NCBI GenBank assembly: GCA_025786725.1
Contig: JAHLTZ010000016.1
Location: 62,001 to 126,000 of the forward strand
Reading direction: 5' to 3'
From: Syncephalis fuscata
Taxonomy: Eukaryota; Zoopagomycota; Zoopagomycetes; Zoopagales; Piptocephalidaceae
Length of the DNA: 64,000 bases
In this document: positions 1 through 64,000 of the stretch, in pieces
Numbering within the stretch: the stretch's first letter is position 1
How the letters are laid out: every line of letters starts with the position of its first letter
The notes under the pieces: model-generated
Database searches by the model: none
What the model was told of the DNA's origin: nothing
Seen by the model: the letters and a program-made list of their open reading frames with translations, nothing else
Position numbers and translations under genes: made by a program

Positions 1-369
1 AGTATGTTACATTGTTTATTTAAATGTTTAATATTATTATTAATATAATGGCCTATTACATTTAATTATATTCTATGGAAACGATACTAATATTATATTA
101 GATTAATGTTTATTGTAAATGATTATTTAAACACAATTCAATTTAATCAAATTATTACGATCGATTGCGTAAAAAGATTGCTGCCTGGTGGATTAAAATA
201 GATATTTACCAAAAATAAATTAAATTCAAATATCAATAAAATAAAACATTTTTCTTCTTTTTTATTTCTAATCGCTTTAGTTATCGTGTGTGCGTACACG
301 CTTGTGTTTGCGTGTCTGTACTGATTGGCGTCGTGCATTTCTATTTACTTCTTCTTCTTCTTGTTCATC
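1..369. other. AT-rich upstream region of PRP43
   Basis: No gene is visible. Very AT-rich sequence gives way to a short GT-rich stretch and then a CT-rich run (about 340-365) just before the PRP43 start, as expected for a promoter and 5' leader. The short open frames here lack an ATG or cover only this leader. Confidence 0.5.
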
Positions 370-3003
<2,634 letters not shown>

Positions 3004-3147
3004 TAGATGCGATGCATTATATAAATCAAAGCGCAAATTTACAATAAACACGCTATGATTGTATGTCAATTGAACAAATGAATGTATTTTAGTCAATAAT
3101 ATTAGTATAAAGCATAGCTGTTGTGTTAAATAGCTAAATAGTTTGTT

Positions 3148-4104
3148 TTAATTGCTTTCTTGCTCGTTTGTAAGTTGTTGTTGTTGTTGTTGATTCGCTT
3201 TCCATTCCTCGATACCTTCAACACCAATCTTGCCATCGATACTGACTCCGTCAAGTACCCGTTTTAACTCATCAAGACGTTCTTTACCTTGTACGTCATC
3301 AATACTATTTGATGAATCGCGGTAGTGGGATAGTAGATCGGTTAGTGTACGGGCATATGGCTTCTCTGGATTATTAAAGAATCCATCAATTTTTGCTTCC
3401 AAGTTGGCTTCTGTAACAAAATCGGCCGATCGATGAAACAGTTCAACTAGTGCGTCAGAACGTTGTCGTGATAATTCAGAACTACGGGCCAAGTAATTCG
3501 CGCGTCTCTCCTCCGACGTATCAATATCAATACGCTTTGGTTGACGTAGTGGCATACCAGAAATAGGTGAGAAAATACCTTGTGGCTCAGCAAACAACTT
3601 TTCGGGTGAGAAAGCATCGTTGCTTTTATCGTTGCTCATAGTAGTAGTGGTAGTAGCATGATTACGGCCATGCTTTCTATGGATTGCCGCGTGTTTTCTT
3701 TTGGCTGCTTGAACGCGTGCCAATTCGCGTTCTTGTCGTTCTAGACTTGCTTGCTTGCGATCAATCTCGGCAGTGAGTACATCACGCGCATATTGATGGC
3801 GTAATCCAGTCATGGCAGCACGCTGTTGAGCTGCTTCACCTTTACTGCGCTTTTGCTTCGAAGGTGTTGGTAGATCGGCGAGTTGACGATCGGGTTTAGG
3901 AGGTTCTGGCGCCCGACTACTCTTAGGTGGTGGATTAAATCCAGGTACGTAGCCATATCGGCCGTGTTTGTAATCTGGCTTTGACGTGTCATTAGAGCTA
4001 GCCGTTGTTGATTCGGAACGATATTGGCCCGCAAGCAAATAACGGCCCTCAATAGGAACGGTAGGTATACACCGTGACCAGTGACGGGTCGTAACACGAA
4101 TCAT
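3148..4104 (-). CDS. PET123: mitochondrial small-subunit ribosomal protein mS26 (PET123-like)
   Basis: Single-exon gene, 318 residues, convergent with PRP43 (145 bp between stop codons). The protein is basic, with a mitochondrial-type leader (MIRVTTRHWSR), a proline/lysine segment (about residues 45-90), a long charged helix (about 95-150), and a C-terminal block containing ADFVTEANLEAKIDGFFNN. That block resembles the ANEFIVTE..LLKKIDKVF region of yeast Pet123. Pet123/mS26 is a structural protein of the mitoribosomal small subunit. A short poly-Gln stretch near the C-terminus is encoded by GTT/CAA-type repeats. Identification rests on recalled family sequence and the helical layout; other mitoribosomal proteins are possible but less likely. 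Confidence 0.72.
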   Translation of the reverse strand: MIRVTTRHWSRCIPTVPIEGRYLLAGQYRSESTTASSNDTSKPDYKHGRYGYVPGFNPPPKSSRAPEPPKPDRQLADLPTPSKQKRSKGEAAQQRAAMTGLRHQYARDVLTAEIDRKQASLERQERELARVQAAKRKHAAIHRKHGRNHATTTTTMSNDKSNDAFSPEKLFAEPQGIFSPISGMPLRQPKRIDIDTSEERRANYLARSSELSRQRSDALVELFHRSADFVTEANLEAKIDGFFNNPEKPYARTLTDLLSHYRDSSNSIDDVQGKERLDELKRVLDGVSIDGKIGVEGIEEWKANQQQQQQLTNEQESN

Positions 4105-4189
4105 GACAATTTCAAAGAAGAAAGAAAGAAGAAAATAGTAAAATATTTAAATCAAAACTAAAAGAATAGTATCAATAAAATGTTAATAA

Positions 4190-4214
4190 CTAATTAATTA
4201 ATTAATTAATTAAA
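4190..4214. repeat. (TTAA)n simple repeat
   Basis: Short run of TTAA units between the mS26 start and the catalase stop. Low-complexity AT sequence only. Confidence 0.7.
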
Positions 4215-4399
4215 CGGTTACATGTACGGTTATTTAATTATCTATTATAGTTGCAATGCTTAATAGTGCTTTAATAGACTAAAAGAAAAAGACACAGTTA
4301 TGAATAGCATTCTTGCTATAGTAAAGCTAGTTGGATTAATCGCATATTGTATATATGTTATATATGTATATATACATTGCATGCCCAATCTTATTTAGT

Positions 4400-6055
4400 C
4401 TATTGCTTGACGCGAGTGGCCAATAAGCCTTGTTCAACACGACGACCGTATTCAGCATCAGCACGCTTAAAGTGAGCAAGCATACGATCTTGAATCGACA
4501 CCTTAGCGCCACCAAGCGCACCAACAATGTTAGAAATAAGTCGGCTCTTTTGGTCGGGTGTTTGTAAGCGGTAGAGTTGACCGGCTTGAACAAAGTCATC
4601 GTCTACTAGATCAACAACATGTCGGCCAGTAAAGCCGTTCAACTTCTCTGCCGCATGCATATCAGAGGCAACAGCAGTTTGTTGCGGTCCACTGAAGCTA
4701 TTAGGCTCATAGTTGGGTGCGACACCGCCATTGCCATTAACACTCATAAGACCATCACGTTGATGGTTGGCTACACGAGTAGCATATGGTGTATTAATAG
4801 GGATTTGGTGATAATTGACACCCAAACGATGACGATGCGTATCTGGATAGCTGAACAAGCGACCTTGAAGCATTTTATCGTGTGATACATCCATGCCAGG
4901 CACTAGATGGGATGGCGAAAAGGCGGCTTGTTCAACTTCAGCAAAGTAGTTTTCTGGATTACGATTCAATACAAATTTGCCGATTTGTTGGAGTGGATAA
5001 TCGCTATGAGGCCACACCTTAGTGACATCAAATGGATTCCAGCGGTAATGAGCTGCATCTTCTGGCTCCATTACTTGGACGTGGACAGTCCACGATGGAT
5101 AGTCGCCTCGTTCAATGGCCTGGAAGAGGTCTTGTGTGGCGTAGTCGGGATTGTTACCAGCCAATTTACCAGCTTCTTCAGCTGTAAAGTTCTTAATACC
5201 TTGATCGGTCTTGAAATGCCACTTGACGTATTTGAACTTGCCCTCAGCATCAACCATCTTAAGCGTATGGCTAGAAAAGCCATCCATATGACGGTATCCC
5301 TATAAACAACAACGGCCATTAGTCAGTAACCTGAATATGGCCATCAGTATTGATAACCTACATCCGGAGTACCACGGTCAGAGAAAAGAATAGTAACTTG
5401 ATGAATAGACTCTGGTACTAGACTAAGGAAATCCCAGAACATATTTGGATCGGGTAAATTAGTTTGTGGATTACGCTTTTGAGTGTGAATAAAATCTATT
5501 AATATTAATAAATGTTAATTGATGTTAATTGTTATTTACTAATCAGTGTAATCTACCTGGAAACTTGGATGGATCACGAATAAAGAACACAGGCGTGTTA
5601 TTACCGACCATATCCCAGTTGCCTATAATTAATGCACATCCATTAGTATTGGCAATTTAGTTAACCATCAAATCACCGCACTATATTGTGCAATACTTAC
5701 CTTCTTCGGTATAGAATTTAAGAGCAAAGCCGCGTGGATCACGAGCTGTATCGGCTGAACCTTTCTCGCCACCTACCGTCGAGAAACGAGCAAAGACAGG
5801 TGTACGCTTGCCAACACGGTCAAGGAATTTGGCGCGGCAAATATTGGAAAAGTCGTTTGTTACTTCAAAATAACCATGGGCACCGGCGCCCTTGGCGTGG
5901 ACTACACGTTCTGGAATACGCTCACGGTCAAAGTGGGCCAGCTTATCAATCAAGTGGAAGTCTTGAATAAGAACTGGACCATCGGCACCAGCGGTCATAG
6001 ACGTCTGGTTATTGTCGACGGGATTGCCGTTACTAGTAGTAAGCGTGGAGCTCAT
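4400..6055 (-). CDS. catalase (small-subunit, haem)
   Basis: Monofunctional haem catalase that degrades hydrogen peroxide. Four exons on the minus strand: 5701-6055, 5557-5622, 5362-5495, 4400-5299, giving 484 residues, typical of clade-3 small-subunit catalases. Visible: active-site segment [20 protein letters not shown] with the distal His, the conserved [16 protein letters not shown] region, [28 protein letters not shown], and the proximal haem-ligand motif [14 protein letters not shown]. The C-terminus ends in VKQ, so there is no canonical SKL-type peroxisomal signal; location may be cytosolic or depend on an internal signal. Start chosen at the ATG that opens the only uninterrupted N-terminal exon. 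Divergently arranged with the carboxypeptidase Q homologue. Confidence 0.97.
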
Positions 6056-7170
6056 GGTTTCAATAAAGAGGGCCGATAGACGTGGGGCGTAAGTGTTTAA
6101 TCAGCAATATGGCTGTACAAGTAAGTAAGTGGTAACAATAACCAAAGTAAGTAGAAGAAGAAGAATGAGTGAGTGAGCAGTGGAGGGATACGTAGGCACG
6201 ATAAAAGGCGCCTTAGTATAGCTGTATCTGTGTTAGTGTCGGTGTCGGTGAGTGTGTGAAAATAAACATAGAGCAAACTAGCTTTACTGTAACTACAATT
6301 ACTACAAGTTATTACTGTGTGTGTGTGTTAGCAACAAGCACTACACCTGTGGAACTTATACAGCCGAGTTCCAATCATATTACGTCTTTCTCTCGTGCTA
6401 TAGGCGATACATCCAAATACGGATCCGGGTTTACCGCGATATGTTTGCTAATGTCTCAACTACTCCGTCGATGTTATGCCACTCGGTTAGTGAGAAGCCG
6501 ATCTGTATCCGATTTGTTTCGTTTATTATTATCACGTGTCTAGAACCATTTAGCGTAAATGAACTCATTAATCCATAAAAAATAATGTTTTTTAATATCT
6601 TAACATATTGAACTGTATTTTAATTGGTTTTAATTGGTATTGCTATAAATTGAATTTATTAAAGTAAATTGGCATCAATATATCTTTAAATCAATGCTGC
6701 TTACTTAATTATTCAAATACTTGGCTTATTATTTAAATGATGGTAATTAATGTAAACTAAGCATAAACTTGAAGGTACATAATACAAGAAGTAAATATTC
6801 ACGTAGGACTAAAATAAAACGTGTAATGATCTGGAATATGCAATATTAAGCTATGAATATGAAATCGTACTACAACTATTGGTTATTATTGATCAATTTA
6901 AAGTATTAAAATAATAAATTACTATACTTATTATAGAACTATAAACTGTGATCTATCAATATATTAATCGTCATCGTCACTGTGACCTCTTTAACTGTTG
7001 GTTACCAGTTTATTATTGGCACAATACGTACAATAGCTTCAATTATTTAGTATAATACTGTATTGTGCCACTCTTTCCTCCACAACAATAGCTCAGCTCA
7101 TTTCCATTTGTCTACGTCGCTTTTTGTTTCCATAACAGTATAACGTTGTATTGGTGTGTTTGTCGCTAAT
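6056..7170. other. intergenic region between divergent genes
   Basis: Shared upstream region of catalase (minus) and the carboxypeptidase Q homologue (plus). It holds AG-rich and TGTG-rich stretches near the catalase start. The two overlapping short open frames around 6256-6578 lack family features or splice context and I do not call them. Confidence 0.5.
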
Positions 7171-9483
7171 ATGGAAGATCACGAAAAAACACCTTTACTA
7201 CCGAGTTATAATGACTCTCCTGCTACAGTAATTCCTATGCCATCAAATGAACACTTGCTCGACGATGACGACGACGACGACCAAGCCTCGGTACAATCGG
7301 TGGTGCCGATTCACCAGCCAAAGCCTATTTATCCAGCAGCAACGCCAATCAGTGCAGACCATAGTCGCAATTCGCCATCGCATCCTTCATTAGTAGGCGG
7401 CCACAATCCAGGTATTTTAGGAGGTGCTGGAGCAATAGCAACTCCTCCACCGCGTAACAATACGCCACGGCTACTGCGTCAACGAGATCGATTCCGCTCG
7501 AATAGACCGTCAGCTCGCAATGTATTCTCCTGTCTAGGCGTTACACTACTTATATTTTTCCTCTATCTTACAGTGACATCACTGATGCATCCACCGCCTA
7601 TGGGACCAGGCCGCAAGTCTGGTATTGATGTTGGTGTACGTCATATATTCGATGAAACATTAAATTCGCGGTAAGCTATGGCTAGTTATATAATAGAAAT
7701 TGCGTTAATTGGTTATAATAATAGACGTGTATGGGATCGATTGGCCGAAATGACTGATTTATATGGGCCACGTATTATTGGCTCAGAAGCATTGGAAAAG
7801 GTAAGTAAATATTTAATAATTTACAATGCTAATATGATATGTAGAGTATTGATTGGATGGTGACAATGATGGAAAGTGATAATTTAACTACAATGACAGA
7901 AGAAGTTGAGGTGATTTAATTAAATGGATTGATATTATAGTGTACTCTATTAATATTAATATTGACAATATATAGGTTGATTATTGGCAACGAAATGAAG
8001 AGTCAGCTGTACTTATTTTGCCCACTCGTCCACCTAAAAAACTGGCTATGCTTGGTCTAGGTGGATCAGTTGGCACAGGACCTGAGGGTATTGAAGCAGA
8101 AGTGGTTGTTGTAGATGATATTGCTCAATTGGCAACGATGGGCAACGATACGATATCTGGTAAAATTGTTCTTTTTGATACAGTTTGGAAGAACTATCAA
8201 ACAACGGTGCCTTCACAATCTCGCGGTGCTTTAGAAGCAGAGAATTATGGTAAATAGTAAAGTAAATAATAGTTTAATTAAATAGTTTTAACACTATTAT
8301 ATTGTTAGGTGCAAAGGCTGTACTTGTACGATCGGTTACTCCATATTCACTTGGAACGCCACATACAGGTCAGATGTCCCCATCGAGGTAATTAAACACG
8401 CCAAAACCTGATATCTAGTTAACGCTATATAATCTAGTATTCCAGCTGCAGCTATTACAACAGAAGATGCAGACTATATACGGCGAGTTTACAATCGCTA
8501 TTTAACCGCCCAAAATGACACCTCGCCATTCAAGGATGATTTTGTTGCACCTCGTGTTAAACTAATGATGGGAGCAACACTTGAGCCAAATGGACGCAAG
8601 ACACGTAATATTATTGCAGAGGTAAAAGGACGAATTCATCCAGAAGAAGTGGTTATTATTAGTGGCCATATTGATTCGTAAGTAATAGAATAGACGTACA
8701 ATGACTTTTGCTAACACATTAATAGCTGGGATGTGGGATCTGGTGCGGTCGATGATGGTGCTGGCTTTTTTATTGCTTGGGAAGCATTGCGTGCTATATC
8801 CACCTATGCTATGGCACCACGTCGAACAAGTAAGTATAATGCACTAGATCTATAGCATTAGAAGCTTATTACTCTATAGTACGTGTTGTTGGCTGGACGG
8901 GCGAAGAGACGAAGCAATGGGGAGCCCATGCTTATATGAATAGCCATAAAAAGGAAATACCCAATCACGTATTTGCTCTTGAATCGGATACTGGCGTGTT
9001 TACACCATGGGGTATTATAGCAACAGGTACCGACCATTCAATGGCTATTCTTCACGAAGTCGGTGAACGGTTCCTCAGTGGCGTGGGAGGCGGCAATGTT
9101 AGTAGAACAGGTATGTAGCTATCTAATAGATTACGGCCATGCTAATGATCATAATTAGATGTAGGGGAAAGTGATCTGGGTCCATTAGCCAAAGCTGGTG
9201 TTCCTTGTGCCGGTTTCTTTAGTATAGATCCTATTACACGTAATGCGCCCACTACAGCTGGTGTGGAAACCTATTTCCGCTACCATCATTCGTAAGTTGC
9301 ATTGTCCATTAAACGATCGCCTATTCATTATGCAATGATGATAGAGAAGCCGATGTCGTTTCGGTATTAAAACCGGAAGAATTGGCTGAAGGGGCAGCAA
9401 GTATAGGCACATGGGCCTATGTAGTGGCCGAGATGGAGGACCGTTTGGACCGTAACGAATCTGATGAGGTGCAGGAATTATAA
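7171..9483 (+). CDS. membrane-anchored M28 metallopeptidase, carboxypeptidase Q-like
   Basis: Zinc metallopeptidase of family M28, closest in motif layout to carboxypeptidase Q (plasma glutamate carboxypeptidase). Ten exons: 7171-7670, 7725-7800, 7845-7910, 7976-8249, 8309-8387, 8438-8677, 8726-8829, 8880-9110, 9159-9291, 9345-9483; 613 residues. The cytosolic N-terminus (about 1-115) is disordered and holds a run of Asp. One membrane segment follows (about 121-142, LGVTLLIFFLYLTVTSLM), giving a type II topology with the peptidase domain lumenal or extracellular. Zinc and catalytic motifs: GHIDSWDVGSGAVDDGAG (His, Asp, bridging Asp), WTGEET (general-base Glu), ALESDTG, and a late YHH. Human CPQ is secreted, so the transmembrane anchor is a difference. 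The intron after 7910 uses a weaker GTGATT donor. Confidence 0.9.
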
Positions 9484-9984
9484 CAATTTGATTTGCGAAA
9501 AGCAATTAAGTTTGTTGTAGTATGAAGAATATATAAAATATATTGTTGTCATTATTATAACATATGAAGTTGAAAATAAATAGCTAGCAATTAACGTTAA
9601 ACGCAGTATAAATTAAACAATTTATATATTATATTTAGTTGGGCAAGTTTGTTTGTATTACTGTAGTAAAAAAGCTAAATTGATTGATTGTAAAAGATTC
9701 TGCTGCACTTGTACAATTTAGCGAGTACGAATGTTTACGCTATTTGCACAAGCGCTCACCTTTATCGGTCAATCGAATAAACAACCCGGATGCAGTGTTG
9801 AATCTAAATTGATTATAAATAAAACTTATTGTGATCCGGATAGACTCACTTTTCTATTTGATCAGCGCCTAGCATGTCCCAAACTAGATATTGGTTTTGA
9901 ATCAGTGTAGCGCGTCGTAGCTGCTTTCCGACTACTTGCTATTAAACGTGCATTAGTAATTATGAATAAAATTAGAATAAGCAA
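9484..9984. other. intergenic, no gene seen
   Basis: Convergent 3' region between the carboxypeptidase Q homologue and STK19. AT-rich, with no convincing open frame, RNA gene or repeat. Confidence 0.5.
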
Positions 9985-10903
9985 TCAATAGCCTACATCC
10001 ATAGGTGCTTGTCGATAACGACGACGACGTAGCCATTGTGCCAACTCACGTCGACCATTGCGTAATTGTACGGCAAATCGGCCAATATTCGGTATTGATA
10101 GACCGTAGGTATCTGAGCCCATAGTAACAAGAAATCCTGATGCTACAAGCAAACTTAACTGCTCATCAGCATTTTTTAAGTAACGACGTAGCGTTTGTTC
10201 GTTCAACAAACATTCAAATAGTGCACCACTCGTAGCAGCTTTACCTAAACTTTCTATTAATCGTTGCTATTGTTAGTAAACAATAATTTGTTTTGTTTCG
10301 TTAACATTTACCTAATGCCTCGCGACAATCGGCACTAGTACTTGGGCGTGAACAAGCTTTTTGAATTAATTGATTAAAATCGGTTGACCGCATTATAGCT
10401 TGTTCCTCTTCCTCAGCACCCACACTTAAACCAACAAAGTGGCCACTTTTAAAAAGGCGATCCTATAATACATTTGATGAATATGATGGTCAGCATTGCA
10501 GTACTTACAATTGTGCGATCGATATTAGTGGCATCCAGCGCTGCTATGCCATTATTGTCTTCGTCTGTTACTACATATAGTTGGTGTCGAGTAAATAATC
10601 GAGGTAGAGTTGTATCGACATTGCTTTTCTTTAAAATTTCTTTAGGATGTATACGACTATTAATAGTTGATTAATGAATTTGGTCAATTCTCCTTCAATA
10701 GCATTGTTGTTTGATTGCTTTAATAATGATCGATCAGCATGATTATCTTGGTGATGATGAGTATTATTTTCTTCAAAATCATTTCCGATATTGTCTAATG
10801 CTTTAAATCGCTTTGATGGAATAGCTACGGGTTCGGTTGTGATGCTATCATTTTTACTTGTTCCAGAATCTAGTATACTGGGACTTATTGAACGCTTGCT
10901 CAT
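9985..10903 (-). CDS. STK19: STK19-like winged-helix protein (probable 1-nt sequence error)
   Basis: Homologue of STK19, a tandem winged-helix protein now tied to transcription-coupled nucleotide excision repair rather than to kinase activity. Minus-strand exons: about 10640-10903, about 10509-10640, 10312-10462, 9985-10253. Family features: DTTLPRLFTRHQLYVVTD, a helical middle with IDRLFKSGHFVGLS, and the C-terminal winged helix GFLVTMGSDTYGLSIPNIG followed by RF plus a basic tail RELAQWLRRRRYRQ. The N-terminus (MSKRSISPS, then PSKRFKALD) looks like a nuclear signal. Between about 10636 and 10665 the frame must shift by one base; no GT donor of matching phase exists upstream, so an intron does not explain it. 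One extra T in the run at about 10636 would restore a continuous frame. Confidence 0.8.
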
Positions 10904-11622
10904 TGTATATCACTAAAAGATGACGGATAGACAGTAATTAAAATAATAAAAAATGAAAGGGGAGAAGATACCAGCTGATGAATAATGTGGCAATGCTGTA
11001 GTAATATGTATGACAATTAGTCATCACCATTCTATAAACAATAACGTTTACATCACATTATGGCTAATACCATCAACAATCCTATTTTTACTGCATCTAT
11101 ACTTAGCCTTTGTGATTAGCAGTTGTAATATATTCATGATTTTTATGATAGATAATATACAACAATTTAACACCACTATACACCAGATTTCTAATCAATA
11201 TTTATTACATTATAACCAAATATTATTTAGCAAAAAGTAGAATGAGAAGCGAGTTGATAAAGTACAATTCTAGCAGTAAGTTGGCATGATTTATCTAAGC
11301 TACAGCAATGACAAACACAAAATACTGTTTGGTGGATACACTGTAAACATAATTTATATAAAAATACAGCCATTATAAAGAATATCATGTGGCCACAACT
11401 TACATCCATTAAAATATATTATAGAATTTTATGTAAGCAAATACTGCGTTGTCCACTGAAGCTGGAGTATACATTATTGGCGTATACGATAATAACATCA
11501 ATTGTTAATTACTGTTGGTAATTCTGGTGTCTATATAAGTATATAATTATGTGATTGTACCATATAATCTTAATAAAATAACTAGTGTTACGTAATAATA
11601 ACAACATAAACTAGCTAGCTTT
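10904..11622. other. intergenic, no gene seen
   Basis: AT-rich stretch between STK19 and the first palindrome. A 60-codon Cys-rich minus-strand frame near 11227-11409 contains a GTAAGT right after its second codon and has no family features; I do not call it. Confidence 0.4.
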
Positions 11623-13376
11623 TAAGAATACCGCGTTCCCAAGAGAAAATAGGATGAGAGATGGTGCGTGTGCTTTACGAGTATTTAAACAATTACATTA
11701 GACACATAGAATAACGAATTCAAATCGCTATACGTAGCAGCTGCTTTTATTGATATTCAGAAGCTCAAAAATGCTGCGCGTATATACAATAAGATAAAAA
11801 AAAGAATTGCTTTATTATAATTTATATGGCTGTTGAGCAGTGCAATATGTAACTACGCTGTTTAAACCAATGTTTAGCTTTTTAGTAAAGTTGAAAGAAT
11901 AGTAAGAAAGATGGTGTTTGTTAAATAACAATAGAAAAGAAGTAAATAAGCATTATATTATTAATTGGCCACGTGCTAATATATTCGTTATTTAGACTGA
12001 TGGCTATATTATGATGATAATTGTCTTAGTAATGTTTGCAATTACCACATTCCTGTGGCGTAAAATAATGGATAAAAAGATATAATATTAGTCACAATTA
12101 TAACAATAACTTTACGTATAATCAAGCAAACTGCATGATATTTTGCACAAGCATGCACATGACATACAGACAACTATTAGCGAAGTATACCGTAGTTGTG
12201 TTGCGGTATAGACCAATGGTTGCGATAATACGCTAATAAATGTGCAAAAATGGCCGTTTTTTGCCATTTATGGCTTGTGTAAACAAAATACAGCAAAATG
12301 ATTGCTGGATTCGAGTTGTCCATGCTTAGTTATACACATTGGTATGTTTTATAGAACAATGATTTTTGCAAAAATGTTGGCCAAAAATGCAATTTACGTA
12401 ATATTTGCTAACAAAAACCTAAGTTATATGTATATCAGTAGCATAAATTGCCACTTTACAGCAATATTTCTGCATATTAAATTGCCATTATGCTTGTTTT
12501 GGCGTTGTGAATGCTTTAATTTACTTTATGCCAATTTGATTTTTAATATTAAAATCTTTAAAATCGTATAACTTTAATTGCTTTTGTTAGCAAATATTAC
12601 GTAAATTGCATTTTTGGCCAACATTTTTGCAAAAATCATTGTTCTATAAAACATACCAATGTGTATAACTAAGCATGGACAACTCGAATCCAGCAATCAT
12701 TTTGCTGTATTTTGTTTACACAAGCCATAAATGGTAAAAAAACGGCCATTTTTGCACATTTATTAGCGTATTATCGCAACCATTGGTCTATACCGCAACA
12801 CAACTACGGTATACTTCGCTAATAGTTGTCTGTATGTCATGTGCATGCTTGTGCAAAATATCATGCAGTTTGCTTGATTATACGTAAAGTTATTGTTATA
12901 ATTGTGACTAATATTATATCTTTTTATCCATTATTTTACGCCACAGGAATGTGGTAATTGCAAACATTACTAAGACAATTATCATCATAATATAGCCATC
13001 AGTCTAAATAACGAATATATTAGCACGTGGCCAATTAATAATATAATGCTTATTTACTTCTTTTCTATTGTTATTTAACAAACACCATCTTTCTTACTAT
13101 TCTTTCAACTTTACTAAAAAGCTAAACATTGGTTTAAACAGCGTAGTTACATATTGCACTGCTCAACAGCCATATAAATTATAATAAAGCAATTCTTTTT
13201 TTTATCTTATTGTATATACGCGCAGCATTTTTGAGCTTCTGAATATCAATAAAAGCAGCTGCTACGTATAGCGATTTGAATTCGTTATTCTATGTGTCTA
13301 ATGTAATTGTTTAAATACTCGTAAAGCACACGCACCATCTCTCATCCTATTTTCTCTTGGAAACGCGGTATTCTTA
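11623..13376. repeat. palindromic element 1: ~794-bp inverted repeats around a 165-bp spacer
   Basis: The left arm (11623-12416) and right arm (12582-13376) are near-perfect reverse complements, differing at only a few bases plus a 1-nt difference in a T run. They flank a unique spacer (12417-12581). The inner ~310 bp of each arm and the spacer are shared with the second palindrome; the outer ~485 bp are not. An 89-codon open frame crosses the arm and spacer but begins at TTG and has no family features. No transposase is present, so this is either a non-autonomous fold-back element or an inverted duplication. A unique spacer and arm divergence argue against a simple hairpin-read artefact. Confidence 0.92.
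12107..12891. mobile_element. shared palindromic core, copy 1
   Basis: About 785 bp made of a 310-bp arm, a 165-bp spacer and a 310-bp arm, matching 16015-16800 closely. Both ends carry TAAC..TTACGTATAAT..AAGC. The spacer lies in the opposite orientation to that of the other copy. Repeated occurrence with shared boundaries suggests a fold-back mobile element, but no coding capacity or target-site duplication is evident. Confidence 0.6.
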
Positions 13377-13427
13377 TACAAAAACAGTCACACCATGTGG
13401 CTGGTGCAAAAATTTAACGATGCAAAA

Positions 13428-13499
13428 TGGAGGTAACGGGGTTTGAACCCGTGGCCTCTCGCATGCAAAGCGAGCGCGCTACCACTGCGCTATACCCCC
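13428..13499 (-). tRNA. tRNA-Ala(TGC)
   Basis: 72-nt cloverleaf on the minus strand. Acceptor stem GGGGGTA pairs with TACCTCC (one G-T). D arm GCGC/GCGC, anticodon stem CTCGC/GCGAG around loop TTTGCAT (anticodon TGC), and a T arm with GGTTCAAACC. Discriminator base A. No intron. It lies just outside palindrome 1. Confidence 0.96.
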
Positions 13500-14299
13500 A
13501 TGGGAAAGCACCTGCTTGCAATTTTACAATTTTTTAAATATATATTCCTATTTTTATTTTTATTTTATTTACTTTTTATGTTGACTTTTTAAACAGTTAG
13601 TTTTACTATATAATTCACTAGTATTTACCCCCAAAATACTAGTTTTTTTTATGTATATTATGTTGTTATTTCAATTTAATGCTAGTAATATATTGTATAA
13701 ATATAAACATAATTTATTTTTAGTTATTTGACACAGCAGTTTATAACATACATTTTTAATTATTCATAATACAATTTGACTAATAATTTAAAAATAGTAA
13801 TTTAATTAAAAAGCTTCATCGATTTTGCATATAATTATAATTATATACTATTCAGAAATATTAAAATTACTTGTATACAAATCTAATGATAATTGATACT
13901 AGTTTGCTACTTAATCTTGCCACTGTTTACAGATAATTTGAATAAACAAGTGTATATAATAACAATTGTATAGAAACTAGAAACAAATACGATTTAGCAA
14001 TGCGGTAGTATTAGTTTGCAATCGTATTATACATATAGGTATATTTGATCAATCATATCGATGCTAATGTTAATAAAATAGTATTTAGCTAATTGTTACT
14101 TTATTAGTATAGCCATTCTTTAAATGTTAGCAACAAATAAATCAATCAATTAAATGGAGTTGCTAAAACCATATTAGTTTATCCTGCATGAGTTGGTCGA
14201 ATCAAATGACGAAAGTGAAGTAACAGTGCGATCTAAAACAGCACGAATGCGGGGAGGGGGAGGCCAATTTGTTTCGTTTTTATTCTCGTATCCTTTCAA
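13500..14299. other. intergenic, no gene seen
   Basis: Strongly AT-rich region between tRNA-Ala and the acidic unknown protein, with several A/T runs. Nothing further recognised. Confidence 0.5.
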
Positions 14300-15268
14300 A
14301 TGTCACTTTTTGAATCCGCAGCAGCAGCTTTACTTGCTCGCGCGCACAGAGATAGCGATGCGCTGCTTTCTCTGTCATGTGCATCTACACGGCAAAGAAT
14401 CGTCCTGCTGAGGGATTCTTTACCTCCTGAAGAGCTATGGCAGTGGCAACAAGAAGATTCCGCGACAGCAAACTGTGATGATACGCAGGCGCTTATTGAG
14501 CACTTATTCACACAGTCTTCAGTAAACGTATCGAAAGTACTTTCGCCAGCAACATTCCGAATAATCGATGGCGCCACACGAAGAGCACGTTTACGTTTTG
14601 CGGTAAAAAAGGTTGGCCAAATTAACAGCTCTCTTGCTGGCTTATCATATGAGTATTATATTATAATGGAGCGTGAGCCAGACGGTATATGGCGCTACTT
14701 TAATACTATTATTGAAAAGCATAGTACAACTATCAACGGAAACGACGGTAGTGCAACTAAATCAATAAAATCTGATTTATGGTTCGACTCTATTGGTATG
14801 GCAGAAGATGCAGCAAGACACGGAGGAAAGCCTGTAGGTACGGATGCTTTAACTACGGAAATAGCATTTGACAAACAAAATAACTATGTTGCCTATGGAC
14901 AACCGAGCATGTATGAAAACAACGAAAATGACGACGAGGATGACGACGACAATTATTGGGCAATGTACGATAGCAGCACGCCGGCCAAAGCATCGCTACC
15001 ATCTCGTGCCAATGTAGCTACTGAGGATGATTATTGGTCACGCTATGATGCTATTGACTCGCAAACACCTCCACCACGCAAAGATGGTGCTAAAGCAGCT
15101 CAAAGTAATGCGGCCAAACATGTTGTTCCTGATAATTCATCGCGTCAGCTATCAAGTATTGGTGACCCACGAGACGTACTACTACAGAATCTTCGTGTTT
15201 TACGACACATGGCTGAACGGATGGGCATTAACAAGAATGAATTCATTGAAATGGCACGACAAGCTTAA
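14300..15268 (+). CDS. unknown acidic protein with repeated D-x-YW motifs
   Basis: Single-exon gene, 322 residues, not assigned to a named family. N-terminal 100 residues are helical (MSLFESAAAALLARAHRDS). The middle (about 105-165) looks globular, with a segment RLRFAVKKVGQINSSLAGLS. An acidic disordered stretch follows, carrying two related motifs, DDDDNYWAMYD and EDDYWSRYD (about 215-255). The C-terminal helix (about 290-320) holds DPRDVLLQNLRVLRHMAERMG. No signal peptide or membrane segment. Paired aromatic-acidic motifs suggest short linear binding sites. The intact long frame between two repeat elements and balanced codon use support a real gene. Confidence 0.8.
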   Translation: MSLFESAAAALLARAHRDSDALLSLSCASTRQRIVLLRDSLPPEELWQWQQEDSATANCDDTQALIEHLFTQSSVNVSKVLSPATFRIIDGATRRARLRFAVKKVGQINSSLAGLSYEYYIIMEREPDGIWRYFNTIIEKHSTTINGNDGSATKSIKSDLWFDSIGMAEDAARHGGKPVGTDALTTEIAFDKQNNYVAYGQPSMYENNENDDEDDDDNYWAMYDSSTPAKASLPSRANVATEDDYWSRYDAIDSQTPPPRKDGAKAAQSNAAKHVVPDNSSRQLSSIGDPRDVLLQNLRVLRHMAERMGINKNEFIEMARQA

Positions 15269-15488
15269 AGGCATGCTTAGCATAAATGACAAGTAACTTA
15301 TAACTGTGATAAAATATAATTAACAATAAAATAAATATTAAATAACAGCAATTTATTGGTATAAAGTATTTCTATAGCTATTCAACAGATTGATGACATG
15401 AATTACTATCGTTACTTTTTATTATTTTGTTTAGTACCGATAGTAATTAAATTATTTATAATTTTAACTGCAAAATACCATTAAACAG

Positions 15489-17328
15489 TTTATTTTATTA
15501 AACTTATTAAAAATATTATTATTTGGTGGTCAAATAACTATATTTAATATTCACACAATTGGACTACATATTTGTTCTATTGAATATGCGAATGGGCGGT
15601 AAGTTATATTGGCCATCAAATTTACTATATGATAATTCTATTAGCATGATTGTTTTGTGTAAATATATCTATTGCAAATATTGTCACATCGTTACATTTG
15701 CACAACATTGCAATATTGATACTTGCATTGTCTTATTCTCTAGCTTTCTACAGTTCCATGCCGATCTATTTGGCGCTGAATAGCCCAATAATCAATAATC
15801 ATAAATGACCAGTCCAATAAATATAACCATTGCAGAAATGTAATAGCTATATTTCTAACAGCTGTGTTTTAACAGAATACGCTATTTTCATTTATAATAC
15901 CTTGAAATGACGATAAACATTAATTTACAAATTCAGACGTAAAACCATTGCGTCCATGTTATAAAGTATTCTAATAGCAATAATTTACTTAATTAAACAT
16001 TATTAAGGTTGTGCATAACTTACGTATAATGAAGCAAACTGCATGATATTTTGCACAAGCATGCACATGACATATAGATAGCTATTAGCAAAGTATACCG
16101 TAGTTGTGTTGTGGTATAGACCAATGGTTGCGATAATACGCTAATAAATGTGCAAAAATGGCCGTTTTTTGCCATTTATGGCTTGTGTAAACAAAATACA
16201 GCAAAATGATTGCTGGATTCGAGTTGTCCATGCTTAGTTATACACATTGGTATGTTTTATAGAACAATGATTTTTGCAAAAATGTTAGTCAAAAATGCAA
16301 TTTACGTAATATTTGCTAACAAAAGCAATTAAAGTTATACGATTTTAAAGATTTTAATATTAAAAATCAAATTGGCATAAAGTAAATTTAAAGCATTCAC
16401 AACGCCAAAACAAGCATAATGGCAATTTAATATGCAGAAATATTGCTGTAAAGTGGCAATTTATGCTACTGATATACATATAACTTAGGTTTTTGTTAGC
16501 AAATATTACGTAAATTGCATTTTTGACTAACATTTTTGCAAAAATCATTGTTCTATAAAACATACCAATGTGTATAACTAAGCATGGACAACTCGAATCC
16601 AGCAATCATTTTGCTGTATTTTGTTTACACAAGCCATAAATGGCAAAAAACGGCCATTTTTGCACATTTATTAGCGTATTATCGCAACCATTGGTCTATA
16701 CCACAACACAACTACGGTATACTTTGCTAATAGCTATCTATATGTCATGTGCATGCTTGTGCAAAATATCATGCAGTTTGCTTCATTATACGTAAGTTAT
16801 GCACAACCTTAATAATGTTTAATTAAGTAAATTATTGCTATTAGAATACTTTATAACATGGACGCAATGGTTTTACGTCTGAATTTGTAAATTAATGTTT
16901 ATCGTCATTTCAAGGTATTATAAATGAAAATAGCGTATTCTGTTAAAACACAGCTGTTAGAAATATAGCTATTACATTTCTGCAATGGTTATATTTATTG
17001 GACTGGTCATTTATGATTATTGATTATTGGGCTATTCAGCGCCAAATAGATCGGCATGGAACTGTAGAAAGCTAGAGAATAAGACAATGCAAGTATCAAT
17101 ATTGCAATGTTGTGCAAATGTAACGATGTGACAATATTTGCAATAGATATATTTACACAGAACAATCATGCTAATAGAATTATCATATAGTAAATTTGAT
17201 GGCCAATATAACTTACCACCCATTCGCATATTCAATAGAACAAATATGTAGTCCAATTGTGTGAATATTAAATATAGTTATTTGACCACCAAATAATAAT
17301 ATATTTTAATAAGTTTTAATAAAATAAA
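15489..17328. repeat. palindromic element 2: ~836-bp inverted repeats around a 166-bp spacer
   Basis: The left arm (about 15489-16324) and right arm (16491-17328) are near-perfect reverse complements around the spacer 16325-16490. The inner 310 bp plus spacer match palindrome 1; the outer ~525 bp are unrelated to the outer arms of palindrome 1. Mirror-image 74-codon frames in the two arms (15559-15783 and 17032-17256) start at TTG and are not called as genes. The outer arm end is fuzzy because it lies in AT-rich sequence with small indels. Confidence 0.9.
16015..16800. mobile_element. shared palindromic core, copy 2
   Basis: Closely matches 12107-12891, with scattered substitutions. The spacer is inverted relative to copy 1: here it begins GCAATTAAAGTTATACG and ends TAACTTAGGT, whereas copy 1 reads the reverse. 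Recombination between the arms would produce exactly this inversion. Confidence 0.6.
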
Positions 17329-18271
17329 GATAATTAAATAAGCTAATAATCTTATTATTTAAATGAATAATATAAATGTATTTATGTTGAGTGTAACTAG
17401 CTATTATATGGTAACAATGTAATAAGATGCACGTGACTAAATCAAATGGTACAACTGCTAACTGCTATATTGTTATTTATATTGTAATAAAGTTATTTAT
17501 TTAAAAGTATGCCATGGGGAAGCTATATAATTGAATTTATATACTATTAAATGTAAAATCAATTGTAACATATAGACATCGTCAACCAAGAGTTAAATAA
17601 TTCGAGTACTAGCTTGATACACCACTGGGCTAAACGGCACTAGTCCAGTTGCTATTAACTTCCACTAGATATGCATTTAAATTATATTATATTGGCAACC
17701 TTAATTACAGCTTCAATTCTAATTAACTTGGCTTTAATAGGAGTATTAGGAAAATAAATAAATAATCTTTTAGTTAATTTTACAGGTTCGTGACAAATTA
17801 GTTTGATTTGGCGTTCATCACGAATGTAATGGCTACAAAAGTTATGAATAATGTGCAGACAGTAGTAAATGTAAGCTTCAGTGTAATGTCGATTTGTTCA
17901 AATAAACAAGTATAATAAAAATAGTTGTTCAGTGTAAATTGAGTATTAAATAGTATTTGGCAGAAAGTAGAATGTAAAAATTCTACCATTAATTCATTGT
18001 CGCTGTCATTTGCATGCTATTTGGATCAATAATTATAAAGAGGCATTGAGTGAGGTATAATTTATAAATATATCGCTTGAATGTAATGTGCACCAATAAA
18101 AATACATCCACATGGTAGACTGGAGTGTATAGTATAATATACGCACACGCACATTTAATGTTGTTATGAGTAATAACAGCTAGAATATTTGATAAAATAA
18201 ACCGAATATGCGTTTGTTATTGCATAATAATAGTCTGGAGCATACATATTATTAATCCTAATTCAAACGTC
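17329..18271. other. intergenic, no gene seen
   Basis: AT-rich sequence between palindrome 2 and the FTP-domain gene. Short frames here lack an ATG or family features. Confidence 0.5.
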
Positions 18272-18898
18272 TTAGCAACTAATGACGCGATCATGCTTAG
18301 CAATAACTTTTTTGCCATCAGAAGATACAAAAGCTTCATACTCATGCATTGGAAGAGATACGAGAAACTTCCATGCAGGCTCAATAGATATATCCTCAAC
18401 ATGATAATATGTTTTTTCGCCAAATGCACGTTTAGTGCGGTCAGGATTAGTAAAACTTTCTGTTTGCATATCCTCAATGGACTGTTCTCGTCTGTCACCT
18501 TCTACAAGTTGAATATCAGCTGGATCTTGGCCAAGATGACCGGCAAGTGTTTTAAAGGCATCACGGATGGATACATATCGTGGCGATGCCAGACTGGTGG
18601 CAATGTCTCCGTGGAAAAATCTATCCTCATATGTACATACATGATTGTTTCTGTCAACGTGTACCCGAATGCTAGTATTCTCAATAGGTGTCCCATTTAG
18701 CACCTGTTTTAAATCTACATGGGTTACATCCATTCCACTTGACTTGTAATGGCTTAGTACAATGTAGTCATCCTGTTTAACGCCAAGTATTTCATGCGTA
18801 AAAGCCAAAGCTACATCCAATGGACTTCCGGCCGATGCAAATCGCGCACCATCTCTTTGAAGCGTCTCCGAGGTGACGGCAGTTTCGTATTTAACCAT
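18272..18898 (-). CDS. stand-alone FTP-domain protein (fungalysin propeptide-like)
   Basis: Single-exon gene, 208 residues. It matches the propeptide region of M36 fungalysin metalloproteases: an FTP-type segment (LSHYKSSGMDVTHVDLKQVLNG, about residues 48-70, then VHVDRNNHVCTYEDRFF), followed by a segment like the second half of the prodomain. Known fungalysins have a signal peptide, this prodomain and a catalytic domain with HEXXH. Here the N-terminus (MVKYETAVTSET) has no signal peptide and the frame stops before any catalytic domain; none follows downstream. In the family the prodomain inhibits and chaperones the protease, so a free-standing inhibitor is possible; a truncated remnant is the alternative. 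The intact frame favours a functional gene. Confidence 0.8.
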   Translation of the reverse strand: MVKYETAVTSETLQRDGARFASAGSPLDVALAFTHEILGVKQDDYIVLSHYKSSGMDVTHVDLKQVLNGTPIENTSIRVHVDRNNHVCTYEDRFFHGDIATSLASPRYVSIRDAFKTLAGHLGQDPADIQLVEGDRREQSIEDMQTESFTNPDRTKRAFGEKTYYHVEDISIEPAWKFLVSLPMHEYEAFVSSDGKKVIAKHDRVISC

Positions 18899-19624
18899 TT
18901 TGTAAACTTGAATGAGAGTAGAAATGAAAATAAAAAAATGACGTATAAAGCCGACGAATTGATCTAATAGGAGCAGAGTGAATAAGGCCTAAATTTAATT
19001 TGTGCTGGCCTTATTGAAGTATTGTTTAATCAGCAACAGCCACCTGTTTTTTCTATTGGCTTAAGCAGGTAAAATGATGACATCATTACTCATTTTAGCA
19101 GCTTTTAGTAGGATGCCAAAGGGCATTTGAATACAGGATAATTCTGAATCCATTACTCTTTGTTTACAGTAAAGTGACAATCAAGCAAAACACAATGATA
19201 GACTATCTGATAAATCTGGAATTAATTTAATAGTTTACATTTCTGGTTTAAATAGCGACGTTTAATAAATACTAAAACAGCGCTGACCTTATAACAACAC
19301 GGCTTGATGACTATTAATCAATTATAGTTTGTATTTGTCAAGTCTGCCATCATCTAGTAATAACTAACTAATAACTTTGGATAGTCTGTATATAGTATAT
19401 AAACTACAGTTCGGCATGGGTATAGAAAATGATGCTATAATAGCTTGTATGTAGATGGCACCTCTACTTTAATTGAGGCCTTATTGCGAATATACCAATG
19501 CTAATGCCTTTTCATTGTAGTGATAGCATGCTATTACCAAATAAAATGCACTAATTTGATCCTTTAATTGTAAGATATCCACACAAATTGCTCGCATAAA
19601 CAGTTTCCTATTGATATACCTAGT
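18899..19624. other. intergenic upstream of tRNA-Sec
   Basis: No protein gene is visible. Since eukaryotic tRNA-Sec genes use upstream promoter elements (PSE and TATA), the control region should lie in the ~100 bp before 19625. AT-rich stretches are present, but I cannot single out a PSE. Confidence 0.35.
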
Positions 19625-19711
19625 GCACTGATGATATTCACTGGTGTGGATAGCGGGCTTCAAACCCGTTGGCGATTTGTTTCGCAGCGGTTCGATTCCG
19701 CCTTCGGTGCG
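19625..19711 (+). tRNA. selenocysteine tRNA, tRNA-Sec(TCA)
   Basis: 87-nt gene with the eukaryotic tRNA-Sec fold, distinct from ordinary tRNAs. Acceptor stem of 9 bp (GCACTGATG with CTTCGGTGC, one T-T mismatch and one T-G), T stem of 4 bp (GCGG/CCGC), D stem of 6 bp (TATTCA/TGGATA), anticodon stem GCGGG/CCCGT around loop CTTCAAA (anticodon TCA, reading UGA), and a long variable arm GGCGA..TTCGC. Discriminator G. The pattern GATGAT..TCA.TGGT.TGG..GCGGGCTTCAAACCC runs position by position along the known vertebrate gene, with compensating base changes. No CCA is encoded. This implies that the organism decodes UGA as selenocysteine. Confidence 0.95.
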
Positions 19712-20235
19712 TAGCATGTCCTCATGCGCACGCTGCAAGTGTAGTAAGTTGTTAGTGTTTTGAACGATATATCCGACTATTGGATCCCTATTACAGACAC
19801 AGTTCATGTCTGTTTTTTAAACACCCCTTAGCTCATGCCCAGTTTAAAAACGCTAATGCATCGCATGCTGCGATTTAAGCCATTAGCAGAAATAGCGTAA
19901 TATGTTTTGGATAATAAAATGATATTTTATTAAATAAACGCGTATGTTTTATACTGTTTAATTAAAATATGAAGCCAGTATTTATTCGATGACGGATATA
20001 ATTTGCCACACATTTATCTGTCGGTCAGCATTGGTTAGTTGGCTGATGATTATATCCGAATTACATTTGGTCAGTAAATGGTAAAATAATAGTCCGATAC
20101 GTGTGAATATCTTCATACTTAAACCGTGCACAGACAACATTGTATTCTCATGGAGCAATGAAATAGCAAAGCGATTGTGCTGGAGAGAATTGCCATCAAC
20201 TATCGTAGTATTCAATTACTAGTATTTCTATAATC
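19712..20235. other. intergenic, no gene seen
   Basis: Between tRNA-Sec and the F-box gene. A T run at about 19813-19818 could serve as a Pol III stop for the tRNA, though it is about 100 nt downstream. A 77-codon minus-strand frame at 19982-20215 has no supporting features. Confidence 0.4.
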
Positions 20236-21609
20236 ATGCTTTTTTACAACTTGTCTCATGAACTGCTTGTATTGATATTTTTGCAATTGGATATTAAGTC
20301 ATTATTTGCATTTGCAAAAACTAGCAGCAGTTTATTTTATAGTATAATAGAGGACGATATTTTATGGAAGTGCATCTACAAGCAAACTTTTTTCTTTAAT
20401 CGCTGCGAGCAAGAGTTTTATACAAAGTTAAAATCTTTTCTGGATGCATCAAATACAAGTGGTCGAATAGCAATACATTTGCTACTTTATAGACGGCGCA
20501 TGGAGGTTGAAAATAACTGGTATAGCTGGCGATTTACAACAATAGATCAACAATGTCAATATACAAAAGATATAGACAGCTGTATTAGTCGGCTAACAAT
20601 GTGTATTGCTTTACAGCAACAACAACAACAACATCCTGTCTTATTAGATGACTATGCATCACCCGTAGATATTTCAAAACTAAACACACTATCAAATAAG
20701 CGGCTAAACTCATTTATAAAAACAATAGATAATAGCAAAAAAGAGTCTTTTAGAATCGAGAAGCTGCATTCTACAGCAGTATTTGTTTTTAGTAAAATGA
20801 TAATTCAACAAAAAACTGGAATAAGCTTGAAGCTTCTTACATGGAAAAGCGACTGCTGCACTTTTATTAGTGCAATTAATTTAGACAAATCATTTCAGCT
20901 ATTAGATGTGTTTGATAATTGGATACTGGTCGGAGAAACTAAGCCTGGTGATGCTTTAGTTATTTACAAAATATGCAACCTAATTACTGGAACAACTACT
21001 AGCAGCTTTATTTTTGATAGAAACGCCACCTGCCATTTACAAGCAGCTACACAGTGCAGTGTTTGTATTTATACTGTCACACCACTTGCAAATGGCCAAT
21101 CTGCAAACTGGGAATTGTGGCGAGTTGGCAGAGATAGTCACAAGGAATGTATAAACCATGGATCTATTGCTTTGCCATCCACAGGTGGATATCGATTAGT
21201 TTTGACACGAAGGATTGACAATCAAAGCGTGCTATTACAATTTTGGTCTGGTGGAATTATCGGCGAAGACTGTTATATGACTTTTCACACTCTGGGTAAA
21301 CAATCTATTTCTTGGGGTAGATTGCTGGATGGTAGCATTATAATAGCAATTTTATGCAAGAAGGGCGTTGTTTTTGTAGATGGAGCTGGCGACGCCTGTA
21401 TTGTAGTAAATATTGTTGATGGCGCGACATTGCGAAGCTTAAAATTTTCAAAAAAGTGCTATATAAAACTTAGAATTGGCGCTATCGTTCAAGTATACCA
21501 GTACGATGAACGACGGGCCATTTATACAATAGATTTATCTTCAGGAGCTCAAAGACAATCAATTTGCACTGAAAATCCGATTGATTTTATTCAGCGTGCG
21601 TTAATATGA
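20236..21609 (+). CDS. F-box protein
   Basis: Single-exon gene, 457 residues. The N-terminus (about 4-50) is an F-box: NLSHELLVLIFLQLDIKSLFAFAKTSS followed by LFYSIIEDDILWKCIYKQ, with the Leu/Pro-region pattern and the terminal W. F-box proteins dock on Skp1 and bring substrates to SCF ubiquitin ligases. The rest has no named motif; it consists of short beta-rich stretches and W-containing segments that could form a degenerate propeller. A CAA/CAG run encodes a poly-Gln tract near residue 132. It converges with the hydrolase gene, and the two stop codons overlap by 9 bp. Confidence 0.8.
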   Translation: MLFYNLSHELLVLIFLQLDIKSLFAFAKTSSSLFYSIIEDDILWKCIYKQTFFFNRCEQEFYTKLKSFLDASNTSGRIAIHLLLYRRRMEVENNWYSWRFTTIDQQCQYTKDIDSCISRLTMCIALQQQQQQHPVLLDDYASPVDISKLNTLSNKRLNSFIKTIDNSKKESFRIEKLHSTAVFVFSKMIIQQKTGISLKLLTWKSDCCTFISAINLDKSFQLLDVFDNWILVGETKPGDALVIYKICNLITGTTTSSFIFDRNATCHLQAATQCSVCIYTVTPLANGQSANWELWRVGRDSHKECINHGSIALPSTGGYRLVLTRRIDNQSVLLQFWSGGIIGEDCYMTFHTLGKQSISWGRLLDGSIIIAILCKKGVVFVDGAGDACIVVNIVDGATLRSLKFSKKCYIKLRIGAIVQVYQYDERRAIYTIDLSSGAQRQSICTENPIDFIQRALI

Positions 21610-22785
21610 AATGTAATTGGACGATTTGGAGAAATGCTCAAGTAGTAATGAGCAGAAGCGCTCTGCCTCTTGGACAAAAATAGCATGACCGCATACTCTA
21701 AAAACTTCCAAACGTGCTTTCAAATACTTTGCAAGAAATTCCGAATTGGAGGCAGCAATGATGGCATCTTGGTCGCCAGTGCATACCAATACTGGGAAAC
21801 GGGCGTGTAAGATCCGCTGAAGACCTTCGTTGCAAAGATAATGGTGTTCTACAGCCCAAAGTTGTCTTTCGTAGCCTTCGGGTGTCTGTGGTTTACTGCT
21901 TGACAAAGCGTTACGGAAAAGCTGTGATTAAACGTTGTTAGTAGTGTTGCTGTGTATTGCTAAGTAATATACTGTACATTGGTTATAAAGTCGCGATTGG
22001 TTTGCCTGGGATTGTACTTGTTTGGTGCATCCAGCCAAACCTTGGGATATTCTATTTGAAGCATTTTAGCCTCTTGTTCAGGATTCATTGGTTCTAGCTT
22101 TCGTGGAAGTGCTCCCGGAACCTAATGATATTGTATTGAAAATAAAATAAAAATTAGTTACCCATGCATTAGAAATAGTATATAGCATACTTACTGGAGT
22201 TGGCTGCCACTTGGCCGTAGTGCTCACTAGGCATAGTGATTTAATGTAGCTGGGATAGTCGCTAGCCAGCTGCATTGCAATCATGCCGCCCATGCTGACC
22301 CGATAACATGCACGTTTGATTTCCATCCTAAATGATTCAAAAGTTGTATGGTGTCTTCAGACATATCTTTAACGCTATAAGAGTATATAACAGCAGCATA
22401 ATTATTTAATGTTTTACAAGCTGTTTAAAATAATCTTACACGTAGTTGCCTTGGGGTACATCTAATATTACTTGGTTAGTATGCTATTAGTTCTATAATT
22501 TTATCATAGATGTTTACCAGAATGGCCTACACCGCGATTATCGATCGTTAACACCTGGTATCCTCGTTGCGCCAAGAATTGTGCCTCTATATTCCATGCT
22601 TCACGAGAGTTGTTTAAGCCTGCACGTCTGGTTAGCACTGTTCGTTGTATGACATTGAGTGGCTAAGTGTTCGTACCAGAAAGAAACACAACATGTTGTG
22701 CTCCCGTGCCATGCAACTCGTATGCTATTTGAACCAGTCTTTTGGTACAACGGTCCATGACCTTGAATACTCCTTGTACTGGCAT
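21601..22785 (-). CDS. alpha/beta hydrolase (probable 1-nt sequence error at the nucleophile elbow)
   Basis: Six minus-strand exons: 22677-22785, 22518-22619, 22440-22461, 22195-22374, 21978-22121, 21601-21921. Visible alpha/beta-hydrolase features: GLNNSREAWN (oxyanion region), LTIDNRGVGHS, VIG.SMGGM (nucleophile elbow G-x-S-x-G), LCTGDQDAI-like acid segment (VCTGDQDAIIAAS), and GHAIFVQE with the catalytic His. Exon 4 is one base short: the run CCC at 22299-22301 (GGG on the coding strand) needs a fourth base to keep VIG in frame with SMGG. As written the frame ends shortly after. Every other exon junction fits, so a base-calling error is more likely than a pseudogene. Substrate unknown. Confidence 0.82.
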
Positions 22786-23957
22786 GATGCTGCGTAAATC
22801 AAATGAAAGATATGAATTGTGTTATGAATAAGCTCGAACAATGCACCGATAATGGTGTCTATTTATTAATCCGTCGTTTCGGCAAGGAGTCAACAAGACA
22901 AGGCCTTGCTAGATAGTTAAACCGGTATTTCACAAAGCAAATTATTGAAGCAGCAACGGTTTAATATTTTACCTATAAAAAGATAATTCTATTTTACGAA
23001 ACAAATAGTTGCATGTTAATCAAAGGATACATTCACAAACATTCAATGTGACTAATAGGTCATCATTGACAATGAAAATCTATTATTCTGCAATGGACTG
23101 CCATTGCATTTGGGGAAATATGACGTCGGTGTTTATTTTAGCAACGTCCAAAATGGTCAATATTTTAATTAGCCCTTTGGCTAAATTGTATTTTGACTTT
23201 TCTATTTTAAGTCCTCAAAGCAAAGTTTGTTCCAATTGAAGTCATGCTGTTATGCACAACATAATTATATTGCTTTCTAATAAAACGTTGTTAATAAATT
23301 GATTTAAACAAACAATGTAACATACCATTTGATTTCTTTGAAACATTTGAGGCCAATTATTATTGTTGTTGGCCATGTGTAGAAAGATTGATCGAATATT
23401 AATAAAAGCCATATGATTACAATTTTATATCATTCCGCATTTGTTATTATTGCATCTATGTACAACATGAATTATTGCATCTAAATGATTTCTTTTATTT
23501 TCTAATCTTCTACTATTGCATCTTAAGCATATTTGTGATGTAAGATCTGTATTAATATAATTAGTATAAAGTTGTTTATTAAACAGCTACCTTTCCTATA
23601 GCCAATCTGACTAAATAAATGGCATTTTGAACAATTAAATTTATAATGACAATGTATATATTAAAGCAATAATAAAGATAACTAATTAGTTACATTATTG
23701 TATCAATAATTACACATGGATTAATTAATGTTGGATGTAATATTATACATGTTACAGCAATGAGTGAATGTTTAATGGTATTTAAAAGTGTTGAAAAAGG
23801 GGTGAAATAGGTAAATAAAAAATGAAGTCAAAGTACAATAGCTCCCTTTAAGTAAATAAAAGCATTTAATAAAGCTTGGCCAAACAAAAGTTGAGTTGCT
23901 AGCAAGTTATAGATAAATAATACTTTATACAATATCTCAAATTCTATTTGTTTCATC
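22786..23957. other. intergenic between divergent genes
   Basis: Upstream of both the hydrolase (minus) and the 7TM-like gene (plus). AT-rich, without RNA genes or repeats that I can recognise. Confidence 0.5.
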
Positions 23958-25139
23958 ATGGTACGCCCGGTGACGATTCTTGAGATTGAGCTGACCTTTC
24001 TGCTTCCTGGCTTATTCGTCTATTCATTGACGTTTGCAATTCATGTGCGTAATTCCATCCATTCTCTGTTTCTCTTGTATGATTTTTACAAAAAACAAAG
24101 AGCAACAAGATCGTTTTATCTATCACAGGAGCAGGCATCCAATCTGCGTAATCAGCTAGCGTTACATGGATGCCCACTATCCAACAATTTGAAAAAAAGA
24201 GCTGGCGTGCTTTACGATGAATGTGGATCAAAAATCCAAGACCGAACACGACGATTTCCATTGGCAGTATTTGCAAGACGCAACATAAATCGTACTTTTC
24301 CTTACATCTTTGTTATCGCGCTGGTTCAAGCGTTAGGTGGCGCTTGTCTAGCGTTGGTGGCCATAATATACCTTATGTTTTTACCAACAAACTGTATCTT
24401 ACGTGCCGTTCTTACTGGACTGTTTTTTGAAATCAATTCTATAGGACTAGATCTGATTTTAGCAACTAAAGCGTATCTGGTTAACCAGAAATATCTATAT
24501 CAAGGCTCTTCCACCACACCACCACGTTGGTGTAAGTGGATAGGGGTATGCATGCCGATTCAGGTGTATAGTATTACCCGATGGATTCTCTCAATTGGAG
24601 TTTTATTGTTATTGACCAAGCACGGTGTTACAATTGCCACGTTTTCACTTTTTAACGAATACAATCTGATATATGACGGTGGCTGTGCTGCTGTATTTTA
24701 CCCACCACCGTTTATAGTTGCCATTGTTTTAGATGCTTCAGTTTCCTTATTTTTTGGAATAGTGTTCTTGTTTGCTTTAGCCGCACATATAAGGCGTATT
24801 AAGCAGAATGTCGAAGCAACAGGCGTGCTTTCCATCTACCACGGATTACTTCAAAATGACTTGCTTCAACTGACTGTATCTGCCGTAGGCTCAGTTACGG
24901 TCATTCTCATTTATTCACTAGTCAACGTCACCGGTAATCTAGCATTATTTTACCCAATCGTATTGTCTCGTAAGTAGCATAAAGACTGTACTAGCTATTA
25001 TAGCAGACATTTTTTAACATTAAACACAGATGCTGTTGCTGGTTTTTTTACAATAGAGTCGCTTAAAAGCGGTGTAAGAACACGGCGCCATCTTACTCGA
25101 CGACGCGGTAATGCGGATTTTGTCACGCTTCACCTGTAA
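23958..25139 (+). CDS. seven-transmembrane-like protein, unknown family
   Basis: Two exons, 23958-24969 and 25030-25139, joined in phase 1; 373 residues. Hydrophobic segments lie at about 8-30, 113-140, 148-175, 203-222, 250-275, 295-315 and 322-342, giving about seven spans. A long hydrophilic loop of ~80 residues sits between the first and second, and the cytosolic tail is basic (SGVRTRRHLTRRRG). A pattern of seven helices with a basic tail suggests a receptor-like protein, but I see no diagnostic GPCR motif. The second exon supplies the last part of the final helix and the tail. Confidence 0.75.
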
Positions 25140-25638
25140 TATTAAAACAAATATCATTTAATAATATGCGAATAACATAAATATGCAGTTAAATGTCGAA
25201 AAGACTACGAATTTAGTCATTTGCACGCCTATGAACTAACAGTGATGCTATCTATTAGAGTAGCCAAACGGTCTATGCGACTCATAGTAAAGCAGTATAA
25301 TTTTTTTATCAGATTACTGTTGCATGCTCTTAATGAGCAATTGATTAATATTGATAAAGTTAGCCCAGCAGTACAATACAATAAAATATCACAGACCTAC
25401 AGCTGCTAAATAACCATCAATATTTGCTAAATTTAACCTAATTAAGCAATCCATTTTGATCACTGCAGCTAAGGCATTACCGCCTTTGGAAAGATGCCAC
25501 GCCTTTTGCGTGGATTTGAATAAAGACCTGGGTCCTAAAATAAAATGCTTATTCAATCTATACCTTTTCTTTTTATGTATTCACCTGGCTATTTCGCCTT
25601 CTCAATAATTCACAAGTAGTAGTGCCCTGACTGCCGCC
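25140..25638. other. intergenic, no gene seen
   Basis: Between two plus-strand membrane-protein genes; a 62-codon frame here starts without clear support. Confidence 0.4.
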
Positions 25639-26415
25639 ATGCTAAGCTATTTAACGATAATATCGTTACACACTGTATGTAGTGTTATATTTAATTCGAT
25701 AATATACTATAAACCGTCCGAAGCCATTCGATTACATGTCGGTGCTGTTGGCGGGTCTGACTGCGGTCCTGAGTGCTATGTTCCTGTTATTATCGGCTTG
25801 TTAGCCTTAATCTCTATCAGTACTGTTGCAAAACATTATCTCCGAAAGTACCGCGAGTCTAAAGCACAGCCTACTGTTGCATCGGCCAACGAGATGGGTC
25901 AGCAGCAGCAGCCTGTTGTTAATAGCTCGCCTAATACAACAGTACAGAATAATGCAGTATTTGTCCAGCCCGCTGGAGCTATGGGATTACAGCAGCAACA
26001 ACCCGTGTATTACCAGGTCGTCAGTAATGTGAATCAACACCAGTATCAATCTCATGTAACTCAGCCCATACCGCAACAATCTACTGCGATGATGTACGCA
26101 GCCGCTACTACAGTCGGTGGACCTAGCTATCCAGCGGCAAGTTATCCAGCATCCAATCCTCAAATGCAGCCTGTAGTACATACCTCCAGTCCTATTGTTT
26201 CCCCTATGCTATACCCTACTGTAAGAGATAGCACTGATCATGCATCACATCAAGCAGCCTATAGCAATTCCGCTGCACCAATTGTAAATAGTATCTCGGT
26301 ACATGATGCTGGTAAAGAGCCTCAACCAGGCGTGTCAGCTCCCGTTCCACCACCTCCAGAGTTTACTTCAGCTAATTACTCTGAAATACCTCTCTCGACG
26401 GCCACGCCACAATAG
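25639..26415 (+). CDS. single-span membrane protein with Q/P-rich tail, unknown
   Basis: Single exon, 258 residues. The N-terminus (MLSYLTIISLHTVCSVIFNSIIYY) acts as a signal peptide or anchor. A short ectodomain with two Cys (SDCGPECY) comes next, then a membrane segment (VPVIIGLLALISIS, about 48-62) and a basic stop-transfer KHYLRKYRESK. The remaining ~190 residues are low-complexity Q, P, S and V, with repeats such as QQQQPV and YPAASYPAS, and a PPPPEF near the end that could bind WW or SH3 domains. No family assigned. It resembles small fungal surface or sensor proteins in layout only. Confidence 0.7.
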   Translation: MLSYLTIISLHTVCSVIFNSIIYYKPSEAIRLHVGAVGGSDCGPECYVPVIIGLLALISISTVAKHYLRKYRESKAQPTVASANEMGQQQQPVVNSSPNTTVQNNAVFVQPAGAMGLQQQQPVYYQVVSNVNQHQYQSHVTQPIPQQSTAMMYAAATTVGGPSYPAASYPASNPQMQPVVHTSSPIVSPMLYPTVRDSTDHASHQAAYSNSAAPIVNSISVHDAGKEPQPGVSAPVPPPPEFTSANYSEIPLSTATPQ

Positions 26416-26870
26416 CGATTGATCATTTGATCAACTATTTAATCTGTAGCGTGGCAAAAATACCGTATTATTTAAACAATTTAATTAATTAGTGCCATTA
26501 AAGCCATATTGGTTGATATCAGTCAGCCAATCCTTCCTACACGCTTATTCATTTCCACAATTATAATCATTGAATTATTCATATTCCTGTGCTAGTTTTT
26601 GCTTACATGTAAATAGCTATTTAGCTGAATAGTTCCTACTAAATAATAAATAATATTACATTTTCAATATAGTAAGGATGGTTTTATTTAGCGCTTATCA
26701 ATAAAATTGTAATTATTTTAAGATGAAAGAGTGCAATTTATTATTTCAAATAAACAGTGCCATTTAATAGTATTTTTAGCAATCATCATAACATAACACA
26801 CAATAGGACCAATTTTTATAATTTCTCTTTATTTTACTATTTTTTCGCTTCATTTACGTGATTGTTCAGT
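26416..26870. other. intergenic, no gene seen
   Basis: AT-rich spacer upstream of the mL53 gene. A TTTATTTTAC-rich leader precedes its start. Confidence 0.4.
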
Positions 26871-27305
26871 ATGGCGTCGATCGTTCGTCATTTAACACAA
26901 GTGAATGCCACGTTTCCTTCTTTGAATCGTACAGGTAAATCATGTCGGTAAGCTAGCACAGCATTGCAACGCATGCCTACAAAGCATTATTCTAAATCTA
27001 TTGCAAATAGCGTGTTTTTGACACGGATTATGACAGACGAAGCACGAAGCGAGAATCCAAAGTGTAAATTCCAAGTAAACGTAGTCGATGATTTGAAGCA
27101 ACTACCCAAACTCCAGGTCGTTTTCCGTAAGTACTATATAGTTAGTATAGTAAAATTAACGCCAAGAATTTATTATCATTGGTTATTAGGCGATGGTAAA
27201 GAATTTAATTTAATTACAAACACTTTAAAACCATCCGATATCCAAGATATAATAGGCAAACATGCGCGCAAACTACAAGAAAAAGCAGACGCCATGAATG
27301 GTTAA
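26871..27305 (+). CDS. MRPL53: mitochondrial large-subunit ribosomal protein mL53
   Basis: Three exons, 26871-26947, 27011-27126 and 27190-27305; 102 residues, in the family range. It encodes a small thioredoxin-fold mitoribosomal protein. Features: an N-terminal ITQVNATF-like segment (LTQVNATFPSLNRTGKSCRVFLTRI), which matches the F-N-P..K.AR.FL pattern of the yeast homologue Mrpl44, and the C-terminal block DGKEFNLITNTLKPSDIQDII followed by a terminal helix. The splice joins restore CRVFLTR and FRDGK. It converges on BLOC1S1, with 136 bp between stops. Confidence 0.85.
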
Positions 27306-27441
27306 ATTAGCGCTATAGCAACAATAGCAACAATGACGATTTATAAAGCACTAGGCGTATAATTTCATTAACCAAATAAACAACAATTATACAATTTATT
27401 CATAATCACATATAATGTATTAGTATACAATGAAAGTAAAG

Positions 27442-27985
27442 CTATGCATCTTCTAATGGCTCTTTTGCAATTCGAAGTGTTTCGGCCACCTCTCGCGCAT
27501 CTCCTTCGATTACTTTACAAAAATGAGAAACCATACCAAGTTCCTAATAAAGCAAATATAGCAAGGATATACAACCAATTAGGCCGATTTGCGTATGCTA
27601 CAATCTACTAGCCTACCTTAATGGCGCCATTAAGTTTACTTGATAGACTTAACCATTGCTTTGTTAATTCAATAGTACGTGCTGTTTGGCGGTCAAGCTG
27701 ACTGGCTTGTTGTCGTAATTCTCGCTCATTAGCAAATAATTTGCCAACACTATTGGAATGAACTGTTAGTATGCTTATTCTACAGTTGATAATAAACTTA
27801 CCCAGCGTTTAAAGTCTCGGCTAGAGCATCTGTATAGTCGCCCAGTGCTGTTGCCGTTTCCTTTCGTCGCTTTTCTACAACAAACTATAAGTAAAAAGTA
27901 TGAAACGCCATCTATTATCACTACCGTTGTCTCTGCGCAGCTGAGTCTGACGCGCAGCATGTTCCTTGATAAGTTTTGCCGACAT
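27442..27985 (-). CDS. BLOC1S1: BLOC-1/BORC subunit 1 (BLOC1S1/GCN5L1)
   Basis: Four exons: 27925-27985, 27802-27874, 27617-27749, 27442-27543; 122 residues, the usual size. BLOC1S1 is a helical subunit of the BLOC-1 and BORC complexes that position and mature endolysosomes. It starts MSAKLIKEHAARQTQLRRDNEKRRKE, matching the family's L.KEH..KQ....EKRR.EA. Later it has GVGKLFANERELRQQ, TKQWLSLSSKLNGAIKELG and a final helix. The first intron is only 50 nt. No frame problem. Confidence 0.88.
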
Positions 27986-28256
27986 GACAAACAAAGATGA
28001 GCGTAATACTGAACAAAGTAAGTAAAAGTAGCAAGTTGAGTCGTATTAATTCAGAATGTACAATTATATTTTGTATCATTATTAATAAAATTATTTTATT
28101 TAAATAATAATGATCATTGGGCTTTAAACTAATTAATTGTTTAAACTGATATACTAACAAATGATAAATATGTTTATCGGCATTAAAAGCCAGCTATGTG
28201 TCGTATATTTCATAGATTATCATTACGATTATATTGTTATTATTGAGATTACGCTA

Positions 28257-29564
28257 TTAGTAGCGATAATACCACCAAAGTAGCAGGCCCACCGTGGCTG
28301 CAATAAGTATAAAAGAAATACCCGACATAATACGGTTAAGTAGCCGCCAGCGACGATGCAGCATTGCTCGATGTCGAAGTGCTTCACCGGTGCCTTGTCC
28401 AGCAGGTACACTCTCTTCCGGCTCTTTCCCCTCTTCGGAAACGGCCGCTGTCTCACCAGGAATACTAAGTAGAGCACCAATCCACCAAAGTGGACACAGA
28501 ATAAATCCAAAAGCGAATAGTAAAGCACCTGCCGGCATTTCTCTAGCAAATCGTCGCCGCAAATAATATTCTTCCTCCAAATCATCCGCATTGTAATCAG
28601 GCAATGGCAAATGAAGATACGGCGACGTATGAATAGCATCCTGAACCGAATGGGCATATATTTTGCCCGTAATATCGGTCATTTGCGTCATACTATCTCG
28701 ATAGTGTGAAGCAATACTGGGTGGAGCCCGGTGTTGATAATGATGTGCAGATGACATATCTTGAAATGACATAGGCATGCCTACTGACCCTCTATTGCTT
28801 CCACTATGGACTGACGAGGCAAATGATGAAGTTGACGATGCACGTGTATTGCGAGGCCGTTCAAACGTTTCAGGGGCCGCCATAGATGAAGGTGAGCCTG
28901 GTGTGGGCGAAAATGACCGTGTTATAGATGCACTGGACAGCCGATTACTTGCTTCGGCAGCCCGATTCATCACTGACTTTTTCAATAATGCCGAACCACC
29001 GCTATTGTTGCCACCACCACCACTTTGATTAAACGATACTTGTCGTTGTAGTCGCCGTACTGCCTCACTAGTAACAGCAATGTCTGCAATAGAGTCTGTT
29101 TCTGATTCTGAATGCCCAGATGAGCCTGATCGATCAGCCGCATCGTTGCTATTAGTATTTACAGCCTGATGATTGGCTGAATAGCTATTTAGCTCCTCTT
29201 GATCCATTGCTGCCGTCCCTTCTATATTATCGTCTCTCTCCTGATACTGCTGCTGTGTTGGATCTGGCTGATTGCTAGATGGCCAGGACTGTCGCATAAA
29301 TTCAAGGGTCATTTCCAGCTCCATCGAGCCAGGCATATAGTGCTCACTATGTGTCCCATGAGAGGCTACGCTTTCAGCCTGGCTTGGTTTACGGCGACGA
29401 GGAACAACTGCCGTGGTAGTGGCTCCATCCGCTACTACCCCATCTGACTCCATGGCATTCACAGCCTTTACTTCTATTGCTTCGTTATTACAAATTTCCT
29501 CTTTAGTATCGGTGGTCGGTGATGTCCAATGGCTGTCGTCGTTAGTGTGTCCGTTGGGTGACAT
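28257..29564 (-). CDS. two-TM protein with long disordered N-terminus, unknown
   Basis: Single exon, 435 residues. Residues 1-340 are disordered, rich in Ser, Gly, Asn and Thr, with many SxxS sites that could be phosphorylated. The C-terminus holds two membrane segments: PAGALLFAFGFILCPLWWIGALL (about 350-372) and IMSGISFILIAATVGLLLWWYY (about 412-433). A basic loop RHRAMLHRRWRLLNR lies between them. A short LFxFGFxxxPLWWIGA motif is typical of an uncharacterised fungal membrane-protein family, as I remember it; I have no function to offer. Confidence 0.72.
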   Translation of the reverse strand: MSPNGHTNDDSHWTSPTTDTKEEICNNEAIEVKAVNAMESDGVVADGATTTAVVPRRRKPSQAESVASHGTHSEHYMPGSMELEMTLEFMRQSWPSSNQPDPTQQQYQERDDNIEGTAAMDQEELNSYSANHQAVNTNSNDAADRSGSSGHSESETDSIADIAVTSEAVRRLQRQVSFNQSGGGGNNSGGSALLKKSVMNRAAEASNRLSSASITRSFSPTPGSPSSMAAPETFERPRNTRASSTSSFASSVHSGSNRGSVGMPMSFQDMSSAHHYQHRAPPSIASHYRDSMTQMTDITGKIYAHSVQDAIHTSPYLHLPLPDYNADDLEEEYYLRRRFAREMPAGALLFAFGFILCPLWWIGALLSIPGETAAVSEEGKEPEESVPAGQGTGEALRHRAMLHRRWRLLNRIMSGISFILIAATVGLLLWWYYRY

Positions 29565-31001
29565 AAACTGCCACCGTTTTCAATTATCAACTCACAATAA
29601 AGCTTGCTCAATTTAATTGTATTTGAGCAGTGCCAAAGCAGTTGAATGCCAAATATTTGCTATCATGGAATAACAGTAATAGCAGCACTAATATTAATAC
29701 TAAGTTGATTTAGGTTACAAACAACGAGACAAACAAATGGTACGTTCTATTTCCCGTCTATTCCAGTAAAAGATGGCTGACTTGATGAGCGTAAGTAGCT
29801 GCTACACACGTGTAGAGATGTTTCTTCTATTGGCGGCCCGTAACGATGGCTAGATGGAAATGAGAATAAAAGCAGTAGCTACTGTCACCTTGGCAATAGG
29901 AATAGGCGAGTGGCAATAAGGTAATAATAGTTATATAGATGGTATATAGATGTATAGTAAATACAAGTAATAAGATTGCCAGGTGTAAAATATAGCTGGA
30001 AGTGTTAACTAATAGTGGCAGGAGTAATAGTAGTGTAAAAAAAGAATTGATAAAATCCCATGGACTGGTGTAATAAATAGTGTATTAGAACACAGTCTAA
30101 TACTTGAATGTAGCATCTGAAGTGCTTGTCTAAATATAACTGTTAATATTCATGTGTACAATAGACAATGATTTGTGTTGTAATAATTAGCAATTGTTTA
30201 GTGTTAGTAAATGTTGTATTTGTTTAAATCGACAGCTAATTATTTGCACTGGCTATAGAAGCATTGATATCATTTCTATATAGTGTAAATGAACCGCTGC
30301 TATAACTAATCTAGTCAATAACAGACTATATGTTACTGCGTATTTGTATTGCTTGAGTCTATATATTACTCTATAACAAACAATATATTGTAATATTTGC
30401 TAATTGAGCTGTATTCATGTTTATAACTATATTATTTACTGAATATATATTATGCAAGCTATACTATACTATAGCCAATAGTGTTGATTAATTATTTGGT
30501 ATTTGCATATTATTTGCCATTAACTTACCAAAAGTAATAACACTAAATTATTGTGTTTATTAATGTTAATTGTCGCTATAATGTCATTTAAATTCAAATA
30601 GTAAATAGTCATTAAATCATTTATACATTATTAAAGCACCTATATTTAATTAATTATTATAATAATGACTTGATAAAATAGAATAGTAAACATTTATTTA
30701 TTTAATTATGCTATTATTTACAATGCTGTATATTTTAACAAACAATCAGTAATGTCAGACAATTATTAAACGACTATTATATCATTTGTATTAGTTTAGT
30801 AGCTATATCTATAAAATATTAATTAAATAATTAAATACATATTAATAGCATTATTATAGATATAATTACAATGTATACATGTATGACAAAATAACTGATA
30901 AATACAAACAGTTTATTGTTGTAAAGACCAACACACGTGACTTTTGCAATACCTAAAGTTATTCTAAAGTATACTAATGCTGTCGGCAGCGGTCTCTTGT
31001 T
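29565..31001. other. long AT-rich intergenic region
   Basis: 1.4 kb between the 2-TM gene start and the glutamine synthetase stop. The part near 29.6-30.0 kb is the promoter-side leader with AG-rich stretches; the rest is AT-rich and repetitive in feel (many TTAATTA and TATTTA words), with no gene or RNA I can support. Confidence 0.5.
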
Positions 31002-33271
31002 TTAAGATGAAGTGAAAAGTAATTCGGTGTACTTGGGAATGGGCCAGATCTTATCGGATACGCGATGTTCAAGGAAATCGGCACTGGCACGGACCGCGGC
31101 CATCAATGGGAGAATGCGTTCACAAGCAGCGTGGCTTTGAGCAGCTGCCTCTTCAATCGCCGCCACCTCCTTCGATACTTCATCAAGCTCGGCCGTATCC
31201 TTTTGCAGCTTAGCGATGAATGGTGCCAATTCGTCAAGAATAACACGCTCTGGCATAAGTTCGCTACCAATAGTGGTAAGAGCGGCACAGGTTTCGGCCA
31301 ATGTCTTGCGGTATTCGAAGGCCGCTGGCAATACCATCGTGTTGATCATCGATAGCAAAGTACCTACTTCAATAAGCACGTCTTTGGCGTAGCGTTCGTG
31401 GAGAATGTGGTAACGTGAATGAAGTTCAGATTCGTTAAATACCTTCTGTTTAAGCAGCATATCACGATTGACATCAGCCAATAGCTGTTCAATGGCTACT
31501 GGTGCATTGCGAAGGTTTAGCAGGCCACGCTTTTCAGCCTCAACGACCCATGATTCGGAGTAGTTGTCGCCTTCGAAGCATACTGCTCGGCTGCTAGCAA
31601 TAAACTTCTTGATAACGGCCAATTTGTCAGCATCAGTTGGGTAGGGGCGGTCACCCATCTGTTCGCGCAACGCAGCAGATACTTCAGCAAGCGATGAAGC
31701 AACAGCTGTGTTAAGTAGCGTTACTGGGAAGGATGGCGACTGTTTGGAACCAACAGCACGGAATTCAAACTTATTGCCAGTAAAGGCGAACGGTGAAGTA
31801 CGATTACGATCGGTAAGATCACGGGCAATGTTAGGCAGTGTTGATACCTTCACATCGAGTACACGGCCACCAAGCTTGATGGTTTGAATCTCTGGACGTG
31901 AAAAGTTCTTTACTGGACGTGACTCTTCAATGCTGCGCAATACTTCGGTTAAATGCTCACCCAAAAAGGCAGAAATAATACCGGGTGGTGCTTCATTAGC
32001 ACCAAGACGGTGGTCATTGCTGGCCGATGAAATACCAGCACGCAATAGACCACCATGGACGTGGACGGCGTGAAGGATGGCCACCAAGAAGAGTAAGAAG
32101 CGGTAGTTGGTCTCTGGCTTCTCTGTTGGGTCGAGCAAGTTCTCGCCACGATCGGTAGACATGGACCAGTTACAATGCTTGCCACTGCCGTTAATACCGG
32201 CAAATGGCTTTTCGTGGAACAAAGCCTTTAGCTTGTGGCGATGGGCAACCTTGTGGATGGCATCCATCGTAAGCAAGTTGTGGTCGACGGCCAAAACAGC
32301 CTCTTCGAAGATGGGTGCAACTTCAAACTGAGCTGGGGCCACTTCATTGTGGCGTGTCTTGAGTGGTACACCAAGCTTGTAAAGCTCAAGTTCAACCTCA
32401 CTGATGGCCGATAGCACACGCGATGGAATCTTACCAAAGTAATGGTCTTCAAGCTGTTGATGACGTGGCGGCAAGTTGCCAATCAATGAACGGCCACAGA
32501 TCTTTAGATCAGGTCGAAGTGCATACAATGCACGATCTACCAAAAAAATTCCTGCTCAGTACCTAGTGTAGTAAACACTTGGTTTACAATGCATGGGTGG
32601 CCGGGTGGAGCTGGGTCCAAAAGGTTCAATAGAGTGCATGCATTACGCGATAGAGCTTCACTGGAACGTAATAGCACAGTCTTCTCGTCAAGTGCGTCAC
32701 CGTTGTAGGAAATGAACACAGATGGAATGTAAAGCACAGCAGTACCGTTGACTTGCGGCTGAATGAACATTGGGCTGGTCGTGTCCCAAATGGTGTAACC
32801 ACGCGCCTCAAAGGTAGTGCGCATACCGCCAGAAGGAAAGCTAGAAGCATCCGGCTCTGACTGCAGCAATTCTGAGCCGTGGAACGTATCAATAGCGTGT
32901 ACGCCTTCACCCAAGAATGACGTATTCTTCAATGCCAAAAAGGCATCGTGCTTTTCAGCAGTAGTATCGGTTTGCGGCTGGAACCAGTGAGAGAAGTGGG
33001 TAGCACCACGGTCCATGGCCCAAATACGAACGGCGTGGGCTACGGCATCGCTAGTGGCTTTGTCGAGTGTTTGACGCCCACGCATTTGTCTTAAAAATGA
33101 CGCAAATACCGATTTGGGCAGCGCGTTGGCCATATCCTTTAATGTAAATACATTACGGCCGTATAATTCCGATGGATAATATGGCTTGCCATCGGGGCGT
33201 TGTGGGAACGCGCGGATAGTATGGTCGCGCGATACCGAGGCAATAATGGCATTTTTACGTTGATCCGCCAT
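31002..33271 (-). CDS. type III glutamine synthetase (probable 1-nt sequence error)
   Basis: Glutamine synthetase of class III (GSIII/GlnN), joining ammonia to glutamate with ATP. Intronless, about 756 residues once joined, near the ~700-750 typical of GSIII and far longer than the ~360-residue GSII usual in fungi. Class-specific landmarks: TEQEFF.VD (metal-binding Glu), RHNEVAPAQFEVAPIFE, GINGSGKHCNWSMS, RLGANEAPPG and the RTSPFAFTGNKFEFRAVGSKQS segment. Two frames, 32537-33271 and 31002-32543, meet at a run of seven A (32542-32548); eight would give EFFLVDRALY in one frame. An under-called base is likely; -1 ribosomal slippage on T7 is a less likely alternative. Confidence 0.92.
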
Positions 33272-34149
33272 GATGGAGTGATAATCGATGATAGGAAGGG
33301 AAATTGGCGATAATAAACAGAAAAAGCGCGTCAGCTAACAAGGCGAATAGAGGAATGGCTAGTAGTAGTAGTAATGAAGATGAGTATGTTCTTGCGTTCT
33401 GTGTCGTCTCGTAGTCTGCTTCTTAAATAGTCGAATTGACCGCGTGGACAAGGCAGAACCTAACCGGTGACGTATGCACTTGACCAAAAAGAGATGGGCC
33501 AATGTAGCAGATTGATAGCAGAATCAACCAACAAGTTTGTAACTGTGTGTGTGTGTGTGTGTGTGTGGATGAATAGTATTGGTGACACTATGTGAGTGAG
33601 TGAGTGGGTAAATGAATGAATAAATGAGTGGTGGTCACAATAGATATACGTGTTGGGGTAATTAATGATGGGCGGTAAGACGATGTATATTTATATGTTA
33701 TTAAAGTGATACTGATCAGCTACATAATGTGAATTAAAAAAGGGAAATGGCCGTTGTGCTGACCGTGGGATAAAGGCGAGTGCACTCATCATACACTCAG
33801 TCTATTGAACTTCTAAGGTCAGCTTGTTTCGTTGCCGACTTATCGCCCAATCAAGCACCATTCCGCGTTCACCCTATCCTTTCATTGGCATGTGTAGAGA
33901 AATGGTTATTTGCTCACACTTCAGATATCCATCAGTCTAGATGGATAAAGGAATAAACAGTATTGCCTTGATCTTTTGTCACTATCCTTATTCATGAGTT
34001 GAGTCATTAATAGTCGCTGTTATTATTAGTATCATCTTTACTATCTTTACTATCTTTACTATCGCTGCTATCATTATAAAATAGTAATCTTTATTTATTA
34101 ATAAATGTACAAATAATTGGCTTGATTAGACGCGTTACCAAGAGACGGA
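33272..34149. other. intergenic with (TG)n repeat
   Basis: Upstream region of glutamine synthetase and downstream of IQGAP. It holds a (TG)12 run (33544-33567), TGAG repeats nearby (about 33594-33604) and a CTTTACTAT repeat near 34035-34060. No gene seen. Confidence 0.6.
33544..33567. repeat. (TG)12 microsatellite
   Basis: Uninterrupted TG dinucleotide run in the glutamine synthetase upstream region. Confidence 0.9.
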
Positions 34150-37100
34150 TTAGCTGTAGAATCTAAGAGAGAGAAAGGTATGGTAAGCACACTTGTGTAG
34201 CAACTGCCTAATTGGCAATAATGAGGTAGTACTTACTTTTTGTTAATAAGAAAGACCAATAAATTAACATTGACTTTACAGGCACCATCAAATAAGGCTA
34301 ATACAGGCACATTATTAAATTGGGCCTGTAATAAATCTTCTAATCGTAATGTCATTTCACCACCCGGCAATTTGACACCGAGCATGGAGGCCACTACTGT
34401 AAATATGCCTGGCTCGTCCGATGAAATGGTTAGTGTGATGCGATCATAGTGTTTAGGACTGTGTTCATCAATGGAGATAAGCACGCCTTTTTGATAAAGT
34501 TTATCGGCCGAGTACACGTATGAGCCGAATTTTGGTACTCGTCCTGTACGTTCCAGATCTTTAAGATGAAAATATTGTCGAGTGAACGGGAAGGCACGTG
34601 CTTTCTTTGACTTGTGTGTAAATTGAGCCATACAAGCATTAATGTAGTCAAGGTAGGATTGCTTTTGTTCTTCTAAATAGCGGGCCTTTTCTTGTAAATG
34701 GACCTGTGTATCGCGTATTTTACGCAATTCTTCGCCGCGTTGTACACGTCGTCGGTGTTTATTGCGGATATCGGTGGCAATAGCATTGACCATATCTTGA
34801 TAGTCATTGTCACGTGTTACTTTGCCGAGTGCTTCTAATTTCTCCAAGTTTTGACGAGCCAATTGTTTTAATGCTGCAAAACTAACACTGATAAATACAT
34901 GAATTAATAAATAGAATATTGGTATTATAGATTACTATAGTATAGCTATTATATTTATTGACTTACCCTGTAATGTTCATAAGACTGTTACGGTTGGTGC
35001 TAGGTCGTGACATGGCCGCCTTACGAGAGCTTCCTTTAATCGAAGTTGCATGTACTGTTGTTCTTCCCATTGAGTTACAGGTCGATCAATAATATCAAGT
35101 AGTGTACGCCCTGATTGGATACGGATAATATAGAGCAAATAGCGTTTTGTTTCAAAGAACAAGTGCTTAATCTCAGATTCACCATCTAAAAATAGCATTT
35201 CATAATAAGTAATCGATTGCCAAGCCATGATGTCATAGTAGTAGTACTTACCTGAAATGTTCATAACACGAGGTGTTAGTTCAAGCGCAATTTCATTGCC
35301 ATGTCCGGCATCTTCATGAGCCGGTGGATGTCCGAGTTCTTGTAGAATTTCTCTTAAAGGATCATGAACATCCGGTGCCTGATAGTATAGAATAGATATC
35401 CATTAGTATAATCATTATATTACAAATTTAGTCAAGTATAGCCATCTGGCTATCTAATGGTGTATTTATTGCAATTATGCCCATTACTACTTACCAAAGT
35501 ATCTAAATGCGTTTCAAGCATTTCATGGATCGAGTACAATTCATCTTCTGAAATAAATATGGTAGGCTTTGTTGTATTGGTAAGATCCTGGAACTCATCC
35601 ATAGAGAAATGAGCCTCAGGATCCTGTACTTGTGTAACTATACAGTTCATAGTCAATTAATCTGCCATTTGTAATATGAATAATACTTACCAGCCAGTGA
35701 ATATTGCGCAAACTTCTCTGATGTAAAGGCAACATAATTGTTTAATGGCTGTAAGAAAATATTGTCATCGGCAAACATCTTGCCCATTGATACTTGATTA
35801 AGCATTTTAGCAATCTAGTTAATTAAAAATCGCGTTAACAATGGGTCACCTTTAAATAACCTGCTACTTACTTCGGCGAGATTCTTTCGCTGTAAAGGTG
35901 ATATCATCATTTCAATAACATCAAATGATTCAGGTGCACTAGCAATTATTGCTATTATATAAGCATCATTGTACATTATAAATCATTTAACTTACATAAT
36001 AGCTGGATTAATATAACGATAATAGACCAAATGGCCGACAATCTTCATAATGGCCGTTTCACGTTCGTTAGGGAATTTGCGCTAATTATATTTATGATTA
36101 TTAAATTGTCATTTATAGTTATTTATATTTATGCCTACCATGAGTGCTTCTTTTAATTCACGGGCAATTAATCGAATACCAAATGGCATAGTATTTAATG
36201 AAGAATGAATACGATTAATAAACCGTTCTGTATGATCTCGTAATTGTTGTAAATCTAGCGTATTTATATTGATACAACATTAGTATGTTACTCTATTGGT
36301 CAACTATCAATCACCTACGTCGAATAAGCGTTGATCGAGTTTCTGGATCGGTTAAAGCATCTTCGCGCTGTACATCATAAGGACGTTCACTGCGTACACC
36401 AGTACGAGACTCTTCTTCTCGAATCAAACTACGATAAATCTACAATATGAATGTTAGTATTAACTACAATCTAACTAACTATTTATTACTTACCACTAAT
36501 GGATCAGACTCTAAATCCAATTCTGGATTTTCAACTACTTCACGAATTAATGGCTGCAATAAGTCGCGAAGATATTTGCGTTCTTTGCACCACTACAATA
36601 CAAAAGGTCAGTTTATCTAATATCAGCCATATGATTAATAATTACCGATTATAATGAATGGCCAGTTTGATAAATACAGGATTACCACGAAGGAATTCAG
36701 ATACTTCACTAATACTATCAATTTCAATATTGATGGCCGTCTAAATAACAAACATATAAGTATATACATTACACATAATTATAATGTCACTATTTAATTA
36801 CCTGGAATAGCTTTAATAGCAAATATTCTTCTCGTTGATTTTGGGCAAACCCAATAAACTTAGCACAACTGTTTCAATAAACTTCTTGGCCCATTCATTG
36901 GTACCGCGTTGATTCATAATAAATAGCAGTTGGCCTAGGTAGTTGGGCCGGGTCTGCAATAAATAGAATAGCTCTTGGTAGCTGCTTAGTCGTTGTCGGC
37001 TTGACTTGTCCAAGCTGCCAAGCATTCGACTGGCCAATTGTGCATCATTTTCAATCTTGTAATGACGTTTGCTAGCCTTGATAACTTCTTCCAATGAAAT

Positions 37101-39330
37101 ACGGTTACGGACAAGCAATGCAATCTTGACATCAAGATCATTAAGAATCAATTCAGTTTGGTGATTTTCTCGAATCTTTTTCACAGCTTGTTGACGTAAA
37201 CGCTCCAATTCTACACCATAAATCATAAATAACGTGTTGTATGGAATATAATAGCCATTACTTACCAAGTTCATCTTCAAAGTCTTGTTCACTATCATCC
37301 AGTAAATGAACAAAGTTCTTCATGGTGTGGATAGGTGGATTTTCACCAAAAGCTATTATAGAATTAGTATTAAATAATATCTCGTAAACAGTCGAATGAC
37401 TTACTTAGATTTCGATAAGCCCGGTTGGCCAATTTAGCCCGGAACAGGCTTTGAATCTTTACAACCTTATCAACATGGCATATATAGTGTTCTTCTTGTT
37501 CTCGTTGTGCTTTGCGTACTAATGCACCACGCACCAAAGATTGTATCTGTTATGACAATTAGCTATATGTGCATGCATTGTCTATCTATATTTCACCACT
37601 GTCTACCTTAATTGCTGCCTCTTCTTCCTCTTCACGCTGCTGTCTCATTTTTTCAAGACGCTGACGTGCCAAAAGACCACGTGCCTGTGCTTGTACGCGC
37701 ACAACCAAATCATCATGTTGGTGCAAATCTTCTTTTCGAGCAGTCATTAATTTGCGTGCCTTCTGACCTCTAGTCAATGCTTGTAATTGAACAACCATAT
37801 TCTCTTGGCGACGCCATGCTGCTTTACGTGCCTCTTCTTGTTGACGCGCCTTCTGGCCTTTGGCCAATGCTTGTAGTTGAACAACCATATCTTCTTGACG
37901 ACGCCATGCTGCTTTACGTGCCTCTTCCTTTTGACGAGCCAAATAGCCACGTGCCAATGCTTGCAAGCGTTCAACATCAAACGATTGTTGCTTCAATGTC
38001 TCCAATTGACTCGTATGTTGTTGTCGTGCCAAATAACCACGTGCTAATGACTGTAGATTGACAAACTGCATTTCTTGTTGTTTTATCTCATTTTTGCGAT
38101 GCAATTCCTTTTGACGCGTTAAATATCCGCGAGATAGGGCTTGTAGGTTGATTAGGTCGCCCATACGACCCTTCCAATTCAATTCCCATTCTAATATATG
38201 TCAGTAGTCAATTGGTCAGATTAGTTACTATTTACCTTCTTCCTCAGATAATTCCGGCTCTGGTTCTGGTTCTTTTAATTCTCGCGACAATTGACTACCA
38301 ATATTACTGAATGCTGGCATAGCAATTTTAGACAATGCCAACTCTTTCTGCGTGGCCAATAGCTCAGCATCTATCAATCATTCAAATTGATATATTAGTC
38401 GACTATTATAGCCACGTATTAATCACTTACCCGTAAATTCAAGTTTACCAACTAAATTCTTAATATTAGGAGCACGATTTCTACGGGCTAATAAATGACT
38501 AATAAGTATATCCATAGTATTAATTATTTAATTATATTACTATTTAATTGTAGATTAATTACCTAAGAGCGTGTATACAATAAATAACCTTGGGGATGTT
38601 TTTTTTATCGTACAAGTCAGTCAATTCAAAAATAAACGACTAAAATAATATTAATACATTCATTAGTATACCAATTATAGTATATATCTATACATCATTA
38701 TTACCTCTGGCAATCCAATTTGTCTAATACCACGAAAAACATGATTTGCATTATCTGAATGACGAAATTGTAATTTAGCAGCCTATTAATGATCAGTTAT
38801 TAACGATTAGTCTTAATTATTACTCAATCACATATTTCTACATTTGTATTTACAAAACACTTTTTACTCACCTCAAAAATCTTTGGCACACAGTCTGGTT
38901 CAAAATGACGAATCAACTTGGCCAAAATCACACCATTTCGTAACTGTTCATCAAATGTGACAATGGGCGGCAATTCTTCATGAATACACGATTCAATCCA
39001 TCTATTAATCATATTGTAATTCGTATTTAACATACAACTAATTTATTCTATTTAATACTTACTCTTTGGCTTCACCAATATGACATAAATACTCATATGC
39101 TTGAAGACTTTTGCGTTCAAAGTCCATCCATGCACTTGGTCGGAGTAGTTGTGACTCACGTCGTCCACGATAGTCATGCTTTTGTAGCTTGATTCTACCA
39201 TGCATGCCTGTACAGTCCCGTATCAGTAAACCCGTTCACGCTACAACCACAAAGGCCATTTTTACTTACCAGTTACATCCTCGGCATCTTCAATAGTAAA
39301 GTTAAGGTCTTTGGGCAATTCAGGCTTCAT
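34150..39330 (-). CDS. IQG1: IQGAP-family scaffold (Iqg1/Rng2-like), probable 1-nt sequence error
   Basis: IQGAP scaffold of cytokinesis and cortical actin, about 23 exons. Order: calponin-homology domain (about residues 40-165, GMHGRIKLQKHDYRGRRESQ onward, including NGVILAKLIRHFEPD); an array of IQ-like motifs (37.6-38.2 kb, units such as LQALARGYLARQ) expected to bind calmodulin or myosin light chain; a GAP-related domain (about 35.5-36.8 kb); and the RasGAP_C region ending LLVFLINKKFYS. The last 13-nt exon (34150-34162) supplies FYS-stop, matching the FLLNKKFYGK ending of known IQGAPs. First exons: 39270-39330, 39063-39207, 38872-39001, 38705-38782. Near 36850-36855 one base is missing (VLSL..GFAQNQREE needs it). 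The start is the ATG at 39330, the only one opening the conserved CH region. Confidence 0.93.
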
Positions 39331-40315
39331 AGTCGACTGATGGCCAGTTAATTTAGCTGTAGTCCCAAAATATACCAAGAAAGTAGCAATAAAGCAGTAG
39401 AGACTCCCGGGTGGGTTGATGACAAAAGACTAGGCAATACCAGTAGTGACTGGGCACTACCGACTAACTACCTAATTAGCTAGTTAACCAGTTAGTTAGA
39501 AGGACAAAGCAAAAGAAGAAAAGGGAGAGGGCCAGTAAAGATAACAAGTGTAGCAAACCAACAGCAACAATAACAGTAGCCGCAATAGCAAAAGGCTTTT
39601 AGACCAATAGAGCTGTATGTTAAAGTAGCCAAGCCTCACAACAAAAGACGACTTTAATCAACAGTGACAGCGAGGATAGAAAAAGATAATAAAAAGGAAA
39701 GCTGTCTTCAAGACGGTAAATACACAGAAAGAGTAGGCACACAAATAAACAGAGAAAGGAAAGCGATATCAATGGAGAAATAATTAGGACACAGAGTAAT
39801 TCCCGCAACCGGCAACTGAATAAACTGATAAATACCGACACTGCGTGTAGAATCCTCGTTGAACAATATGGAAAGAGAAAGAAAGAACACGGTTAGTAAA
39901 CTGAACGTATACGAGTGAGGCAAGTATGTTTGTGTTGCAGTGGCATCATCGTCATTATCAGTGCTCCAATGGCCATATTGTTGACGTGGCCATCATGTTA
40001 AACATGCTGCATGGTCAGCTGCCTCAATCAAACATTATTCCGTTATGACGATTTATTATAGACCATTCTCGGTCATCCAGTCACTATTAATATATGATGA
40101 CCATTCCTATTGTTTACTGCATGGCATTTTCTTCTCTCTCTCTCTTACTTTCTTACATCACGTGACGGGAAAATAAAAGCTATTTTTAAACATTATTCAT
40201 TCATTCAGTGCATCGTCTATTTCACTGTGTGGCGCGTAGATCATTTTAAATACCACCAGCTTTTATTTCTTTTTGGTTTTCCACGTTTACGGTATACAAT
40301 CAACGACCAGGCAGC
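39331..40315. other. intergenic between divergent genes
   Basis: Common upstream region for IQGAP (minus) and uS11m (plus); AG/CT-rich in parts, as leader sequences are elsewhere in this window. No gene seen. Confidence 0.5.
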
Positions 40316-41023
40316 ATGTGGTGCCGATCGTTGCGTGGTATAACTGCTATACGCGCTGGATCGTATATACAGCGCACTGTCCAACCAGCACGTTTATTTA
40401 GCGATCATACACGAACTGACGTGCCGGAATCAGATCTTGAATCATCGCAAACGACCGCCAATCTCACCACCACTGAAATACTAACGAAAACGCTTAAAAG
40501 TCTTGATACAAGAATAGAAGCAAAAAGGCGTGATCTAAATGCTTCTTCTAACTACCCATCAACGACCCTTAATAGCAATATAAATGCCAATAATCCATAT
40601 GGTGTTAGTGATTATCGAGGTCGTGATCCATTAGGTGCATCGGCCACATCAGCATCATCAGGCTCTGATTTTGTTCTACATATGCTACATGTCAATGCTA
40701 CACCTAATAATACGATTATTACGCTGACCGATAATAATGGTCAAGTATTGATTAATTGTAGTGGAGGTACGGCCGGTTTCCGCAAGGCACAGCGCAGTGG
40801 ACCTGAAGCAGCCTACCAAGCAACACAGCAACTCGTAAATAAAGTATCAGAACGCGGTATTAAAATTGCCGGCCTTCATTTGAAATTGAATGGCTTTGGA
40901 CCAGGCCGTGAAGCTGTTTACCGAGCACTCCGTGTGGTATCTGACTGGGAACTAGTGCGTATATCAGATGCAACACCTATACCATTCAATGGTTGTCGTC
41001 CTCGTAAAAAGCGTCGTCTATAA
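40316..41023 (+). CDS. MRPS11: mitochondrial ribosomal protein uS11m
   Basis: Single exon, 235 residues. Residues 1-130 comprise a basic mitochondrial leader (MWCRSLRGITAIRAGSYIQR) and a Ser/Thr-rich linker. The C-terminal ~100 residues are the uS11 fold: NNTIITLTDNNGQVL..CSGGTAGFRKAQRSG, then LHLKLNGFGPGREAVYRAL and the conserved ISDATPIPFNGCRPRKKRRL ending. It acts in the platform of the mitochondrial small ribosomal subunit. It converges on the myotubularin gene with 189 bp between stops. Confidence 0.95.
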   Translation: MWCRSLRGITAIRAGSYIQRTVQPARLFSDHTRTDVPESDLESSQTTANLTTTEILTKTLKSLDTRIEAKRRDLNASSNYPSTTLNSNINANNPYGVSDYRGRDPLGASATSASSGSDFVLHMLHVNATPNNTIITLTDNNGQVLINCSGGTAGFRKAQRSGPEAAYQATQQLVNKVSERGIKIAGLHLKLNGFGPGREAVYRALRVVSDWELVRISDATPIPFNGCRPRKKRRL

Positions 41024-41212
41024 GCACTTTTCGTTAAATACAATTTGTTAAACATTTACCCAAATAATACAAATTAAAGAAAAAATGTTTATTAATATTA
41101 AATCAATTTATTAACATCAACTATTTAGTTATAATCATTTATATTTATTATATACTATGACACGTAGAATAGTAGCCATAACAACATAAAATTCATCTAC
41201 TAATATTTATAA

Positions 41213-44157
41213 TCATCGTCGACTAACATTACGTGTAACACCTAATGGATCACCGTCATCATCGTCATTGTCGTCATTCTTGTTATCTAGTATTGATTCA
41301 GTAACATTTAGTGTTGTAGTAAGTGGAGCCACTAATTCAGTATGATTGATAGGTGATGTAGGCAATGAATTCGTTCTATCTTCTCGCTTTCTACTCGTTG
41401 TACTACTACTACTACCAACTCGGAATGGACTATGACTATGACTAGCACTATTATTAGTACTACTAATACTCGTGTTCCGACTTGATGTATGGCTTTTAGT
41501 AATGATCCGGGCGTTGTGGTGGTTGGTGGTGGCGATTTAGTTGATCTATTAGCTGATGTAGTTAGAATATCTGCGGCAAATGGATCTCTTATATAGGCCA
41601 GTTCTTCTGGTGACTGATTAGATACAGGTTGGGCTGACCATCCCATAGTAGATAATTTATCGGTAATTAACGCTTCATCTCCATTATCTACTGAATATGG
41701 ATGATAGTCGCTATTACTATGGCCATTAGATGTAGTGGGTGCGGCATCAGTATCAATGTGTAATGGACTAGTGACACCTCTTATTGATATCATGGGTTTA
41801 CCGATAGCTGTATCATTAGGTAGTGGACTGGCTGTTAATGTGCTGTTAGCATTCGTATTACCATTAACAGGCAGTCCATTACTGAATACAGATACAACGC
41901 CGGCCATGGCTGCCGATACAGTGGCCATGGCTGCTGCAGATCGTGGTCTATTAGTATCAGCTGTCATCGCCTCCTCATCAACAACACCATTCACCTCTTC
42001 ATCTCGTCGAGCAAACAAACTGGCCCAGTATTTAAGATAGTTAGTATCAGGCAGCACAACACCTTCATCCATCTCTTCATCTCGCTTCATATCGTAGATA
42101 TCATTAATAAACTCTTCACGTCGTAGATCTAGATAGGGCCATACAGAATAGGTGCTATCACGCACTAGATTGCGTCGTTCTCGTTCCGTATTACACAAAA
42201 AGGTACCAAACTGGCAGGCATAGGCATGATAGTGTAGAGCAATTAGGAATCGCTCATTAAATTCAAATCGCCATGGTGCTTGCGTCCATAATTGATAACA
42301 GCAATCAAGGAATTGGTGGAATACTGGCGATGTTTCGCGTACATGTGATGATTGTTGATGCAGACGAGATTGAATTGAACTAAGTGTCGCTTCAGCTGCT
42401 GATGATTGAGCACCGGCAGCTATTTGAAAGTCGCGTTCATGTGTAAGATGACCACACCGATCAGTAAATTTATGACCAAATGAACACCACTCCTTTTCAA
42501 CTAATACGGCAAATCCTTCAATAGTACGGTAATATGGATCAAGACATAGGGAAGAAAGGCCGGTGAGTTGTGCCGTACGATCCCATCCATCAGAACAGTG
42601 GACTAATACGTGGGCCCGATCATGGTGCACCGTACGTACAATATTGGTGACACCATCGAGTAGTAATTGGATATGCCGTAGCCAATTTGATTTAGATAGC
42701 TGTATCTTATTAACAATGCCATTAACATCGGACGAGCCTATAGCTATATCGGTGGGAGATTTAATACGACGACCCGTTAGTAAACGACAGCATGGACGTG
42801 CCCATATCCAAGCAACGCAGCAACAATCAAACATAGAGTCACAGAGGATGGCGTTAGAAGACCGATTTGTATAACGATTGGCGTAGGCTGTCGTATAAAT
42901 GTATAAAACAAAATATACAAAGCATAATGCCACAACTAAATAACAGATACAGCATCCATACAGTCACTTACCATCAGCAATCTTATTAAGACTATCACGC
43001 ATCACATGGATATTATCAATGCCTAAATAAAGTTTACGGCATTGGCGGTAATTTTCGGTATTTTCACTGCCTGCACCCATTGCTACATTGGCCATGGCAT
43101 TGGCGGTGGGACGGGCATCAATAATAAGATTACGGTTCTGTAAATTTGATGTAATGCCAGTTGATTCATCTCGTTCGCTTGTAAAAATGGCCTCTACCAA
43201 CTTTTCATCTTGAACTGATCGACTTTGTCGTAAACCGACCATAGGTTGACTAGATCGTGTAATAGTAGTCTATATTATATATTATATATGTATATTAGTT
43301 GCAATGTATTGTTATATTGTATTGTTATATTGTATCATATTTGTATTTACTATATTAACTGTATAACTTACCATAGTGGGTCGGTGTAGATAGGATAATA
43401 CGGGTATTCGGCCTTTACTACGGAATTTAGCTGCATGTTCAAGTGTGACATCGCTAATCTTATCTGGTACAACTAGAAAACTGGGATACGTTGGACAGAG
43501 CTAATTGAATAGATTAGAATCCAGTATTGGCTTTATAATATGACTTACTTCATAATTAACATTCTTTTCAGTAAATCTCCATTTATTAGATCGTGTGCCA
43601 ACACCCATACGTTTGTATTCGCGTGCTGGATCATATCGTGTCCAGCCTTCCTCTTTTGACCAACGAGGCGTTGGTTGATAGTAGAAGGCATGGAATTGGT
43701 CCAATTTTTCTACACTTACTTAGTCTAACCTCTATTGGATCTATCCAGTCATACTTACCAACACAGGTAAGCTTCTGCATAACTTCATAAACATCAATGG
43801 CTTTGCTTTCAGTGGTAAAGCTAAGTGTAACGAATAGAAAGTGATGGCAACGGATACGTAATGGATACAGACCATCGTTAGTGACAGGTTGGCGTTCAAC
43901 CGTATGTAATAATGGATACGGAATCTATGGTATAGATTAGCGCATTGTACCGCCACGGCCATCTCTAGTAAATACCCATAGTTCCTCTTTAGGCTGTCTG
44001 AAGATGAGGTGGTGCATCAAGACGTGTAGTGTACCTGTATACTGTTTGCTGCCTCGGTCCAGGCGAACATTCTCGACCTGATAAACAAAACATCGTGGCA
44101 TTAGTTTGGTTAGAACGCGTAAGCAGCACAACACCGCAAACTGTTCACCTTGGACAT
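41213..44157 (-). CDS. myotubularin-family phosphoinositide 3-phosphatase (probable 1-nt sequence error)
   Basis: Myotubularin-type lipid phosphatase removing the 3-phosphate from PI3P and PI(3,5)P2 on endosomes. The first exons are tiny: 44149-44157 (MSK), then 43976-44077 and a PH-GRAM region (VENVRLDRGSKQYTGTLHVL, IPYPLLHTVERQPVT). The following exons give RWSKEEGWTRYDPAREYKRMG and FLVVPDKISDVTLEHAAKFRSKGRIPVLSY. The catalytic loop is VHCSDGWDRTAQL (C-x5-R), followed by DPYYRTIEGFAVLVEKEWCSFGHKF. The C-terminus is a long Ser/Thr-rich disordered tail. Near 41494-41497 (four T, A on the coding strand) one extra base is needed to continue into an S/T/N-rich tail ending at the TGA at 41213-41215; otherwise the tail is an odd V/I-rich run ending at 41332. 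Several introns use weaker donors (GTGAAC, GTATTT). Confidence 0.9.
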
Positions 44158-45282
44158 TTTGATGAGGTCCATGCTTAGTGTTATGTTGTGGAATGACTAT
44201 AGATTGGACCACAATATAGAAAGTAGTAAGATGTCGAAGTAAATGCAAAGTGTGGGTGTGTACGGGAATAATCGAATAGAAAGTGCGTGACCAAGTACAC
44301 TGTACTCGCGTGCAGGGGCAAACGAGTATGCTTAGAGGCGCGTGAAGGAGCAGCAAGTAATAGACGAAAGAGACGATAAGGATAAGCAAATGACGACGAT
44401 ACAGACGATGTCGTCAATAAATGGTTGCTGTTCAAGGGAGTTGAATAAGGGCGGAATAAGCAGAGATCAGCGTCACTGATTTAGGAGAGATACAGCCAAA
44501 AGAACAGTCTTTTCTAGATCAATGTCGTTACAGGTATTGGTATTACCGTATATAATGAATAAAGTAATATAATTAACTAGATACTTGGCTTGTTGGCTTA
44601 CTATAGATGGTTGTTGATACTTTTACTAATCTATCAGTGTCTAATGGTCGTATTTAGTTTAATATATATATGCATAAATGTGATATGACAATGTAATACT
44701 ACAATGTACTTGATGGTCACTAGTACTATTAAGCTGATGTAAATGCATAACAGTCTACTATATAGTTGTATATAAGTATTAGTAAATAGATATGGATACA
44801 TTAGCTATAGCAATTAAAAAATATTATATTAACAAATGGTAATAAGTGTCATTAGTAAAAAGTGTTTAGTATATTATTGTTTATTATATTATTAATAACA
44901 TTATTACCCCCGCTTAATCCATTTATAATATTAATATTGATGGATCACAAATAGCTACAAAGGCCTGTCATTAAATAACAACTACGTAATAAACACTGGT
45001 ATACCAAATGTACTCATATCGTTATCAGTTCGGACAATCAATACCAATAACGATGACATAAATGCTGTTTGGTTTAACAAGACTGTGTTCATCAGGGTGT
45101 GAATGACATTCAGTATTTACAAGGAATAAAATGTATTATTTTGTGTTGATCAGTGTTTACAGGTGTAATTAAGCAAAAAAATACTTACACCACCATTTAA
45201 TGGCACTTTTTTACGCATATAGCCGCTATATCGTTCGTTTTTTGAACAAAAAGTAAATATTCTGTTTAAAAACGCAGCAAAA
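44158..45282. other. intergenic, no gene seen
   Basis: Upstream of the myotubularin gene to tRNA-Ile. The first ~350 bp hold AG-rich leader-like sequence; the rest is AT-rich. Confidence 0.5.
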
Positions 45283-45379
45283 TGCTCCCGGTGAGGATCG
45301 AACTCACGACATCCGCGTGACTTTGGTATAGTTTATATCCTATAAGCACGGCGCTCTAAACCAGCTGAGCTACGGGAGC
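45283..45379 (-). tRNA. tRNA-Ile(TAT) with intron
   Basis: 97-nt gene on the minus strand. Acceptor GCTCCCG pairs with CGGGAGC; D stem GCTC/GAGC; anticodon stem CCGTG/CGCGG (one T-G) with loop CTTATA-A, anticodon TAT; T arm GTGAG TTCGATC CTCAC; discriminator A. A ~22-nt intron (GGATATAAACTATACCAAAGTC) lies one base 3' of the anticodon, the canonical place. Introns in tRNA-Ile(TAT) are common in fungi. Confidence 0.94.
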
Positions 45380-45624
45380 CCAAGGACGCGGTTCAGCGTC
45401 ACCGAAAAGTTAGAATTTTTTGAGTATTTGATAAAGATTTTATATTACAAAAATGGCTTTTTGCACATTTTAATTAGCTAATTAATTTGTATGTGTGTTG
45501 ATTATTATGATGATGATTTATTATTGATAATAAAAAGTAATTTGCCACAAAAAAGCGATTTACAACAACAAATAAAATATTAATAATGAATTGATTATTA
45601 TATCTAATATTGCTGTTATATCCA

Positions 45625-47266
45625 CTATTTTTCTGATACAGGAGTAGTTCTACGTCGTCCTAGTAATTCGTCTTGTACTTGTTCTACCGTCTTGCCTTTA
45701 GTGTCGGTTAGGTAGAACCACATAAAGGCAAAGCCCAGTGCACCGGTGGCAACAAACACCAGGTAGCTGTAGGAGCGAAGGCCCTCGTTGACCAGTGGGA
45801 AAAGTAGGCCGACACAGAAATTACAAAGCCAGTTAATACCAATGGCTAATGAGGAGGCTGCGCCAACTGCTTTAGTTGGGAACATTTCAGGAAGAATGAG
45901 CCAGGGAATAGGCCCAAGTCCTACGGCGAATACGGCAACAAATAGAAAGACGGCGACAATAACGGCAACGTTTTGTTTGTATATACTACCTATTACAACA
46001 AGTACACTCATAAGTGTCATGCCAAATAGACTGACTAGCATAAGTGACTTGCGGCCAGCACGTTCAACTAGAGCCGATGAAACGAATGTCATACCGACAT
46101 TAAGTGCGCCAATGCCAACAGTGACACCGCGGGCTGTTTCGGCACCAAATGCACCGGTAAACATACTTGTGCTGTAAAAGAAAACGCTATTAATACCGGT
46201 GAGCTGTTGTAGCGCATGAATCATAAGGGCGATAAATGCTACTTTGCGCATTGGCGATCGGATAAGCTGGATAATATTCATTGACGTTTCGTCGGCAGCG
46301 GCAGCGTCCAAGTCTTCTTGCTTCTCAACGTGGCTACCGATGGATGTGCTTGAGGTGGGCACGTTCTTTTGCTGGCTGGCAATGATAGCGTCCATTTCTG
46401 CGCGTATATCATAGCCTTTACGTAGACGGGCCATGGCTTTTAAGCCAGCGTCGGTTTGGCCACTGGCGACAAGGCAGGCGGGTGATTCAACGCAAAAGCA
46501 TAGCATAATGCCTTGTACAACTGCTGGTATAATAGTGAGGCCAAGGAGTATACGCCAGCCAGATGCCGTACTCAATGCAAGACCAAGCAATTGAGCAATA
46601 AGAATACCAACGACAAGGAAAAGCTGGACCAGTGAACCAAACGTACCGCGTCGCTTAATAGTTGCTACTTCACCGACGTAGACGGGTGCAGTGACTGAAC
46701 CAATACCTGTGGCAATGCCTACGACAATACGGCCAACAATAAACTGAGCGGCTGTCGTACTGAGTGCCATAAGTAGACCGGCAACAATATAGATAGCGCT
46801 ACTGGCCAGCAGCGTATTGCGTCGTCCGATACGGTTCATCATAGGAGAAGCACTCAAGCCGCCGACAAGTCCGCCTAAGGCAAAGCTGCCAATTGCAAAT
46901 CCCCTATGGACGCGGAATAGCGATCATTGAAATAAAGTAATAAAGCATATACCCTTAATTAGCATAGTGTATGCCGTCTACATGTCTCTAGAGTTGCGCT
47001 TACCAAATACCACTGCTCATAGGAATACAGCCTGGAAAGGTGCCACTTTGCTGGCTTACAGCAACACTTTCACAGTTGCGGATTACAAGTTCGGGTGCAT
47101 TAGGTGCACCAATGTTGTAGCCATTGTTGAATGCTGACAACACAGCAGAGCTGGCGCAGAAAAAGGAGTACAGGGTCCAGGTCGCTTCGCGGGAATCAGT
47201 ATCCGTATCGTGCTTGGATACAGACGCCCTTTGGTCCGTACCACTAGCTTCAGCCTGGGTTGCCAT
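45625..47266 (-). CDS. sugar transporter, MFS (hexose transporter type)
   Basis: Major-facilitator sugar porter, plasma membrane. Two exons: 47004-47266 and 45625-46903; 513 residues and 12 predicted spans. Signature motifs: NGYNIGAPNAPE in the first loop, NRIGRRNTLL (D/N-R-x-G-R-R), GRIVVGIATGIGSVTAPVYVGEVA, FLVVGILIAQLLG, QQLTGINSVFFYST (QLS-type selectivity region), ERAGRKSLML, GPIPWLILPEMFPTKAVG, and TDTKGKTVEQVQDEL. An extracellular loop with two Cys (NCESVAVSQQSGTFPGC) lies in the N-terminal half. The start is the ATG at 47266 (MATQAEASG); the longer frame upstream has only a TTG. Likely carries hexoses; which one is not readable here. Confidence 0.95.
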
Positions 47267-47934
47267 ATAAAAGTCGTTATCTAAAGATGTGCCACCAGTA
47301 TCGATTGCAACCAACTACTGTCGGTTGTTCGTGTAGAAGAGCAAAAAAATTGTGTAGAGAACAAGGCTAGTAGCTACGAACTCAGACTCATTAATAAAGG
47401 TGTGTTAATACTGTTTCATTTCTTTGTTCGTTGTATAGTTGCATGCATATATTCTGGAAATAACCGGATTGACACACGAGATTTGCATCGTTTCGAACGA
47501 CTCCACACCACATGGAACAGACATGGCAACGGACACGAGGTGTCAATAGTCGCAATATAGTCCCAGATACATGTGCCACGGTTTATTAATAAATGATTGG
47601 ACCGGTTTAATGTGACATTTATCCACATTTAATTTGTGGAGTGCATGAATATAGAAGTGCAATGCAAACACTATGTAAATAAACCTCTTTTATTAGAAAC
47701 AACTGTACGTTGAATGAATAGAGCAATGAAAAAGAGTGTGGTCAAATTTAAGACAATGACGTGCATAAAGACACATGATAACCTGCCTAATGTGCATAAA
47801 GATGCATGATGATATACCAAACATGTCATAGCGTAGTGCAATATATCCACAATCCGGTACATCTTCATACTAATATTTTCACCATATGCCAACTATAATG
47901 GCCAATGTGCATTAGGATGGTCGGCCGAGCTTGA
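47267..47934. other. intergenic, no gene seen
   Basis: Between the sugar transporter start and the epimerase stop. Short minus-strand frames here lack an ATG in good context or any family features. Confidence 0.4.
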
Positions 47935-49486
47935 TTAAAGCACTTTAGTATTTGGCCACAATTTCTGTTCAATAAGCCCGTTGACAATCTCTTCCAAGGC
48001 TGAAAACTCAATACGTGGATACTTGTAAACAAAGCCTGTCTCGCGAACAATCTTTTGCCCATCGACCGATATCGGAGAGGCCAAAAAGTACTCTTGGCTT
48101 AGTGTAGGACTAACTGGGGTAGCGGATATGTTGTGTTCTTCCAAAAGCTCCATCCAAATTGGGCCAGACAGCTCGTTGAGTTCATCGCGCACAGTCATAA
48201 TATCGACCTGCATGGCCGGTCAGTTAATTGATTCAGGCAAATGGATCATGTGTTGGTCACTTACCTCGGCATTGTCGCCGTCGGCTTCCGCTGCTGCTGG
48301 CGCTGCTTCTACACTGCCGGACTTGGTAGCACCGTGTTTGTTTTGATATTTTGAGTAAATGGCAAACATTTCCGAAAAGCCTGTATTAATGTGTGAATAA
48401 ATTACTGCCATTACAACACTATACTGTTAATAACTCACGTGTATCGTTTTGGTCAGATACATTGAATACTTCAATGCCTGTCTGTTGAGTATCACAGTAC
48501 CATTTGGCCAAATGATACATTGCTGACACTACATCAACTACGTGTACGGAGTTGCGTCTTGGATTAGAGGTGTGCGGCTGACTAAGTTGCCATTGTTTAT
48601 ACTGGATAACCGTATTAAGTGCCAAGAACGGAACTAGTAATTGCAAGTATGATTAGCAAGCACAAAGGCGCAAGTTATAACTGCTTACCAAATCGGAAAA
48701 AGTCGCCAGGACCATAGACCAATGCTGGCCGTACAATAACGGCGTTCAATCTATATAAACTATTAACATTGGCTACAAACAGCAGTAGAATACTCGATTA
48801 CTTACCCTGGAATCGCCATAATCTTACGATCAGTCTCAAGGTGGTATTTTGTGCGTGATATATCCTCTTGCACATTTGCTGTTTCATCACATGGTGGCTG
48901 TTTAAATGTACGCCGTAATTGTTAATTAATACTAACCAGCTATTTAATAATAAACCTACATCATTTTCTGTAGCCTGTCGGTAAACACAGCCAGTGGAAA
49001 GCTGTATAAATACTTTAACTTTGCGTTTAGTTGCTTCGTTGGCGCAATTAACGCCGGCTACCATAATGCGTTCTTTGTAGACCTATGATGCTAGCTATAG
49101 CTAATCTTATTTCCAATGCTAATTTAACTGTTATTTACCTGCTCAACTTCGCCATAGCGATCCTCGGTGCAGCAGTTAAATACAAAATCCCAACTATCCT
49201 CTCCTTCTGCTGGCTCAAAGTTTTTGGCCACCGCCTCTATAAACAAACAGTATTAGTCTACACGCCATTATCATTGGCTTGACTGTCCCTTACCTTCATT
49301 AACCAAATTGACCTGACGAAACTCCACTTTACTCAACGCTGCTGAGCAGCCTTGGTTTAGAAAGGCTGCAGCTGGTACACTGCGATCAATAACGCGGATA
49401 GGATGGCAGAGATTGTTTTCGGTAAGGTAGGCCACCAGATTTCGGCCCACCATGTTTAAACCACCAACAACTAATGCGGAAGGCAT
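47935..49486 (-). CDS. NAD-dependent epimerase/dehydratase (extended SDR)
   Basis: Extended short-chain dehydrogenase with an N-terminal Rossmann fold. Exons: 49294-49486, 49139-49236, 48960-49082, 48806-48897, about 48690-48752, then three more to 47935; about 380 residues, no frame problem. Visible: ALVVGGLNMVGRNLVAYL (modified GxxGxxG), WDFVFNCCTEDRYGEVEQ, VKVFIQLSTGCVYR, a Tyr-Lys region (SRTKYHLETDRK), VRPALVYGPGDFF and NSVHVVDVVSAMYHLA. The C-terminal region includes an Ala/Glu-rich insert (EAAPAAAEADGD) before a final globular part. Sugar-nucleotide or sterol-type substrates are both possible. Confidence 0.85.
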
Positions 49487-50795
49487 ATTGCTGTTACTTT
49501 ATATGTATATATACTGAAAAGAGAGAGCGAGAAGAGATGAAAAACGGCAACTACTAACAGGTAGAAACAAGTAGGTAAGTGGATAGATTACGATAAACAC
49601 AAGCTACTGCTGCGAATAAATTGAGAGTTTAGCAAGTAGACAAGATAAGCGACGCTGTTAACGTCACCACAAACGGAGATAGAAAAGGTAGAAGGGCAAG
49701 CTGCCGAATCTGTCGACGTGCCCGTATAGTCAAGTTCAAGGCGGTGCTGCATATGGGTAGCTCGGTGATACACGCTTGCTACTTGTTCTATGAAACACGC
49801 GTCATTCCGGTTCAACAAGCCACGCTGTAGCAAAAAGACTAAACTGGGACATACTTGAACTATATTTGATTGCTCTATATATCCTATTTGAATATTTAGA
49901 ATATAGCAAAGTATACTAGACAGTCAAATTATATCTAGCAGTGTCTTAAATGGCTTGTGAACCAATAGCACTGGCAGGTTATTTGTAAATAGCATCGGCT
50001 ATTGACTATTGTGTGTAACTCGCACAAATTGGTTGTAATAAACTTGTACAGATCCAGCTATGATGAAATAGCTACGTTGTTTAACACATGGTCCTTTACA
50101 TCATTACATCCTACAGACAATTATATAATCACATTGATTAGTCTATTAGTGTAGTATCTAGCAAACTGCTTTATATAAAGTTAAAGCTAAATAAACAATA
50201 TATAGTTATGCATGTCATTATACTTTTCCAAGTTTAAATAATGTATTTATCGAATAGACTGTTAATAAGTTAAAGTGATATTTGGTGTACAATAAATAAT
50301 ATTAGCTATTGTTATTATTACAAATAATCATTAATAATAATTTGAACAAAATAACGCGCCTAATAAATGACATTAAATATAATGATTAAATACAATATAA
50401 CTCGATCAATAACACTAAATTTAACGATACATACTAAATACATTTATTATAATAATGCTAATTGTTATAAATACAAACATATTGATATGTACATCATAAA
50501 CTTTACGTAAATAAATACCTCACTGTTAACAACAGTAGCCAGCTACCAATAATGCTTGCGAAAACACTCAAATAATGTCGTCATAATGATAATGGCGCAG
50601 AAATACATGCATTAACCGGCTATTATTCAACGTGTACCGGATAAACTTACCCACAGCAGCTAAAAATGTGCCAGCTGCATTAAGCTGCTCTAAAACTGAA
50701 GTAGCGTATAGATTTTGGCAAAAAATAAAAATTTACAGCTGTAGTAGACTAAAATAGTGTTGCAAAAAGACTAAAAGCCGCAGCAAAAGTGTACC
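49487..50795. other. intergenic, no gene seen
   Basis: Upstream of the epimerase to tRNA-Arg. AG-rich leader-like sequence close to the epimerase start, then AT-rich. No supported gene. Confidence 0.5.
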
Positions 50796-50868
50796 CGAGC
50801 TAGCCAGGACTCGAACCTGGAATTTTTCGATCCGAAGTCGAACGCCTTATCCATTAGGCCACAAGCCC
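50796..50868 (-). tRNA. tRNA-Arg(TCG)
   Basis: 73-nt cloverleaf on the minus strand. Acceptor GGGCTTG with CTAGCTC (one T-T mismatch, one G-T), D arm GCCT/AGGC, anticodon stem TTCGA/TCGAA with loop CTTCGGA (anticodon TCG), T arm CCAGG TTCGAGT CCTGG, discriminator G. No intron. Confidence 0.93.
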
Positions 50869-51539
50869 ACTTAAAAAATTATGGAATAAAGTAATAATGT
50901 TCCAAATTTAAAAATAATTACGCTTACAGCTTTAATTCTTAAATAATTATATTGCTATGGCCATATATATTATTTGGCATAATATTAGCAATGTTAAAGT
51001 AATAGGTAACGTGTAGTCATTTTTTAAATAATATTTGTCCTTTTTATGTATTTTTAAACTATCTGTTATAGATTGTCCATTAGTATCGTAAATCTTTATT
51101 ATTTGTATTGTTTATAAATATGTCTTATTCATATACTATTTGTTCATTTACAAGTAAATATACACCGATTACTACCATTGTTTAGTCTAAATGGCACATT
51201 TTATATGTTAATCTATATTATTTATTATTATTAATTAATTAACTACAAGTTATACCCATATAAATACATAGGGCAATGTTATATATTATTCATATATAGA
51301 TGGGTTTATTATAAAAAAAATCGCTAATCTATGACCACTATGCCAATCAAATAGATAGGCAGTCAGATAAGGCTGTGTAGAAACGTAGACTGTCAAGAGT
51401 TGTGAGGAATACGCCGCATGTGCCAGCACTTGAATTACATTATATTTCCAATTCTTTCCTTGACATCATTTCTTCATCTAACGTGAGCGTGGGCCTCCAA
51501 CTCGTCTACACTGTGCAACACCCTTCATCATGCATCTGT
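50869..51539. other. intergenic, no gene seen
   Basis: AT-rich upstream region of the Snf7 gene. Confidence 0.5.
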
Positions 51540-52543
51540 TTGGCCGAGCTCGAAACAAGCCCAATCCGCAAGAGGCGATTGTAAAGCTACGAGAGACTTT
51601 ACAGTTACTGCAGAAACGAGAAACCTTTTGCAGACAAAGATCGACAATGAAATCAAAGTTGCTCGGGCTAATGCCACCAAGAACAAACGAGGTAAGTCGT
51701 TGATAGTAATAATAGAGCGGGCTTTACAGCAAAATAGGCTACTACTTATGCGTGCTGTTGGTTACTGTGGCATACGATGATGAACAGTAGACTAAGCTAC
51801 AGTACATGCACTAATCTACCAATACTAACAAGATATACTGGTATTATTCATAACGCAGCGGCTCTGATGGCTTTGAAACGAAAGAAAAAGTACGAAGAGC
51901 AAATCGAACAGACAACAGGAGCACGAATGACGCTCGAAACGCAAGCTATGGCCATTGAAGGCGCCAACATTAATTTGGAGGCAATTAATGCCATGAAAGT
52001 GGGAGCCAAGGCAATTCGTGATATTCACGGCTCAATGTTAGCTACAAAAAAAGAAAAAGCTTTATTTGCGTGTATACTAACTAATATAATAACCATAATG
52101 ATCATGTATGGCTATTTAGGGGTATTGACGAAGTCGACAAGACTATGGATGATATTCGCGAGCAAATGGACTTGGCCAACGAAATATCTGGTGCTATTTC
52201 ACAGCCATTATCGTTTGGTACTGATTTAGATGAGGTCAGTATGAATACAGTGTTAATTAGAAGGCAATTATGCAATTGGGATAGATATGGATACTGACAT
52301 GTGCACCCATATTACAGGATGAACTAGCGGCTGAATTGGAGGCACTTGAACAAGAAGAACTAGATGAAAAACTATTGGGTGCCGAAGTACCGCCTATATT
52401 CATGCCAAATACACCGCAATTGAATACAGGTAGGCATTATATGCATAAATGGCTAGTAATTGGCTAATGCTGCGTGTTATACAGCGCAAGAGGAGGACCA
52501 CGATGCCGAATTGGAAAAACTGCGTGCAGAAATGGCCATGTAA
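51540..52543 (+). CDS. SNF7: ESCRT-III subunit Snf7/CHMP4 (probable 1-nt sequence error)
   Basis: Core ESCRT-III filament protein, driving inward budding at multivesicular bodies and membrane scission. Five exons: 51540-51691, 51859-52036, 52120-52234, 52318-52429, 52485-52543. Features: a basic, amphipathic N-terminus (MHLFGRARNKPNPQEAIVKL), long helices with LMALKRKKKYEEQIEQTTG and NINLEAINAMKVGAKAIRDIHG, an acidic C-terminal half (DELAAELEALEQEELDEKLLG) and a terminal helix ending EKLRAEMAM, which would form the MIM region. In exon 1 the run TTTT (51626-51629) must gain one base to keep RETFLQTKIDNEIK in frame. Intron 1 is unusually long for this window (167 nt), and intron 2 uses a weak GTTAGC donor. 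Confidence 0.92.
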
Positions 52544-52656
52544 TGACAAGACTAGCCTGCAAAACTACGGGTATATTATTGTTTAATAATAATAATAAAT
52601 TTATTATTGCTTCTGTACATAAATGTTACAATATCATTTAATTTATTTTAATAACA

Positions 52657-53938
52657 CTAACTATCCTTTTTATCATCTTTTACTACTACTACCAATGGAC
52701 CTGTTTCTACTGGAACAGTGACGCTGGTGTCGTTGTTGTTGTTGTTGTCGCTGCCACTTCTCGTTCCTTTTCTCGTTCTTGAATACTCATATACAGTGCA
52801 TTCTTTTGATGTTCACAAATAGCCGCTTTCTTTTGCTGCAATAAATACTTTATTAGCCGTGTATTTCAATCTACAAACCATAGCTACTTACTTGAATACT
52901 TAACTCTTTGGCTAAATCCATTCGCCGTAATTCAATCCAACCACGATGTCGTCGACATGTTTTACGCAGTTCTTGACAACAATCTGACTCTTGTTCAGCC
53001 TGTTGTTTATCTTTTTGCGTATTGCCATCATCATCATCATCATCATTAGCTAAAATTTCATCATCTGATGCAAGATAGACTTCATTGTAAAACCGCATTG
53101 ATCAGGCGATATAGTCATTGCATGTTCGATGCATTTCTCCAATCGATCCTGGTGTCGAGTGTTTGTTCCAAATTCAACTGTATTAACGCTGAACGAGCAG
53201 ATAGTTTCTCCAATGCTTGCTGTTCAATATCGTTGCCGAATGACTCAAGTTCCTCGTATGATTGCTCCTGTTTACGTATACGTCTTTGTAATAATGCCAC
53301 TCTGATACCACATATATCTGAACAATATTTTGAATTCTCTCTTGCTGCATGTGTACAACCAGTTCGACGACATTCTTTCCTCCACGATATTTGCAATCCT
53401 TTGGCTATCCAAATCTAAGTATATTACTAAATTGACTTTTCTTTACACTTACCGGCGCAGTGCGGACAATAATACTTGTCAAGAAACTCGGCCGTTGCTT
53501 CTTCAACATCGACACAGTCGCCATGAAACCATCGTGCACATCCATCGCATAGAATCATAAATCGCTGCTCTTCATAAACAAGTGCCTGACAAATACATAA
53601 AGGCTCGTCCATAGTTGATCCCGAAAAGCTGCCTGTCCCGTCCGAAGGCTGGCTAGTGCTTATACTGCTTGTTGGACCAGCACCATTATTAGCTGACTGA
53701 TTGGACGGATTATTACCACTGCCGTTGCCATTAGCAGGATTGCCTGTAGTGGTGGGTCCACCACGTCGCTTACGCGCTTTTGCATCGCCAGCAGCAGGTT
53801 TAGATCGCTTTGTCTAGCATATTTAATAAATCATAGACTAGATTACTTACGCGTTACTACTGCATGCACTTGATTGCTTACCTTGGTTGGCTTTGCTGGT
53901 ACCGTGCGTGTGTCCGTACTAATGGCACTATCACTCAT
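52657..53938 (-). CDS. SPP1: PHD-finger protein, Spp1/CFP1-like (two or three probable 1-nt sequence errors)
   Basis: Reader subunit of a Set1/COMPASS-type complex that binds H3K4 methyl marks. From 53938: basic Lys/Arg-rich N-terminus (KARKRRGGP), Asn/Gly/Ser-rich linker, then a PHD finger (LCICQALVYEEQRFMILCDGCARWFHGDCVDV..YYCPHCA). After it comes a short zinc motif WRKECRRTGCTHAARENSKYCSDICGI, matching the K.C....C....SKYCS..CG of Spp1, then coiled coil. The C-terminal segment CRRHRGWIELRRMDL also fits the family. The frame needs one extra base at about 53148-53149 and again at about 53089-53092. A third shift near 52750 would swap a stop at 52707 for a longer end at 52657; the end is therefore uncertain. 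Confidence 0.82.
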
Positions 53939-54067
53939 ATGGACGTTGATTATTAATAGTAGCTACAACAGCAACAATAACAATAGTAATAACAGTACAG
54001 TAATAAATATAGTCAACGGTAATAGAGGTCTTTATAGTTTATGGTGTGAAAGCAAGAAAGCAAATTA

Positions 54068-54416
54068 TTACGTATTTGTAGACGCTACAGTCGATGAGGT
54101 AGATACCGCTTCGTTTGTAGTCTCTTTCTTTTTATATGAGGCTTGTGTAGCGCCTATAAGTAAAGCAGCTACGGTAAATCCTTGTGCCAATACTCGGAGA
54201 CGCAGCATTTGGTTGCCCATCTTACGATTACCACGGCGAATATATACACTGGCTGCAATCAAGGCTGTACACGTCAAGCCTAGACCTATATACACGTTTA
54301 AACTATTGTCTATCTACTACTACTACCATTGTATTTAGTAACTTACCTCCAGCTACCACAGGCTGTTCTTTCACTCGATGTTTTAAATTCTCAAAAAAAG
54401 TGTAAGGACGTTCCAT
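54068..54416 (-). CDS. RCF1: HIG1-domain protein, Rcf1-like (probable 1-nt sequence error)
   Basis: Small inner-mitochondrial-membrane protein of the HIG1 family, which associates with respiratory complexes III and IV. Two exons: 54347-54416 (MERPYTFFENLKHRVKEQPVVAG) and 54068-about 54302. The second carries two membrane helices (YIGLGLTCTALIAASVYI and LAQGFTVAALLIGATQ) with the HIG1 loop RRGNRKMGNQMLRLRVLAQGF between them, then a Thr/Ser-rich tail. At the start of exon 2 the run AAA (54300-54302) needs one more base to join the frames. About 100 residues. Other HIG1 proteins cannot be excluded. Confidence 0.82.
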
Positions 54417-54616
54417 TGTTAAAAGTAAAAGCGTTGGGAATAGGAATGAGAGTGGAAAATGTTATTCTGTATAATAACTATTGTGCCATCGCTTGTACTG
54501 TTCCGTATTTACCCACAGATAAACTATAAACAACATATGCGGCTATATATTATCTTTATTATAATCGACTCGGTACAAGGCATATAGTTAACGAAGTGTG
54601 TCAATAGTCTGTAAAG

Positions 54617-55111
54617 CTATGGCAGTACCATGGATTTTGTAATCATTTGACGCGTAAGTTGTACCTCTGAACGTAGCTGTACCACGCCTGCTCGCCACAA
54701 GTCATGGTCCTTTTCTAGACCGGCAATCGGTGAACGGAATAGCACGTCAGCATCCGTAATGCCTGCCTCAGTAAGGTGTCGGAACTGTTGACGAAGCATA
54801 ACTTGTATGTTCTAATAGCAAATAAGTTTACCGTGTTATTAGCCATTGTTTGTTACCTCTAACAGCTGGTAATAACGGTCACATTGAGCCTCGATAGCTG
54901 TGGATAGCGTTTCAGTGCTATTCCTTCCTGTCGCTTCAATAGTATCTGTTTGGCCGTTTAGCATTTCTGTTACACTAACGGAAATCTGAAGTAATTCCAA
55001 AATACGCTGTATTATTGTTAGTTAAAATAAAGTATCGCTAGTATTACTAATTACCTGTTCAATAAGTTCTAGTGTTACTAGTCTTTTAGCAGTTGGTAGA
55101 CTATTATCCAT
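54617..55111 (-). CDS. MED11: Mediator subunit 11-like protein
   Basis: Three exons, 55055-55111, 54857-55006 and 54617-54811; 133 residues, all helical. It begins MDNSLPTAKRLVTLELIEQRILELLQ, matching the L..LE.IE..I..LL pattern of Med11, then a second helix with STAIEAQCDRYYQLLENIQVMLRQQFRHLTEAGI. Med11 pairs with Med22 in the Mediator head module that bridges activators to RNA polymerase II. Arranged head-to-head with the snRNP gene (218 bp between starts), so the promoter region is shared. Identification rests on helix pattern and size, so it is moderate. Confidence 0.65.
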
Positions 55112-55329
55112 GATAGGCGTGTTATTCCACTATTAATGGTATAGAAAGTAAAATAGAACAACAGCAATTGAATGACGAAAGAGATGTATTTAGTAGACAG
55201 CAGAATTAATAAAATTAATAAAAATACTAAATAATGTTAATAAATAATAATCATCGTAATAAGGTGGCGTCTTTATATTTTTCTGTTTTGCACAACTACC
55301 ACAGTTTTTGTAGATTTGCTTTGCTTACA

Positions 55330-56332
55330 ATGACGTCCACTGTTGCGCCTAATCAATCACTATATGTGGCCAATCTAAATATTCAAGTAAAAAAAGATGG
55401 TATGTTGTTTATTATTGAATTGTATGCGTTGCTAACGCGTCTTTGTATTAATTGCTAGAGATGAAGCGGGCTTTATATACGCTGTTTACTGCCTATGGCA
55501 GAATAGTAGATGTTGTTCATCAAAGATCCGATCGTATGCGTGGTGTAGCTTTTGTAATATTTCGTGATATTCAGTCGGCTACTACTGCATTGCGTGGTTT
55601 AAACGGATTTGTATTCTACGATCGTCCACTGGTTAGTAAACATCTGGTGTCATTGGCTAGTTAGTCAGTCGGCCAGTTGTCATCAGTGGCATTGATAATT
55701 GTTTATTTGCTAACAATAACGATTGTAGAAACTTCAATATGCAAAGCGTAAATCAAAGACAATTGCTCTACTGGAAGGTGAATATAATCTACTAGCAGGT
55801 GACAATGTAGTAGAAATGGACGAGGGTGAGTGACTGCATAATGTATATAATCAATGTATTTATTAGTTATTTAGATGAGGAAGAGATGGAACACGAAGGA
55901 TTCAATGAAAAGGGAAGCGATGATGGTAGGCTGATAAAATAGATTTATTTAAATATGTCTAAAATAGCATGATGCAATAGAAATGGAAGATGCCGAGTCA
56001 GAAGAATCTGACCATGAAGAAGACGATAAAGATGCTACGCCACATCATATTCTATTTGTACGTCGTTTGGCCAAGAATACTACACAGTCATTGTTGACTG
56101 AATTATTTAAAAAGTAAGTTAATTCAATCAAATTAATAGGATAGTATATTAATTATTTGATTCATAGACACGAAGGATTTAAAGAAGTACGCATGATCCC
56201 AAGTGGTACTGGTCGAGTCATGGCATTTGTTGAATATGCAACTTCTGCGCAGGCTAGTGTGGCCAAGGATGTAATGCACGGTCTGGCCAGGCATCGGGGC
56301 GGCCCATGAAGGTCACCTATGCCAAACGATAG
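55330..56332 (+). CDS. U1A/U2B''-type snRNP protein (probable 1-nt sequence error)
   Basis: Two-RRM spliceosomal protein binding stem-loops of U1 or U2 snRNA. Six exons: 55330-55399, 55459-55631, 55729-55825, 55875-55925, 55981-56113, 56168-56332. RRM1 holds LYVANLNIQVKKDEMKRALYTLF (RNP2) and RMRGVAFVIF (RNP1); it is followed by LKLQYAKRKSKTIA, the hallmark continuation in this family. An acidic linker precedes RRM2, with HHILFVRRLAKNTTQSLLTELF and GRVMAFVEYAT. The frame needs one base near 56285-56286 to give GQASGRPMKVTYAKR-stop at 56330-56332. Whether it serves U1, U2 or both cannot be told. Confidence 0.9.
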
Positions 56333-56532
56333 TTTTGCTGTAATTGTGGAGCCATGGGCTCAGAACCTTGCCTCAAAATAAGATTAAATACATGTCTTTA
56401 ATATTATGAATAGTGAATGGATTGCCAATCTATAATGATGATGCTAAATATACAGTAGTTGTAATAATACATTACGATATATTGTATAGATGAATTATTT
56501 AAGTTGATCTACGCTGTTTATTTAATATTGAG

Positions 56533-57329
56533 TTACATAGTGTTTATAAACAAAAGTGTTAATACGGTAGAAAATAAAACAGTAGACCAGAGCCATTGGT
56601 GGTAAATAGTCTGGATAGGTAACTGAAGTAGACCATGGGCAGCTGAAGACTCGCTGTTGCTTTTTGCGATGACTGCATTAGCGTCAAGATTGGATGGTTG
56701 TGTTGCTTTATTGTTTAGTTGTGTCTTTGTAGTGCTGTTGGTCGTGGTAAATGCTGCTTTTGTTGCTGTAGTGGGCTTTTTATTGCTGTTGTTATTACTA
56801 TTGTTATTACTGTTGTTATTACTGTTATTATTACTGTTGTTACCATTATCGGTATTGCCATCGCTTTTAGGCTGTACTGGATCTTTGAATGCAAAGGTTA
56901 CCGTACCTTCAACTGGTACATCGCCATCTGCATTGTCTACTAAAAAGCATGGAATTTGAGTGGTATTGGCTACTTTTGTTGGTGTTAGCTTGCCAATTAC
57001 GCAGTGGTTAATGGCTTGCCTGGAGGAGCTACACAAGAGTTGGGGCTGTCGTAGCGAATTTTAAATTGTGTTTTTTGATCTTCAGCTCGTCGATTGATCG
57101 CGTAGGAATAAACCTCAGAAGTTACAAGATACACTGCTTTAGGATATCCTTTAACTGTGGTATAGTTGTAGGCTGCATACTGGTAGATGTCGTTTAGACA
57201 GCCGCCAGAGAGAAGGTGAGGGCCTATTTTAATTTGAGAAAAGTTTGGCGCAGTACTTTCTTGAACTGTTTGTCCTTTAGTGCCAACAATGGCCAATACC
57301 AATAATATACAAACAATGTAAGGGAACAT
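56533..57329 (-). CDS. GPI-anchored secreted protein with Asn/Ser repeat (probable 1-nt sequence error)
   Basis: Cell-surface type protein, about 265 residues. Signal peptide MFPYIVCILLVLAIVGTKGQ; an ectodomain with Cys and possible N-glycosylation sites (NYTT, NTTQ), including GGCLNDIYQYAAYNYTTVKGYP; a run of SNNN units encoded by imperfect GTTATT-type repeats (56783-56850); then a Ser/Thr/Asn-rich stalk and a C-terminal hydrophobic tail (WLWSTVLFSTVLTLLFINTM) fit for GPI attachment. Two frames join at CC 57019-57020 if one base is added (P-P-G-Q-A-I-N-H-C). No family recognised. The start is the ATG just before the signal peptide; the longer upstream frame is AT-rich leader. Confidence 0.75.
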
Positions 57330-58350
57330 GCTAATGCAGGAATACGGAAATGCTAATGAGAAATGCTTCAAGAATATGCTTAAAGGTGAGTATGCTACGG
57401 GAAAGAAAAGAAAGTGCACCAAGGGATGACAATAGTTTGGCATAGCGGGTTTAGAAATTAGTGGCACGGCAAAGGATACACGCAAAGGTATAATGTAAAT
57501 ATGTCTATTTTTAGATAAATAGCATTTATAATAAAAGCTACAAATACCTGTATAATACTCGATTATCATAAAGGTATTATTTTGCACGCTCATATCCTCC
57601 ATCCAACTATATCGTTCATATTGTATACTGCTAGTATTATAGATCATTATAAGTTATACCAACTATACTCTATTCAGTATATGTTTCAATCCATTTTAAT
57701 TAATCCAGTTTGTGAGTTGTACACTCAGCCCAACAATTATTTATATTATTATACATTTTGATAGCTGCATGCTACTTTTAGGGATTGTACATTTATTGTT
57801 ATATATATATATTCGTTGCAGAGTCTGAATCATTGGTTTATTTTCTTTATTAAACTATCCATGCAATAGTAACGTATTGTTTTACAGCTACTCGCGCATA
57901 ACGACTAGTTAATACATATTAACAATGGATTACTAAATAGACTGAGCTACTTAGTATGTTGTTTATAATCAAAAAGTACAACTAATATAATGGAGCGTGA
58001 AAAGTATATTAGGTAGTGGTACATGTGCAACACGTTGCAAAGTATCTTATTAGTTTTAAAGTTTGCTAGTCACTGGATGCAAATCAATCATGGTCATAAA
58101 GTAGTAGGTTGATTACATATGATAAAAATAAATTGGCGTGTCTATTACTGAAAATTTGCATAGCTGAATCGATACAATCAAATGCAGAACTGGTAATGGA
58201 ATAATAAAATTTATTGATTAAAGGGGAGTAGACCGGGATATTGGCTGAGATTAGTATATGCCTGAATTAAACGGCAGTCGTCCAATAATCTTGATTTTTA
58301 AGTGTATATCTAGAATCTCTAGGACTAGCTGTCCAATTATGATTTCAATG
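57330..58350. other. intergenic: promoter of GPI protein and 3' region of the micro-exon gene
   Basis: No further gene. A (TA)n-type stretch sits near 57800. The last ~150 bp would be the 3' untranslated part of the micro-exon gene. Confidence 0.4.
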
Positions 58351-60743
58351 TCAATGTCTTGAAACTACTGGTTATTCTGTGTTTATAATATAGGCAACCA
58401 TGCCATATAATTAGCATATAGATCATAATGGTTAATGCGACTTACCATCTATAATATAAATCATTAAGTATCCAATGGATAATGCATGTTTAGTGTTTAG
58501 TTAATTGGTATTCAATTCTACTTACCAACTGCTGGTAAAGGTTATTAGATACGGGGTATATTATATATGTTTAGTACATAAATGCTTATATGTAATCATA
58601 CTTACTCTCTATTAATGCAAGTGGTTAAGCACACAGTGCATGGTATATATTTAGCATATATTTAGACAGTGTATAATGCCACTTACTCTCTATTAGTACA
58701 AGTGATTAAATACAGCATATGACATATTTTTAGTGAATAGCTAATTAATATACAATAATATTTACCAACTATCAATATAGGTGATTTAACACACAGTGTA
58801 TGGCATATGCTTAGTTCATGGTTGATCAGTATATAATGCTACTTACTAACTAATGATTCAAGTTATTAAACACATGGTGTGTGGGATATAATTAGCGCTT
58901 GGTTGGTTAACATGAAATCCCACTTACACTCTATTAACACAGGTTATTAAAAATGCAGTGTACGACATATATTTAGTATATTGCTGATTAGTATACAATT
59001 TTACTTACCGTCTAATAATGAAAGTTGTTAAATAAAGGGTATATGGCATATATTTAATTTGTAGCTAATTAATATATAATATTACTTACCAACTAATCGT
59101 ATACATTATTAAGCATAAGAAAAAGAATATGTAATTAGTTTAGTGCATAGATGGTTAGTATACAATGCCACTTACATTCTATTAGCACAAGTTGTTAGAC
59201 ATAAGGTGCATGGTATATGTTTAGTGCATAGCTGGTTGATATAAAAGTTTACTTACGTTCTATTAACAAAGGTTGTTAAACATAAGATGCATGGAATAAG
59301 TTTAGCACATAGTAAAGCAATATATTGTTTCACTTACCAGCTATCAACGCAAATTATTAAACAGGCGGCGCATAGAAAACGCTTAGTGTATGATTAATTA
59401 ATATACAATACCACTTACTAACTAATGGTTCAAGTTGTTAAGCACACGGTATATGGCATATGTTTAATACATATCCAATTGATATATAATATTACTTACG
59501 ATCTATTAAAGCAATTTATTAAACACACAGTGTATGGGATATATTTAGTACATAGTTGGTTGATATACAATGTCACTTACCAGCTAATGATGCAATTTAT
59601 TAAATATTCAGTGTATAAATATATTTAGTATGTAGCTAATCAATATACGATGTTACTTACCAACTATTAGCACAAGTAATTAGACATAAGGGAAATGGTA
59701 TATGTTTAGTACATAGTTGCTTGGTATGAAATGTCACTTACGCTCTATTAACACATTAAACACAAAGCAAAGGCACATGTTTAGCGTATAGCTTATTAGC
59801 ATACAATGGCACTTACTGGCTATTAACAAAAGTTATTAAACATACCGTGTACAACATATTTTTAGCGCATAATGAAGTGATATGTAGCACCACTTACCAG
59901 CTATTAGCACAGATTATAAAACACAAGATGCATGGAAATAGTTAGTGCATATTTGATTGATATATAATATTGCTTACCAACTAATAGTTGGAGTTATTAT
60001 ATAAAAATGCACGGCATACGTTTAGTATATAGTTGGTCAGTATACAATGCCACTTACTAGCTATTAACAAGTTATTAAATACACGTGTGCATCATACTTT
60101 TAGTGCACAGCAAAGTAATATGTAATACCACTTACCCCCTATTTATACAAATGATTAAATACACGCGCATGAAAAATGTTTAATGTATATCCGAGTAATA
60201 TGTGATGCCACTTACTAACTAATGATTCAAGTTATTAGACACAAAATGCACAGTATGTTTTAATGCATATCTGATTAATAGACAATATCACCTACGCTCT
60301 ATCGACATAAGTTGTTAAATACACAGCGCATGACATATATTTAGCATATATTTAGCTAATTTGCAATGCCACTCACGTTCTGTCACTACAAGTTATTAAG
60401 CAAGGTGCATGAAAGACGATTAGTGCATAGTCGATTAATATACGATGCCACTTACCAACTAATGGTTTAAGTTATTAAAAATATATTGCATGACAGGTGT
60501 TTAATACGTAGTTGGTCAATATACAATGCCACTTACGGTCTATTAATGTAAATACAGCATATTAGTATTTCTGATTAATAATTGGTTTGTTCTTTTATAT
60601 TAAGTTTACCTTGAGATGTTAGATCTAATTTCAGCAATTTACATTACAAAACAATGTTTATCATGTTCATCATGTGTATGGCAATCTACATTGAGCATTG
60701 GAACAATGGTTCAAAATCACAACTTACCGACTAGTATCGCCAT
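58351..60743 (-). CDS. micro-exon gene: 30 exons, 27 of them exactly 3 nt, encoding a 41-residue coiled coil
   Basis: Minus-strand model: exon 1 60728-60743 (ATG, 16 nt); exon 2 60610-60624 (15 nt); then 3-nt exons starting at 60537, 60456, 60377, 60296, 60216, 60136, 60058, 59978, 59898, 59817, 59742, 59661, 59581, 59500, 59419, 59338, 59257, 59176, 59090, 59009, 58928, 58847, 58766, 58687, 58606, 58526, 58446; last exon 58351-58364 ending TGA. All 29 introns are GT-AG and phase 1; 27 are 70-90 nt. The protein opens MAILVDLTSQ, contains EQFDEFIEKID and has heptad core residues L15, I18, L22, L25, F29, F32, I36 with 3-4 spacing. In the ATG frame a stop lies two codons upstream with no acceptor between. 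No homologue recognised; unproven without RNA data. Confidence 0.72.
58365..60609 (-). repeat. tandem array of ~28 related introns (~80-bp units)
   Basis: Read on the minus strand, each unit starts GTAAGTGGCATTGTATA, runs through a TACTAAACATATGCCATG-like middle and ends TTAATAACTTGTGTTAATAG, followed by a variable triplet. Spacing is 74-86 bp. Splice signals and the middle block are conserved; the three bases between TAG and GT are the most variable positions. Units differ by roughly 20-40 percent by eye, so the array is old or fast-evolving rather than a fresh satellite. Confidence 0.9.
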
Positions 60744-62938
60744 TAGTTAGCCATAATGTTAATGAGTATATTAATTTACGTATTTATTGCAGTTGTAACA
60801 TACCACGGATAAGGGCCGGCACAGTTTCCATTATAATTGTATTGATTACAAAAGCTATAATGAGCGGCGCAAACGACGGCTATAGAAAGCTTTGTGTTGA
60901 TACGACTTGTTAAAACAAGCAAACAAATGAAAAATAGAACGTGGCGATGATACCGCTGGTTATTTGTGTGTATCGAGCGGGCTATTTAAATCTGTGGTTA
61001 TACTGGGATATCAGTATATTGTAGTGTGCGGAATGTATTATCAATACTCAATGTAACCAATAAAGCACAGACAGTTGGTGGATTAAAGCACGTGCATATC
61101 GATAAATCAATGGCGCGATAATGTACTGCCAAGCCCTTATATCGTTTTTTTCTTTTACGCAAATGACGCGGCCCTATTAGCATCCAGTACGCATGTGGTA
61201 GGAATCCACCCATTGAGTTTTACAATTTTGTTACACAATTCGACTATGAAACGCAAACTGAATATATCAATTCCACGGAAAAAGGGATAATGTACCGCTG
61301 TGCCTTTGTTGCGTTTTCACCGATAAAATCAGTCTTCATTGTCTGCACGTATTTCGACTGTGCTTAGCATCGATGCAACAGTAGCGATAGTGCATTAAAC
61401 TGGTATTTTTTTTACAAATATGCACTGCTGTGTGTAAAGTAGTCATAGGCCATTAAATGGATGAACCAATCAGTATTTTTCATGATTTAATACATATTGA
61501 TATTGGGTTGGCTATAGGAACAAACAGTTCGTTTTAGCACTGTACCACCAGCTGTCGATACCAGCTCTATTTTTAACAATTAATTGATGGCTTCTGTATA
61601 ACACAGTTTTAATAGTAAAGTATTAAATTTATGTATGGATGCATCAATTGTTTTAACACAGTGTAAAAATACTAGACTGACCTGTCGGGTCGTCTCAGTT
61701 GTATATAATCAATCAAGAGTGTACAGGAGCAATGCAGGTTATATCAAGTTTTTTTTGAAAGCTAGAAAGCAGTCTTTATTAAGGCAAACAATAACATAAA
61801 GGTAAGACTTGTTTTAACTTGCTGCAGCCTCGACAATTCAACGAGGTGGTCGATTTTAAGCATGGGTATGAACGGAGACTGCGTTGTAAGGTAGGATGTA
61901 GCAATGAGTTACACCAATAAGCGTTTGCCGCCTAAAGATTGGTCCGGTAGACATCGGGTTCAGAGCCTCATTGACTTAGAAGGCAAGACTAGTAGTTGAG
62001 CTAGCATTACACCCTTTTGATGTCATAGCATTTTTTTTTCAAAAACCAGTGTTAATTAAGGGCATATCAGACAATGGCAGTCCCATTGTATAATGACTGA
62101 TTTGGGAATAACTCGATGAAGGTGGTTTATAATAGCTGCACACATCAAGATTGCACTAGACGAACGTGGAATCAGAATTTAGCAATGGTAAATCTCATCT
62201 ATATTCTTATCAGTATGCAAATCAATGACAACATACTATCATAGCCTTGAATGTTGAAATTCTTTATTAGAGCTTTTATTTCTTGGATTCTATGTTGTTA
62301 TAATTGCGTGCAAACTACTACACAGGCGGCACGCAAGCAATACAAATATGCACACGCAATCATCTTTTTTAGCAAAGCATTGATTTGCACGCTGCACTAT
62401 TTTATTGATATTAACAGTTTTGTGGCGCTGGCTTATTTGTGGTAATTATATCGATTGTAAACAGCAGAATCATGCATACTGCACATCCGTTCTGATTAGT
62501 ACTTGCTAAAACGACATTTTTGTCGCAGAAAACATGTTGCTATCGAAATAGATAGGTGTTGTGTTATTTTAACAAGCCTACCGATCATATAGATTTGCCA
62601 TAATTGCTATTATTTGAGAAAAAATCATTTTAACCACCATCGCTCACCACACTATCGTAATTTGTACACTTTCAAATAGTGTGAAATCGAAATGTTATGA
62701 CAAGTATAAATATCTATGCTATTGTCAAATCAGTCCGGACTGGACTGGAGGTTGTTTGAACAGCATAGATCAACTGTAATTATATTACAAATGCAAATTT
62801 GTTATAAAATCAAATATTCACAATACATAGCATGAAAGACAAGCGCTCATAATTGCTTTTTGGCGCCTTAAACTCATTCACTACTAATACGCTGCAATGA
62901 TTACGTAACATACTCTTAATTTATTGTTTACTCAATAG
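60744..62938. other. gene-poor region with a possible structured RNA
   Basis: No protein gene supported. GC content rises around 60.8-61.4 kb and 61.8-62.0 kb. The second patch may hold a Pol III transcript (see separate entry). Confidence 0.4.
61790..62039 (+). ncRNA. possible Pol III-type structured RNA
   Basis: A GC-richer island in AT-rich DNA ends in nine T (62031-62039), the usual Pol III stop. Upstream is GGTTCAGAGCC (about 61960), close to the B-box consensus GGTTCGANNCC, and a hairpin CCTCG..CGAGG near 61828-61846. I compared it by eye with SRP, RNase P, RNase MRP, U3 and U6 hallmarks and found no clear match. The 5' end is a guess. Low confidence. Confidence 0.22.
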
Positions 62939-63274
62939 GTAGGCTTTACAAACCGACTTTCATCCTATATGTACCAACAAAGAACGATAACAACTATATT
63001 ACGTCGCCGTATCAAAAATCAATCTATTCCATGTGATATTTATGTCATTGATATGTTGGAAATGCATTGCGTTTTCTATTCTCGCACTTTTTGTGTGCTT
63101 ATCTTATCACACCTAATAAAAACCAAGAAATTACTCGTCAAGCTCGATTGTGTTGTCCAATTCTTAAATACGGCTAATGGTGCTAATAAACGTTTGTTGT
63201 AAGTTACCCGTTTAATTGCTGTTACTGTCTGTACACTGTATTAACAACTCAATAGGAATACAATATGCGAGTAA
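62939..63274 (+). CDS. possible exons of an unrecognised gene
   Basis: An 86-codon open exon (62939-63198) sits between an acceptor CTCAATAG and a donor GTAAGTTACC; a second acceptor CAACTCAATAG at 63255 leads to a short in-frame end at 63272-63274. The exon contains TTILRRRIKNQSIPCDIY and hydrophobic stretches. No upstream exon or family is evident; an ATG at 62969 could be the start. It may be chance. Confidence 0.25.
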
Positions 63275-64000
63275 AACTGCGCTTTGGCACTTTTAGCAAT
63301 ATGGCAATGGGAAGCATATACTAAACGCAGCTAATTATTTGAGCCTCTATTAAATTTCCATATTTATTAAGCATAGGACTGAGCGGTGAGTGACATTAAT
63401 CATTGTTCATGTAATTTGTTCTATATAATCCGTATTTACTTGTCTATTATATATAATCAATATTGCTGTCTGTTTATTATTAAATAGTTTTCATGGATGT
63501 CAATCCATGTCGTTCATCTTATCATCGTGCATACTGTGACTCCATCACTAGTATTCACGCATTCTACTTGGTGATTCGTATCATTTGAGATTATTCATAA
63601 TTTATTGCCAAAACACTATTGATAAGCATATTTAGAAGCACATTCACAACCAAGAGAATAGTAATTAACTTCATGCTTATCAATTAATTAACGTGATTGT
63701 TTCATGTGGACAATCCGCACAAAAATATCAGTCCTTGGATCTCATTTTCTCGTTCACACTTCTCTTTCGCTTTCTCTTATATGCACACTTTACACTTCAG
63801 ATCTCTACATATACCAAAATACAGCTGTACTTTGGGTTACTACAGATCCAGTCTGATTTTTGCATTGTTTCCAAGATCACCGATCGCCAATAAACAACGC
63901 TCTTCACCTGTTCTCTCTTTCTCTTTCTATTACTTTATTGGGCTCATCGTTAAGTAGTGACATTCTGTCAAAAATACCATTTAATTTAGGTAAGTTTGGT
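63275..64000. other. right edge, no gene seen
   Basis: AT-rich, then a CT-rich stretch from about 63740 to 63940 like the 5' leaders of other genes in this window, ending in TTTAGGTAAG-like sequence at the edge. A gene may begin just beyond the window. Confidence 0.35.

Follow-up and report, generated by a model that had tools for sequence, protein, structure and literature searches.

A putative family of small, mostly secreted proteins in Syncephalis fuscata built from runs of 3-nt phase-1 exons

A gene on the minus strand of a 64,000-nt stretch of the Syncephalis fuscata genome (contig JAHLTZ010000016.1, forward-strand positions 62,001 to 126,000; hereafter the window, numbered from its first letter) very probably belongs to a large gene family of this fungus whose products are small proteins, secreted in most cases, and whose coding sequence is built from 3-nt phase-1 exons, with all introns being spliced out. 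In the gene plan that we propose, a conserved 5′ signal exon, usually ending in RR, would precede an array in which homologous introns of ~78 nt lie 3 coding nt apart; the spliceosome would take out every intron, and the mature peptide would be assembled one codon's worth of RNA per step. The fuller account, which we consider likely, is that of a secreted-peptide family with one exon per codon length, in which a repeat of ~81 bp is composed of 78 bp of intron and 3 bp of code, splicing ratchets through 20-40 introns per gene, and the peptides evolve unit by unit.

Structure of the window gene

The gene was first noticed as a run of 27 successive 3-nt exons, and this claim holds without exception: 27/27 triplets are flanked exactly by AG and GT with zero departures, from the first at 60539-60537 to the last at 58448-58446 on the minus strand. 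In the window, YAGNNNGTAAGT is found 24 times, always within the array gene; shuffled sequences contain it 1.36 times on average and at most 5 times, which rules out chance. The features of the gene and its upstream region are the following:

60964..61067, minus strand: upstream stretch with homology to the promoter region of the paralog L033, 70.8% over this interval (blastn)
60804..60895, minus strand: remnant of a signal-peptide exon 1, 92 nt, with ACA at the position of the start codon (blastn and tblastn to L033; alignment with L041 and L051)
60804..60831, minus strand: ATG 60831 as a possible surviving coding start, from which the frame stays open up to the donor of exon 1, phase 1 (ATG putatively used)
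60731..60803, minus strand: intron 1 (GTATGT...TAG), 73 nt, containing ATG 60743 (homology with L033, L041 and L051)
60728..60730, minus strand: 3-nt exon TCG, the entire second exon (TCG also in L041)
60610..60624, minus strand: 15-nt exon ATCTAACATCTCAAG (aligned 15-nt counterpart in L041)
58446..60539, minus strand: array of 27 consecutive 3-nt exons, all phase 1, with introns of ~78 nt and a triplet spacing near 81 nt
58372..58376, minus strand: terminal coding exon AATAA, in which AA finishes the last codon (GAA) and TAA is the stop (frame-blind parse; several paralogs have ends of a similar type, ACAG|NATAA)

The preliminary description had read these exons as one open frame encoding 41 residues. 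With its start at 60743 and its terminal exon at 58364, this product is reproduced, and the 27 triplets, the TCG exon and the 15-nt exon indeed read through without a stop. Homology to paralogs places both ends differently, since ATG 60743 falls inside intron 1, and the last acceptor that had been chosen is probably wrong, the terminal exon starting at 58376. Read from ATG 60831, the protein would be METVPALIRVDLTSQDLEQLRAIAAKLADLTEQFDEFIEKIDE, and ~95% of the sequence from this ATG to the stop is intron, as had been stated for the transcript. The 15-nt exon at 60624-60610, also proposed at the outset, is backed by its aligned L041 homologue. Our frame-blind splice parser passed over it (its donor, GTAAAC, is weak) and also misses the 15-nt exon of L041; therefore, the window product was scored against intron-free paralogs (see below) without these 15 nt.

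Because the position of the start codon is ACA and the remnant of exon 1 is 92 nt long, the signal peptide of the window copy is broken, but the array is intact. The window copy would thus be either a gene recently inactivated at its 5′ end, or one encoding a non-secreted helix of 43 residues translated from ATG 60831.

The product had been described as a coiled coil with hydrophobic residues at heptad spacing. Triplets beginning with T, which supply T as codon base 2 and so mark hydrophobic residues, bear this out: their power at period 3.5 was reached by only 2/20,000 shuffles of triplet order, with a best period of 3.45 for the 27 triplets; when TCG is put in front of the 27, the values are 28/20,000 shuffles and a best period of 3.50. 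In L041 a heptad signal holds for the first 20 triplets (equalled by 78/20,000 shuffles) but not over all 40 (1,449/20,000). The core claim, that of a gene made almost wholly of 3-nt phase-1 exons and specifying a heptad-patterned peptide, thus passes the tests run on the sequence. The locus had been taken as a single gene, which overlooked a genome-wide family with signal-peptide exons.

Three other features of the window deserve mention. A selenocysteine tRNA gene (19625-19711, plus strand; Rfam RF01852, 76.9 bits) is notable in a fungus. A type III glutamine synthetase gene (31002-33271, minus strand) has two frames joined across only ~23 nt, to be explained by an assembly error or else by a very short intron. 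A 90-bp tandem repeat of about 2 copies with 84-88% matches (37758-37963) lies within an open reading frame.

The family across the genome

The arrays can be written as the pattern GTAAGT-N(60-86)-TAGNNNGTAAG. In the S. fuscata genome (28.95 Mb), 2,987 matches to the consensus intron were followed by exactly 3 nt before a new donor, against 16 for a reversed-pattern control; a spacing of 4 nt gave 13 matches (control, 18), and one of 6 nt gave 83 (control, 17). For detailed analysis, 20 loci picked for their array matches were sampled together with the window, about 244 kb in all, several of these loci being recent duplicates of each other; five further short stretches (L053-L057) were also sampled. 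When 13 genes (counting two duplicate pairs) were parsed for splice sites without regard to frame, 386/404 internal exons proved to be 3 nt long, with runs of up to 40 such exons. Single exons of 2, 5 or 7 nt were parsed in L037, L040, L047 and L050; we attributed them to parsing mistakes or decay and left them out of the translations (one each from the products of L037, L047 and L040; two from that of L050). The parse halted before the end of the gene at L033, L035, L036, both L046 copies, L048, L049 and one L050 copy, and these badly parsed or early-ending genes may reflect weak sites, insertions or decay.

A single array gene is present in two inverted copies, L033 and L034 (C1:472000-481900 and C1:528000-537900), which are set apart by whole units and an insertion. 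An insertion of ~400 nt lies in an array intron of L033 (L033:5510-5925), and similar stretches follow array units in L046 and L052. These stretches may represent a short mobile element; in the six loci scanned, ARAGORN detected no tRNA in them.

A signal-like exon (MKLSIAVVC...) was found 5′ of the array by tblastn with one signal exon in 19/21 array-bearing locus-strands, a count that includes L047, in which a spurious early chain starts the chain list, and that is otherwise 18/21; signal-peptide character was judged by eye. The plus-strand match in L046 covers residues 1-15 only, and L039 and the window gave no tblastn match to the signal exon 5′ of the array. Exon 1 is 94 or 97 nt long in 19/21 parsed paralog hits, corresponding to phase 1, and most copies end in the dibasic RR. 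Across the genome, 150 signal-exon hits were scored from 331 candidates, all with E <= 1.5e-7, and 81/150 have an open frame of 39-43 amino acids, the length expected when reading enters the first array intron.

A profile search recovered 15 annotated family proteins, 15/15 of them from S. fuscata and none from other species. None of the 15 resembles a spliced array product by eye. Two, P0127 and P0133, appear to read straight from the signal exon into the first array intron (KLYC...); therefore, the family looks misannotated in public records. Some signal exons run on into ordinary open frames without introns, namely in L053-L056 and in the annotated P0123, P0128 and P0132, and these intron-free paralogs may be retrocopies of spliced messages.

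Eleven products without an internal stop were obtained from non-duplicate genes, giving 12 with that of the window gene. Five or six cysteines are present in 7/12 of these readable products, and coiled-coil-like products come from the window gene and from L040/L041. As an example, the predicted product of L051 after RR is DGKFVINKEKCTAYYEKYCVFCKPEDKKSYIDDCIARCNQNRCPK; L034 and L044 provide further examples. The start CxxCxxxC is common to L055, L054, P0123 and P0128 and to the array products of L034, L042 and L047. When the 12 array products were aligned to eight intron-free paralogs and compared with 1,000 order shuffles each, the products of L034 and L042 aligned better than all 1,000 shuffles, and p was 0.002 for L052, 0.006 for L051 and 0.038 for L047. 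Thus 5/12 were individually below 0.05, and the Fisher combination over all 12 gave p 1.4e-6. The remaining 7/12 were not below 0.05, including the window product (0.70) and that of L040 (0.97), neither of which is cysteine-rich. An intron-free homologue of the kind that the preliminary description suggested looking for was therefore found, in the same genome, for other members of the family, and not for the coiled-coil product of the window gene. An HMM built from the intron-free paralogs placed 3/13 products at a level reached by 6/400 shuffles or fewer. The base composition of the arrays at codon positions 2 and 3 is like that of the continuous paralogs, and position 1 is richer in T.

Comparisons with known proteins gave little. 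A search with the L051 product returned no match; Pfam returned three weak matches (best E 0.0027) and PDB one at E 0.2, none of them usable. An AlphaFold model of P0128 is helical and poor (pLDDT 63.5, pTM 0.41). Alpha-hairpinin-like motifs consist of CxxxC...CxxxC on a helical hairpin, and a motif of two CxxxC is visible in L055, P0128 and L034.

The introns between chained triplets have a median length of 78 nt (5-95%, 72-80). Their consensus is GTAAGT...TAATAG with a CTAA motif in mid-intron, of which the search itself had fixed AG, GT and some of the donor, and they have the GT...AG ends with donor and acceptor consensus of U2-type introns. Similarity spans their whole length, with a consensus of 80 columns; identity is 0.66-0.83 within one array and 0.687 on average between loci. 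Neighbouring introns are more alike than under permuted order in 10/17 arrays at p<0.05, from which we conclude that arrays grow by tandem duplication. The window array has no trace of tandem duplication (p 0.64), as if it were old. A fresh block duplication is seen in the array of L043, where a pair of introns three units apart has identical sequence and the triplets GGA CTG are repeated. An intron profile gave 539 hits in the 20 loci and the window, 12 of which lie outside the computed array spans, all in L033, L039, L049 and L052, which bear arrays. Free-moving introners, which would place homologous introns at many sites of unrelated genes, were also considered and are not favored by the ~244-kb sample, in which hits to the profile are confined to array-bearing loci.

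Phase-1 coding and alternative readings

The reading frame was examined in 23 sampled arrays of at least 5 units, with 321 triplets, after L034, L036, L038 and L041 had been left out as duplicates. Within the unit, it is the triplet that lacks conservation, with 0.10, 0.10 and 0.02 bits at its three positions compared with at least 0.40 bits at 39/40 of the flanking positions shown, among which the adjoining AG and GT were demanded by the array search. Of the 64 possible triplets, 57 are used. In phase 1, stop codons occur at 0/298 junctions, whereas 2,000 shuffles of order within arrays gave a mean of 16.4 and a minimum of 7. A phase-2 reading was dropped, as its stop count is at chance level (30 against 26.9 in shuffles), and the scarcity of phase-0 stop triplets in the sampled arrays (1 against 6.6 expected) is tentatively attributed to the rarity of T as the first triplet base.

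Genome-wide counts covering TAA and TGA agree with the sampled arrays. Among 2,575 consecutive triplet pairs, 726 have T as the third base of the first triplet, and T|AA or T|GA occurs in 5/726; after A, C or G, 351/1,849 second triplets start with AA or GA, from which ~138 would be expected after T. These counts include duplicated genes and are therefore not independent events. As a raw count, phase-2 stops of the form TA|A or TG|A number 175. The preliminary description had named frame-breaking triplets in relatives as evidence that would speak against the gene; paralogs of the same genome, on which we examined this, gave the opposite result in both sets of counts.

The composition of the phase-1 translation is also non-random. 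Cysteine occurs 40 times against 23.4 +/- 3.4 expected, phenylalanine is likewise in excess, and serine is short. The motif CxxCxxxC, which was picked after viewing the products, is present in 3/11 of them against a shuffle mean of 0.105, and 1/5,000 shuffles had as many. Recent duplicates have diverged with no clear sign that the triplets are under additional constraint (1/57 v 91/2178; 0/27 v 5/1425; 3/114 v 72/3510; 0/96 v 5/3856), with few triplet changes to count.

The same junctions bear on whether the symmetric exons are skipped at will to yield many peptide variants per gene. Skipping would be frame-neutral for the 3-nt exons that make up 386/404 of those parsed, and the micro-exon genes (MEGs) of schistosomes are described as making many isoforms through the splicing of central exons (PMC10526429). 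However, junctions that would be formed by skipping carry stops at roughly the shuffled rate of about 5.5%: 10/275 for i,i+2 and 20/252 for i,i+3, followed by 7/229, 10/206, 11/187 and 6/170 for i,i+4 to i,i+7, against 0/298 for consecutive triplets. Since skip junctions are unprotected from stops and consecutive ones are protected, selection appears to see the full constitutive order, and we regard the combinatorial reading as improbable. It is similarly doubtful, and in our judgment quite improbable, that the arrays are relics of a past coding constraint in genes that are now mostly dead and untranscribed. Signs of decay do exist, as the signal exon of the window copy is broken, the L033 array carries the foreign insertion of ~400 nt, the exon 1 donor of L042 is altered, L049 retains only 3 matching triplets, and annotation passes over the arrays. 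Decay would nevertheless yield both TAA/TGA junctions, which are near absent over the 2,575 pairs, and 4-nt exons, which are at control level (13 vs 18).

Readings in which the triplets carry no message, or only a secondary one, fit less well. If a satellite or introner had spread with no coding role, the 3-nt spacers would be gaps between repeat copies with splice-like ends; the likeness of introns across loci (mean identity 0.687), as in introner families, and the tandem duplication in the arrays could be so explained. Spacers of this kind should not be free of stops in a single frame only, enriched in cysteine, heptad-periodic or alignable to intron-free paralogs, and the 12 of the 539 profile hits outside array spans are all in array-bearing loci. 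The order-shuffle tests already speak against this reading, which is highly improbable. We assign an equally slight chance to the idea that an intron product, such as small RNAs, is the real output and the peptide secondary. The introns are conserved over their full length, with a consensus of 80 columns, as that idea would have it, but duplication accounts for their similarity and the reading-frame signal sits in the triplets.

Proposed splicing model and comparison with known systems

Taken together, we favor constitutive removal of every intron from the transcripts of a secreted-peptide family. An acceptor and a donor that are 3 nt apart can hardly be bound together; therefore, the introns are probably removed sequentially. 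Splicing would proceed by intron definition, with introns removed one by one and each step exposing the next donor; by the logic of recursive splicing, this would constitute a ratchet in which an intron is taken out, 3 nt are kept and the next donor is exposed. The RR at the end of the signal exon would be cleaved by a kexin-type protease, as its sequence suggests. Arrays would lengthen or shorten as whole units, each an intron plus a codon, are duplicated or lost, which would never disturb the frame. Syncephalis has a mycoparasitic life style, and the peptides may act on the fungi that it parasitises.

If this model is true, these genes would represent a new extreme of exon size and number, with roughly three thousand exons of 3 nt, most of them in runs, in a genome of 29 Mb. 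Exonic signals can hardly guide splicing at 3 nt, where the neighbouring acceptor and donor nearly touch, and stepwise (recursive) splicing by intron definition would become directly testable in one natural transcript. Current gene finding also seems to overlook a family of secreted proteins, whose peptides could gain or lose single residues while staying in frame.

Schistosoma mansoni has 35 MEGs with 10-20 short exons each, the exons being described in the account in PMC10526429 as 6-81 bp long (3-81 in its abstract) and the majority 15 bp, with introns of 0.1-5 kb. As described there, MEGs resemble the S. fuscata genes in that their products are secreted, their numerous very short exons have lengths that are mostly multiples of three, the family is dispersed over chromosomes, and automatic annotation handles them poorly (PMC10526429). 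Exons divisible by three are found in both, and a signal-like exon, judged by eye, is present in the S. fuscata family and not intact in the window copy. Compared by gene structure with that account, S. fuscata differs in that its exons are 3 nt long (386/404) in runs of up to 40, and in that its introns are uniform (median 78 nt) and mutually similar; its arrays have neither introns of 0.1-5 kb nor mostly 15-bp exons.

The bicycle genes of aphids, which are putative effectors, are described as having many unusually small internal exons, nearly all of one phase, that begin at codon position 2, termed 'exon phase 2' there (PMC9168663). The S. fuscata genes likewise have many small internal exons of one phase that start at codon position 2, the introns falling after base 1. 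According to the same source, bicycle genes further diverge fast and are recognised by their gene structure (PMC9168663). By contrast, S. fuscata has exons of single-codon length between tandemly repeated, similar introns. The exons of bicycle genes, ~17 per gene on average, are longer than one codon. Introners, or introner-like elements, are another case in which many introns of one genome belong to one sequence family; unlike these, the sampled S. fuscata copies sit in array-bearing loci, in arrays with tandem duplication.

At the level of the single exon, extreme brevity has precedents. Cases with single-nucleotide and 3-nt exons, Arabidopsis APC11 (PMC4674806) and Fusarium CYP621A (PMC12940212), indicate that even a 1-nt exon can be spliced constitutively, and the latter study used an intronless relative as a length marker, much as the intron-free paralogs serve in S. 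fuscata. As reported, these tiny exons are isolated in otherwise ordinary genes, whereas in S. fuscata there are dozens in a row. The zero-length exons of recursive splicing also place an acceptor directly before a new donor and are used stepwise, but 0 nt are retained in the description given in PMC5126111, whereas S. fuscata would retain 3 coding nt at each step.

Our literature search found no report of genes of this kind, and what the papers it found say of S. fuscata, including a report of a virus from this species (PMC7482067), does not deal with gene structure; nearest are the schistosome MEGs and the aphid bicycle genes, both with longer, unequal exons. On a stricter view, the S. fuscata arrays could be an extreme variant of micro-exon genes. 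We count their architecture as a new category, because each repeat in itself consists of one intron and a piece of coding sequence as long as a codon.
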